This document shows positions 1 through 41,002 of a DNA stretch of 41,002 nucleotides, piece after piece. The notes under the pieces were generated by a model. The model did not search any database and was not told where the DNA came from. It saw only the letters and a list, made by a program, of their open reading frames with translations. Source of the stretch: Flavobacteriales bacterium (GTDB lineage: Bacteria; Bacteroidota; Bacteroidia; Flavobacteriales_F; PHOS-HE28); assembly GCA_013360395.1 (NCBI GenBank), contig JABWBQ010000026.1:1-41002 (forward strand), given 5' to 3'. Both the position numbers and the translations under genes were made by a program. Position 1 is the stretch's first letter. Every line of letters begins with the position of its first letter.

Positions 1-1484
1 GCCACGCCCTCGCGGCGCACGGCGACGACGGGACCCGGGCGCGCGCCGCCCTGGTGGAGGCCGTGACGGCAGCCCAGGACGATCCCTTCATCCGGGAGCA
101 GGCCCAACGCATCGCCCAAGTGCTGGACCAGCTGTCCACCGCCCTGGCCTGGTGCGGCGGCACCCCCGGTGAGGCCGGTGCCCTCGGCCTGCTGGAGCGA
201 CTGCTGCGCCAGGCCCGCGTGGACCTGCGCGGCGAACCCATGGAAGGGCTGCAGGTGATGGGCATGCTGGAATCACGCGCCACCGACCATCACCGGGTGA
301 TCGTCATCGGTGCCAACGAGGACACCCTGCCCCGGGCCGAACCGCCACAGAGCTTCATCCCCGGCGAGCTGCGGCGCACCCTGGCCCTGCCGCTGCGCAC
401 CGAGACCGAGGCGGTGGAGGCACACACCTTCATGCGCCTGCTCCACCACGCCCGCGAGATCACCCTGCTGTACGTATCAGGCGGTGATGGCGCCGGGGAG
501 CGCAGCCGCTACATCACCCAACTGGAGCACGAGCTGCCCGCCCTCCTGCACCCCTCCAGCCTGCGGCCCGCCATGCCGCCGCGGCCTGATGTCCCCTTGC
601 AGATACCGTTGACGCCCGAGCTGCACCGGCGCCTGCAGCACAAGGCCGAACGCGGTCTCAGCCCCACCGCGCTCACCGACCTGCTGGCCTGCCCGCTCAA
701 CTTCGTGTTCCGCCACGGCTGGGGCATCCCCATGGACACCGCGGCAGGCCCGGCCCTGGCGGACAACGAGCTGGGCACCTTGGTGCATGCGGCCTTCGAA
801 ACGCTGTACACCCCCTTCGTGGGCCGCGCCATCGACCCCGCAGCGTTGCAGAAAGCCCTGCCTGAGGTCCTGAGGACCCTGGACGGTCGCCTTCCTCCCG
901 GCCTGAACGCGGCGGAAGGCCCTGCCTCGCTGCAGGTGGGCATGGCCGCGCAGGCCATCGAACGTGCCGTACTGCACGAGGTCGCAGCCTTGCAGAAGGG
1001 CGGGCGGATCACCCTCGTCGGCCTCGAGACCACGCTGTCCGGCGAGCTGCCCGCCGCCGTGCACGGACAGGACCATCCCGTACGCTTGCACGGGCGCCTG
1101 GACCGCATCGAGGTGCGCGACGGGCACGTGCACCTGGTGGACCTCAAGACCGGCCGGGTGGATCACAAGAAGCTCACCCTGGCGCTGCCCGGCACGCTCA
1201 CCGCGGACCACGGCAAGGCCCTGCAGTTGCTCCTCTACGCCTGGCTGTGGCTCACCGACCATCCGGCCTGCCCGGCCGTCACCGCCGAACTGCGCCCGCT
1301 GCGCAACACCGTGCCCACCGGCATGCCCCTGACGCTGAACGGGTCCACTACGATCGGCCGGGACCACATGCCCCTGATCGAAGCGGCCGTGGGCGACCTG
1401 GTGCGTGGCCTGTTCGAACCCGGAAGGCTGTTCACCCACCGGGAGAAGGAGCGCTACTGCACCTTCTGCCGGGCCGGGGCCTGA
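1..1484 (+). CDS. PD-(D/E)XK nuclease, AddB/RecB-like, C-terminal part (5' end outside window)
   Basis: The open frame runs in from the left edge without a stop (first full codon at base 3), so this is the last ~494 residues of a longer protein. The first half has the look of a helicase-like C-terminal domain: a GLQVMGMLESR segment followed by VIVIGANEDTLP resembles the end of UvrD/AddB-type proteins. The second half is a RecB-type nuclease: a Cys in DLLACPLNF, the conserved His in LGTLVHAAFE, then GRLDRIE and DLKTG supplying the catalytic Asp and Lys. The family normally pairs with an AddA-like UvrD helicase in double-strand break repair; that partner would lie outside the window. The protein ends at CTFCRAGA, giving only two of the three C-terminal cysteines expected for an AddB/Cas4-type iron-sulfur cluster. 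A perfect hairpin follows the stop. Family is confident; the exact subfamily is inferred. Confidence 0.85.
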   Translation, partial: HALAAHGDDGTRARAALVEAVTAAQDDPFIREQAQRIAQVLDQLSTALAWCGGTPGEAGALGLLERLLRQARVDLRGEPMEGLQVMGMLESRATDHHRVIVIGANEDTLPRAEPPQSFIPGELRRTLALPLRTETEAVEAHTFMRLLHHAREITLLYVSGGDGAGERSRYITQLEHELPALLHPSSLRPAMPPRPDVPLQIPLTPELHRRLQHKAERGLSPTALTDLLACPLNFVFRHGWGIPMDTAAGPALADNELGTLVHAAFETLYTPFVGRAIDPAALQKALPEVLRTLDGRLPPGLNAAEGPASLQVGMAAQAIERAVLHEVAALQKGGRITLVGLETTLSGELPAAVHGQDHPVRLHGRLDRIEVRDGHVHLVDLKTGRVDHKKLTLALPGTLTADHGKALQLLLYAWLWLTDHPACPAVTAELRPLRNTVPTGMPLTLNGSTTIGRDHMPLIEAAVGDLVRGLFEPGRLFTHREKERYCTFCRAGA

Positions 1485-1489
1485 ACGGT

Positions 1490-1513
1490 CGAGGGGCGCC
1501 GCAGCGCCCCTCG
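1490..1513. terminator. Bidirectional hairpin between convergent genes
   Basis: A perfect 10-bp stem (1490-1499 with 1504-1513) closes a CGCA loop. It sits 6 bp after the nuclease stop and 22 bp before the stop of the convergent T9SS gene. There is no clear U-tract on either strand, so termination is inferred from position and stem strength. Confidence 0.55.
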
Positions 1514-1535
1514 CAGATCCTCGTTCCGGTCGCGC

Positions 1536-2312
1536 TCAGCGGTACACGATCTTGTGCACGTCGATGCTGCCGTTGCGCGTGATCTTCAGGTAATAGATGC
1601 CGTTGCTGGAGGTGCGCAGGTCCATCTCCTTGCGGTAGGTGCCCTCGAAGCCGCGCAGCTGCTCGGTGAAGACGCTCTGCCCCAAGGTGTTCACCACATC
1701 CACCTGGAGGTCGGACGGAGCGGCCACCAGGAAGGAGAACGTGAACTGCCCGTCGTTGGGGTTCGGCAGGATGGTCACCGCCCCGTCCAGCTCGCTGGCG
1801 TTGATGGACTTCTGGTAGATGGCGCCGGTGCGATCCACCCCGCCCAGGGAGAGGTAGTAGTCCGCGTTGTTCAGCAACTCGCCCGTCCAGGCATCGTTCA
1901 CCAGCTCCATGGTGGCATCGCCGGTGAAGGGGATGCTCATCACGGTGTACTCGCGGCCGGCCTCCCACACGGTGCCCGTGTTGCGGATGGACTCGAAGCC
2001 GAAACCCGCATACACCTGGTAGTTGTACGGGCCGCTCTCGTGCACCCCGCCCGAGGGGGCGATGGGGATGTAGGTGCGCGGCCCTTCAGGCTGCACCGCA
2101 TCACCCAGTTTCACCTTGGCACTGCGGTCCCAGCGCAGGGTGAAGACCACCGAGCTGAAGATGCCGTCGAAATCGGCCGTGGGCCGTACCCGGACCTCCA
2201 GTTGACCGTTGTTGGCGAAAAGGCCGATGTCTACCGGGCTCTGGGCCTGGACCATGGCGGCGGCGCCCAGCATCAGGGCCAGGCCGGCGGAACGGAGCGT
2301 AGTGGTGCTCAT
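1536..2312 (-). CDS. Small secreted protein with T9SS type A sorting domain
   Basis: 258 residues starting at ATG 2312. A signal peptide is clear (MSTTTLRSAGLALMLGAAA, cleavage near AQ-SP at 24-25). The middle (about 26-165) is a predicted beta-rich domain of unknown function; VRVRPTADFDG followed by VVFTLRWD vaguely recalls cohesin-like sandwiches, but that is weak. The last ~80 residues are a T9SS C-terminal domain: ILPNPNDGQFTFSF, VVNTLGQSVF, then NGIYYLKITRNG and a basic end HKIVYR. Such proteins cross the outer membrane by the Por/Gld secretion system and are attached to or released from the surface. The open frame extends further upstream, but this ATG is followed at once by the signal peptide. 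A TTG-N21-TACTTTCG promoter lies about 62 bp upstream. Function unknown. Confidence 0.88.
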   Translation of the reverse strand: MSTTTLRSAGLALMLGAAAMVQAQSPVDIGLFANNGQLEVRVRPTADFDGIFSSVVFTLRWDRSAKVKLGDAVQPEGPRTYIPIAPSGGVHESGPYNYQVYAGFGFESIRNTGTVWEAGREYTVMSIPFTGDATMELVNDAWTGELLNNADYYLSLGGVDRTGAIYQKSINASELDGAVTILPNPNDGQFTFSFLVAAPSDLQVDVVNTLGQSVFTEQLRGFEGTYRKEMDLRTSSNGIYYLKITRNGSIDVHKIVYR

Positions 2313-2374
2313 GCGCTTGCGTTGTTGCGTGGAAAGTTCGTGACCCCGGGCCCGGATGGGCGGTGAGGCCAGCA

Positions 2375-2406
2375 CGAAAGTACGACGATGGGCCGGGCTT
2401 GCGCAA
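2375..2406 (-). promoter_or_regulatory. Promoter of the T9SS protein gene
   Basis: On the minus strand, TACTTTCG (2375-2382) matches the Bacteroidota -7 element TAnnTTTG at 7 of 8 positions counting the two free ones. TTG (2404-2406) lies 21 bp upstream, a fitting -33 element. The leader would be roughly 55 nt. Confidence 0.5.
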
Positions 2407-2492
2407 GTCCCCACCCCGACCCAGCGGGTGGATCTTGCCGAGCGGTGTGGGATGCCCGACGAACGGACCGGACCGCCCCCTGGAAAACCGAA

Positions 2493-2515
2493 CAGGGGCC
2501 CGGTGTGGGCCCCTG
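2493..2515 (-). terminator. Intrinsic terminator candidate downstream of the response regulator
   Basis: A perfect 9-bp stem CAGGGGCCC/GGGCCCCTG with a 5-nt loop. Read on the minus strand it is followed by TTCGGTTTTCC, a modest T-rich tract, as expected for a rho-independent terminator ending the response regulator transcript about 110 nt after its stop. Confidence 0.5.
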
Positions 2516-2534
2516 CGCGGTAAACCTGCAAGGA

Positions 2535-2586
2535 ATAGGATGGAACCAATGTCAGGGGGTGGAAGAGAGCCCCGCTGACATCCTAT
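2535..2586. repeat. Long interrupted inverted repeat
   Basis: Left arm ATAGG (2535-2539), ATGTCAG (2549-2555), GGGG (2556-2559). Right arm CCCC (2570-2573), CTGACAT (2575-2581), CCTAT (2582-2586). All three blocks pair in order, giving 16 bp with a 9-nt left bulge and a 1-nt right bulge. It could be RNA structure in the 3' region of the response regulator mRNA or a protein site. Confidence 0.5.
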
Positions 2587-2624
2587 AGACGCAGCCCTTG
2601 CCGAAGGGTTGCCTCGGTGACGGA

Positions 2625-3323
2625 TCAAGGGGTGAATTTGTACCCCACCCCACGGATGCTGTGGAAATGGACGGGGTTGCGCCCATCCGGCTCGAACAGC
2701 TTGCGGAAGGCCACGATGAAGTTGTCGATGGTGCGCGTGGTGGGGAACACGTCGTAGCCCCAGACCTTGTGGAGGATCTCCTCGCGGGAGACCACCTGGC
2801 CGGCGTGCTCGAAAAGCAGGCGCAGCAGCATCACCTCACGCTGCGAAAGGGTCCGCGAACCACCCACGCCATGGGCCTCGTAGGCCACCAGGTCCACCTC
2901 GTTGGGACCGAAGCGGTACCGCTCCGGCAGGGTCGCCGGCCCGCGGTCCTCCGGGCGGGCCACCAGCTTGGCGAGCCGCAGCATCAGTTCTTCCAGGTCG
3001 AAGGGCTTTCCCAGGTGGTCGTCGCCCGTGCGCAGGCCGCGCACCCGGTCGGCCACCGCCGTGCGGGCCGTGAGGAAGAGCACCGGCGTGCGGTCCCCTT
3101 CCAGGCGCGCCTTCTCGCACACGGCGAAACCGTCCATGCCCGGCAACATCACGTCCATCACGGCCGCATCGAACCGCGCCCCGCGCAGGCGTTCCAACGC
3201 CTCGGGGCCCGTGGCCGCCGTGGTCACATGGTATCCCTCGAGCTCCAGGTTCAGGCGCAGCGTCTGGCGCAGGCCCTCCTCGTCCTCCACCAGCAGTACG
3301 CGGGGTTTGCTGCCCGGTTGCAT
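2625..3323 (-). CDS. OmpR/PhoB-family response regulator
   Basis: 232 residues from ATG 3323. The receiver domain (about 7-120) shows acidic pocket E13/D14, phospho-acceptor D57 in VMDVMLPGMDG, T85 in LFLTART and K106 in GKPF. The C-terminal winged helix (about 135-232) has the OmpR signature: LSQREVMLLRLLFEHAG, then VWGYDVFPTTRTIDNFIVAFRK and the end SIRGVGYKF. It would be phosphorylated by a membrane histidine kinase and bind promoter DNA. No kinase gene is adjacent, so it is an orphan here. One residue appears missing where the family usually has GADDY..KPF: here it is GDDHLGKPF. The gene is divergent from menI with only 34 bp between start codons. The ATG lies 6 bp after a -7-like GATCTTTG, suggesting a leaderless mRNA. 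Confidence 0.93.
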   Translation of the reverse strand: MQPGSKPRVLLVEDEEGLRQTLRLNLELEGYHVTTAATGPEALERLRGARFDAAVMDVMLPGMDGFAVCEKARLEGDRTPVLFLTARTAVADRVRGLRTGDDHLGKPFDLEELMLRLAKLVARPEDRGPATLPERYRFGPNEVDLVAYEAHGVGGSRTLSQREVMLLRLLFEHAGQVVSREEILHKVWGYDVFPTTRTIDNFIVAFRKLFEPDGRNPVHFHSIRGVGYKFTP

Positions 3324-3329
3324 GGGGGG

Positions 3330-3337
3330 CAAAGATC
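3330..3337 (-). promoter_or_regulatory. -7-like element of the response regulator gene
   Basis: Minus-strand GATCTTTG matches TAnnTTTG except for the first base. Six bases separate it from the ATG. It is back to back with the menI element, 8 bp away. Confidence 0.45.
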
Positions 3338-3345
3338 GGCACGGG

Positions 3346-3353
3346 TACCTTTG
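3346..3353 (+). promoter_or_regulatory. -7 element of the men operon
   Basis: TACCTTTG is a perfect match to the Bacteroidota -7 consensus TAnnTTTG. It ends 4 bp before the menI ATG (3358), so the transcription start would fall at or next to the start codon. Confidence 0.6.
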
Positions 3354-3357
3354 GCCC

Positions 3358-3795
3358 ATGCGATTCACCGCGGCACATGCCGAAACCGCCGACAGCTTCC
3401 GGGCCGGCACCCTCAGCGAACACCTCGACATCCGGTTCTCGGCCGATGCCGAAGGGCGCCTCACCGCCAGCATGCCGGTGGACGAACGCACCGTGCAGCC
3501 CATGGGCCAGCTGCACGGCGGGGCCACCGTGGCCCTGGCCGAAACGCTGGGCAGCGTGGCCTCGGCCCTGCTGGTGCTGCCCGAAGGCCGCCAGGTGGTG
3601 GGCGTGGAGGTGAACGCCAACCACCTGAAGGCCGTGCGCGGCGGCCGCGTGACGGCCACGGCCGAGCCGCTGCACATCGGCCGCACCACCCACGTGTGGG
3701 ACGTGCGTGTGCGCAACGCGGCCAACGAGCTCTGCGCCGTGTGCCGCCTCACCAACGTCGTGCTGCTGGGGCCCGTGGCCCCCACCACCCCATGA
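3358..3795 (+). CDS. menI: Hotdog-fold thioesterase, probable 1,4-dihydroxy-2-naphthoyl-CoA hydrolase
   Basis: 145 residues. It belongs to the PaaI/YdiI hotdog family: GQLHGGATVALAETLGS places His53-Gly-Gly and the catalytic Glu62 almost exactly where E. coli YdiI (MenI) has His54 and Glu63. The central helix and VGVEVNANHLKAVRGG strand are also typical. MenI removes CoA from DHNA-CoA, the MenB product, to give DHNA for MenA. The hotdog family hydrolyses many acyl-CoAs, so the substrate is assigned from context: it is the first gene of the men operon and its stop overlaps menF (ATGA). The chosen ATG follows a perfect -7 element by 4 bp; the open frame extends upstream only through the opposite-strand response regulator. 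Confidence 0.88.
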   Translation: MRFTAAHAETADSFRAGTLSEHLDIRFSADAEGRLTASMPVDERTVQPMGQLHGGATVALAETLGSVASALLVLPEGRQVVGVEVNANHLKAVRGGRVTATAEPLHIGRTTHVWDVRVRNAANELCAVCRLTNVVLLGPVAPTTP

Positions 3796-4919
3796 GCACC
3801 CTTGGACAACTGCACCAGGCCCTGAGCCTGTGCCTGGAGCAACAGCTCACCTTCGCCGCCTTCCGCGTTCCGGGCGGGCCGGTGACGCTCTGGGCACAGC
3901 GCAACCCCGAGCTCGAGCCCGTCGATGCCGCCTACCTGGGACGCCTGAACGAGGTGTTCCTGGTGGCGCCCTTCGACCACGACCCGGGGCGCACCTGCTT
4001 CGTGCGCAGCGACGTGGAGCTCACCTTCGGCGAACTGCCCATCTCCCTGGAAGCGCTGCACGGCTGCACCGGCGCCCCCATGGGGACACGCGAGCCGGCA
4101 CCCGACGCCGACCGCACCGTCTTCGAGGACCTGGTGCGCCGGGCCCAGGCCGCCATCGCCGCCGGGACCCTGGAGAAGGTGGTGGTCTCGCGCACCCTCA
4201 CCCTGCCCCTGGAACGGTCCCAGCTCGCCCCCCTCTTCGAGGATGCGCTGCAGCGCATGCCGCACGCTTTGGTGGCCCTGGTGCACACGCCCGAGCACGG
4301 CACCTGGCTGGGGGCCTCCCCGGAACGCCTGTTGGAGGCCGAGGACGACCGGGTGCGCCTGGACGCCCTGGCCGGCACCCGCCCGCGCACCGACGCACCG
4401 CGCGACGCGGCGGAGTGGGGTGCCAAGGAGCGCCATGAGCAGGCCCTCGTCGCACGCGAAGTGGTGGGCCGCCTGATCGAACTGGGCCTGCCGCACATCG
4501 TCCTGCGCGGCCCACGGGTCGTGGAGGCCGGCGGGGTGTGCCACCTGCGCACCGAGGTGGAGGCCGACCTTGGACCGTGCTGCCTGGAGGACGTGCTGGT
4601 GGCCGTGCATCCCACGCCGGCCGTGGGTGGCACCCCCCGGCAGGCCGCCGCCCGCTTCATCGCGGCGAACGACGGGCCCCGGCGCGGGCTCTACACCGGC
4701 TTCTGGGGGCCTTGGAACGCGGACGGCCGCACCGAGGTCTTCGTCAACATCCGCTGCCTGGGATCCCTGGGCCGGCACGTGGTGCTGCACGCCGGCGCCG
4801 GCATCACCGAAGGTTCCGACCCCGAGGCCGAATGGCGGGAGACCGAGGACAAGCTGGCCGCGTGGACCGCGGCCATCCGGTCGATGCACCCCGGCCGGGT
4901 ATCTTCACCCGCCCGATGA
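3792..4919 (+). CDS. menF: Isochorismate synthase
   Basis: 375 residues, chorismate-binding family. It converts chorismate to isochorismate, the committed step of menaquinone synthesis. Visible signatures: EKVVVSR with the general-base Lys129, GASPERLL (174-181), LAGTRPR (193-199), HPTPAVGGTP (273-282) and AGAGITEGSDPEAEWRETEDK near the C-terminus, which carries Mg2+-binding glutamates. It is shorter than E. coli MenF (431) because the N-terminal domain is compact. Start ATG overlaps the menI stop by four bases, and its own stop overlaps the menD start the same way, so translation is likely coupled. Since the next enzyme is MenD rather than an isochorismatase, a siderophore role is unlikely. 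Confidence 0.94.
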   Translation: MSTLGQLHQALSLCLEQQLTFAAFRVPGGPVTLWAQRNPELEPVDAAYLGRLNEVFLVAPFDHDPGRTCFVRSDVELTFGELPISLEALHGCTGAPMGTREPAPDADRTVFEDLVRRAQAAIAAGTLEKVVVSRTLTLPLERSQLAPLFEDALQRMPHALVALVHTPEHGTWLGASPERLLEAEDDRVRLDALAGTRPRTDAPRDAAEWGAKERHEQALVAREVVGRLIELGLPHIVLRGPRVVEAGGVCHLRTEVEADLGPCCLEDVLVAVHPTPAVGGTPRQAAARFIAANDGPRRGLYTGFWGPWNADGRTEVFVNIRCLGSLGRHVVLHAGAGITEGSDPEAEWRETEDKLAAWTAAIRSMHPGRVSSPAR

Positions 4920-6619
4920 CCTCCGACCACTTCGTCGCCGCCGAGCTCGCCCGGCTCTGCGCCGCCAAGGGTGTACGGCACGCCGTCATCAGCCCCGGTT
5001 CGCGCAGCGCGCCGCTGGTCTTCGCCTTCCACCACCATCCCGACATCACCTGCCTGCAGGTGGTCGACGAACGCAGCGCCGCCTTCTTCGCCCTGGGCAT
5101 GGCCCTGCAGCTGCACGCCCCCGTGGCCCTGATCTGCACCAGCGGCAGCGCCGTGCTCAACTACGGGCCGGCCATCGCCGAGGCCTTCTACCAGCGGGTG
5201 CCCCTGCTGGTGATCAGCGCCGACAGACCGGAGGAATGGGCGGACCAGGGCGAAGGGCAGGCCATCCGCCAGCGGGACGTGCTCGCTCCGCACATGAAAC
5301 ACAGCGTGCAGCTGCCGCGCGACCCCGCCGACGAGCTCGCACGCTGGCATTGCGGCCGGTCGATCAACGAGGCCATCGACCACACACTGCTGCCCGTGCC
5401 CGGGCCCGTGCACGTGAACGTCCCCTTCGCCGAACCGCTCTACGGCCGCCGCGAGCACCCTCCGGAGGACCACCGCCGCCTGATCGCCCCGGTGATGACC
5501 GGCCCCTTCATCCTGCCCGGCCACGCCCGCTGGCTGATCGGACAGGTAAGCTCCTGCCGCAAGGTGATGGTGCTCGCCGGGCAGGGTCTGTGGAGCCCCG
5601 GGCTCAAAGCCCAGCTCCAGCGCCTGGCCACCCTGCCCCAGGTGGCCGTGCTCACCGAGGCCACCGCCAACCTGGACGATCCGGCCTTCATCACCTGCAT
5701 CGACCGTGCGCTCGAAGGCGTGAACGATGCGAACGAGAACGACCTGCGGCCCGACCTGCTGATCACCTTCGGCGGGGCCGTGGTGAGCAAGCGCATCAAG
5801 GCACTGCTGCGGAAATGGCGCCCCGCGCAGCACTGGCATGTGGACGAGGGCCAGCGGCACCACGACACCTACCAGAGCCTCACGCACGACATCGCCGTGA
5901 GCGCCGGGACCTTCTTCGCCCAGATCATGAACGGCGCCCAGGGCGGCGAGAGCTTCTACGGCGAGGCCTGGCGGATGGTGGACCAACGGATGCGCGGTGC
6001 CCAGGCCCGCCTGTTGCGCGAGGCGCCCTTCTGCGACCTCACCGTGTTCGCCACCCTCAACGACCGGATCCCCGGCGGCAGCGACGTCCACCTGGCCAAC
6101 AGCACACCGGCGCGCTACGCGCAGCTCTTCGACCGCGTGCGGGACATCCGCTGGTACGGCAACCGGGGCACCAGCGGCATCGACGGCTGCACCAGCACCG
6201 CCGCCGGCGCCGCCCACGCCTCCGGAAGGCTCACCACCCTGGTCACCGGCGACATCGCCTTCTGTTACGACAGCAACGCGCTGTGGAACGACCACCTGTC
6301 GCCCCTGCTGAAGATCATCGTGATCGACAACGGTGGCGGCAACATCTTCCGGTACATCGAGGGGCCGGACACGGATCCGGCGCTGCTGCCGTGGTTCGAG
6401 GCCCCGCACGAACGCAGCATCGCCAAGCTGGTGCGGTCCTTCGACCTGCCCTACTTCCACGCCACGGACCAGCCCTCGCTGGAGCAGGGCCTCGACCTGC
6501 TGTACGGTGCGCACGACAGGCCCGCCGTGCTCCACATCACCACCGATGCGCAGATCGCCCCGAAGGTGCTGCGCGAGCATTTCAAGCAACTACGCGAGGC
6601 CGGCGCGCCGCCGGCATGA
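4916..6619 (+). CDS. menD: SEPHCHC synthase (2-succinyl-5-enolpyruvyl-6-hydroxy-3-cyclohexene-1-carboxylate synthase)
   Basis: 567 residues, a full-length thiamine-diphosphate enzyme. It joins decarboxylated 2-oxoglutarate to isochorismate. N-terminal Pyr domain: SPGSRSAPL (26-34) and Glu52 in VDERSAA, which activates the thiazolium ring. The C-terminal PP domain has the metal/TPP motif beginning at G445-D446 and ending with D471-N-G-G-G-N476. Start ATG overlaps the menF stop (ATGA). A degenerate -7-like TATCTTCA at 4900-4907, 8 bp before the ATG, may be an internal promoter or chance. menB starts 4 bp after the stop. Confidence 0.95.
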
Positions 6620-6623
6620 CCCG

Positions 6624-7445
6624 ATGAGCACCCGCATCTGGACCCCCATCAAGGAGTACACGGACATCAAGTTCGAATTCTTCGAAGGCATCGCCAAGAT
6701 CACCATCGACCGACCGGAAGTGTACAACGCCTTCCGCCCGGACACGAACAAGGAGATGATCGATGCCATGGACATCGCACGGGAGGATCCCAACATCGGG
6801 GTCGTGGTGCTCACCGGTGCCGGCGACAAGGCCTTCTGCAGCGGCGGCGACCAGAACGTGAAGGGTCGCGGCGGCTACATCGGCACGGACGGTGTGCCGC
6901 GCCTCAACGTGCTGGACCTCCACAAGCGCATCCGCGAACTGCCCAAGCCCGTGGTGGCCATGGTGAACGGCTATGCCATCGGCGGTGGGCACGTGCTGCA
7001 CGTGGTATGCGACCTCACCATCGCGGCGGACCATGCGCGGTTCGGGCAGACCGGCCCCAAGGTGGGCAGCTTCGATGCGGGTTTCGGCAGCAATTACCTG
7101 GCGCGGCACGTGGGCCAGAAGAAGGCCCGCGAGATCTGGTTCCTCTGCCTGCAGTATTCAGCACAAGAGGCGCTGGACATGGGCATGGTGAACAAGGTGG
7201 TGCCGCTGGCCGAACTGGAGGATACCACCGTGGAGTGGTGCCGCATCATGATGCAACGCAGCCCGCTGGCCCTGCGCATGATCAAGCGTGGGCTGAACGC
7301 CGAACTGGACGGGCAACGCGGCCTGATGGAGTTCGCCGGTGACGCCACGCTGATGTACTACCTGATGGACGAGGCGCAGGAGGGCCGCAACGCCTTCCTC
7401 GAGAAGCGGACGCCGGATTTTCAGAAGTACCCGAAGTTCCCATAG
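6624..7445 (+). CDS. menB: 1,4-Dihydroxy-2-naphthoyl-CoA synthase
   Basis: 273 residues, crotonase fold. It cyclises O-succinylbenzoyl-CoA to DHNA-CoA by an intramolecular Claisen condensation. SGGDQ (73-77), the GYIGTDG loop (84-90) that marks MenB among crotonases, the oxyanion segment GYAIGGGH (117-124) and [15 protein letters not shown] (141-155) are all present. In bicarbonate-dependent MenB enzymes Gly replaces an acidic residue in the GQTGPKVG segment; Gly is present here. Start ATG is 4 bp after the menD stop. The operon is broken after this gene by an 86-bp gap and a toxin-antitoxin pair before menA. Confidence 0.96.
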
Positions 7446-7531
7446 GGGGAGTTTTCAACGCAGAGGGCACGGAGTTTCGCGGAGAGGGGTCTTCCATCGC
7501 CCACTTCAGTTGCTCGCCATAACTTTACAGC
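7446..7531. repeat. menB-antitoxin intergenic region with dispersed-repeat-like sequence
   Basis: An 86-bp gap of atypical sequence. From about 7456 it contains AACGCAGAGGGCACGGAG followed by TTTCGCGGAGAGG, a degenerate tandem of CGCAGAG/CACGGAG/CGCGGAG units with about 9-10 bp spacing. This resembles the CGCAGAG-type dispersed repeats seen between genes, often near accessory modules, in many bacteria. Only one copy is in the window. The last 12 bp hold the antitoxin -7 element. Confidence 0.4.
7520..7527 (+). promoter_or_regulatory. -7-like element of the toxin-antitoxin pair
   Basis: TAACTTTA matches TAnnTTTG except the last base and ends 4 bp before the antitoxin ATG at 7532. It gives the inserted pair, and possibly menA-menC-menE downstream, its own promoter. 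Confidence 0.45.
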
Positions 7532-7759
7532 ATGCGTGAGGAGTTGATTGAGATCAAGCCGGACGTGGCCAACGGCAAGCCCGTGGTGAAGGGTACGCGC
7601 ATCACGGTGCAGTCGGTGCTTGAACTGCTGGCGGCGGGCGATGATGTGGAGGAGGTGCTGAAGGCGTATCCGTCCATCACGCGTGAGCATGTGCTGGCTT
7701 GTGTGGAAATGGCCGCACGCATCATGGGGAACCGGTTCTCCGCCCTACCGTTGGCATGA
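7532..7759 (+). CDS. DUF433 protein, probable antitoxin
   Basis: 75 residues. DUF433 (COG2442) is a small helix-turn-helix domain; the hallmark KPVVKGTRITV (19-29) is followed by helices LLAAGDDVEEVLKAYPSITREHV. Proteins of this family are the antitoxin partners of PIN-like DUF5615 proteins (VapBC-like pairs), binding the toxin and usually repressing their own promoter. The stop overlaps the start of the DUF5615 gene (ATGA), as expected for such a pair. Base composition is lower in GC than the men genes on both sides. Start ATG at 7532 is 4 bp after a -7-like element. Confidence 0.88.
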   Translation: MREELIEIKPDVANGKPVVKGTRITVQSVLELLAAGDDVEEVLKAYPSITREHVLACVEMAARIMGNRFSALPLA

Positions 7760-8097
7760 ACGGGTTCTTGATTGACGAGAACCTGCCGTTGCCCACAGCG
7801 CTTCCGACCACGCTGCCGATCGTTCATTCACGCCAATTGGGTGCGCAGCCCAGCGACTCATTCCTTTGGCAGCATGCAATAGCTCACGAACTTGTCATCG
7901 TCACGAAGGACGCCGATTTCTCCGAACGCATCCAATTGAGCGGACCGCCACCCCGCATCATTCACCTGCGTGTAGGCAACATGCGGCGCACCGAATTCAT
8001 CCAGTGGCTGTACAAGCAATGGCCCGCGATCGAGGCGGCCTTGCCTCAGCACAAGCTGGTGAATGTGTATCACGACCATTTGGAACTGATCGCCTGA
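7756..8097 (+). CDS. DUF5615 PIN-like protein, probable RNase toxin
   Basis: 113 residues. DUF5615 (COG4634) is a PIN-like fold. The N-terminal FLIDENLP carries the first acidic pair (Asp-Glu at 6-7), and VTKDADFSERI supplies the KDxDF motif near the middle. Downstream LRVGNMRRTEF is also typical. Such proteins are predicted Mg2+-dependent ribonucleases held in check by a DUF433 partner, here encoded just upstream with a 4-base overlap. GC is near 50% in its middle, well below the men genes. Its stop lies 2 bp before the GTG start of menA, so menA translation may depend on translation of this gene. Activity is inferred from family. Confidence 0.85.
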   Translation: MNGFLIDENLPLPTALPTTLPIVHSRQLGAQPSDSFLWQHAIAHELVIVTKDADFSERIQLSGPPPRIIHLRVGNMRRTEFIQWLYKQWPAIEAALPQHKLVNVYHDHLELIA

Positions 8098-8099
8098 CG

Positions 8100-9014
8100 G
8101 TGAAACACTGGCTCCACGCCTTCCGGCTGCGCACCCTGCCCCTGGCGGTGAGCAGCGTCATCGTGGGGAGCGCACTGGCGTACTTCGCGGATGGAGCGTG
8201 CATGAGCACCAACTGCTTCAAGGGAAGTGTTCTCGTCCTCGCCTTGCTCACCGCCGTGCTCCTCCAGGTCCTGAGCAATCTCGCCAACGACCTTGGCGAC
8301 CACCAACACGGCACGGACAACAACGCGCGCGTGGGTCCCCAGCGCGCGGTGCAAAGTGGTGCGATCACTCCCGCACAGATGGAACGTGCCATGCTCATCT
8401 GCGGCGCACTGGCCTTCCTGAGCGGTTGTGCGCTGATCACGGTCGCGCTGGGCTTCACCGTGCGCACGCTGTTCTTCCTGCTGCTCGGCATCGCGGCCAT
8501 CGCCGCCGCCGTGAAATACACGTTCGGCAGGAACCCTTACGGCTACGCGGGTCTGGGCGATATCAGTGTGTTCCTCTTCTTCGGCATCGTGGGTGTTTGC
8601 GGCACCTTCTACCTCCACACCGGGATGTTCGTGCCGCACGTGCTTGTCCCCGCCGTCGCCTTCGGTCTGCTCAGCACGGGCGTGCTCCACGTGAACAACA
8701 TGCGCGACATCCACAACGATGCGGCCAGCGGCAAACGCACCCTGGTGGTGCGCCTGGGACTTGCGAAGGCCCGGGTGCTGCACGGCGTCCTCATCCTCGG
8801 CGCCATCGTGAGCCTGGTCGCCTTCACGGCCCACATCGATGCGGGACCGACCACCTGGCTCTTCCTGCTCGCCGTGCCGGTACTCCTGGTCCATGGCTGG
8901 AAGGTGTGGTCCACCGGGGAACCGCGCGACCTCGACCCCCAGTTGAAGGTGCTGGCCCTGACCACCTTCCTCACCGCGCTGCTGTTCGCGTTGGGCCTTA
9001 TTCTTGTGCCATGA
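8100..9014 (+). CDS. menA: 1,4-Dihydroxy-2-naphthoate polyprenyltransferase
   Basis: 304 residues, UbiA-superfamily integral membrane protein with about eight to nine hydrophobic helices. It prenylates DHNA to demethylmenaquinone. The two Asp-rich Mg2+-diphosphate sites are NDLGDHQHGTD (63-73) and NNMRDIHND (199-207). The N-terminus VKHWLHAFRLRTLPLAVSS aligns with the usual MenA start (KxWxxAxRxRTLP), so GTG at 8100 is the real start although it is only 2 bp after the toxin stop. Position after the toxin-antitoxin pair instead of directly after menB suggests the pair was inserted into the operon. The stop overlaps menC (ATGA). Confidence 0.95.
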   Translation: MKHWLHAFRLRTLPLAVSSVIVGSALAYFADGACMSTNCFKGSVLVLALLTAVLLQVLSNLANDLGDHQHGTDNNARVGPQRAVQSGAITPAQMERAMLICGALAFLSGCALITVALGFTVRTLFFLLLGIAAIAAAVKYTFGRNPYGYAGLGDISVFLFFGIVGVCGTFYLHTGMFVPHVLVPAVAFGLLSTGVLHVNNMRDIHNDAASGKRTLVVRLGLAKARVLHGVLILGAIVSLVAFTAHIDAGPTTWLFLLAVPVLLVHGWKVWSTGEPRDLDPQLKVLALTTFLTALLFALGLILVP

Positions 9015-10063
9015 TCGCAGCGCGGTGGGTCGAGCACAGCCTGCACCCGGCCTTTCCGCTGGGCACCTCCAAGGGCACCATCAACACCCGCACGGTGTGG
9101 TACCTCCAGGCCTGGGACACCGCACGCCCCGAGGTGCGCGGCATCGGTGAGGCGGCGCTGTTCCCCGGCCACAGCAGGGAGTATCCGGCCGATGTGCGCA
9201 CCAAGCTGCTGGAACTGTGCCAGCACACCGGTGACTGGGGCAGGCGCCTGAACGACGACCTGGTGGACGTGCCCAGCGTGCGCTTCGCCGTGGAACAGTG
9301 CCTGAAGGACCTGGCGGCCGGCGGCACCAAGACGCTCTTCCCGTCGGCGTTCACGCTCGGGCAGCAGCACATTCCGATCAACGGCCTGGTGTGGATGGGC
9401 GACAAGGACACGATGAAGCGCCGCATCCGCGAGCAGATCGACCATGGCCACCGCACGGTGAAGATGAAGATCGGGGCCATCGGCATCGCCGACGAGCTCG
9501 AACTGCTGCAGGCGGTGCGCCGGGAGTACGGACCGGGCGACCTCATCCTGCGCGTCGACGCCAACGGCGCCTTCACCGCGCAGCAGGCCCCCGGGGTGCT
9601 GCAGCGGCTGGCCGACCTGCAGGTGCACAGCATCGAGCAGCCCGTGCCGCCCGGCCAGTTCGAGGTGATGGCCGAGCTCTGCGCGGACACGCCCGTCCCC
9701 ATCGCGCTCGATGAGGACCTCATCGGCCACAACACGCGCGATGCCAAGGCGGACCTGCTGGACAACCTGCGCCCCCAGCACATCGTGATCAAGCCGAGCC
9801 TGGTGGGCGGCTGGGCGGCCACGCAGGAATGGATCGACCTGGCCCGCGCGCGCGGCATCGGCTGGTGGATCACCAGCGCCCTCGAGAGCAGCATCGGCCT
9901 CAACGCCATCGCCCAGTACACCGCCACGCTGAACGTGGACATCGCCCAGGGCCTCGGGACCGGCAAGGTCTATTCCAACAACATCCCCTCGCCCCTGATC
10001 GCCGAGCGCGGGTCGCTGCGCTACCGGCCCGAGGCCGAGTGGGACCTGAGCACGCTGCCGTGA
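9011..10063 (+). CDS. menC: o-Succinylbenzoate synthase
   Basis: 350 residues, enolase superfamily. It dehydrates SHCHC to o-succinylbenzoate. Catalytic lysines K151 and K153 in TVKMKIGA, metal ligands D183 (RVDANGAF), E209 (SIEQP) and D234 (ALDED), and the second-face K261 (VIKPSLVGG) are all in order, supporting an active enzyme. The OSBS activity is assigned from operon context, because the superfamily also includes dipeptide epimerases and N-succinylamino acid racemases. Start ATG overlaps the menA stop; the stop overlaps the menE start (GTGA). Confidence 0.93.
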   Translation: MIAARWVEHSLHPAFPLGTSKGTINTRTVWYLQAWDTARPEVRGIGEAALFPGHSREYPADVRTKLLELCQHTGDWGRRLNDDLVDVPSVRFAVEQCLKDLAAGGTKTLFPSAFTLGQQHIPINGLVWMGDKDTMKRRIREQIDHGHRTVKMKIGAIGIADELELLQAVRREYGPGDLILRVDANGAFTAQQAPGVLQRLADLQVHSIEQPVPPGQFEVMAELCADTPVPIALDEDLIGHNTRDAKADLLDNLRPQHIVIKPSLVGGWAATQEWIDLARARGIGWWITSALESSIGLNAIAQYTATLNVDIAQGLGTGKVYSNNIPSPLIAERGSLRYRPEAEWDLSTLP

Positions 10064-11124
10064 ACCCTTTCACACGGCTCACGGTGGACGGTGTCACCCT
10101 GGAGGGCCGCGCCATCGCGGACTGGGCCGATGCCCTGGCCGAACACCTGCCCGGCGGACATGAGGAGGCCGCGCCTCTGCGCGACACGGTGCACGAGCTG
10201 CTGCGCGGCGCGGGGTTGCAGGCCACCACCAGCGGCACCACGGGCCCGCCCAAGCGCACCACCATCCCCGTGGAGGACCTGGTGGCGAGCGCCCGGCTCA
10301 CGGGACGCACGTTCGGCCTCCGCCCCGGCGACCGCGTGCTGCACTGCCTGCCGGGCGCCTTCGTGGCCGGCAAGCTGATGCTGGTCCGCGCCTTCGTGCT
10401 GGGGCTCGACCTGCATGTGATCTCCCCGCGCGGCAGCGTGCTGGCCAAGCTCGGCGCGGCCGAGCGGTTCCGATTCGCGGCCATGGTGCCGTTGCAGCTG
10501 GCGCGGGCCCTGGACGAGGACCGGGAGCGCGTGGAGACGCAGTTCCACACGGTGCTGCTGGGCGGCGGTCCGGTGAGCGAGACGCTGGGGCAGCGGCTGG
10601 CGGGCCTGCGCAACGAAGTGTTCCTGGGCTATGGCAGCACCGAAACGGTGACGCATGTGGCGCTGCGGCGCCTCAACGGACCGCAGGCCTCGGCGGAGTT
10701 CACGGCCCTGGGCGATTGCCGTTTCGCGCGCGACCCGCGCGGCTGCCTGGTGGTGCACACCCCGCACCTCAGCACCTTCCAGCACGTCACCAACGACCTG
10801 GTGCAGCTGATGGACGATGCACACTTCCGCTGGCTGGGCCGGTACGACAACGTGATCCTCAGCGGCGGGCGCAAGGTGCATCCCGAGCAGCTCGAGGCCC
10901 GCACCGCCGCCCTGATCGCCGAGCCGCACTACTTCAGCGGCATGCCCGATGCGCAGCTGGGGCAGGCGGTGATGCTGACCATCGAAACGGACCGGCCGCC
11001 GCAGGAGGTGGTGCCCGAGGTGATGGCCCGCCTGCTGCATGTGCTGCACCCGCACGAGATGCCCAGGCACATCCGCACCCTGCCCCGCCTGGAGCGCACC
11101 ACCAGCGGCAAGGTCAGGCGGTGA
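10060..11124 (+). CDS. menE: O-Succinylbenzoate-CoA ligase
   Basis: 354 residues, ANL superfamily adenylate-forming enzyme, shorter than the ~450-residue E. coli and B. subtilis forms as is common in this phylum. It activates OSB to OSB-CoA for MenB. P-loop-like TTSGTTGPPK (56-65), GYGSTET, the GRYDNVILSGGRKVHPEQLE hinge and the C-terminal catalytic Lys in TTSGKVRR are visible. Start GTG overlaps the menC stop by four bases. It is the last men gene here; its 3' end overlaps the convergent rluD by 11 bp. menH is not in the window. Confidence 0.93.
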   Translation: MNPFTRLTVDGVTLEGRAIADWADALAEHLPGGHEEAAPLRDTVHELLRGAGLQATTSGTTGPPKRTTIPVEDLVASARLTGRTFGLRPGDRVLHCLPGAFVAGKLMLVRAFVLGLDLHVISPRGSVLAKLGAAERFRFAAMVPLQLARALDEDRERVETQFHTVLLGGGPVSETLGQRLAGLRNEVFLGYGSTETVTHVALRRLNGPQASAEFTALGDCRFARDPRGCLVVHTPHLSTFQHVTNDLVQLMDDAHFRWLGRYDNVILSGGRKVHPEQLEARTAALIAEPHYFSGMPDAQLGQAVMLTIETDRPPQEVVPEVMARLLHVLHPHEMPRHIRTLPRLERTTSGKVRR

Positions 11125-12190
11125 GGCCGTCGCCCCCCTCCTCCATCGGCCGGGCCGCGGTGTAGGTGCGCCAGCGGGCCAGCACCGCCTCCATGTCGGG
11201 CGGCAGGGGGCTCTCGAAACGCATGCGCGCACCGGTGACGGGGTGGTCGAACTCCAGCGTGCGTGCGTGCAGCGCCTGCCGCGGCAGCAGCGTGAAGCAG
11301 TTCTCCACGAACTGCCTGTACTTGGTGAAGGTGGTGCCCTTCAGCACCCGGTCGCCGCCATAGGCCGCATCGTTGAACAACGGGTGCCCGGCCCACTGCA
11401 TGTGCACGCGGATCTGGTGGGTGCGACCGGTCTCCAGCTTGCATTCCACGAGGGTGACGTAGCGGAAGCGTTCGACCACCCGCCAGCGCGTGACGGCGGG
11501 CTTGCCTTGCTCGCCCCCGGGGAAGACATACTGCACGGTGCGGTCCTTGGGGCTGCGCCCGATGTGGGCCTCCACCACACCTTCGTCCTCGGTGAAGTCG
11601 CCCCACACCAGGGCCTGGTAGCGCCGGTCGCTGGTGCGCTCGAAGAATTGGCGGGCCAGGTGCGTCAACGCCTCCTCGTTCTTGCCGACGACCATCACAC
11701 CGCTGGTGTCCTTGTCGAGCCGGTGCACGAGACCGGGCCGGGGCACCTCGGCGCCGGGCACCGCCGGCAGCCGGCCGAAGTGGAACAGAAGCGCGTTCAC
11801 CAGGGTACCCGTCCAGTTGCCATGGCCCGGATGCACCACCAGGCCGGCGGGCTTGTCGATCACCACCACGTGATCGTCCTCGAACAGGACCCGCAGCGGG
11901 ATGTCCTCCGGCTTCAGCTCCACCTCCCGCTGGGGATACGGCAGCACGATGCTGATGATGTCGCCGGGCTTCACCTTCTGGCTGGGCTTGGCCGGCCGGT
12001 CGTTCACCCGCACATTGCCGGCCCGCGCGGCCACCTGGATCCGGTTGCGCGAGGTGTTCGCCAGGCGGTCGAAGAGGAACTTGTCCAGCCGCAGCAGCGT
12101 CTGGCCCGGGTCGCACACGATGCGGTGGTGCTCGTAGAGCTCCTGCTCCTCGCCGCCTTCGAGCTCCCCGTCCCCGGCCCCCTGGCTCAT
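11114..12190 (-). CDS. rluD: RluD/RluA-family 23S rRNA pseudouridine synthase
   Basis: 358 residues. An S4 RNA-binding domain (about 32-80, TLLRLDKFLFDRL...RVNDRPAKPSQ) precedes the RluA catalytic core. The signature HRLDKDTSG (156-164) carries the catalytic Asp159; later GRTHQIRVH and the HPxxxD-like GHPLFNDAAYGG are typical. In E. coli RluD modifies helix 69 of 23S rRNA; the exact target here is inferred. A short acidic extension (about 1-25, EGGEEQE) precedes S4. Start ATG overlaps the stop of the upstream T9SS gene (ATGA), placing it last in a PASTA-T9SS-rluD operon; the stop overlaps menE by 11 bp. Confidence 0.92.
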   Translation of the reverse strand: MSQGAGDGELEGGEEQELYEHHRIVCDPGQTLLRLDKFLFDRLANTSRNRIQVAARAGNVRVNDRPAKPSQKVKPGDIISIVLPYPQREVELKPEDIPLRVLFEDDHVVVIDKPAGLVVHPGHGNWTGTLVNALLFHFGRLPAVPGAEVPRPGLVHRLDKDTSGVMVVGKNEEALTHLARQFFERTSDRRYQALVWGDFTEDEGVVEAHIGRSPKDRTVQYVFPGGEQGKPAVTRWRVVERFRYVTLVECKLETGRTHQIRVHMQWAGHPLFNDAAYGGDRVLKGTTFTKYRQFVENCFTLLPRQALHARTLEFDHPVTGARMRFESPLPPDMEAVLARWRTYTAARPMEEGGDGLTA

Positions 12191-14409
12191 CGTTGCAGCA
12201 TCAACCGTGCATGCCCCAAGGCCGTCCCCTGCGCATCCAACAGCCGCACCACGTAGGACCCGGGCGCCGCGTCGGCCAGGTCGATGGGCGCATCGCTGCG
12301 GTACGGCGTGCGCAGCACCAGGCGACCGGTGGCGTCCCACAGCTCCACCTGGCCCGCGGCCGCACCCTCCAGGCGCACCCACAGCAGGTCCGAGGCCGGG
12401 TTGGGCCACAGTCCAAGCGTGGGCCGTGGCAGGCCGTCGGTGCCGGTGAACGGGTCGGTATCCGCCACCAGCACCGGCCGGAGCATGAGCGAACCGTGGT
12501 GCGAGGTGTTGGCGAAGGTCCCCGTGGTGTTGAAGAAGATGCGGGACTGGCTGTCCGTGTTGCGGTCGAAGCCCACGTTCATGAACGTGGCCGTGGTCTG
12601 CACGAAGCCCACGTAGAAGGTGGCAGGCACCAGGATGGTGGAATCCAGCGGATACTCCACGAACTTGTTAAGCCCGTGCGGCCGGTACTCCGGATCGCTG
12701 AAGGTGAAGTTCTGGTGGAGGATGGTCTCGGGGCTCAACGAGCTCCACACGGTGAGCAGGAAGCCGGCCTCCTCGGGGCTTTCCGGGAAGAAGATGGGGT
12801 CGAAGTAGATCCGCACGGCGCGCAGCGAATCGGGCTGCTGCATGTCGAAGCGCACGGCCACCTTGCCGCCGGGGGCATTGGTGAGGCCGTAGCCCGCCTC
12901 GGCGCTGCCATCGTCCAGGGCGTAGTAGTTGCTGAGCTCCTGCACGAACCGCATGGTGTCGTTGTAGCGGTTGATGTCGGGCGTGACGTCGATGGCGAAG
13001 GTGTTGCGCCAGAACGCCGCCCCCGTGCTGAGCCCCGGATCGTAGGCGAACGGGGCCACGGCATGGGTGCTGGTGAAGGTGCTGTTGGCGTTGTTGATGA
13101 TGTTGCTGCCCGCGCCGAAGGTGGCCACGGGCGCCTCCCCGTCGAGGCCCGAGCTGGCCTCCCAGGTGATGAAGCGGTCCTGGTCCGCCAGGTTCTTCTG
13201 CAGCAGGTCCACCGATGTGGCCATGAACGCGGCGGGGGCGTTGCTGAAATGCGTGAAGGGCACGGCGGTCCAGGTGTTGAGCAGGGTGTTGCCCGGGTAC
13301 ACCCAGGCCACGTCCACCAGCAGCGTGTCGTCGTGGGCGCGCTGCCGGGCCAGCCGCACGTAGTCGATGTGCCAGTGGTCCAGCGCACCGCTGCGCGTGC
13401 CGTAGTTCAGGAAGCGGAAACGGAAGTCGGGCTTCAGGAACCGGAAGTCGGTGATGGGCAGCAGCACCTGCCGGAAGGGTGCGAGCGCCGTGTAGGGCGT
13501 GCTCCAGCGACGGATCCAGGCCTCCTCATCCGGCGCGTAGAACTCCAGCACCAGGCTGTCCTGGGGCTGCACTTCGGTGTCGCCGCTGCGTCCCTGGGGC
13601 TGGTAAAAGAAGCTGAGGTAGATGGAATCGCCCGGCGGATAGGCCATGTTGATGGGCACCGAGGTGAGGTGGTCGTTGATGCCGTAGGCCGTGGGTGAAT
13701 TGGTGACGTAGGGGATGCCGGTGCGGTCCACGCCGTCGAAGGTGGCCACGCCGATGGTGGGCGGGTCGATCGGGTAGGTTCCATTGATGTGCGCATCGTC
13801 GTCGGCCCACAGGATCAGCGGCACGTCGATCCCGTTCTGTTCGTAGGTGCGCGGGTCGGCCGGCACGGTGTACACCTCGAGCGAGTCCTGCAACAGGTCG
13901 GCGGCGGGCACGGCGAGCGTGTCGATGAAGGGGTCGGTCAGGGTGTCGTAGATCGTATAGGGCGGCCAGGCGGACTGCGTGATGGAGGTGGCCGGATAGG
14001 TACTGAGGTCGAACAGCTCGATGGTGATGAAGGGGTTCGCCTCGCGCCAGGTGCTGTCCACGCCGAGGGTGTCCGTGTAGTAGTGGTACGTGGTGTCCGA
14101 ATAGTAGGCCATGTCCGGCGCGGAGACGCCGCCCAAGGCGATCCTGTACACCACATCCAGCAGTGTCACCCCGGGATCGTCCGTCGCGGCGTTGAGGTGG
14201 CGCGTGCGGTCGATGGAGAAATCGTCCATCAAGGGCAGCTCCTGGGTGGCGTTCTCGTAGATGAAGAAGGTGTTCGCCGCAGCGCGCACCAGGGGCCGCT
14301 CGTTCTCCGGGCGGGCCTGGCCGTTCAAGGGAAGGAGCACTTCCTGTTGCGCCAAGGCGGTGGTGGCCAGCAGGGCGGTGGCCAGCAGGGCAAGGTCACG
14401 GTTCCACAT
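12187..14409 (-). CDS. Large secreted protein with T9SS type A sorting domain
   Basis: 740 residues. Signal peptide MWNRDLALLATALLATTALAQQ. The body (about 25-660) is a long beta-rich, Asp/Thr/Tyr-rich extracellular region. A sandwich-like stretch around 270-365 (GDSIYLSFFYQPQG...HWHIDYVRL) resembles a jelly-roll/concanavalin-type domain as found in MAM or LamG folds, tentatively. The C-terminal ~75 residues are the sorting domain: LGLWPNPASDLLWVRLEG, VELWDATGRLVLR, then APGSYVVRLLDAQG. It overlaps the PASTA gene upstream by 14 bp and rluD downstream by 4 bp, so this surface protein is cotranscribed with housekeeping genes. Enzymatic function was not recognised; adhesion or matrix roles are possible. 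Confidence 0.9.
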   Translation of the reverse strand: MWNRDLALLATALLATTALAQQEVLLPLNGQARPENERPLVRAAANTFFIYENATQELPLMDDFSIDRTRHLNAATDDPGVTLLDVVYRIALGGVSAPDMAYYSDTTYHYYTDTLGVDSTWREANPFITIELFDLSTYPATSITQSAWPPYTIYDTLTDPFIDTLAVPAADLLQDSLEVYTVPADPRTYEQNGIDVPLILWADDDAHINGTYPIDPPTIGVATFDGVDRTGIPYVTNSPTAYGINDHLTSVPINMAYPPGDSIYLSFFYQPQGRSGDTEVQPQDSLVLEFYAPDEEAWIRRWSTPYTALAPFRQVLLPITDFRFLKPDFRFRFLNYGTRSGALDHWHIDYVRLARQRAHDDTLLVDVAWVYPGNTLLNTWTAVPFTHFSNAPAAFMATSVDLLQKNLADQDRFITWEASSGLDGEAPVATFGAGSNIINNANSTFTSTHAVAPFAYDPGLSTGAAFWRNTFAIDVTPDINRYNDTMRFVQELSNYYALDDGSAEAGYGLTNAPGGKVAVRFDMQQPDSLRAVRIYFDPIFFPESPEEAGFLLTVWSSLSPETILHQNFTFSDPEYRPHGLNKFVEYPLDSTILVPATFYVGFVQTTATFMNVGFDRNTDSQSRIFFNTTGTFANTSHHGSLMLRPVLVADTDPFTGTDGLPRPTLGLWPNPASDLLWVRLEGAAAGQVELWDATGRLVLRTPYRSDAPIDLADAAPGSYVVRLLDAQGTALGHARLMLQR

Positions 14410-15214
14410 CCGGGGTCGCGGGTTCAGTGGGGGTGCTGTCGGGCAGGTTGCGCAAGGCGCCCAGGCCGGCGGTGTCCGTCGTGAGCCAGACGTCCACCAG
14501 GCCGCCCATGCCGATGCTGTTGCCCACGGTGGGCATGGGCGACTGCCGGAACACCTTCGCCAACGCGGAATCGGCCTTGGTATTGCAGCCCTCGCAGGCC
14601 ACCACGGCGCCCAGGTTCAGGGAGGCCATGTTGAGGATCGCGGCCACCTCGGCGTAGGTCCAGCCGGTGAGGTCCGGAACAGGGACACGCTCACCGCCCT
14701 CCCCGCTGCCCAGCACAAGCACGATGGAGGCGCCGCGCTCGATGCCCGTACCGGGGATGATGGTGCGCCCCTGGTACAGCTGTTCCAGCACACAGTCCAC
14801 GCAGGCATCGGGACGGTAGCGCAGCTCGGCCACCTTCAGCCCCACGATCTCGGCCACGCTGATCGCCTGGCGCTTGCTGAGGTCCACCAGGGTGGGCATG
14901 TCGATGAGCTTGGGGCGCATGGCGTTGACCATGAGGTACACCTTGCGGTCGGGTTTCACGCCCGCCCCGGCATCGGGGTCCTGGTCCACCACGGTGCCCT
15001 TGGGCGCGGCGTCCGTATGCACGGAGTCCACCACCTCCACATGCAGGCCCAGGGGGCCCACCGCTGCGGCGGCCTCGGCCACGGTGAGCTTGGTGAGGTC
15101 GGGCACCTCCACCACCACGCCGTGCCGGGTGTACTGGCGCACCCACGACCAGCCGCCCAGCAGCAGCAGGGCGCTGACGAGCACGGGGAGCAGGTAGGGC
15201 AGGGCGCGTCGCAT
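14396..15214 (-). CDS. Membrane-anchored PASTA-domain protein
   Basis: 272 residues. One N-terminal transmembrane helix (about 5-24) leaves the rest in the periplasm. Three PASTA repeats follow (about 33-97, 103-170 and 176-246), each beginning with a V/M-P-x-L type strand (VEVPDL, IDMPTL, VPVPDL). PASTA domains bind peptidoglycan fragments; no kinase domain is attached. Repeats 2 and 3 each contain a CxxC pair (C138/C141 and C207/C210). The C-terminus is a Pro/Thr-rich tail. The gene is divergent from ddl, also a cell-wall gene, and heads an operon with the T9SS protein and rluD; PASTA-rluD-ddl proximity is, from memory, recurrent in Bacteroidota. Start ATG lies 7 bp after a strong hairpin in the mRNA leader. 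Confidence 0.9.
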   Translation of the reverse strand: MRRALPYLLPVLVSALLLLGGWSWVRQYTRHGVVVEVPDLTKLTVAEAAAAVGPLGLHVEVVDSVHTDAAPKGTVVDQDPDAGAGVKPDRKVYLMVNAMRPKLIDMPTLVDLSKRQAISVAEIVGLKVAELRYRPDACVDCVLEQLYQGRTIIPGTGIERGASIVLVLGSGEGGERVPVPDLTGWTYAEVAAILNMASLNLGAVVACEGCNTKADSALAKVFRQSPMPTVGNSIGMGGLVDVWLTTDTAGLGALRNLPDSTPTEPATPDVEP

Positions 15215-15221
15215 CACAAGG

Positions 15222-15241
15222 GCGCGGCCTTCGGGCCGCGC
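15222..15241. other. Perfect hairpin in the PASTA mRNA leader
   Basis: GCGCGGCC pairs with GGCCGCGC around a 4-nt loop (TTCG on plus, CGAA on minus). Read on the minus strand it lies between a -7 element (15251-15258) and the PASTA ATG at 15214, so it would form at or near the very 5' end of that mRNA, just before the start codon. Confidence 0.55.
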
Positions 15242-15250
15242 GGAGCGCGG

Positions 15251-15258
15251 CGAAGATA
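15251..15258 (-). promoter_or_regulatory. -7-like element of the PASTA-T9SS-rluD operon
   Basis: Minus-strand TATCTTCG, a one-base variant of TAnnTTTG, 36 bp before the PASTA ATG. The expected start site would be just upstream of the 15222-15241 hairpin. Confidence 0.45.
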
Positions 15259-15376
15259 GCCGTTGCCGGACGGGCCTGGGCAAGCGCGGGGGTGCTTGCG
15301 CGTTCCGCCCCGGCAGGTGCATGCACGGGGCTGCACCGGGACGTCGGTCCACCCGGGCGCCTCCATGACCACCCGC

Positions 15377-15384
15377 TACCTTCG
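15377..15384 (+). promoter_or_regulatory. -7-like element of ddl
   Basis: TACCTTCG, a one-base variant of TAnnTTTG, ending 6 bp before the ddl ATG (15391). A leaderless or nearly leaderless mRNA is implied. Confidence 0.5.
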
Positions 15385-15390
15385 CCCGCC

Positions 15391-16398
15391 ATGGACCCCC
15401 GTCCCCCCATCGCCGTGGTTCGCGGCGGCTATTCCGGCGAATCGGTGATCAGCCATCAGAGCGCGCAGCGCATGCTCTCGGCCATCGACCGCGCCCGCTT
15501 CGATCCGTTCTTCGTCACCATCACCCGCGAGGACTGGACCTGCGAACGACCGGACGGGACGGCCCTGCCCTTCGATCGGGCCGGCTTCCGCCTCGACCGT
15601 GGGAACGGGCTCGAACGCTTCGCCGTGGCCCTCATCGCCATCCATGGCCCGCCCGGCGAGGACGGCAAGCTGCAGGGCTATCTGGACATGCTGGGCGTGC
15701 CCTACCAGACCGGCGGTGTGCTGCCCATGGCGCTCAGCTTCAGCAAGTACGGCACCACGGCCCTCTTGCGGCAGCTCGGGTTCCGCGTGTCGCCCTCGGT
15801 GCTGTGGCACCGCGACCTGGTGGGCGACCGGCCCGTGCTCCCGGAAGGCATCGGCTACCCGTGCTTCGTGAAGCCCGACGAGAGCGGCAGCAGTCTGGGC
15901 GTCACCAAGGTGAAACGGCCCGAGGACCTGCCCGCCGCGCTGACAACGGCCTTCCGCGAATGCGCGCGCGTGATGGTGGAGGCCGCAGTGACCGGTCGCG
16001 AGCTCACCTGCGGTGTGATCCGGCTCAACGGTCGCGTGAAGGCCCTGCCGGTGTGCGAGATCCGCACGCCGCGCGAGTTCTTCGACTACGAGGCCAAGTA
16101 CCACGCCACCGACACGGAGGAGCTGGTGCCGGCGCCGCTGAGCCCGGCCGTGACGGCCCTGGTCCAACAGCGTTCGGCGGCCATCTACACCGCACTGGAC
16201 CTGCGCGGCATGGTGCGGGTGGACCACTTCTGGAGCGGCGGCGAAGTGGCGGATGACAACGCCCTGGTGACCATCGAGGTGAACACCACTCCGGGGTTCA
16301 GCCAGGCGAGCATCTACCCCAAGATGCTGGACGTGGACGGCCTGGGGGTGCCTGCGGCGGTGAACGGCTTGCTGGAGGACGGCCTCAACCGGCGGTAG
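15391..16398 (+). CDS. ddl: D-alanine--D-alanine ligase
   Basis: 335 residues, ATP-grasp. It makes the D-Ala-D-Ala terminus of peptidoglycan precursors. N-terminal GGYSGESVIS (12-21) holds the catalytic Glu17 and Ser; HGPPGEDGKLQG (85-96) is the family motif; KPDESGSSLGVTKV is the ATP-binding strand; EVNTTPGFSQASIYPKM closes the Mg2+/active site (ENxTPGxTxxSxxP in most members, here EVNTTPGFSQASIYP). Start ATG follows a -7-like element by 6 bp. The gene is divergent from the PASTA protein and overlaps the convergent rdgB by 14 bp. Confidence 0.95.
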   Translation: MDPRPPIAVVRGGYSGESVISHQSAQRMLSAIDRARFDPFFVTITREDWTCERPDGTALPFDRAGFRLDRGNGLERFAVALIAIHGPPGEDGKLQGYLDMLGVPYQTGGVLPMALSFSKYGTTALLRQLGFRVSPSVLWHRDLVGDRPVLPEGIGYPCFVKPDESGSSLGVTKVKRPEDLPAALTTAFRECARVMVEAAVTGRELTCGVIRLNGRVKALPVCEIRTPREFFDYEAKYHATDTEELVPAPLSPAVTALVQQRSAAIYTALDLRGMVRVDHFWSGGEVADDNALVTIEVNTTPGFSQASIYPKMLDVDGLGVPAAVNGLLEDGLNRR

Positions 16399-16969
16399 CA
16401 CCGCGCAGGTGCTCCAGCAGGGCGGCCGTGGCCCGGGCGCGGTGGCTGATGCGGTTCTTCTCCGCCGCGGTCATCTCAGCGAAGCTTCGTGCCTCGCCCG
16501 CCGGCGCGAACACCGGGTCGTAACCGAAACCGCCGGTCCCGCGCGGCGCGGTGAGGATGCACCCCTCCACCGCACCGTGGAACAGGCGTTCGCCGCCGTC
16601 CGCCACCAAGGCGATCACGGTGCGGAAACGGGCGCTGCGGTCGGTGCGGCCCTCCAGGGCTTGCAGCAACTTGTGCATGTTGGCCTGCGCATCGCGGTCC
16701 GCACCGGCATAGCGGGCACTGTGCACGCCCGGCGCGCCATCGAGCGCATCCACCTCCAGGCCCGTATCGTCAGCGATGCAGGGCAGCCCGCATCGGTGGT
16801 GCACCCAGCGGGCCTTTTGCACGGCGTTGGCCTCCAGGGTGTCCCCGGTCTCCGGCAGTTCCCCGCTCACGCCCACCTCTTCGGGGCCGAGCACGCGGTA
16901 CGAAGCGGGGAGCAGGGCGGCCAGTTCGGCCACCTTGCCCGGGTTGCGGGTGCACAGCACGAGCTCCAC
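16385..16969 (-). CDS. rdgB: XTP/dITP diphosphatase (non-canonical purine NTP pyrophosphatase)
   Basis: 194 residues, HAM1/RdgB family. It hydrolyses dITP, XTP and ITP to monophosphates, keeping deaminated purines out of DNA and RNA. The motifs are CTRNPGK (6-12, the T/SxNxxK signature), ADDTGLEVDALDGAPGVHSARYAG, GFGYDPVF, and SHRARA near the C-terminus. The start is GTG at 16969, which gives the normal family N-terminus MELVLCTRNPGK and lies 4 bp after a -7-like CATCTTCG. The 3' end overlaps ddl by 14 bp tail to tail; it is divergent from the wzx-like gene. Confidence 0.94.
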   Translation of the reverse strand: MELVLCTRNPGKVAELAALLPASYRVLGPEEVGVSGELPETGDTLEANAVQKARWVHHRCGLPCIADDTGLEVDALDGAPGVHSARYAGADRDAQANMHKLLQALEGRTDRSARFRTVIALVADGGERLFHGAVEGCILTAPRGTGGFGYDPVFAPAGEARSFAEMTAAEKNRISHRARATAALLEHLRGATAG

Positions 16970-16973
16970 ACCG

Positions 16974-16981
16974 CGAAGATG
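16974..16981 (-). promoter_or_regulatory. -7-like element of rdgB
   Basis: Minus-strand CATCTTCG, two mismatches from TAnnTTTG, ending 4 bp before the GTG start. Weak alone; supported by the same spacing in other genes. Confidence 0.3.
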
Positions 16982-17012
16982 CGCATCGCCGGGACGGGCC
17001 CGGCGGCCCGGT

Positions 17013-17020
17013 TACCTTTG
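17013..17020 (+). promoter_or_regulatory. -7 element of the first glycan-locus flippase gene
   Basis: TACCTTTG, a perfect match to the consensus. The first usable in-frame start, GTG 17040, lies 19 bp downstream, leaving a leader of about 13 nt. Confidence 0.55.
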
Positions 17021-17039
17021 GCGGTCCCACCACCTCGCA

Positions 17040-18449
17040 GTGCCCCTCCGCCGCGCCGTCGAACAGCTCCGCAACGACCTGCGCCGCATCCGCACCGAGG
17101 GCAGCTTCGCACGACACTCCTTCCAGGTGTTCTCCGGCAACGCGCTGGCCATGGCCAGCCAGCTGGTGCTCACCCCGCTGCTGGGCCGCATCTACGGCCC
17201 CGAGGCCTATGGCGTGTACGGCCTCTTCATGGCCCTGATGATGAACCTGTGCTTCGTGGCGGAGATGGGGCTGTCGGTGGCCTATGTGCTTCCGCGGGAC
17301 GAGGAGACCTTCCGCGACCTGTTCCGCATCAACCTCACCACGGCCGTCATCATCTGTGTGTTGACGGCGGTGGCGGCCCTGTTCGCCGAGCACTTCTACG
17401 CGCTGGCGCCGAGCTGGAGGGCCTTGGGGGGCTGGGTGCATTTCGTGGGCCCGGCCGCGCTGCTCTATGCGCTCAGCGTGTATTTCACCCAGTGGCTCAC
17501 GCGCGCCAAGCTTTTCAAGGTGAGCGCCTTCACCGGGGCCACGCTCGACCTGACCACGCGCCTGGTGAACCTGTTCTACGGCCTGCTGAGCAGCACCCGT
17601 TCGCTGGGCCTGATCCTGGGCGATGCCGTGGTGCGCACGGCCATCATCCCCGTGTACGTACGGCCGCTGATGAAGCACGGCATGCGCGAGGTGTTCACCC
17701 ACTGGAACTGGGGCCGCATGCGCACCACCCTGCGTGAGTACCGCCGTTATCCGCTGATGGTCTTCCCCGAGCGCTGGGTGGCCAGCCTGGGCCTGCAGCT
17801 GCCGGTGTTCGCCCTGAGCGGCGACCTGGCCGCCGTGGGGCACTTCTCCCTGGGGGCCAGCCTGCTGCTGATCCCCCTGCGCCTGTTCGGTTTCTCCTTC
17901 AGCACGGTGTACATGCAGAAGGCGTCCGAGCTGCGCGACCAGCCCGGGGAGCTGCGGCGCATCACCATGGGCCTGTACAAACGGCTGTACGGTGTGGGCC
18001 TCGTGCCGTTCCTGCTGCTCACCTTCTTCGCCGACGAGGCCTTCGGTCTGCTCTTCGGTGGCCCCTGGCGCGACGCGGGCGTGTTCACCGCCTACATGGG
18101 CGGCTTCTTTTTCTTCCGTTTGCTGTGCGACCCCATGGTGTCGCTGTTCAACGTGCAGCGGCGCGAGCATGTGAACCTGGTGTTCCAGGTGGCGCTCACG
18201 GTGGCCCGCGTGGCGGCCATGGCCCTGGCCGGCGCCCTGGGGCTGGGCTCCGGCGGCATCATGCTGGGCTATGCCCTGGTGAGCATGGCCGGTTACATGG
18301 TGATGTCCACCCACATGCTCTCTTCGGTGGGGCTGGCCGGCCTGCGCACCACGGTGAAGTTCACCCTGCTGCTGGCCGCCGCCGCCGCCGGGATGGCCGC
18401 CGTGCGCTACGCGGTCTTCGGCAGCTGGTTCCCGGTGTACGGCGGCTGA
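17040..18449 (+). CDS. Wzx-like polysaccharide flippase
   Basis: 469 residues, MOP-superfamily polysaccharide transporter with about 12 hydrophobic helices. After a basic cytoplasmic start (PLRRAVEQLRNDLRRIRTEG) comes the typical first helix FSGNALAMASQLVLTPLLGRIYGPEAYGVYGLF. Wzx proteins move undecaprenyl-linked glycan units from the inner to the periplasmic face of the cytoplasmic membrane. Start GTG 17040 is chosen because it follows a perfect -7 element and gives a full-length N-terminus; the frame is open further upstream but would run through rdgB's promoter and coding region. Followed by a methyltransferase and glycosyltransferases on the same strand, which supports a role in surface glycan export. 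Confidence 0.88.
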   Translation: MPLRRAVEQLRNDLRRIRTEGSFARHSFQVFSGNALAMASQLVLTPLLGRIYGPEAYGVYGLFMALMMNLCFVAEMGLSVAYVLPRDEETFRDLFRINLTTAVIICVLTAVAALFAEHFYALAPSWRALGGWVHFVGPAALLYALSVYFTQWLTRAKLFKVSAFTGATLDLTTRLVNLFYGLLSSTRSLGLILGDAVVRTAIIPVYVRPLMKHGMREVFTHWNWGRMRTTLREYRRYPLMVFPERWVASLGLQLPVFALSGDLAAVGHFSLGASLLLIPLRLFGFSFSTVYMQKASELRDQPGELRRITMGLYKRLYGVGLVPFLLLTFFADEAFGLLFGGPWRDAGVFTAYMGGFFFFRLLCDPMVSLFNVQRREHVNLVFQVALTVARVAAMALAGALGLGSGGIMLGYALVSMAGYMVMSTHMLSSVGLAGLRTTVKFTLLLAAAAAGMAAVRYAVFGSWFPVYGG

Positions 18450-18469
18450 TGCCCTTGGCGGACCATGGA

Positions 18470-18477
18470 TATCTTTG
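18470..18477 (+). promoter_or_regulatory. -7 element of the methyltransferase gene
   Basis: TATCTTTG, a perfect consensus match, 5 bp before ATG 18483. It overlaps an alternative upstream ATG (18465), which therefore probably is not used. Confidence 0.55.
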
Positions 18478-18482
18478 GCCGC

Positions 18483-19274
18483 ATGGGCCGATTCGACCCG
18501 GAGGCTTACTGGGATGAACGCTTGCGCACGAGCACCGGGCTCACCGGCGTGGGCTATCTGGGCCTCGGCGAGCCCTTCAACCGCTGGATGTACCGCGTGC
18601 GCCGCAAGGTGTTCCACCGCGTGGCCCGCACGCACCTGCCCACCACCGGGGGCCTCCATGTCCTGGACATCGGCTCGGGCACCGGGCAGTACCTGGAGGC
18701 CTGGCGCGACCTCGGGGCCGCGCGCATCGTGGGCAGCGACATCACCGCCACGGCCGTGGAGCGCCTCTCCCGGGCGATGCCGGACGTGCAGGTGCTGCGC
18801 ATGGACGTGAGCGACCGCGCGGCCCTGCCCGACGCACGCTTCGATGCCATCACCTGCATGGACGTGCTCTTCCACGTGGTGGACGACGCGAAGCTCGAAC
18901 AGGCCCTGGCCAACCTGCGCCTGCTGCTGAAGCCGGGCGGTGTGCTGTTCCTGTCGGACATCTTCGTGCACGGCCGCGACCACAAGCAGGAGCACTTCAC
19001 CACCCGGTCGCTGGCCACCTACACGGCTGCGTTGGAGCGCAACGGGCTGCGCGTGGTGCGGCGCCATCCTGTGTTCCACCTCCTGAACCGGCCGTTGGAT
19101 TCGGACTCGCCCCTGCTGCACCGCTGGTGGGGCCTGGTGATGCGCGTGTGCAAATGGCATCCCGCGCTCGGCGGCGCCCTGGCCGCGGCGGTCTATCCCC
19201 TGGAGCTGCTGCTGGTGCGCATGCGCCGCGAAGGCGTGTCGGCCGAGATCATGGTGTGCGTTCCGCAACCCTGA
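18483..19274 (+). CDS. Class I SAM-dependent methyltransferase
   Basis: 263 residues from ATG 18483; a longer start at 18465 would lie on the promoter. Rossmann motif I is VLDIGSGTGQYLEAW, the second-strand acid is IVGSDITATAV, and DAITCMDVLFHVVDD plus LLKPGGVLFLSDIF complete a methyltransf_11/25-type domain. The C-terminal part (about 215-250) has a hydrophobic patch (LGGALAAAVYPLELLLVRM) that could touch the membrane. The acceptor is not predictable; position between a flippase and glycosyltransferases suggests a glycan, lipid-sugar or nucleotide-sugar substrate. GT4 follows after 6 bp. Confidence 0.85.
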   Translation: MGRFDPEAYWDERLRTSTGLTGVGYLGLGEPFNRWMYRVRRKVFHRVARTHLPTTGGLHVLDIGSGTGQYLEAWRDLGAARIVGSDITATAVERLSRAMPDVQVLRMDVSDRAALPDARFDAITCMDVLFHVVDDAKLEQALANLRLLLKPGGVLFLSDIFVHGRDHKQEHFTTRSLATYTAALERNGLRVVRRHPVFHLLNRPLDSDSPLLHRWWGLVMRVCKWHPALGGALAAAVYPLELLLVRMRREGVSAEIMVCVPQP

Positions 19275-19280
19275 GCCCGC

Positions 19281-20420
19281 ATGCACGTCCTGCATATCGT
19301 GGGCTGGTATCCCAACCACCTCAAGCCTTTCGAGACCCCCTTCATCGAGCGTCACGTACGTGCGCTGGACCCCCTGTGCACCAACACGGTGTGGCACATC
19401 GATGTGCGCCAGGGCCGGCGGTGGGGGCTGCACCGGCGCAGCCTGCGGGCCGACCGTACGCTGGTGCTCACCACCCCGCTGCGCCGGTGGTTGCTGCTGG
19501 AATGGCTGGCCACCGCCCTGGTGCTGTGGGCCTGGGCCACGCGCCCGCGGAGCATGCGGTGCGACGTGATCGACTTCCACATCCCCTATCCGAACTGCGC
19601 GCGCCTGGACCTGCTGCGCCGGGTGATGCGCCGACCCATGGTGATCACCGAGCACTGGAGCATCTACCGCCTGGGCCTGAAGTCGGGCGCCCGGGGGCTC
19701 GACCGCATCCGCCGCATCTTCCACCAGGGCGTGCCCCTGATCGTCGTTTCGCGTGCGCTGGCGGACGACATCCTGGACTTCGCCGGGCCGCCGCACCCGC
19801 CGGTGCACCAGGTGGCCAACGCGGTGGACACCGCGCTGTTCAGCCCGGATGGAAGCGCAAGGGAGCCCGGCCGCTTCTTCGCCATCGCCACCTGGCGCTA
19901 CCCGAAACGCCCGGTGCTGCTGGTGGAGACCATCGCGCTGCTGCGGGCCCGCGGCCGTGATGCCCGCCTGCGCATCGCCGGCGGCGGTGATGAACTGCCC
20001 GCCATCCGGGAGGCCATCGTGCGCAGCGGCATGCAGGACCATGTGACCCTGATCGGCCAGGCCGCACCGGAGGCCGCCGCCGCCGAGATGCGCCGGGCCC
20101 ACGCCCTGCTGCACGCCAGCGACTACGAGACCTTCTCGGCCGTATGCACCGAGGCCCTCTGCTGCGGCACGCCGGTGGTGGCCTCGCACGTGGGCGGCAT
20201 CCGCGAATACCTCACCCCCGCGCTGGGCACGCCCGTTGCCCGGAACAGTGCCGAGGAATGGGCCGGGGCCATCGACCGCGATTGGGACCGGCTGCTGGCG
20301 CTGCGGCCCGAAGCGCTTGCCGAGGCCATCCGTCCGCTGGTGGACGCCCGCCTGGTCGCCGAACGCTATGTGGCGGCGCTGCGCACGGTGGCCGCCGGGC
20401 CGAAACCCGCACGGCCATGA
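19281..20420 (+). CDS. Glycosyltransferase family 4
   Basis: 379 residues, GT-B fold. The N-terminal half begins with MHVLHIVGWYPNHLKPFETPFIERHVRAL, typical of GT4 acceptor domains, and contains DVIDFHIPYPNC and VITEHWSIYRLG. The C-terminal donor domain shows IATWRYPKRPVLLVETIALL, RIAGGGDELPAIREAI, and the EX7E-like segment SDYETFSAVCTEALCCGTPVVASHVGGIREYL. The retaining sugar transfer and the cytoplasmic/inner-membrane location are family knowledge; donor and acceptor are unknown. Stop overlaps the next GT gene (ATGA), part of a translationally coupled run of three glycosyltransferases. Confidence 0.9.
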   Translation: MHVLHIVGWYPNHLKPFETPFIERHVRALDPLCTNTVWHIDVRQGRRWGLHRRSLRADRTLVLTTPLRRWLLLEWLATALVLWAWATRPRSMRCDVIDFHIPYPNCARLDLLRRVMRRPMVITEHWSIYRLGLKSGARGLDRIRRIFHQGVPLIVVSRALADDILDFAGPPHPPVHQVANAVDTALFSPDGSAREPGRFFAIATWRYPKRPVLLVETIALLRARGRDARLRIAGGGDELPAIREAIVRSGMQDHVTLIGQAAPEAAAAEMRRAHALLHASDYETFSAVCTEALCCGTPVVASHVGGIREYLTPALGTPVARNSAEEWAGAIDRDWDRLLALRPEALAEAIRPLVDARLVAERYVAALRTVAAGPKPARP

Positions 20421-21745
20421 AGGTCCTGTTCATCACCCACCAGTTCCCGCCGCTCAACATCGGCGGTTCACACAGACCCTTCAAGTTCGTCAAGCACCTG
20501 CACCGCTCGGGCATCGACCCGGTGGTGATCACCCCGCAGGCCGACGCCCATCGCGGGGAGGCCCTGGACAAGGCGGTGACCGGGCTGCACGAAGGCACGG
20601 TGATCCTGCGCACACCGGTGGACCCGCCCACCTGGATGGACCGGGTCCGGGGTTCCTACTACCTGAACACGCGCGACCCGGAAGCACGCCGCTGGCGGCG
20701 GCACCTGCTGGCCGCGGCGGACCAGGCCGCGCGCGACCACGACCTGAAGGCGGTGATCATCTCCATACCGCCCTTCAGCACCGGTGCGCTCGGCGTGGAG
20801 GTGGCCCGCCGCCTGAAGCTGCCCCTGCTGGTGGACCTGCGCGATGCGTGGAGCCTGTGGACCATCACCCCCTATGTGAGCCGGCTGCACTTCCTGCGGC
20901 GCAGGGCGCATGAGCGGCGCCTGTTGCGCGCGGCCGATGCCGTCACGGTGACCTCGCCGCAGACCATCGCCGACCTGCAGGCCCTGCACCCCATGGTGCC
21001 CGCGGACCGGTTCCACTTGGTGACCAACGGCTACGACCAGGAACCGCCCGCCGTGCCCGCGGAGGTCCGCCTGCCGCCGGCCACGGCGCAGCGTCCCTTC
21101 ACCATCGGCTACGTGGGCAGCTTCTACTACACCCCGTACCAGCGCGAACTGATGTTCAAGCCGTGGTGGCGCAAGAAGCCCTGGCAGTGGCTGCAGTACG
21201 CCCCACGCCGGGAGGACTGGCGTTACCGCTCCCCCTGGGCCTTCTTCCGCGCACTGCAGGCCCTGCGGCAGCGGCGGCCCGACCTCTTCGCCCTGGTGCG
21301 CGTGGAGTTCATCGGCGATGTGCCGCCCTGGCTCGCCGCCATGGTGCGTGAGCACGGGCTGGAGGACAAGGTGAAGCTGCGCGGCCGGGTGGACCACGCC
21401 GCCTCGATCCGCTTCCAGGCGGCGTGCGACGCCCTGCTCATCACTTCGGCCAAGGTGGTGGGCGGGCGCGATTACAGCATCGCGGGCAAGACCTTCGAAT
21501 ACGTGGCCCAGGTGAAGCCCATGCTGGCCTTCGTGTGCGAAGGGGCGCAGCATGACCTGTTGGAACGCACCGGCCTGGCCGTGCACTGCCCGCCGGACGA
21601 CCCCGGCGCCGCGGCCGACCGGATCGCGGCCCTGCTCGAGGGCCGCTGCACCCTGCGGCCCGATGCGGCCTGCATCCGCGACCTGCACATCGAACGCATC
21701 ACGGACCGCTTCGCACAGGTCGTGAAGGCCATCGCCACCAAGTGA
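20417..21745 (+). CDS. Glycosyltransferase (GT4-like) with aromatic-rich insertion
   Basis: 442 residues, GT-B fold. The N-terminal LFITHQFPPLNIGGSHRPFKFVKHL is the usual GT4 start with a Gly-rich loop; VDLRDAWSLW and VTVTSPQTIADL mark the domain linker. The donor-binding half starts at FTIGYVGSFYY. Between it and the next helix lies an unusual aromatic and basic stretch (about 237-275, with PWWRKKPWQW and DWRYRSPWAFF), likely a membrane-interface or acceptor-recognition insert. The usual final Glu motif appears as IAGKTFEYVAQVKPMLAFV. Sugar specificity is unknown. Four-base overlap with the preceding GT gene and TGATG overlap with the following GT2 gene. Confidence 0.86.
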   Translation: MKVLFITHQFPPLNIGGSHRPFKFVKHLHRSGIDPVVITPQADAHRGEALDKAVTGLHEGTVILRTPVDPPTWMDRVRGSYYLNTRDPEARRWRRHLLAAADQAARDHDLKAVIISIPPFSTGALGVEVARRLKLPLLVDLRDAWSLWTITPYVSRLHFLRRRAHERRLLRAADAVTVTSPQTIADLQALHPMVPADRFHLVTNGYDQEPPAVPAEVRLPPATAQRPFTIGYVGSFYYTPYQRELMFKPWWRKKPWQWLQYAPRREDWRYRSPWAFFRALQALRQRRPDLFALVRVEFIGDVPPWLAAMVREHGLEDKVKLRGRVDHAASIRFQAACDALLITSAKVVGGRDYSIAGKTFEYVAQVKPMLAFVCEGAQHDLLERTGLAVHCPPDDPGAAADRIAALLEGRCTLRPDAACIRDLHIERITDRFAQVVKAIATK

Positions 21746-22560
21746 TGGAACGCCCCGCACCGCTCGTCAGCATCGTGATGCCCGCCTACAACGCGGAGCG
21801 CTACATCGGCGAGGCCGTCCGTTCGGTGCTGGGCCAGACGCTCGCCGACTGGGAGCTGGTGATCGTGAACGACGGCAGCACGGACGGCACGGGGGCCGTG
21901 GTCGATGCCCTGCGCGACCCGCGGATCACCGTGCTGCACAAGGCGAACGGCGGCATCGGCAGCGCGCGCAACAGGGCGCTCGAAGTGGCCCGAGGCACTT
22001 TCCTCTGCTTCCTGGACGCGGACGACGTGATGCCCCCGCACAGCCTGGAGGCGCGTGTGGCGGTGTTCCGCAACGACCCCGGCCTGGGCATGGTGGACGG
22101 CGTGGTGCGGGTGATGGACGCCGGCCTGGAGCGCGAGCTGCGCGTGTACACGCCACAGAACACGGACAACGCCTTCCACGAGCTGGTCACCTTCAGCGGC
22201 CGCTGCTTCATGGGCCCCAGCTGGATGCTGCGCTGGGATGCGGACCGCATGCTCCGGTTCGAGGAGGGGATCACCCACGCCGAGGACCTGTTCTTCTTCA
22301 TGTGCTTCGGCAAGGGCCGACGTTTCGGCTTCACCCCGGAGCCCATCCTTTGGTACCGCCGCACGGGGACCAGTTCCATGACCACCAACCTCGAGGGCAT
22401 GGAGCGTTCCATGATCTGGATCGGCAGCGAACTGCGCCGGCGCGGGATGGTCAACCCCTCCGAGGCCGCCACGTTCGCGTTGAAGCGCAGGCGGATGATG
22501 GCCGGAGCCTACTGGCATCGCGGGCAGGTCCTGCGCGCCTTCCGCGCCCTGCTGCGCTGA
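21745..22560 (+). CDS. Glycosyltransferase family 2
   Basis: 271 residues, GT-A fold. VSIVMPAYNAERYIGEAVRSVLGQT is the standard GT2 nucleotide-binding start; VNDGSTDGT and FLDADDVM give the two Asp motifs (the latter the DxD metal site). The acceptor side has EEGITHAEDLFFFMCF with the probable catalytic ED pair. No transmembrane helices are evident, so it is a soluble or peripheral inverting enzyme adding one sugar. The ATG at 21745 overlaps the preceding stop as TGATG; a GTG three bases earlier (21742) is a possible alternative. It is convergent with the next gene, only 6 bp from stop to stop. Confidence 0.9.
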   Translation: MERPAPLVSIVMPAYNAERYIGEAVRSVLGQTLADWELVIVNDGSTDGTGAVVDALRDPRITVLHKANGGIGSARNRALEVARGTFLCFLDADDVMPPHSLEARVAVFRNDPGLGMVDGVVRVMDAGLERELRVYTPQNTDNAFHELVTFSGRCFMGPSWMLRWDADRMLRFEEGITHAEDLFFFMCFGKGRRFGFTPEPILWYRRTGTSSMTTNLEGMERSMIWIGSELRRRGMVNPSEAATFALKRRRMMAGAYWHRGQVLRAFRALLR

Positions 22561-22566
22561 CCGCGC

Positions 22567-23208
22567 TCACTTCACGGCCTCCACGTACAGCGATTCCCGG
22601 CTGCGCACCTCGGTGTCGTTGATCAGTGCCGGGTCATGGCCCTGGCGGTAGGCCATGCGTTCCACCTGGCGGAACCCGCTGCGCTCCAGCAACAGCTGCA
22701 AGGTCTCCAGGTCGTAGATGAACAGGTGGCCGTGGTTGCGGAACACGCCGTTGATGCACTGCATCATGGTGTCGTACCCGTCCTCGTGCGGCATGCGGCG
22801 CACGCCACCGTTGCGGCGGTCCTTGTAGATGTCGATGAGCATCTCCCCGTCGGGCACCACGATGCGCACGCGCCCCCCCGGCCGCAGCAGCCGGTGGAAC
22901 TCGCGCAGGTTGCGCGCGCAGGCCTCCAGGGGGATGTGCTCCAGGCAGTGCTCGGTGAAGATGCCGTCGAACCGCCCGTCGGGGAACGGATAACTGTGCC
23001 GCACGATGTCCCAGCACACATCGATGCCGGGGTTCCAGATGTAGTCCAGGTTGACGAACGCGTCGTGGGTGTTGGGGCCGCAGCCCACATCGAGGTAGCG
23101 CTTGGAGGCGGGGACCCGGCGCGCCTGCCAGCGGGCGTTGCGGATCAACGCCGAGATGGTGAGCTGCACCTTGTACCTGTCGATGAGCCTGCGGCGGGCG
23201 GTCGCCAT
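22567..23208 (-). CDS. SAM-dependent methyltransferase (methyltransf_11-like)
   Basis: 213 residues. Motif I is YLDVGCGPNTHDAFVNLDY, and RFDGIFTEHCLEHIP and LLRPGGRVRIVVPDGEML are the following strands; this variant, with the Gly-poor NLDY second acid and EHxLEH, is common in capsule and O-antigen loci. The substrate is unknown but probably a sugar in the same glycan. The gene is the last on the minus strand of a set with a GT4 enzyme and a Wzy-like protein, but has its own consensus -7 element TATATTTG 52 bp upstream. It meets the GT2 gene tail to tail. Confidence 0.87.
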   Translation of the reverse strand: MATARRRLIDRYKVQLTISALIRNARWQARRVPASKRYLDVGCGPNTHDAFVNLDYIWNPGIDVCWDIVRHSYPFPDGRFDGIFTEHCLEHIPLEACARNLREFHRLLRPGGRVRIVVPDGEMLIDIYKDRRNGGVRRMPHEDGYDTMMQCINGVFRNHGHLFIYDLETLQLLLERSGFRQVERMAYRQGHDPALINDTEVRSRESLYVEAVK

Positions 23209-23260
23209 GCGGAACGGTTTCGTGGCCCACCGCGAAGGTCAAGGGGGGCGGTGCGGCGGC

Positions 23261-23268
23261 CAAATATA
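23261..23268 (-). promoter_or_regulatory. -7 element upstream of the minus-strand methyltransferase
   Basis: Minus-strand TATATTTG is a perfect TAnnTTTG match in the 78-bp gap between the GT4 stop and the methyltransferase start. Leader about 45 nt; no clear -33 TTG was seen. Confidence 0.5.
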
Positions 23269-23286
23269 GGCGCGGGCCCCTGCGCC

Positions 23287-24534
23287 TCAGGGCGCGGTGG
23301 GGCGACCCTTTCCCTGCACCAGTCGCTCCAGGAGGTCCACCATGTGGCCGGTGTCGCGCAGGCGCATGGCCGCTTCCACACAACGCTTCCGCAGCACGTC
23401 CACACCCCCGGCGCGCAGGTGGTCCAGCCCGGTCCGGAGCGCCTCGCCGTTCATGGTGGGCAGGTCGTCCACCACGATGCCGATGCCCTGCTCGCGCGCG
23501 ATCCACCAGTCGTCCGACACGCCTTCGGGGATGAGGATGGGCACGCCCGCGGCCCAGTACAGTGCGGTCTTCACCGGCGAGCGGAAGCGTTGCGACGGTG
23601 TGGGCGGCACGGCGATGACGCCCAGGTCGGCGGCCGAGAGGTAGGGCCGCAGGGCCTCGGGCGGCATGGGGCCCAGCAGCGTGGTGCGGTCCTGCACCCG
23701 GTCCCATCCGGGGGCCCGGCGCAGCTGCTCCATGTGCTCGTGGTGGGTGACGATGAGGTGGTGCACCGCGGGGTCGGCGGCGCAGGTCGTCTGCATGAAG
23801 CGCACGTAGGCCGCCTCGCTGTAATAGATGCCCCCGAACTTGCCGATGTAGAGCACCACGGTGCGACCCTCGAGCCCGTATCGCCGCCGCACTTCCGCAC
23901 CTGCGGCCTCGTCACGCGCGTTGGCCCGCACATCGACGGTGACGCCCTGCAGGTGCAGTTCGACCCCCGGGTGACGGGCGCGCACCAGCTCCTGCACGGC
24001 CGTGGAGGGTGCCACCACCGCATCGGCCCGGCGCAGTTCCATGCCCTCTGACCAGCGCACCACGCGGTGCTTCAGCGAGCCTTCGGACCAGAGGCCCATC
24101 TCGCGCATGTAGCGGCTGTGCGGCTCGAAGTTCACCAGCACCAGGCGCTGGAAGCCGAAAGGCCGCACGAGGGCCGCGTAAGCACCGGCCATGGACAGGA
24201 AGCCCACTGCGGTGCGCTTCGCGTAGCCGCGTGTGAAGCGCCACGACCACCAGGCCAGGCGGGCGATGTTGCGGATGCGCTGGGGGAACTGCGCCCCCCT
24301 GACGTCGTAGCGCAGCGGCTTCCAGGTGATGCGGGCCCGCTCCAGGCGTGCGGCCCAGGCGGGGTCCAAGGTCGTGGGCCCCGGCTCCTCGGTCACCAGC
24401 AGGATGTCCAGGTCCGTGCCCCGTTCCTGCAAGCGCAGCACATAGTCCAGCATCAGGGTGGACATCAGCGGGTCGTGGATGCCGTGGAGGCCCACCACCA
24501 GGGCGCAGGCGCGGCGCTTCCCTTTGTGCATCAT
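23287..24534 (-). CDS. Glycosyltransferase (GT-B, GT4-like)
   Basis: 415 residues from ATG 24534 (a second ATG follows directly at 24531). N-terminal half: ALVVGLHGIHDPLMSTLMLDYVLRL, then basic and aromatic helices (ARLAWWSWRFTRGYAKR) likely to sit on the membrane. ADAVVAPSTAVQELV marks the hinge. The donor half has VVLYIGKFGGIYYSEAAYV, TTLLGPMPPEALRPYLSAADLGVI and TPSQRFRSPVKTALYWAAGVPILIPEGVSDD, the GT4 C-terminal site. Start overlaps the stop of the Wzy-like gene (ATGA), so the two are coupled. Sugar specificity is unknown. Confidence 0.87.
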   Translation of the reverse strand: MMHKGKRRACALVVGLHGIHDPLMSTLMLDYVLRLQERGTDLDILLVTEEPGPTTLDPAWAARLERARITWKPLRYDVRGAQFPQRIRNIARLAWWSWRFTRGYAKRTAVGFLSMAGAYAALVRPFGFQRLVLVNFEPHSRYMREMGLWSEGSLKHRVVRWSEGMELRRADAVVAPSTAVQELVRARHPGVELHLQGVTVDVRANARDEAAGAEVRRRYGLEGRTVVLYIGKFGGIYYSEAAYVRFMQTTCAADPAVHHLIVTHHEHMEQLRRAPGWDRVQDRTTLLGPMPPEALRPYLSAADLGVIAVPPTPSQRFRSPVKTALYWAAGVPILIPEGVSDDWWIAREQGIGIVVDDLPTMNGEALRTGLDHLRAGGVDVLRKRCVEAAMRLRDTGHMVDLLERLVQGKGRPTAP

Positions 24535-26009
24535 GCGCGGGCCTTGCTGCGCTTGCGCCTGGCCACCGCCTCCTTGCTCATCAGGCCCTCGGCGCCGGGT
24601 TCGCCCGCGCGGTACTTCGCCAGGTCGAAGACCCGGTTGTAAACCTTGGCCCACCGCCGCTCGCGGTCCAAGTAGGCGATGATGAAGAGACCGGAGACCA
24701 TGAGCGGGATCAGGGGGATCTTGAAGCGGACCAGGGCCCCGAAGTTCGGCGACGAGATGCCGATGGCGAAACCGAACAGCAGGGTGAACACGAAGCACAT
24801 CAGCACCACCGGGTTGCCGCCCACGCACCGCAGGAAGAACAGCAGGCGGGTGCGCCACAGCATCAGCACCGTGAAGGACAGCAGCCAGAAGTTCTCCAGG
24901 GCGCTGAGGGCCACCACCACCGAGCGCGACTCCCACAGGTAGGGCCGGAACAGGGCCGCGTTGGTGGCCACCGGGAACTTGGACAACAGGCCGCCCAGCG
25001 TGCCGTCCATGGGCCCCACATCGAAGTAGTTGCTGCCGTAGGCCTCGGCGCGCGACATGTCCGTCTGCAGCACCATCACCGTGTCCACCAGCTTGTCCAG
25101 CGAGAACTTGTCCAGGCTGTCGCCCATCCAGCCGAGCACCGTGATGGAGATGGCGATCATGGCGACCAGGGCGAGGGGCAGCACCACCACGCGGATCAGC
25201 GCGTTCTTCATCCGCGCCACACGGTTGAACATGAGCCACAGCATCGACACCGGGAAGATGGACATGAAGATGTACGGCTTCATCACCACCAGGATGATGG
25301 CCGACAGCACCATGCCGATGAAGTTGCCCGCCATGGCCCTTCGCTTGAAGAAGAACTGCACGAAGCAGTGTATCCACCAGCACACGGCGCTCATGGTGAA
25401 GGTGTCCTTCATGATGCCCGAGCCCCAGAACACCACCGAGGGCATGTACAGGAAGGCCACGGCGAACTTGTCCGTCAGCGAGGGGAACATGGCCACGAAC
25501 GTGCGGTAGCACTTCCAGATGCCCACGTAGGACATGCTGGCCAGCAGCACCGTGGTGATGAGGTAGCTGTTGAAGGTGAGGATGACCAGCGGGCTGATGA
25601 GGCGGATCACGAAGTAGGCGCGCGGGTCGAAGTACATGTAGCCGTACGGGTAGCCCGTCTCCATGCTGAACCGCGCCAGGTTCTCCGCGCTGTTGGGGCC
25701 GGTCACGATGTCGAAATAGGTCATCGGGTCCAGCTTGAACATGTTGCTCATCGCCACGGCCGAGTAGAAATACATGATGGTGTCCCCGCCCCGGTAGTAG
25801 TAGAAGTAGATGAGGCTGAAGCCCAACCCGCCGATCATCTTGGCGAAGAAGCCCCACAGCAGGTGCTTGTACTCGGGATGCTTCTTGATGGCCATGGTCT
25901 TGGCCCGCGAGAAGTAGATGTAGATGAACACCAGGTAGATGGACCCCACCAGGTACTCCCAGTAGGCGATGTCCACATCACCGTAGTAGTAGATCCACAC
26001 CAACGACAT
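24531..26009 (-). CDS. Polytopic membrane protein, possible Wzy-type polysaccharide polymerase
   Basis: 492 residues with about ten to eleven hydrophobic helices and a basic C-terminal tail (KEAVARRKRSKARA). A large extramembrane loop (about 290-345, GDSLDKFSLDK...FPVATNAALF) sits in the second half, as in O-antigen polymerases. The segment MPSVVFWGSGIMKDTFTMS resembles the short Ser/Gly-x-x-K-D/E motif found in membrane glycan polymerases and transferases. No specific family was recognised by eye; the Wzy role is inferred from topology and from its place beside a flippase and glycosyltransferases that otherwise lack a polymerase. Start ATG is 4 bp after a -7-like GACATTTG, and is divergent from a methyltransferase. 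Confidence 0.72.
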   Translation of the reverse strand: MSLVWIYYYGDVDIAYWEYLVGSIYLVFIYIYFSRAKTMAIKKHPEYKHLLWGFFAKMIGGLGFSLIYFYYYRGGDTIMYFYSAVAMSNMFKLDPMTYFDIVTGPNSAENLARFSMETGYPYGYMYFDPRAYFVIRLISPLVILTFNSYLITTVLLASMSYVGIWKCYRTFVAMFPSLTDKFAVAFLYMPSVVFWGSGIMKDTFTMSAVCWWIHCFVQFFFKRRAMAGNFIGMVLSAIILVVMKPYIFMSIFPVSMLWLMFNRVARMKNALIRVVVLPLALVAMIAISITVLGWMGDSLDKFSLDKLVDTVMVLQTDMSRAEAYGSNYFDVGPMDGTLGGLLSKFPVATNAALFRPYLWESRSVVVALSALENFWLLSFTVLMLWRTRLLFFLRCVGGNPVVLMCFVFTLLFGFAIGISSPNFGALVRFKIPLIPLMVSGLFIIAYLDRERRWAKVYNRVFDLAKYRAGEPGAEGLMSKEAVARRKRSKARA

Positions 26010-26013
26010 GCGC

Positions 26014-26021
26014 CAAATGTC
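26014..26021 (-). promoter_or_regulatory. -7-like element of the Wzy-like gene
   Basis: Minus-strand GACATTTG, one mismatch (first base) from TAnnTTTG, 4 bp before the ATG at 26009. Confidence 0.42.
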
Positions 26022-26076
26022 GGCAATGGCTTTCTTGCCCCTTGGTGGTGCAGCGGGCCGGGCCGGGACATCGTGC

Positions 26077-26084
26077 TACGTTTG
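26077..26084 (+). promoter_or_regulatory. -7 element of the zinc-ribbon methyltransferase
   Basis: TACGTTTG, a perfect consensus match, ending 5 bp before the ATG at 26090. Confidence 0.55.
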
Positions 26085-26089
26085 CGGCC

Positions 26090-26971
26090 ATGCCCGAACC
26101 CGGCCCCCGGCCCTGTCCCGTATGCGGGGCCACCGACCACCGGCCCATCCCCGTGCGGGCCCGGGACCACCTGGTGCGCTGCGGCCGCTGCGCCATGGTG
26201 TTCACCGGGGTGACGCCCACCCCTGCCGAGCTGGCCGCCTACTACGGTGAGTATCCGGTCCACGAGCACGTGTCGCCGGTGACCCTGAAGCGTTACGACG
26301 AGCTGCTGGCCGACTTCGCCCGGTACCGCCGCACGGGCCGCATGCTCGATGTGGGCTGCGGGGCCGGCCTGTTCCTGGAACGTGCGCGCATGCAGGGCTG
26401 GGAGGTGCATGGCACGGAGTTCGGCGCACGGGCCCTCGCCGCGTGCCGTTCGCGCGGCATCCGCATCATCGAGGGGCCGCTGGACCCCGCGCACTACCCA
26501 CCGGCCTCGTTCGATGTGCTGTGCTCCTTCGAGGTGATGGAGCACCTCACCGACCCCGGGGCCGAGCTGCGGCGCATGGCCGGGCTGCTGCGGCCGGGGG
26601 GCATCCTGTACCTCACCACCCCCAATTACCGCTCCACCGGCAGGCTGCTGGCGGGCCGCTCTTGGAACGTGGTGAACTACCCCGAGCACCTGAACTACTT
26701 CACCCCGCGCACCCTGGCCCGCCTGGCCGGGCGCTGCGGCCTGCGCCTGCGCAGTGTGCGCACCACCGGGGTGAGCGTGCAGCGTGTGCTGATGCGCGGC
26801 TCCATCGACCCCGAGCGCCGCCGCAGCGCCACGGCCGTGCAGGAGGACCTGCGCACGCGCCTGGAGCGCAACGCCCTGAACCGGTGGCTCAAGCGGCTGG
26901 CCGACGGCACCCTCGACCTGCTGAAGGTGGGCGACACCATCAAGGCCGTGCTCGAACGCCCCCCTCAGTGA
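26090..26971 (+). CDS. Methyltransferase with N-terminal zinc-ribbon-like motif
   Basis: 293 residues. The N-terminus has CPVCGATDHRP and, 16 residues later, RCGRCAMVF: two CxxC pairs that form the small zinc ribbon common in sugar C-/O-methyltransferases of glycan loci. The Methyltransf_23 domain follows: MLDVGCGAGLFLERARMQGW, EFGARALAA, FDVLCSFEVMEHLTDP, LLRPGGILYLTTPN. A C-terminal helical extension (about 225-293) is charged. The acceptor is unknown. Start ATG is 5 bp after a perfect -7 element. Its 3' end overlaps the convergent rlmH by 7 bp, and it closes the first glycan locus. Confidence 0.87.
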   Translation: MPEPGPRPCPVCGATDHRPIPVRARDHLVRCGRCAMVFTGVTPTPAELAAYYGEYPVHEHVSPVTLKRYDELLADFARYRRTGRMLDVGCGAGLFLERARMQGWEVHGTEFGARALAACRSRGIRIIEGPLDPAHYPPASFDVLCSFEVMEHLTDPGAELRRMAGLLRPGGILYLTTPNYRSTGRLLAGRSWNVVNYPEHLNYFTPRTLARLAGRCGLRLRSVRTTGVSVQRVLMRGSIDPERRRSATAVQEDLRTRLERNALNRWLKRLADGTLDLLKVGDTIKAVLERPPQ

Positions 26972-27426
26972 TGATAGCCGCTGCCGCGCAGGATCTCGGC
27001 CGCGCGGTACAACTGCTCGGCCAGCACCAGCCGCACCATCTGGTGGGTGAAGGTCATGGCCGACAACGCGATCACCTGGGTGGCGCGGGCATGCATCCGC
27101 TCGTCCACGCCGTAGGCCCCGCCGATGACGAAGGCCACGCTCCGCACCCCCCGGTCGCGCCACCGCCCCAGCCGCCCGGCGAAATCCCGCGATCCGAGCG
27201 CCTCGCCCCGCTCGTCCAGCAACACCACCACCGCCTCCTTCTCCACGGCCTTCAACAACCGGTCGGTGCCCTCGCGCCGTTTGCGCTCCACGTCGCCGCC
27301 CGGCGGGTCGGCCACCACCACCTGCTCCACCGGGAAGGAGCGCTTCAACCGGGCCAGCATGTCCTCGAAGGCCTCGGTGACCGGGCCCGGCGCGTTGCGG
27401 CCCACCATGACCAGCCTGATGTGCAT
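26965..27426 (-). CDS. rlmH: 23S rRNA (pseudouridine1915-N3)-methyltransferase
   Basis: 153 residues, the usual length (155 in E. coli). SPOUT-class enzyme that methylates pseudouridine 1915 in helix 69, at the subunit interface. VVVLLDERGEALGSRDFAGRL, FVIGGAYGVDERM and the C-terminal LVLAEQLYRAAEILRGSGYHH with the conserved YHH end are clear. The gene that makes its substrate pseudouridine, rluD, is also in this window. Start ATG 27426 gives the canonical N-terminus MHIRLVMVGR. It is divergent from the DUF4783 gene. Confidence 0.95.
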   Translation of the reverse strand: MHIRLVMVGRNAPGPVTEAFEDMLARLKRSFPVEQVVVADPPGGDVERKRREGTDRLLKAVEKEAVVVLLDERGEALGSRDFAGRLGRWRDRGVRSVAFVIGGAYGVDERMHARATQVIALSAMTFTHQMVRLVLAEQLYRAAEILRGSGYHH

Positions 27427-27455
27427 ACCCCGGGGTGTTGACAAGTACGGCGCCC

Positions 27456-27463
27456 CGAAGATG
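27456..27463 (-). promoter_or_regulatory. Weak -7-like element of rlmH
   Basis: Minus-strand CATCTTCG, two mismatches from TAnnTTTG, 29 bp before the rlmH ATG in the 90-bp divergent region. Confidence 0.25.
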
Positions 27464-27475
27464 CCACGCTGGCCC

Positions 27476-27483
27476 GATGTTTG
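27476..27483 (+). promoter_or_regulatory. -7-like element of the DUF4783-nadC operon
   Basis: GATGTTTG, one mismatch from TAnnTTTG, 33 bp before the DUF4783 ATG. Confidence 0.35.
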
Positions 27484-27516
27484 CGAAATTGGCACCGACA
27501 ACCTGAACCGCCGGAC

Positions 27517-27918
27517 ATGCTCAAGCACCTTTCCCTGGCCCTCGCGATCGCTGCGCACGCCCTGCCCGGGCTGGCGCAGGACGTTGTGAAGGACCGCGTG
27601 GTGGCCGCCCTGGGCACGGGCAACGCCAAGGAGCTCGCCCTGCACTTCATCCCCAACATCGACCTCACCGTCGGGGGCGCCAGCGATGTGTACTCCAAGG
27701 CCCAGGCCGAGCAGATCCTGCGGCGTTTCTTCGACGAGAACCCGCCTTCGGGCATGGTGGTGGAGCACCAGGGGCAGAGCAAGCTGGGCGACCGGTACTA
27801 CATCGGCATCCTGCGCACCCGCACCGGCCATTTCCGGGTCACCTTCTTCCTGAAACGCAGCGGCGAGACCATGCAGGTCAAGCAGTTGCGCATAGAGGCG
27901 GGCCGTACCGACCACTGA
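27517..27918 (+). CDS. DUF4783 secreted protein
   Basis: 133 residues. Signal peptide MLKHLSLALAIAAHALPGLAQ. The mature part has an NTF2-like alpha-beta pattern: VKDRVVAALGTGNAKELALHFIPNIDLTV, then YSKAQAEQILRRFFDENPP and three predicted strands ending MQVKQLRIEAG. This matches DUF4783, a Bacteroidota family of unknown function, which I recall lying near nadC and rlmH elsewhere. Catalytic residues are not obvious; it may bind a small ligand in the periplasm. Start ATG 27517 is chosen for the signal peptide; a TTG at 27481 is possible but gives an implausible N-terminus. nadC starts 2 bp after its stop. Confidence 0.85.
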   Translation: MLKHLSLALAIAAHALPGLAQDVVKDRVVAALGTGNAKELALHFIPNIDLTVGGASDVYSKAQAEQILRRFFDENPPSGMVVEHQGQSKLGDRYYIGILRTRTGHFRVTFFLKRSGETMQVKQLRIEAGRTDH

Positions 27919-27920
27919 CC

Positions 27921-28763
27921 GTGCTGCCCCCCGGAACGGACGCCCTGATCGCCGCCGCCCTGGCGGAGGACATCGGCGACGGCGACCACACCACGCGCAG
28001 CACCATCCCCCCCGGCGCCCGTGGCGGCATGCGCCTGCTGGTGAAGCAGGACGGCGTGCTGGCCGGCATGGAACTGGCCGCGGCCATCTGCGCCCAGGCC
28101 CATCCCGACCTGCACATGCGCCCCCTGCTGGAGGACGGCGCCCACGTGCAGGCCGGCGAGGTGGCCTTCACCCTCACGGGCCCGGTGCACGCCCTGCTCA
28201 GCACCGAGCGCGTGCTGCTGAACTTCATGCAGCGCCTGAGCGGCATCGCCACCCTCACGCGCCGCTTCGTGGATGCCCTGGAAGGCACCGGCTGCCGCGT
28301 GCTGGACACCCGCAAGACCACGCCCACCCTGCGCGCCCTGGAGAAGTGGGCCGTGCGCCTGGGCGGCGGTGAGAACCACCGCCATGGCCTGTACGACATG
28401 GTGCTGATCAAGGACAACCACGTGGACTTCGCCGGTGGGACGGGCCGCGCCATCGAGGCCGCCCGCGAATACCTGAAGGCCCACGGCCTGGACATCCCCA
28501 TCGAGGTGGAGGCGCGCGACCTGGCCGAGGTGCGGGAGATCCTGGCGCACGGCGGGGCCGACCGCATCATGCTGGACAACTTCGCCCTGGAGGACCTGCG
28601 CCAGGCCGTGGCCCTGATCGCACGGCGCCACCGCACCGAGGCCTCCGGCGGCATCACCCTGGCCAACGCGCGGGCCTATGCCGCGTGCGGTGTGGACTTC
28701 ATCTCCGTGGGGGCCCTCACCCACAGCGCCACCGGGCTCGACCTGAGCCTCAAAGCCCTCTGA
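27921..28763 (+). CDS. nadC: Nicotinate-nucleotide diphosphorylase (quinolinate phosphoribosyltransferase)
   Basis: 280 residues. It converts quinolinate and PRPP to nicotinate mononucleotide, CO2 and PPi in de novo NAD synthesis. Signatures: EDIGDGDHTT (16-25), LNFMQRLSGIATLT, DTRKTTPTLR (129-138) and HRHGLYDMVLIKDNH (153-167), which hold the substrate-binding Arg/Lys/His; IEVEARDLAEV and the final barrel strands SGGITLANARAYAACGVDFISVGALTHS close the TIM-like barrel. Start is GTG 27921. It is followed after 6 bp by the YihY gene; the rest of the NAD pathway (nadA, nadB) is not in the window. Confidence 0.96.
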   Translation: MLPPGTDALIAAALAEDIGDGDHTTRSTIPPGARGGMRLLVKQDGVLAGMELAAAICAQAHPDLHMRPLLEDGAHVQAGEVAFTLTGPVHALLSTERVLLNFMQRLSGIATLTRRFVDALEGTGCRVLDTRKTTPTLRALEKWAVRLGGGENHRHGLYDMVLIKDNHVDFAGGTGRAIEAAREYLKAHGLDIPIEVEARDLAEVREILAHGGADRIMLDNFALEDLRQAVALIARRHRTEASGGITLANARAYAACGVDFISVGALTHSATGLDLSLKAL

Positions 28764-28769
28764 CCCGCC

Positions 28770-29723
28770 ATGCTGGAGCGCCTGCGGCGGAAGCTCCTCT
28801 TCTCGCGGCCCTTCCGCCGCCTGGTGGGCTGGGCCCAGCGCGTGCGCCTGCCCGGCTTCGCCGGCTTCAGCCTCTACGCCATCTCGCGCTTCTTCTTCCG
28901 CGCCCTGGCCACCGGACGCCTGGAGACCCGCGCCTCGGCCATCGCCTTCAAGCTCTTCCTGGCCTTCTTCCCGGCGGTGATCGTCCTGCTCACCCTCATC
29001 CCTTACATCCCCATCGCCGACTTCCAGGTGAAGCTCCTGGACACCTTCCGGTCCATGCTGCCCCTGGAGGTGTACCGCTTCATCGAGGAGACCCTGCACG
29101 ACCTGCTTGTCAAGAAGCACGGCACCCTGCTGTCGGTGAGCTTCGTGGTGGGGGTGTACCTGGCCAGCAACAGCATCGCCGCCATCCTCCAGGGCTTCAG
29201 CGGCAGCACCAACCTACTGCGCTGGCACAGCGCCCTCAAGGAGCGCCTGCTGAGCCTGGGCCTGCTGCTGGCCCTCACCCTCCTGCTGGTCGTGGCCATC
29301 CCCGTGCTCACCTTCAGCAACGCCGCCATCGCTTGGCTCGAGGCCCATCATCTGGTGGGCGGCCGCCTGGAGGTCGCCGGCCTCTTTGCCGCCAAATGGG
29401 GCATCTCCTCGCTGCTGGTGCTCACCATGACCGCCCTGTTGTACAACGCCGGCGACCCTTCCAGCAAGGGCTTCCGCCTGATCACCCCCGGCGCCATCGT
29501 GGCCCTGGTGCTTGTGCTGCTGCTCTCCCAGGCCCTGGCCTTCATCTTCGCCAACATCACCGACTACAACGCCCTGTACGGCTCCATCGGCGCGATCCTC
29601 GCCGTGCAGCTGTGGATCTACCTGAACATGATCGCCCTGCTGGTGGGCTACGAGCTCAACATCAGCATCTCGCGCGCCCGCCTGGAACGCAGCAACGAAC
29701 TGCGGCCCGTGCACGAACCCTGA
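28770..29723 (+). CDS. YihY/BrkB-family inner-membrane protein
   Basis: 317 residues with six predicted transmembrane helices (first at about 63-85 after a long basic N-terminus). The family hallmarks are RASAIAFKLFLAFFPAVIVLLTLIPYI, YLASNSIAAILQGFSGS, and the C-terminal YGSIGAILAVQLWIYLNMIALLVGYELN. UPF0761/YihY (formerly annotated ribonuclease BN) has no agreed function; it is not the RNase. It sits between nadC and the M1 peptidase-barrel gene. Bacteroidota often carry it near nadC, which suggests operon inheritance rather than functional coupling. Confidence 0.93.
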   Translation: MLERLRRKLLFSRPFRRLVGWAQRVRLPGFAGFSLYAISRFFFRALATGRLETRASAIAFKLFLAFFPAVIVLLTLIPYIPIADFQVKLLDTFRSMLPLEVYRFIEETLHDLLVKKHGTLLSVSFVVGVYLASNSIAAILQGFSGSTNLLRWHSALKERLLSLGLLLALTLLLVVAIPVLTFSNAAIAWLEAHHLVGGRLEVAGLFAAKWGISSLLVLTMTALLYNAGDPSSKGFRLITPGAIVALVLVLLLSQALAFIFANITDYNALYGSIGAILAVQLWIYLNMIALLVGYELNISISRARLERSNELRPVHEP

Positions 29724-29734
29724 CCGCGATCCGG

Positions 29735-29742
29735 TACATTCG
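29735..29742 (+). promoter_or_regulatory. -7-like element of the M1 peptidase-barrel gene
   Basis: TACATTCG, one mismatch from TAnnTTTG, in the 23-bp gap after the YihY gene and ending 4 bp before the GTG start at 29747. The same 4-bp spacing as menI, rdgB, the antitoxin and the Wzy-like gene. Confidence 0.48.
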
Positions 29743-29746
29743 GTGC

Positions 29747-32700
29747 GTGACGGTGCGCACCCTCCCCCTGCTGCTGCCGCTGCTGCTGGCCTGGCCCACG
29801 GCGGCACAGCGCTTCGACGCCCTGCACCCGCCCAACACCTACCGCAACGCCGACAACCCCCACTACTGGCGCAACCGCCCCCCGCACGCCGCCTACTGGC
29901 AGCAGGACGTGCACTACACCCTGCGCGCCCGGCTCGACGAGGTGAACGACCGCATCGAGGGCGAGGGCAGCCTGGTGTACTGGAACAACAGCCCGGACAC
30001 GCTCCGCCACGTCTTCTTCCACCTCTACCAGAACGCCTACAACGCCGGCTCGCACGCCGACCTGATGCACAACGGCCGCGCCACCCGCGGCGACACCGCC
30101 GACCACGGCACCACCCTGCACCGCCTTCGCGTGGGCGCCGCCGACCTGCGCACCGAGGCCGACAACACCGTGCTGAAGGCCTGGCTCCCCGAACCGCTGC
30201 CCCCCGGAGGCCGCGTCACCTTCACCCTGGCCTTCACCACCCGCTACGGCATGGGCGTGCCGCGCCGCATGAAGCTCTTCAACGCCTGGGGCTTCAAGCA
30301 CTACGACGGCGTGCACTGGTACCCCCGCATCGCCGTGTACGACGCCCACATGGGCTGGGACACCCAGCAGCACCTGGGCCATGAGCTCTACGGCGACTTC
30401 GGCACCTTCGACGTGACCCTGGACATGCCCGCCGACATGGTGGTGGAGGCCACGGGCTGGTTGCAGAACCGCGACGAGGTGCTGCCGCGCGACCTGCGCG
30501 AACGGCTCGACCTGAAGCACTTCGCCAACAAGCCCTGGAACGAGCCCCCCGGCGTGGTGACGCCCTACGAACCCGGCCGCCGCAAACGCTGGCGCTACCA
30601 CGCCGAGAACGTCCACGACTTCGCCTTCACCGCCGACCCCACCTACCGCATCGGCGAAGCCTGGTGGAACGGCGTGCAGTGCATCGCCCTGGTGCAGGAA
30701 CCCCACGCCTCCGGATGGCGCAACGCCGCGGAATACACCGCCCGTATCATCGAGACCTTCAGCCGCGACATCGGCCCCTACGCCTACCCCAAGATGGTGG
30801 TGGCCGACGCCCGCGACGGCATGGAATACCCCATGCTCACCCTCGACGGCGGGCGCGACCCCGGCTACCGCAGCCTGCTGGTGCACGAGGTGGGCCACAA
30901 CTGGTTCTACGGGATGATCGGCAACAACGAGACCTACCGCGCGCTGCTCGACGAGGGCTTCACCCAGTTCCTCACCGCCTGGGGCCTGGAGCACATCGAC
31001 GGCGACACGCTGGTGGAGGACCCGCCGCAGGGGCGCTACCTGGCCCGTTTCTCCCGGCCGGCACTGGCGCGCGAGGACGAGGTGTACCGCGGCTACATGC
31101 GCGACGCCGTCCGCAACGAACTGCCCCCCATCGACACGCACAGCGACGGCTTCGGCCCCGTGGCGGGGCGCGGCAACGGCTACGGCCACGTGTACAGCAA
31201 GACCGCCACCATGCTGTACAACCTGCAATACCTGCTGGGCGACAGCGTGTTCCTGGCCGCCATGCAGGCCTACTTCCGCCAGTGGTACCTCTGCCACCCC
31301 ACCGTGACCGACATGCGCGAGAGCTTCATCCGCGCCAGCGGTGTGGACCTCAACCCCTTCTTCGACGCCTGGCTGCAGACGGACAAGCTGGTGGACTACC
31401 GCGTGTGCGGCGTCACCCGCCGCATGCGCAGCGAAGGCCAGACCATCCGCCTGCGCCGCCGCGGCGGCATCGCCATGCCCATCGACCTGCAGGTGACCGC
31501 CCGCGACGGCACCGTGCACGACTTCCACATCCCCAACGACTGGTACGTGAAGCCCACCACCGCCACGGTGCTGCCGCGCTGGACCGGCTGGGACGGGCTG
31601 CGCCGTACCTACGTGGCCCGCGTGGACATCCCCACCGGCATCGCCGCCGTGCGCATCGACACCAGCCTGCGCCTGGCCGACGCGTACCAGCCCGACAACA
31701 GCCTGCCCCGCGCGGTCTCCATCAGCTTCGACCACCACGTGCGCAACCCGCCCGACCGCCGCCACTACGAAGCCTTCGGGCGGCCCGACCTGTGGTGGAA
31801 CGCCTTCGACGGGCTGAAGGTGGGCGCCCACCTCCACGGCAGCTACTTCGGCCACGCCCACCGCCTGTGGCTCACGGCCTGGGTGAACACCGGCATCGGC
31901 CAGGCCCTGCCCCAGGGCCGGGTGGACACGCGCCACGACGCCTTCTCCTACGTGCTGCGCTACAGCACCGGCACCACACGCCTGCTCAAGGGCTCCTCGA
32001 TCCGCCTGCAGGCCCGCCACCTCGACGGCCTGGAGCTGTACGGCGGCGGCGCCTCCTGGACCACCCCCGACGAACGCACCACCCTGCGCGGCGACCTGCG
32101 CTACATGATCCGCCGCGACAGCAGCGACCTCACCTACCTGCCCTACCCCGACGCCTGGACCCCCGACGCGCTCTCGGGCCTGCTCGACCTGGCCGTGGAC
32201 CGCAGCTACGACACCGGCCCGCTGGAGGGCATCGCCGAACTGCGCCTGCGCCAGCCCATGGTGGGCTCCCACGACCAGGGCGCCCACCTGCGCCTCACCT
32301 CGCGCAACACCCTGCGCCTGGGCCGCCTCGACCTGCACCTGCGCGCCCTGGCCCAGTACGGCACCGGCGCCGAACACCGCGAGACCGCCCTCTACCTGGG
32401 CGGCGCCGCCCCCGAAGAGCTCGTGGAGAACAAGTTCACCCGCAGCATCGGCGCGGTGCCCCACGAATGGGCCGGCGGCCACGGAAGCGCACCGGGCCAC
32501 TTCCACCACGGCGGCGGCCTCAACCTGCGCGGCTACGCGGGCTATGCCGCCCCGGAGACCGCCCCTGACGGCGGCCAGGTGCTCACCTACCGCGGCAACA
32601 CCGGCATGGCCCTCAGCGCCGAGCTCGACCTGGACGGGCTGCTGCGCTTCCGCCCCAAGGGCCTGCACCGCTACCTCCACCTGGACGCCTACCTCTTCGG

Positions 32701-32941
32701 CGACCTGGGCAGCATGGGCTACCGCCACTACGACGGCGAAGGCCAGCGCCTGGTGATGGCCCCCCTGCGCGCCGACGCCGGCGCCGGCCTCGCCCTCACC
32801 ATCAAACGCTGGGGGCCGCTGGCCGACCTGGACCCCCTCACCCTGCGCTTCGACATGCCCCTGCTGCTCTCGGCCCTGCCCGCCGGCGAGACCGACCACT
32901 TCGCCTTCCGCTGGGCCTTCGGCATCGGCCGCAGCTTCTGA
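29747..32941 (+). CDS. M1-family metallopeptidase fused to an Omp85-type outer-membrane barrel
   Basis: 1064 residues. Signal peptide TVRTLPLLLPLLLAWPTAAQ. Residues about 45-660 are an M1 gluzincin: substrate motif GMEYP (358-362), zinc site HEVGH (380-384) and third ligand Glu403, exactly HExxH-x18-E, in an intact active site. From about W683 to the end (~380 residues) the sequence changes to alternating beta strands with Omp85 hallmarks: LRGY with Arg928 (the conserved VRGF/Y loop), FGDLGS (984-989, compare the FxDxG strand), and a last ~55 residues of the form R-D-A-G-x-G-x-A-L ... P-L ... ending F-G-I-G-R-S-F with a terminal aromatic. Spacings to the C-terminus (~136 and ~75) match BamA-like barrels. 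No POTRA domain is visible. The peptidase would sit at the outer membrane. Start GTG 29747 is 4 bp after a -7-like element. Confidence 0.88.
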   Translation: MTVRTLPLLLPLLLAWPTAAQRFDALHPPNTYRNADNPHYWRNRPPHAAYWQQDVHYTLRARLDEVNDRIEGEGSLVYWNNSPDTLRHVFFHLYQNAYNAGSHADLMHNGRATRGDTADHGTTLHRLRVGAADLRTEADNTVLKAWLPEPLPPGGRVTFTLAFTTRYGMGVPRRMKLFNAWGFKHYDGVHWYPRIAVYDAHMGWDTQQHLGHELYGDFGTFDVTLDMPADMVVEATGWLQNRDEVLPRDLRERLDLKHFANKPWNEPPGVVTPYEPGRRKRWRYHAENVHDFAFTADPTYRIGEAWWNGVQCIALVQEPHASGWRNAAEYTARIIETFSRDIGPYAYPKMVVADARDGMEYPMLTLDGGRDPGYRSLLVHEVGHNWFYGMIGNNETYRALLDEGFTQFLTAWGLEHIDGDTLVEDPPQGRYLARFSRPALAREDEVYRGYMRDAVRNELPPIDTHSDGFGPVAGRGNGYGHVYSKTATMLYNLQYLLGDSVFLAAMQAYFRQWYLCHPTVTDMRESFIRASGVDLNPFFDAWLQTDKLVDYRVCGVTRRMRSEGQTIRLRRRGGIAMPIDLQVTARDGTVHDFHIPNDWYVKPTTATVLPRWTGWDGLRRTYVARVDIPTGIAAVRIDTSLRLADAYQPDNSLPRAVSISFDHHVRNPPDRRHYEAFGRPDLWWNAFDGLKVGAHLHGSYFGHAHRLWLTAWVNTGIGQALPQGRVDTRHDAFSYVLRYSTGTTRLLKGSSIRLQARHLDGLELYGGGASWTTPDERTTLRGDLRYMIRRDSSDLTYLPYPDAWTPDALSGLLDLAVDRSYDTGPLEGIAELRLRQPMVGSHDQGAHLRLTSRNTLRLGRLDLHLRALAQYGTGAEHRETALYLGGAAPEELVENKFTRSIGAVPHEWAGGHGSAPGHFHHGGGLNLRGYAGYAAPETAPDGGQVLTYRGNTGMALSAELDLDGLLRFRPKGLHRYLHLDAYLFGDLGSMGYRHYDGEGQRLVMAPLRADAGAGLALTIKRWGPLADLDPLTLRFDMPLLLSALPAGETDHFAFRWAFGIGRSF

Positions 32942-32947
32942 CCGGCC

Positions 32948-33385
32948 ATGCGCACCGCCCTGCTGCTCACCCTCCTGGCCCTGGCCCCGGCCGCCGCCGC
33001 GCAGCACACCCCCGATGCCGCGGCCATCACCGGCCGCTGGACCACCATCGACGACAACACCGGCAAACCCCGCAGCGTGGTGGAGATCACCCTGCGCAAC
33101 GGCAGGGCCTACGGCCGTATCGTGGACCTGTACGACAAGACCAAGCTGCACAAGCTGTGCGACCGCTGCCCGGGCGACCGCAAGGACCGGCGCATCGTGG
33201 GCCTGGAGATCATCCGCGACATGGTGGCCGACGGCGAGGTCTGGGAGGACGGCACCATCCTGGACCCCGAGAACGGCAAGGTGTACACCTGCAAGCTGTG
33301 GGCCGAGGACGGCATGCTGAAGGTGCGCGGCTACATCGCCTTCCTGTACCGCACGCAGACCTGGGTGCGTGTGCCGGGTCCCTGA
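32948..33385 (+). CDS. DUF2147 secreted protein
   Basis: 145 residues. Signal peptide MRTALLLTLLALAPAAAA. DUF2147 hallmarks: ITGRWTTIDDNTGKPRSVVEI (about 27-47), GRIVDLYD, a paired cysteine loop (LCDRCPGDRKDRRIVGLEI), then WEDGTILDPENGKVYTCKLW and VRGYIAFLYRTQTWVRV. The family is a lipocalin-like periplasmic beta barrel of unknown ligand, widespread in Proteobacteria and Bacteroidota. It begins 6 bp after the M1-barrel stop and probably shares its transcript; whether the two proteins cooperate is unknown. Convergent with the NHL gene, 14 bp between stops. Confidence 0.9.
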   Translation: MRTALLLTLLALAPAAAAQHTPDAAAITGRWTTIDDNTGKPRSVVEITLRNGRAYGRIVDLYDKTKLHKLCDRCPGDRKDRRIVGLEIIRDMVADGEVWEDGTILDPENGKVYTCKLWAEDGMLKVRGYIAFLYRTQTWVRVPGP

Positions 33386-33399
33386 ACCCGCCGACCGGC

Positions 33400-34704
33400 T
33401 CAGTCCCGCACCAGGCGCACCGTGCCCATCAGGCCCTCGCCCTGCAGCCGCACCGTGTACAGGCCGGGCGGAAGCGCGGCCACGTCCAGCTCGGCACGGT
33501 CGGCGTAGCGCCGCACACCCGCCTGCACCCGCGCACCGCGCGCATCGATCAGCTCCACCACCGCCGGGGCGGAAGGGCCAGGCCACGACACCGTGGCCGT
33601 GGAGTTGGCGGGATTGGGGTGGAGGATGAGGGATGCGGTGGCGGAGCGGTCGGGGAGGTTGAGCAGGCTCTCGTTCTGCTTGGCCAGATACCGGACCACA
33701 TGGTTCTCCTTGTCCCCGATGTAGGCATTCCCGCGCTGATCGACGGCGATCCCATAAGGCGCGTTGAACATGGCGCTCAACACAGGTCCATCAAGGTAGC
33801 CGGTCTGCCCACTGCCCGCCACCGTGGTCACCAAACCTTGAAGGGTGACCCTTCGGATCAGATCGCCCATCCATTCCGCCACCATCAGGCCACCGGTCGG
33901 ATCCCACGCCAGATAGGTGGGCCGGGTGAACGATGCTGCGGCTCCGATCCCGTCCACACTGGCTTGAACACCATTGCCGGCCATCAGGCTCACCACATTC
34001 GCCGGTGATATGACCTTGATCTTGTGGTTCATTTGATCGGCCACATACAGGTTGTCCAACGTGTCCAACGCGATCCCGGTCGGCCTGTTGAACCGGGCGT
34101 TCGTACCGGTGCCGAGTTGATCGCCCGACATGCCGGGGTATCCCGCGATGGTAGTGACGTTGCCGTTCTCGATCTTCCGGATCGTATGGTTGCCGTAGTC
34201 GGAGATGAAGATCACCCCATCCTGGCGAACGGAGACCTCGACAGGGTTGTAGAACTCGGCCACGTACCCAGGTCCATCAGCCGTTCCTGGCGTACCGGTA
34301 CCCGCGATCGTCACCACATTACCAGCCTGATCGATCCGCTTGATCCGGTGATTCCCATTGTCGGAGACGTAGACATATCCGTCATGGTAGAACACACCCG
34401 TCGGCACAAAAAATCGTGCATTCGCACCCTGCCCATCCTGATCGCCTTGCACCCCACCCGCCAGGGTCATGACGATGCCGTTCTGTATCCGCCGGATGCA
34501 GTGATTCTCAGCGTCCGCCACGTACATCACCCCCGCGCTGTCATCAATGGCGATCCCATAGGGTGTTCGGAACCTGGCCACGTCGAGCGGTCCGTTCAAC
34601 AACCCGGAGATGCCGTCACCGGCATACGTCCCGACCCAGGAATAATTCTGGGCAGCGGCGCCGATGGACAACACAAGCGCACAAGCAAAGGTCGAAGTAC
34701 GCAC
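33400..34704 (-). CDS. NHL-repeat beta-propeller protein with T9SS sorting domain
   Basis: 434 residues. Signal peptide MRTSTFACALVLSIGAAAQ. Six NHL repeats (about 22-345), each of the form G-x-x-D-G ... A-R/x-F ... P-x-G-I/V-A ... Y-V-A/S-D ... N-H-x-I-R/K-x-I ... T-I-A-G, make a six-bladed propeller. The last ~75 residues are a T9SS domain (LILHPNPANSTATVSW, VELIDARGARVQ, LPPGLYTVRLQGEG). Secreted propellers of this type bind proteins or glycans at the cell surface; no catalytic site is visible. The start is GTG 34704, 13 bp after TACCTTCG. The sorting domain is visibly richer in GC (about 70% or more) than the propeller (below 60%), suggesting domain shuffling. Confidence 0.88.
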   Translation of the reverse strand: MRTSTFACALVLSIGAAAQNYSWVGTYAGDGISGLLNGPLDVARFRTPYGIAIDDSAGVMYVADAENHCIRRIQNGIVMTLAGGVQGDQDGQGANARFFVPTGVFYHDGYVYVSDNGNHRIKRIDQAGNVVTIAGTGTPGTADGPGYVAEFYNPVEVSVRQDGVIFISDYGNHTIRKIENGNVTTIAGYPGMSGDQLGTGTNARFNRPTGIALDTLDNLYVADQMNHKIKVISPANVVSLMAGNGVQASVDGIGAAASFTRPTYLAWDPTGGLMVAEWMGDLIRRVTLQGLVTTVAGSGQTGYLDGPVLSAMFNAPYGIAVDQRGNAYIGDKENHVVRYLAKQNESLLNLPDRSATASLILHPNPANSTATVSWPGPSAPAVVELIDARGARVQAGVRRYADRAELDVAALPPGLYTVRLQGEGLMGTVRLVRD

Positions 34705-34717
34705 GACCGTTTTTTTT

Positions 34718-34725
34718 CGAAGGTA
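34718..34725 (-). promoter_or_regulatory. -7-like element of the NHL protein gene, followed by A8
   Basis: Minus-strand TACCTTCG, one mismatch from the consensus, directly followed by a run of eight A residues (plus-strand T at 34710-34717). Transcription would begin in or just after the A-tract; the GTG start is 13 bp downstream of the element. Confidence 0.48.
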
Positions 34726-34734
34726 ACAACGGAC

Positions 34735-35628
34735 CTATTTGGTTCCAACAGCCACCAAGGTGTCGGTAAGATCGGCGCTTTGCAATAGGGCTGCATAGGC
34801 CTCTTCCACGGCGCCGGAACGGAGCTCAGGCCAGCGCACCTGCCCGCCCGGACCACCGTGCGAAAGCCAGAACAGGTGGTTCGCAAGCGGGTATCGCTGG
34901 ACGCCGGAGACCTGCACATCCTTGAAGCCGGCCACCTGCAGATATGCCGCGAGACTGGCCCTGGTATGCAGGACCAGGTGTTCGCTCCAGAATGTGAACT
35001 GTCTGAAGGACATGCAGGCAAACTGCGTGATCAAGGCATCCCGGGCGTGCGGGACCTCCACCACGATCCTCCCTCCTTCCTCAAGCAACGCATGGATGGT
35101 CCGCAGTTCCTTGAGCGGGCCCGTCATGTGCTCGAAGACATGGAATAGGGAGGCCACGTCGAAGCGTTGTCCAGTGGCGGCCAGCTCCCCGGTGCCCGGA
35201 TGGACGTCGTAACCCAAGCCGCGGAGCATCCGCGCAGCCTCGGCCTGTGGCTCCACGGCCGCGACGGATGCGCAGACCGGCCTGACCAGGTCGAGCACCC
35301 CGCCCAGACCCGTTCCGATATCGACATAACGCTTCCCGGCCACCATGGCCGTGAGGGATGTCGCCCGTCGCAGATCATCCTCACGGGTGGCGACCAGCCC
35401 TTGGGCGCGTCCCGCCGGATCCCAGTAGGATAGACCGTCCTGGTCCGGATAGTAGGAGGCCCCGATCTGATCGATCCGGTCGAGCAGGAGCACACCGCTG
35501 GCCGGACAACGCCACACACTAACATCAGACCTGTCCCTCACTTGCGGGTGGAACGGTTCCAACGTGTCCTCGCGGACGATACCCAGAGAGACGAGTTCCT
35601 TGAGCAGGGCGTGGTCCGGGTGCGGCAT
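34735..35628 (-). CDS. Methyltransferase domain protein (Methyltransf_23-like)
   Basis: 297 residues. The start ATG 35628 gives MPHPDHALLKELVSLGIV. After an N-terminal part with a CPASG loop and YYPDQDGLSYW, the SAM domain shows YVDIGTGLGGVLDLVRPVCASVAAVEPQ, FDVASLFHVFEHMTGP and LLEEGGRIVVEVPHARDAL, typical of Methyltransf_23 enzymes beside O-antigen and capsule genes. The motif-I second Gly pattern (GTGLGG) is standard. Acceptor unknown. It is divergent from the second flippase gene (68 bp) and shares the lower GC of that block. A TTACTTTG lies 6 bp before the ATG. Confidence 0.85.
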   Translation of the reverse strand: MPHPDHALLKELVSLGIVREDTLEPFHPQVRDRSDVSVWRCPASGVLLLDRIDQIGASYYPDQDGLSYWDPAGRAQGLVATREDDLRRATSLTAMVAGKRYVDIGTGLGGVLDLVRPVCASVAAVEPQAEAARMLRGLGYDVHPGTGELAATGQRFDVASLFHVFEHMTGPLKELRTIHALLEEGGRIVVEVPHARDALITQFACMSFRQFTFWSEHLVLHTRASLAAYLQVAGFKDVQVSGVQRYPLANHLFWLSHGGPGGQVRWPELRSGAVEEAYAALLQSADLTDTLVAVGTK

Positions 35629-35634
35629 GACGGC

Positions 35635-35642
35635 CAAAGTAA
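35635..35642 (-). promoter_or_regulatory. -7-like element of the methyltransferase gene
   Basis: Minus-strand TTACTTTG, one mismatch (second base) from TAnnTTTG, 6 bp before the ATG. Confidence 0.4.
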
Positions 35643-35664
35643 AGGAGGGGCGTTGATCTGCGCC

Positions 35665-35672
35665 TATTTTCG
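35665..35672 (+). promoter_or_regulatory. -7-like element of the second flippase gene
   Basis: TATTTTCG, one mismatch from the consensus, 24 bp before ATG 35697. Confidence 0.42.
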
Positions 35673-35696
35673 TGCGGCCTATCGGCAAGGCCAGGC

Positions 35697-37172
35697 ATGG
35701 GGGAGGTCAAGCGGCAGGGCGTCAGGAACACTTTGATCGTCTACATCGGCACGCTGCTCGGTGCGGTGAGCCTGCTGTACGTGCAACCTGTGTTCCTGTC
35801 CAAGGAGGACCTTGGCCAGGCACGGCTGATCCTGTCCTTCGCTTCAGTGTTCTCCAGCCTGTTGTCCTTCGGGATCAGTTCGGTCACCGTCCGGTATCTC
35901 CCACGGCTCCACGATCCCTCCACGGGCCACCGCGGATTCTTCGGCTTCCTGTTGCTGTACATGGGGATCACGATCGTGGTGGGCAGTGCGGTGCTGTGGC
36001 TCCTGAGCCCGTGGCTTGGGGCGCTTTACGGCACGGGAACGGGGATCTTCTCCACTTACCTGCCCCATGTGCTCACCCTCTCGGCGTCGTACACGCTGGT
36101 GCTGGGCTTCAATGCATACTGCCTCGCCCTGTTGCGATCGGTGTTCCCGACCGCGGTGAACGACATCGTGCTGCGCCTGCTCTTCATCCTCGTCATCGCG
36201 GTGTACCACTTCGGCATCATCGGGAGGGATCGGTTCTTCCAGCTCTTCGTGCTGACCTATACGGCACAGGCCGCCCTGCTTTTGGGATACATCTTTCTGG
36301 TGGACCGCCCGGCCCTGCGGCCCGACCTGCAACACATCAACCGCGAGATCGGGCTTCGCTCCTTGCTGCGGTATGCGTCGATCATCACCTTCACCTCGGT
36401 CAATTCGGTCACGGTGAAGTACATCGATGCCGTTTTCGTGGGCTCGATCTCCGTGGGCCAGGTGGCGGTCTATAGCGTGGCCGCCTTCATGGGCCTCTTC
36501 ATCGAGGTGCCCCTCACTGCTTCGGAGCGCATCGCGAGCCCGGCCATATCCCATGCGCTTGCGGCCAGGGACATGGAGGCGGTCAAACGCATCTACTACG
36601 GGTCCGCCAGGGGGTTCCTGCTCTTCGGTGGTCTCGCCTTCCTGCTCGTGGTGCTCAACGCGAGGGATGCGCTGAGCCTGCTGCCGCAAGGCTATGCGGA
36701 CGGATCGGCGGTCACGATCATCATTGCTTTCGGGGCCTTGGTGAACATGGCTACCGGGATCAACCATCCGATCCTGGTCAATTCGGACAGGTACATCTAC
36801 GGCTCGGTCTTCATGGTCGTTCTGCTCGTGGCCACGCTGGTGGGCAACATCCTGCTCGTGCCACGGCTCGGAGCGATGGGTGCCGCGATCTCCTCCTGCA
36901 CCGCGAGCGTGCTGTACAACGCGCTCAAGTTCATCTTCATCCGCCAGCACTTCGGATTGCAGCCGTTCGACCGGGGCACGTTGGGCATCGTGGCGGTGAT
37001 CATCGCCGTGTGGATGACCATGGCCTGGCTCCCCTTCGGCCTTCCCACCGTCCCGGCGATCGCCGTCAGGTCGGTGGCCATCATCGCGGCCTATGCCGGT
37101 GCGCTCCACCTCTTCCGGCTCGGTGCCGGTGGCTTGGACGTCATCCGGCTTCTCCGCTCCCGGGACCGTTGA
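35697..37172 (+). CDS. Wzx-like polysaccharide flippase (second copy)
   Basis: 491 residues, MOP-type transporter with about 12-14 hydrophobic helices. It begins VKRQGVRNTLIVYIGTLLGAVSLLYVQPVFLSKEDLGQARLIL, the normal first helix and loop of Bacteroidota Wzx proteins, and retains the family's central LPQGYADGSAVTIIIAFGALVNMATGINHPILVNSDRY segment. It shares little visible sequence with the flippase at 17040, so the two probably move different glycans. GC is about 55-58%, lower than the surrounding genome. A polysialyltransferase-like gene follows after 5 bp, suggesting this flippase exports the glycan on which that enzyme acts. Confidence 0.9.
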   Translation: MGEVKRQGVRNTLIVYIGTLLGAVSLLYVQPVFLSKEDLGQARLILSFASVFSSLLSFGISSVTVRYLPRLHDPSTGHRGFFGFLLLYMGITIVVGSAVLWLLSPWLGALYGTGTGIFSTYLPHVLTLSASYTLVLGFNAYCLALLRSVFPTAVNDIVLRLLFILVIAVYHFGIIGRDRFFQLFVLTYTAQAALLLGYIFLVDRPALRPDLQHINREIGLRSLLRYASIITFTSVNSVTVKYIDAVFVGSISVGQVAVYSVAAFMGLFIEVPLTASERIASPAISHALAARDMEAVKRIYYGSARGFLLFGGLAFLLVVLNARDALSLLPQGYADGSAVTIIIAFGALVNMATGINHPILVNSDRYIYGSVFMVVLLVATLVGNILLVPRLGAMGAAISSCTASVLYNALKFIFIRQHFGLQPFDRGTLGIVAVIIAVWMTMAWLPFGLPTVPAIAVRSVAIIAAYAGALHLFRLGAGGLDVIRLLRSRDR

Positions 37173-37177
37173 CCGCC

Positions 37178-38320
37178 ATGCTGAGGATCTTCGTCTGCAC
37201 CTCCCACCTCAGCGCCGTGTTCATGACGCACTATGCGACACGCACGCGGCATTCGGCTTGCCGGGACGTGCTGATCATCGACATCGGTGTCCGCCGTGCA
37301 AGCGTGGTGCGCGCGATCCGTGAGGTCGCCACCTTACATCCCTGGTCGATCCTCCTCAACCTCTCGGACGAAGCGACGGAGGATCATGCCTTCCAGCCAA
37401 GCCTGTCCCGCAGGCTGATCCGCCAATGGAAGGAGGCACCCCTTGTCCGTGATGTGTACGGTGCCCTGCTCAAGTGGCATCAACGCAGGTACGACCAGCG
37501 CATGGCCGCCCTGTTGAAGACCCGGCTGGGGCTTTCCGGTGAAGAGACCACCACGGCGATCCACATCCACACCGAGTGTCAGATCGCCCGCGCCTTGTTG
37601 ATGATCCTGCCGGGCTCGGAAGTGCACTACTTCGAGCACGGACAGGGCGACTACATCTATCAGGGTCGCGCCGGGCTTCCGCAAGGCACGTTCCATGCCC
37701 TTTTTGCAGCGCCCTTCCGCCGGTACCTCGAGGCCCAGGGTCGCTCTTCGGCACACGTGCAGGACCTTGGCCTCGGCACGGATCTCCATGCCTTTTCCCA
37801 ACGTCTGCTTGAGCTGCACGGCGTGCGAACTCCGGAAACGATGGCGGACGCACGCCCCGTGGTGTTCGTCCTCCTGGAGGCGCTTGACATGTACAATGTG
37901 CCAGAAGGCTTCTGGGGCGCGTACATGGACAGGGTGATCGATGACCTTGAAAGACCACGGGACCACCTGTTCGTGCTGAAGCCGCACCCCAATCAATCGC
38001 CACCATCACTGGCCCACACCCTCTCGCGTCTGCGTGAACGCGGGATCGACCACCTGCTGCTGGCCGGAGAGGACGCGGGGATCTCCGCCGAGGTGGGTTT
38101 CGCCGCCTGGGCGCCCCGCGTACGCCACGTGTACTGCATCGTGTCCTCCGCGTGCTTCTACCTCTCGGCGCTCTATCCGGATGACCGGATCACCTACCAC
38201 TATTCCCTGGATCTGCTCGGTGCGCATATCGGTCAGGCCCCGCCCATGTACACCCGGCTTTTCCGGCGGATGCAACCCCTGATCACCGAGGTCTTCGCCG
38301 AGCACTGCGTGCCCTATTGA
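37178..38320 (+). CDS. Polysialyltransferase-like GT-B glycosyltransferase
   Basis: 380 residues. No close family was certain by eye, but it carries the three short motifs of bacterial sialyltransferases of the GT52/POLYST type. These are an acidic-Gly loop in HYFEHGQGDYIY (F152-E153-H154-G155, in place of E-D/E-G), KPHPNQ with H270-P271, and a Ser-Ser site S323-S324 in CIVSSACFYLSALY. It starts with MLRIFVCTSHLSAVFMTHYA, a typical first Rossmann strand. Such enzymes transfer nonulosonic acids or related sugars from CMP donors. A cytidylyltransferase lies 2 kb downstream on the other strand, which supports a CMP-sugar donor. GC is lower than the cassette it meets. It is 6 bp from the convergent SDR stop. 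Confidence 0.7.
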   Translation: MLRIFVCTSHLSAVFMTHYATRTRHSACRDVLIIDIGVRRASVVRAIREVATLHPWSILLNLSDEATEDHAFQPSLSRRLIRQWKEAPLVRDVYGALLKWHQRRYDQRMAALLKTRLGLSGEETTTAIHIHTECQIARALLMILPGSEVHYFEHGQGDYIYQGRAGLPQGTFHALFAAPFRRYLEAQGRSSAHVQDLGLGTDLHAFSQRLLELHGVRTPETMADARPVVFVLLEALDMYNVPEGFWGAYMDRVIDDLERPRDHLFVLKPHPNQSPPSLAHTLSRLRERGIDHLLLAGEDAGISAEVGFAAWAPRVRHVYCIVSSACFYLSALYPDDRITYHYSLDLLGAHIGQAPPMYTRLFRRMQPLITEVFAEHCVPY

Positions 38321-38326
38321 GGGCGA

Positions 38327-39100
38327 TCACAGCGTCCAGCCGTCGTCCACCACGATGTTCTGCCCGTTGATGTAGGCGGACAGGTCGCTGAGCAGGAAGA
38401 GCAGGGTGCCGGCGACGTCCTGGGCGTCGAGCATGCCCTTGGTGAGGGCGTGGGCGCGGTAGCGTTCCAGAAAGGCCTCGGGCTGCCCGTCGCGGATGCC
38501 GCCCGGGCTGATGGCGTTGCACCGGATGTTGCGGCCCGCACAATGCGCCGCGAGGTAGCGGGTGAGCATCAGCACCCCGCTCTTGATCACGGCGTATTCC
38601 ACCGGCATGGTCATGTCGGTCCCGGCATACACCTCGAAGCGCGGCGCCACAACCCCGTAGATGCTGGCCATGTTGACGATGTTGCCGTGGCCCTGCTGTT
38701 CGAAGCGGCGGATGAAACGTTGCGCCGCGAGGAAGTAGCCGCCGGCATGCATGCCCACGTTCTCCACGAAATCGGCGTAGGTGACCTCGTCGAACTTCCG
38801 GCCGTAGGCGGCGTTGCGCGGGTAGGCGTTGTTCACCAGTGCATCGATGTGGCCGAAACGCGCCACGGTGCCGTCGATCAGCCGGTCCAGCGAGCCGGCG
38901 TCGGTGATGTCGCAGGCCATGCCCACCACCGCCCCGCCGTGCCTGGTGGCGAGGGCCTCGACGACCCCGGTGGTATGGTCGTTCATCACCTCGGCCACCA
39001 CCACACGGCCGCCGGCCCCGGCCAGAGCATCGGCGAACACGCGGCCCAGCCGGCCGGCGCCGCCGGTGATCACCACCACCTTGCCGTCCAGCAGGCCCAT
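38327..39100 (-). CDS. Short-chain dehydrogenase/reductase
   Basis: 257 residues, classical SDR. NAD(P) loop TGGAGRLG (12-19), NNAY (90-93), catalytic Ser146 in NMASIYG, Tyr169 and Lys173 in YAVIK, and the C-terminal SPGGIRDGQPEAFLERY are intact. It is the third gene of a minus-strand cassette with a cytidylyltransferase and a class III aminotransferase, one base after the aminotransferase stop. This suggests it oxidises or reduces a sugar intermediate on the way to a modified nonulosonate-like donor; the keto product may feed the aminotransferase. The substrate is inferred only. Confidence 0.9.
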   Translation of the reverse strand: MGLLDGKVVVITGGAGRLGRVFADALAGAGGRVVVAEVMNDHTTGVVEALATRHGGAVVGMACDITDAGSLDRLIDGTVARFGHIDALVNNAYPRNAAYGRKFDEVTYADFVENVGMHAGGYFLAAQRFIRRFEQQGHGNIVNMASIYGVVAPRFEVYAGTDMTMPVEYAVIKSGVLMLTRYLAAHCAGRNIRCNAISPGGIRDGQPEAFLERYRAHALTKGMLDAQDVAGTLLFLLSDLSAYINGQNIVVDDGWTL

Positions 39101-39101
39101 C

Positions 39102-40445
39102 TCAGTTGTATTTGCGGAACACGGGCTTCACCGGCGGGCCCACCAGGTGGCTTTCCACCCCGTCCTGCAGGGCGGCGGCGTACACCGCGAAGGCCTTGCG
39201 CGCCGCGGTGAGCGTGAGGTCGAGCTCCGCATCGCCGTGGGCCAGCGACAGGGCCACCCACGGCATCAGCACACCGCCGCGCACCATCTCCTGGGCCCAC
39301 AGGGTGCGGAAGGGCATGGACACCCGGCCGTCGGCATCACGTGCGGTGTAGTACGGGGAGCAGCCGAATCCGTGCGCCTCGAAGTGGCCGGCCACGCCCG
39401 CCTCGGCGGCCAGCGCGTTGAGGCCCTCGATCAGCCGACGGCCGTAGCGCCACAGGTGACCGGTGACGTCCTCGCTGCGGTACACGTCCACCGTGCGGAT
39501 GAACGCGCCGAAGGCCGACATTTCCGAACCGTGGGTGGTGCTGATGAGGAAGACGCGCTCGGCACCCTGGTCGCGGATGCCTCCGAGCTCCATGATCTCC
39601 CGGCGGCCCGCCAGCGCCGCCAGCGCGAAGCCGTTGGCCATGCCCTTGCCGAAGGTGGCCAGGTCCGGTTCGATGCCGTACACCTTCATGGCGCCGTGCA
39701 GGTCCCAGCGGAAGCCGGTGATCATCTCGTCGAGGACGAACACGGCGCCGTGCTCCGCGCAGAGCGCTTTCACCCGGTGCAGGAAGTTGGCCCTGCGGTC
39801 GGTGCAGCGGCAGGGCGCGAGCAGGTCGGTGCAACCACCGCCGCAGGGCGCCACCGCGGTGGCGGGCTCCAGCATCACGCAGGCGATGCGCCCGGGATGC
39901 TCGGCGAAAAGCCGCTCCAGGGAGGCGATGTCGTTGTACTCGAACTTCAGGGTGAGCGCCTTGTGCTCGGCCGGGATGCCGCGGTCCATGGGCGTGGAAC
40001 CGATGAACCAGTCGTCGTAGGTGAAGAAGGGCTGGCCAGCGGGCACGGCCACGTGGGTGCGGCCGGTGTAGGCGCGTGCGAGCTTGACGGCCGCGGTGGT
40101 GACGGTGCTGCCGTTCTTGGCGAACTTCACCATGCCCGCCCACGGGAAGAGCGCCAGCAGGCGCTCGGCGGCCTCCAGCTCCAGGAGCGAGGGCCGCGTG
40201 AGGTTGTTGCCCCTGGCGATGGCATCGATGGCGGCGGCGTTGACACGCTCGTCGGCGTAACCCAGGGTCACCGCGCGCAGGCCCATGCCGTAGTCCAGGA
40301 AGCGCCGACCATCGGCGTCGTGGACGTACGCCCCCCGGCCGTGGCTCAGGATCGGCGGTGCGTTGGACGGGTATTGGTCGTCGCCCCGGCTGTAGGTGTG
40401 CGCACCCCCGGGGATCGCCGCGTGCAGTCTGTCGCTCCAGTTCAT
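39102..40445 (-). CDS. Class III PLP aminotransferase, glutamate-1-semialdehyde aminomutase-like
   Basis: 447 residues, fold type I. N-terminus IPGGAHTYSRGDDQYP and GRFLDYGMGL are typical of GSA-aminomutase relatives; FAKNGSTVTTAAVKLARAYTGR contacts the PLP phosphate; Asp239 (VLDEMITGFR) binds the pyridine N; Lys267 (TFGKGMANGF) forms the Schiff base. It is unlikely to be HemL because of its sugar-gene neighbours. A loop at about 200-215 contains four cysteines (C201, C205, C212, C214) in a Gly-rich stretch between EPATAVAP and FLHRVKAL, where HemL-like enzymes have none that I recall. Start ATG overlaps the cytidylyltransferase stop (ATGA). Probable role: amination of a keto sugar. Confidence 0.9.
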   Translation of the reverse strand: MNWSDRLHAAIPGGAHTYSRGDDQYPSNAPPILSHGRGAYVHDADGRRFLDYGMGLRAVTLGYADERVNAAAIDAIARGNNLTRPSLLELEAAERLLALFPWAGMVKFAKNGSTVTTAAVKLARAYTGRTHVAVPAGQPFFTYDDWFIGSTPMDRGIPAEHKALTLKFEYNDIASLERLFAEHPGRIACVMLEPATAVAPCGGGCTDLLAPCRCTDRRANFLHRVKALCAEHGAVFVLDEMITGFRWDLHGAMKVYGIEPDLATFGKGMANGFALAALAGRREIMELGGIRDQGAERVFLISTTHGSEMSAFGAFIRTVDVYRSEDVTGHLWRYGRRLIEGLNALAAEAGVAGHFEAHGFGCSPYYTARDADGRVSMPFRTLWAQEMVRGGVLMPWVALSLAHGDAELDLTLTAARKAFAVYAAALQDGVESHLVGPPVKPVFRKYN

Positions 40446-41002
40446 CGGTCGTCGATGGTTCCTTCCTGCCTGGCCTTCATCAGTGCCTCGATAAGGACGA
40501 GGTCCACGGCATCGTCCACCTCGAAGGCCTTCCACTTGGGCATGGGATGGCCCAGGGTACGTTCGTGGTAGAAGCTGCGGCGTTCGCGCAGGGAGGCCGT
40601 CCGCGCGATGTACATGCTGCCCTCGAAGAAGTACACGTCGTCGATCTCCTGCCGCCGCTTGAAGACGAACCGCGGGCCCTCGTAGGGGCGGATGAAGTGC
40701 GCCCCGTCCATGCGCGCCAGGAATGCGGGATGCCCGCCCTCGGTGCGGCACACGCCCACCACGCTCTCGGCCCCGGGGGTGGCCAGCAGCAGGTCCATGG
40801 CGGCGAGCACATCGGCGGCGGTGCGCTGGGGCGAGGTGGGCTCCAGCATGCACAGCAGGTCGAAGGTGCTGCCCTGCGCGGCGAAGTGGTCCAGGGCATG
40901 GAGCACGACGTCGATGGACGAGGCGGTGTCGGTGGCCAGGGCGGCGGGGCGCAGGAAGGGCAGCTCGGCCCCCGCGCTGCGGGCGGCGTCGGCGATGGCG
41001 GC
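40442..41002 (-). CDS. Acylneuraminate-type cytidylyltransferase (5' end outside window)
   Basis: The frame stays open to the right edge, so about 186 C-terminal residues are seen. LLCMLEPTSPQRTAADVLAAMDLLL is the hallmark of CMP-sialic acid/CMP-Kdo-type synthetases (usually QPTSPLR). FFEGSMYIARTASL matches the NGxxY region, and KWKAFEVDDAVDLVLIEALM matches the C-terminal D-D metal/dimer segment. The family makes CMP-activated nonulosonic acids from CTP. The exact sugar (Neu, Leg, Pse or a variant) cannot be told from this part. The N-terminal LxARxGSKxxxxKN motif lies outside. Four-base overlap with the aminotransferase; probably an operon continuing to the right. Confidence 0.82.
   Translation of the reverse strand, partial: AAIADAARSAGAELPFLRPAALATDTASSIDVVLHALDHFAAQGSTFDLLCMLEPTSPQRTAADVLAAMDLLLATPGAESVVGVCRTEGGHPAFLARMDGAHFIRPYEGPRFVFKRRQEIDDVYFFEGSMYIARTASLRERRSFYHERTLGHPMPKWKAFEVDDAVDLVLIEALMKARQEGTIDDR

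Follow-up and report, generated by a model that had tools for sequence, protein, structure and literature searches.

A class III PLP aminotransferase (AT3) and an SDR oxidoreductase are encoded directly behind a CMP-nonulosonate synthetase-like cytidylyltransferase at the end of a contig from a Flavobacteriales bacterium, and the pairing of AT3 with the SDR is well supported. With slightly less than even confidence, we propose that they constitute an added pair which oxidises and aminates a nonulosonic acid, most likely at C8, as part of a set for synthesis of a CMP-nonulosonate, its transfer and its export. Gene families, gene order and co-occurrence reported here were computed. The window, that is the whole analysed stretch of DNA, corresponds to contig C132 in its full length of 41002 bases, and the cassette runs off its end. 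The genes concerned are as follows.

34735-35688, - strand: SAM methyltransferase adjoining the flippase (PF13489)
35697-37172, + strand: MOP-superfamily (Wzx/MurJ-like) flippase, by fold (Z 31.2 to MurJ 6nc6)
37178-38320, + strand: polysialyltransferase-like glycosyltransferase, GT-B fold (PF07388 20.6 bits, below cut-off; fold match)
38327-39100, - strand: SDR oxidoreductase, PRK09186/PtmA-like, partner of AT3 (NF006619 327.8 bits, cut-off 255; PF13561)
39102-40445, - strand: AT3, class III PLP aminotransferase of the PRK06209 family (NF004856 635.8 bits, cut-off 486; PF00202)
40442-41002, - strand: cytidylyltransferase, CMP-nonulosonate synthetase-like, fragment (PseF model 67.3 bits on the fragment)

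These genes form two convergent groups, the flippase and polysialyltransferase-like genes on the + strand facing the cytidylyltransferase-AT3-SDR operon on the - strand. The three genes of the operon are coupled: the ATG of AT3 overlaps the stop codon of the cytidylyltransferase (ATGA), and a single base lies between the AT3 stop and the SDR start. Because the contig ends at 41002, the N-terminus of the cytidylyltransferase is missing. All genes named in an earlier note on this DNA (cytidylyltransferase, class III aminotransferase, SDR, polysialyltransferase-like enzyme and flippase) are present, and their order is the same in three genomes of the same genus (loci L034, L035 and L037). The note let the cassette begin at 37178, and the flippase begins just before, at 35697. 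The SAM methyltransferase is kept as a neighbour in these three loci (72-74% identical) and is at most a putative member of the cassette.

In the three relatives, the operon continues with a CBS-DegT protein (LegC-like), a GNAT-TIM-barrel fusion, NeuB and a glycosyltransferase. This contiguous order is found in G008, G025 and G026, three of the six other AT3 genomes of the genus; AT3 loci of G009, G021 and G022 are arranged otherwise or broken. In the source genome, NeuB and the glycosyltransferase open another contig, C19, the start of which holds the sole NeuB of this genome (305.7 bits). Positions 7800-16800 of L037 (genome G026) align with C132:38296-40999 at 90% and with C19:15-3171 at 94%; by this alignment, about 3.1 kb between the two contigs are absent from the assembly. 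Synteny thus suggests that the C19 NeuB abuts the window, and the CBS-DegT copy of the source genome presumably falls into the assembly hole. A DNA search of the source genome did not recover the missing operon genes, and a genome-wide protein search with a stretch of the CBS-DegT protein returned other DegT genes, with 46% as best match.

NeuB of L037 scores 420.9 bits, above the TIGR03569 cut-off (399.65). A pseudaminic-type synthase was rejected, as the same protein stays under the cut-off of the PseI-type model (269.6 bits, cut-off 340.25) and the NnaB model scores higher; the NeuB fragment of the source genome is likewise not of PseI type. The intact cytidylyltransferase of L037 (PF02348) reaches 134 bits with PseF, below the cut-off of 205.7, and at most 46.3 bits with KdsB models. 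A Kdo-type enzyme was rejected on these scores, and the window's cytidylyltransferase is probably CMP-nonulosonate-like. The earlier note had recommended looking for NeuB beyond 41002, where it now appears in the relatives' operon and on C19. The two objections which the note raised against its own reading of a nonulosonic-acid-type cassette, lack of such a synthase and kinship with CMP-Kdo synthetase, fail, since NeuB is present and the synthetase is not of Kdo type.

AT3 belongs to the NCBIfam family PRK06209, named "glutamate-1-semialdehyde 2,1-aminomutase"; Pfam and NCBIfam scans, including the score listed above, were run on 39102-40421 and lack the first eight residues of the protein. 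Its K267 aligns with the GSAM lysine that forms the Schiff base with PLP. HemL, the heme-type aminomutase, was rejected as an identity of AT3. Model TIGR00713 gives 181.1 bits (cut-off 527.3), the HemL branch is separate in the tree (support 100*), and the gating loop is shorter: all 10 AT3 rows of the alignment have gaps at eight columns of the GSAM gating loop where all 3 HemL-like rows carry residues. No HemL above cut-off was detected elsewhere in the source genome. Relatives of AT3 with solved structures include class III sugar C-6' aminotransferases, and racemases and a 6'-epimerase/aminotransferase also belong to this class. Phage searches with AT3 and SDR and a plasmid search with AT3 yielded only matches below 60% identity, the plasmid ones being named aminomutase where annotated.

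The SDR exceeds the cut-off of PRK09186 and remains below that of the PtmA model (NF050062, 247.9 bits, cut-off 350). The polysialyltransferase-like enzyme falls short of the PF07388 gathering score (23.3). Its fold model has bacterial polysialyltransferase 5wc6 as best match (Z 20.4, rmsd 4.3, 313 residues), and motifs EHG and KPHP are invariant in six aligned sequences of this kind, the window's included. The flippase has no significant Pfam match. It contains 13 hydrophobic segments, is kept beside the cassette in relatives, and its fold model also resembles WzxE (Z 27.6); the predicted likeness to MurJ and WzxE is one of fold, not of substrate. Transfer and export, as assumed in the earlier note, thus gain support from a sialyltransferase-like fold and a flippase fold, although the latter does not give the substrate.

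We examined co-occurrence of AT3 and SDR in 35 genomes of the genus, each counted regardless of relatedness. AT3 is above cut-off in seven of them. SDR relatives (E 1e-25 or better) occur in exactly the same seven and in none of the 28 others, some of which are incomplete. NeuB is present in all seven AT3 genomes vs 3 of the 28. In G009 and G022, AT3 and SDR lie on separate contigs. Genome G016 possesses LegB-LegC-NeuD-NeuB-NeuC and neither AT3 nor SDR; G021 has a comparable Leg set plus cytidylyltransferase-AT3-SDR, with LegB, LegC, NeuD and NeuC above cut-offs beside AT3. AT3 genomes thus all have NeuB and not the reverse. Since the G016 set lacks the pair which G021 has in addition, AT3-SDR is likely to be an add-on. 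The sequence of oxidation and then amination put forward in the earlier note fits this strict pairing.

In a wider survey, 80 of 562 AT3 loci were kept, Tenacibaculum maritimum not being among the 80. AT3 loci were divided by hand, after their neighbours had been seen, into nonulosonate-type (65) and sugar-nucleotide-type (16); the tree places the same 16 outside a 72-row branch (support 80). Where there is room in these 16 loci, NeuB is found in 0 of 9, AKR in 0 of 12 and SDR in 0 of 16, zeros that are partly by choice because the split was set after the neighbours were seen. In this wider set, the cytidylyltransferase lies directly upstream of AT3 in 54 of 61 loci. An AKR or SDR partner accompanies AT3 in 41 of 50 nonulosonate-type loci, neither is in the expected place in nine, and both together occur in none (loci counted regardless of kinship). 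Because it is AKR or SDR and never both, the two kinds of oxidoreductase seem to be interchangeable as partners of AT3.

AKR-type loci with full flanks (n = 24) contain NeuB in 23 cases, DegT in 20 and a dehydratase in 20; by BLAST, a dehydratase was found in none of the 12 AT3-SDR loci with full flanks. Twenty wider AT3 loci have no near NeuB; 12 of their genomes were searched, and all 12 have NeuB elsewhere. A second divergent NeuB is located beside AT3 in 13 of 87 AT3 loci, and the substrate of AT3 may therefore be a different acid. Presence of DegT in the relatives' operon and in 20 of the 24 AKR-type loci makes AT3 a second, extra aminotransferase. The view of the earlier note that the class III enzyme replaces DegT does not hold.

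The CBS-DegT protein of L037 matches LegC best (355.9 bits, cut-off 420). LegB attains at best 156 bits in the source genome (cut-off 475) and 480.8 bits in G021. NeuC/LegG (TIGR03568) is above cut-off in G009, G021 and G022, three of the seven AT3 genomes, and not in window-type genomes G000, G008, G025 and G026. With LegB of the source genome and NeuC of these four genomes under cut-off, the core sugar of window-type genomes is uncertain. LegB-like proteins and two PF02350 matches do exist in the source genome.

We infer the following reaction, with its position and timing, together with transfer and export. The LegC-like DegT enzyme, the GNAT-TIM protein and NeuB would produce a nine-carbon acid, which would be activated by the cytidylyltransferase. 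Acting on this acid in its free or CMP-linked form, the SDR would turn a hydroxyl into a ketone. Transamination of the ketone by AT3 would then yield a nonulosonic acid that carries one extra amino group, with C8 as the most probable position. The polysialyltransferase-like enzyme would transfer the sugar and the flippase would export the glycan. By deduction, O4 and O8 are the only free hydroxyls in a 5,7-diamino-tetradeoxy acid. According to the available text, 8-epimerisation of Pse involves an SDR that shares its Pfam family with the present one (EpaAB, PMC12053666), and an 8-amino nonulosonic acid occurs in the Flexibacter maritimus O-antigen (PMC3210612). The proposed product would be an 8-amino sugar, such as has been reported for T. 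maritimum.

Several other roles of the pair have to be weighed. It is unlikely, in our estimate, that the pair changes configuration (8- or 7-epimerisation) or modifies a different position (4-amination) in place of 8-amination. Such activity would accord with the racemases and 6'-epimerase/aminotransferase among class III relatives, with O4 as a further free hydroxyl and, in available text, with a part in or assignment to 8-epimerisation of the related SDRs EpaB and AciE and with a GSAM-like gene in Legionella pneumophila Sg6, where a third amine is not mentioned (PMC3694923). However, AT3 retains the Schiff-base lysine, AKR and SDR are combined in EpaAB whereas they exclude each other in AT3 loci, and "aminotransferase" has zero occurrences in the available text of the EpaAB paper (PMC12053666). 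The position of AT3 directly behind the cytidylyltransferase, which acts last, makes it quite unlikely that SDR and AT3 act early, as an amino-hexose block for a nucleotide-sugar precursor, like PtmA in the Campylobacter-type legionaminic route. Early action is also at odds with the Leg gene set of G016 and with occurrence of AT3 in Pse-type loci with AKR and without SDR. It is favoured by the PRK09186/PtmA-like nature of the SDR, by a Gfo/Idh/MocA oxidoreductase labelled PtmF-like in two AT3 loci (L033 of G009 and L118), and by the available part of PMC4481668, in which ptmA belongs to the GDP-sugar steps that open the Leg route.

The low LegB and NeuC scores, the GNAT-TIM fusion in the operon and the lack of a dehydratase in AT3-SDR loci would agree with a different route free of LegB and NeuC, in which AT3, SDR and the fusion build an unusual core sugar. 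We consider this distinctly improbable, as dehydratases and epimerases could be encoded elsewhere (see the PF02350 matches and LegB-like proteins above) and G021 has AT3-SDR with a full Leg set. Finally, the cassette could be an ordinary legionaminic or neuraminic one, with AT3 and SDR being passengers or a heme-type aminomutase without sugar role. The NCBI family name and the absence of another HemL above cut-off from the source genome speak for this; the HemL score (181 bits vs 527), the separate tree branch, 28 of 35 genus genomes without AT3 above cut-off, and strict pairing with translational coupling render it extremely improbable. Some observations count against our own explanation of an added oxidising and aminating pair. 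PtmA-like SDRs occur in nonulosonate loci without AT3, in Plesiomonas and in G057 of the same class, where a 40% SDR lies about 4.6 kb from NeuB and no AT3 is above cut-off. In the available text, the Plesiomonas gene table includes ptmA but lists no aminotransferase of class III (PMC4481668), and non-1 L. pneumophila serogroups are cited only with legionaminic-type homopolymers, although Sg6 and Sg12 carry a GSAM-like gene in their NulO locus (PMC3694923). The sugar-nucleotide-type AT3 loci, the loci with a second NeuB or with neither partner, the uncertain core sugar of window-type genomes and the separate contigs of AT3 and SDR in G009 and G022 also weigh against it.

Somewhat more tentatively than for the window itself, we suggest that cytidylyltransferase-AT3-oxidoreductase may be a widespread triamino (8-amino) module on Leg and Pse pathways in Bacteroidota and other phyla, which would explain the T. 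maritimum sugar. Our literature search retrieved no described genes for biosynthesis of this 8-amino sugar, nor for a step adding further nitrogen to a sialic-acid-like sugar. In the text available, the T. maritimum genome paper does not mention NulO genes, and literature on B. subtilis sps and Clostridium contains no AT3-like enzyme. Bacterial sialic-acid-like sugars affect surface charge and recognition. If our proposal is true, carriers of a more cationic nonulosonic acid would be predictable from genome sequence, an aminotransferase family labelled as heme enzyme in databases would acquire a function, and the origin of the reported 8-amino nonulosonic acid would become directly testable.

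The cassette resembles the Leg pathway (LegB-C-H-I-G-F with PtmA) in its NeuB/LegI-like synthase, its LegF-like cytidylyltransferase, its PtmA-like SDR and, judged by the relatives' operon, a putative LegC-like DegT. It differs by the lack of LegB (source genome) and NeuC (window-type genomes) above cut-off, by the GNAT-TIM fusion in place of the acetyltransferase, and by AT3, which was not found described as a Leg enzyme in the literature searched. In the KdnA/KdnB route to 8-amino-Kdo of Shewanella, a terminal carbinol is presumably oxidised and then aminated, as proposed here. KdnA is a DegT-type enzyme, KdnB an Fe-type alcohol dehydrogenase, and their substrate is an 8-carbon acid, whereas the present pair consists of a class III PF00202 enzyme and a PF13561 SDR, with NeuB. 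The 8-amino-Kdo sugar itself is covered in the available text of PMC3210612. The NulO locus of L. pneumophila Sg6/Sg12 similarly lists a GSAM-like protein with PseG and a cytidylyltransferase, along with an aryl-alcohol-dehydrogenase-like oxidoreductase, DegT, CapD and NeuB; in the available table, the GSAM-like protein is merely listed, with no assigned function (PMC3694923). The elaABC genes of Acinetobacter might represent the same set; one paper calls ElaA a putative oxidoreductase, and the word "aminotransferase" is absent from two papers. Acinetobacter EpaA-EpaB and AciE, as far as the available text describes them, are likewise add-on oxidoreductases on a nonulosonic acid, with a PF13561 SDR and a link to a cytidylyltransferase domain. 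EpaAB comprises an SDR and an AKR domain and no aminotransferase, whereas here a single oxidoreductase is combined with AT3.

Three minus-strand genes at the end of the window contig (C132, one of 139 contigs of its own genome) are convergent with the plus-strand polysialyltransferase-like gene.

40442-41002, minus strand: cytidylyltransferase, first in transcription order, truncated where the contig stops at base 41002
39102-40445, minus strand: class III aminotransferase, here AT3 (NCBIfam PRK06209, 635.8 bits, cut-off 486)
38327-39100, minus strand: SDR (NCBIfam PRK09186, 327.8 bits, cut-off 255)
37178-38320, plus strand: polysialyltransferase-like gene, downstream of the flippase (Pfam 20.6 bits, below the cut-off of 23.3)
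35697-37172, plus strand: putative flippase, assigned from its fold model, preceding the polysialyltransferase-like gene

The cytidylyltransferase stop and AT3 start share an ATGA overlap, and a single base separates AT3 from SDR. The model of the polysialyltransferase-like protein (pLDDT 83) has a bacterial polysialyltransferase as its top fold match (Z 20.4, rmsd 4.3, 313 residues), the best non-sialyltransferase reaching only Z 15.8. The flippase, without significant match in a Pfam scan, gave a model (pLDDT 75) resembling MurJ (Z 31.2, rmsd 3.0, 447 residues) and WzxE (Z 27.6, rmsd 3.5, 403 residues).

The single NeuB-family gene of the own genome lies at the very start of another contig, C19, with its 3' end truncated, and is followed by a glycosyltransferase-like gene. 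In G026, a genome of the same genus (locus L037), the order SDR, AT3, cytidylyltransferase, CBS-DegT, GNAT/TIM, NeuB, glycosyltransferase is unbroken, as it is in G008 and G025. When 9 kb of L037 were aligned with the own genome, the match on the window contig ran as far as base 40999 (90%) and the one on C19 began at base 15 (94%); the intervening 3.1 kb gave just short matches of 68-80% on other contigs. Since L037 DNA aligns to both contig ends, the two contigs adjoin by synteny, with a hole between them. L037 NeuB scores 420.9 bits, above the N-acetylneuraminate synthase cut-off of 399.65. The nearest model of the L037 cytidylyltransferase is PseF (134 bits, below 205.7), KdsB models giving at most 46.3, and that of CBS-DegT is LegC (355.9 bits, below 420). 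Because of this NeuB and the low KdsB scores of the PseF-nearest cytidylyltransferase, neither lack of a synthase nor a CMP-Kdo synthetase speaks against the nonulosonate-type cassette proposed in the earlier note, and the window end is very probably such a cassette. The same note had the class III enzyme replacing DegT; this does not hold, as the L037 operon also has the LegC-like CBS-DegT, beside which AT3 is an additional aminotransferase. The window-type operon further includes a GNAT acetyltransferase fused to an AP_endonuc_2/xylose-isomerase-like TIM barrel (L037:12128-13414), without BLAST match at 40% coverage in the best 80 of 562 AT3 loci.

In a tree constructed by a quick method, with long branches for L040, L113 and L134, HemL and AT3 are separated (support 100), and the window genus forms a single branch (7 rows, 100) outside the 64-row main branch of nonulosonate-associated sequences (96). 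No HemL above the curated cut-off was found in the own genome, rated 99.85% complete. Its best HemL-model match lies inside a 2175-residue open frame on contig C66.

Within the genus, AT3 exceeds its cut-off in 7 of 35 genomes; the 28 others include incomplete ones (completeness from 66% up). Relatives of the window SDR (E of 1e-25 or less) occur in exactly these seven and in 0/28 others, an identity with chance probability 1.5e-7 if relatedness is ignored. NeuB is present in 10/35, namely all seven plus G016, G017 and G033 (Fisher p 1.8e-5). G017 has a distant NeuB alone (148.5 bits), and G033 carries window-type CBS-DegT, GNAT-TIM and NeuB on a contig stopping at the expected AT3 site. G016, rated 100% complete, possesses LegB-LegC-NeuD-NeuB-NeuC on contig C1 and a second NeuB on C31; a genome search found in it neither AT3 above cut-off nor SDR. 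By the 7/7 co-occurrence and the counterexample of G016, the pair thus tracks nonulosonate genes, and a Leg set is possible without it. AT3-SDR as an add-on is well supported.

A scan of named genomes gave at least 597 pattern matches, of which at least 562 were confirmed. The best 80 of 562, plus nine loci from relatives and minus two on already included contigs, make up 87 loci, classed by BLAST against proteins gathered in this analysis. They comprise 65 nonulosonate-associated loci, 16 sugar-nucleotide loci (a division made by hand, the tree likewise placing those 16 outside) and six of the window genus. Within this sample (best 80 of 562 plus relatives), nonulosonate loci with room have a cytidylyltransferase directly upstream of AT3 in 54/61, an AKR upstream in 28/52 and an SDR directly downstream in 16/59. 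AKR or SDR is in place in 41/50 and both in 0/50 (Fisher p 8.7e-7, relatedness ignored); across whole retrieved stretches, the two occur together in 0/87 loci. Neither is in place in nine of the 50: SDR is farther off in L081, L097 and L114, AKR is on the opposite strand in L083, L118 has a Gfo/Idh/MocA protein, and none of the three was seen in L091, L101, L115 and L119.

In the same sample, 24 AKR loci with full flanks contain NeuB/PseI (23), DegT (20) and dehydratase (20), and 12 SDR loci, by BLAST, NeuB (7), DegT (4) and dehydratase (0). NeuB is absent from the retrieved stretch in 20 of the 65 nonulosonate loci; it was found elsewhere in 12/12 genomes searched among these, against a background of 26/58 relatives. 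The sugar-nucleotide loci (L120-L132 and L134-L136) show, where there is room, 0/15 such cytidylyltransferases, 0/12 AKR, 0/16 SDR and 0/9 NeuB; their AT3-family genes perhaps serve another amino sugar. NTP_transferase and C-methyltransferase were typed in L121; other loci of this group showed proteins that begin similarly, as well as PIG-L-like ones. Next to AT3, both groups (L087, L092, L095, L099, several of L120-L128) repeatedly have a DUF4910/DUF2172/HTH_47 protein, of which the L092 copy was typed and the others were assigned by similar sequence.

By the routes to Leg and Pse, the sugar already carries nitrogen at both C5 and C7, with LegC or PseC adding the one at C7 (Pse steps: PMC5109656). 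By our own carbon count, O4 and O8 alone are free for oxidation and amination in such a 3,5,7,9-tetradeoxy acid, because C6 bears the ring oxygen, and both arise only after the NeuB step. EpaB, of the same Pfam family as SDR, converts Pse to its 8-epimer together with EpaA (PMC12053666), and AciE is assigned an 8-epimerisation role for acinetaminic acid (PMC5595891). The bacteroidote Flexibacter (Tenacibaculum) maritimum has an O-antigen with a reported 8-amino nonulosonic acid, for whose acyl groups the review gives two versions (PMC3210612). Solved class III structures matching AT3 include C-6' aminotransferases and a 6'-epimerase/C-6' aminotransferase. Together with the free O4 and O8, these make 8-amination the best guess: SDR would oxidise the O8 hydroxyl of a nonulosonic acid and AT3 would then aminate C8. 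That the pair adds an extra amine has about an even chance; C8 as its position is somewhat less likely and is the weakest link of the mechanism.

Against this reading counts that 13/87 loci (best 80 of 562 plus relatives: L066, L070, L071, L072, L074, L078, L079, L101, L107, L110, L111, L117, L119) have, no more than 1.5 kb upstream of AT3, an additional NeuB-family gene that is divergent (24-31% identical to the references); 11 of the 13 carry another NeuB/PseI too. Also against it, PtmA is assigned to an early segment of its route (PMC4481668), and PtmA-like SDRs are found without AT3 in a Plesiomonas gene table (PMC4481668) and, without AT3 above cut-off, in G057, a genome of the same class. 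For Legionella pneumophila Sg6, a GSAM-like gene is among those listed in the locus, although legionaminic-type polymers are cited for non-1 serogroups (PMC3694923); this too counts against the reading. In the literature, subscription papers largely aside, we found no function assigned to a PRK06209-type aminotransferase in a nonulosonate locus.

As to the core sugar, the own genome has no LegB above cut-off (best 156, cut-off 475) and two PF02350 matches; NeuC is above cut-off in 0/4 window-type genomes, including G025, rated 83% complete. Their dehydratase and 2-epimerase may be encoded elsewhere, or another route may be used. In G021 the cytidylyltransferase-AT3-SDR trio immediately precedes LegB, LegC, NeuD, NeuB and NeuC, all except NeuB reported above their model cut-offs. 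G022 has AT3 divided between contigs and a separate contig with SDR and a Leg set. In G009 one contig ends with AT3 and the beginning of a methyltransferase gene, and another contig end holds a methyltransferase fragment, SDR, LegB, LegC, NeuD, NeuB and NeuC, from which we infer that the two join. Near AT3 this genome (L033/L163) also has a Gfo/Idh/MocA oxidoreductase, an SpsF-like cytidylyltransferase and a methyltransferase; genes upstream resemble, as judged from sequence, an ABC exporter.
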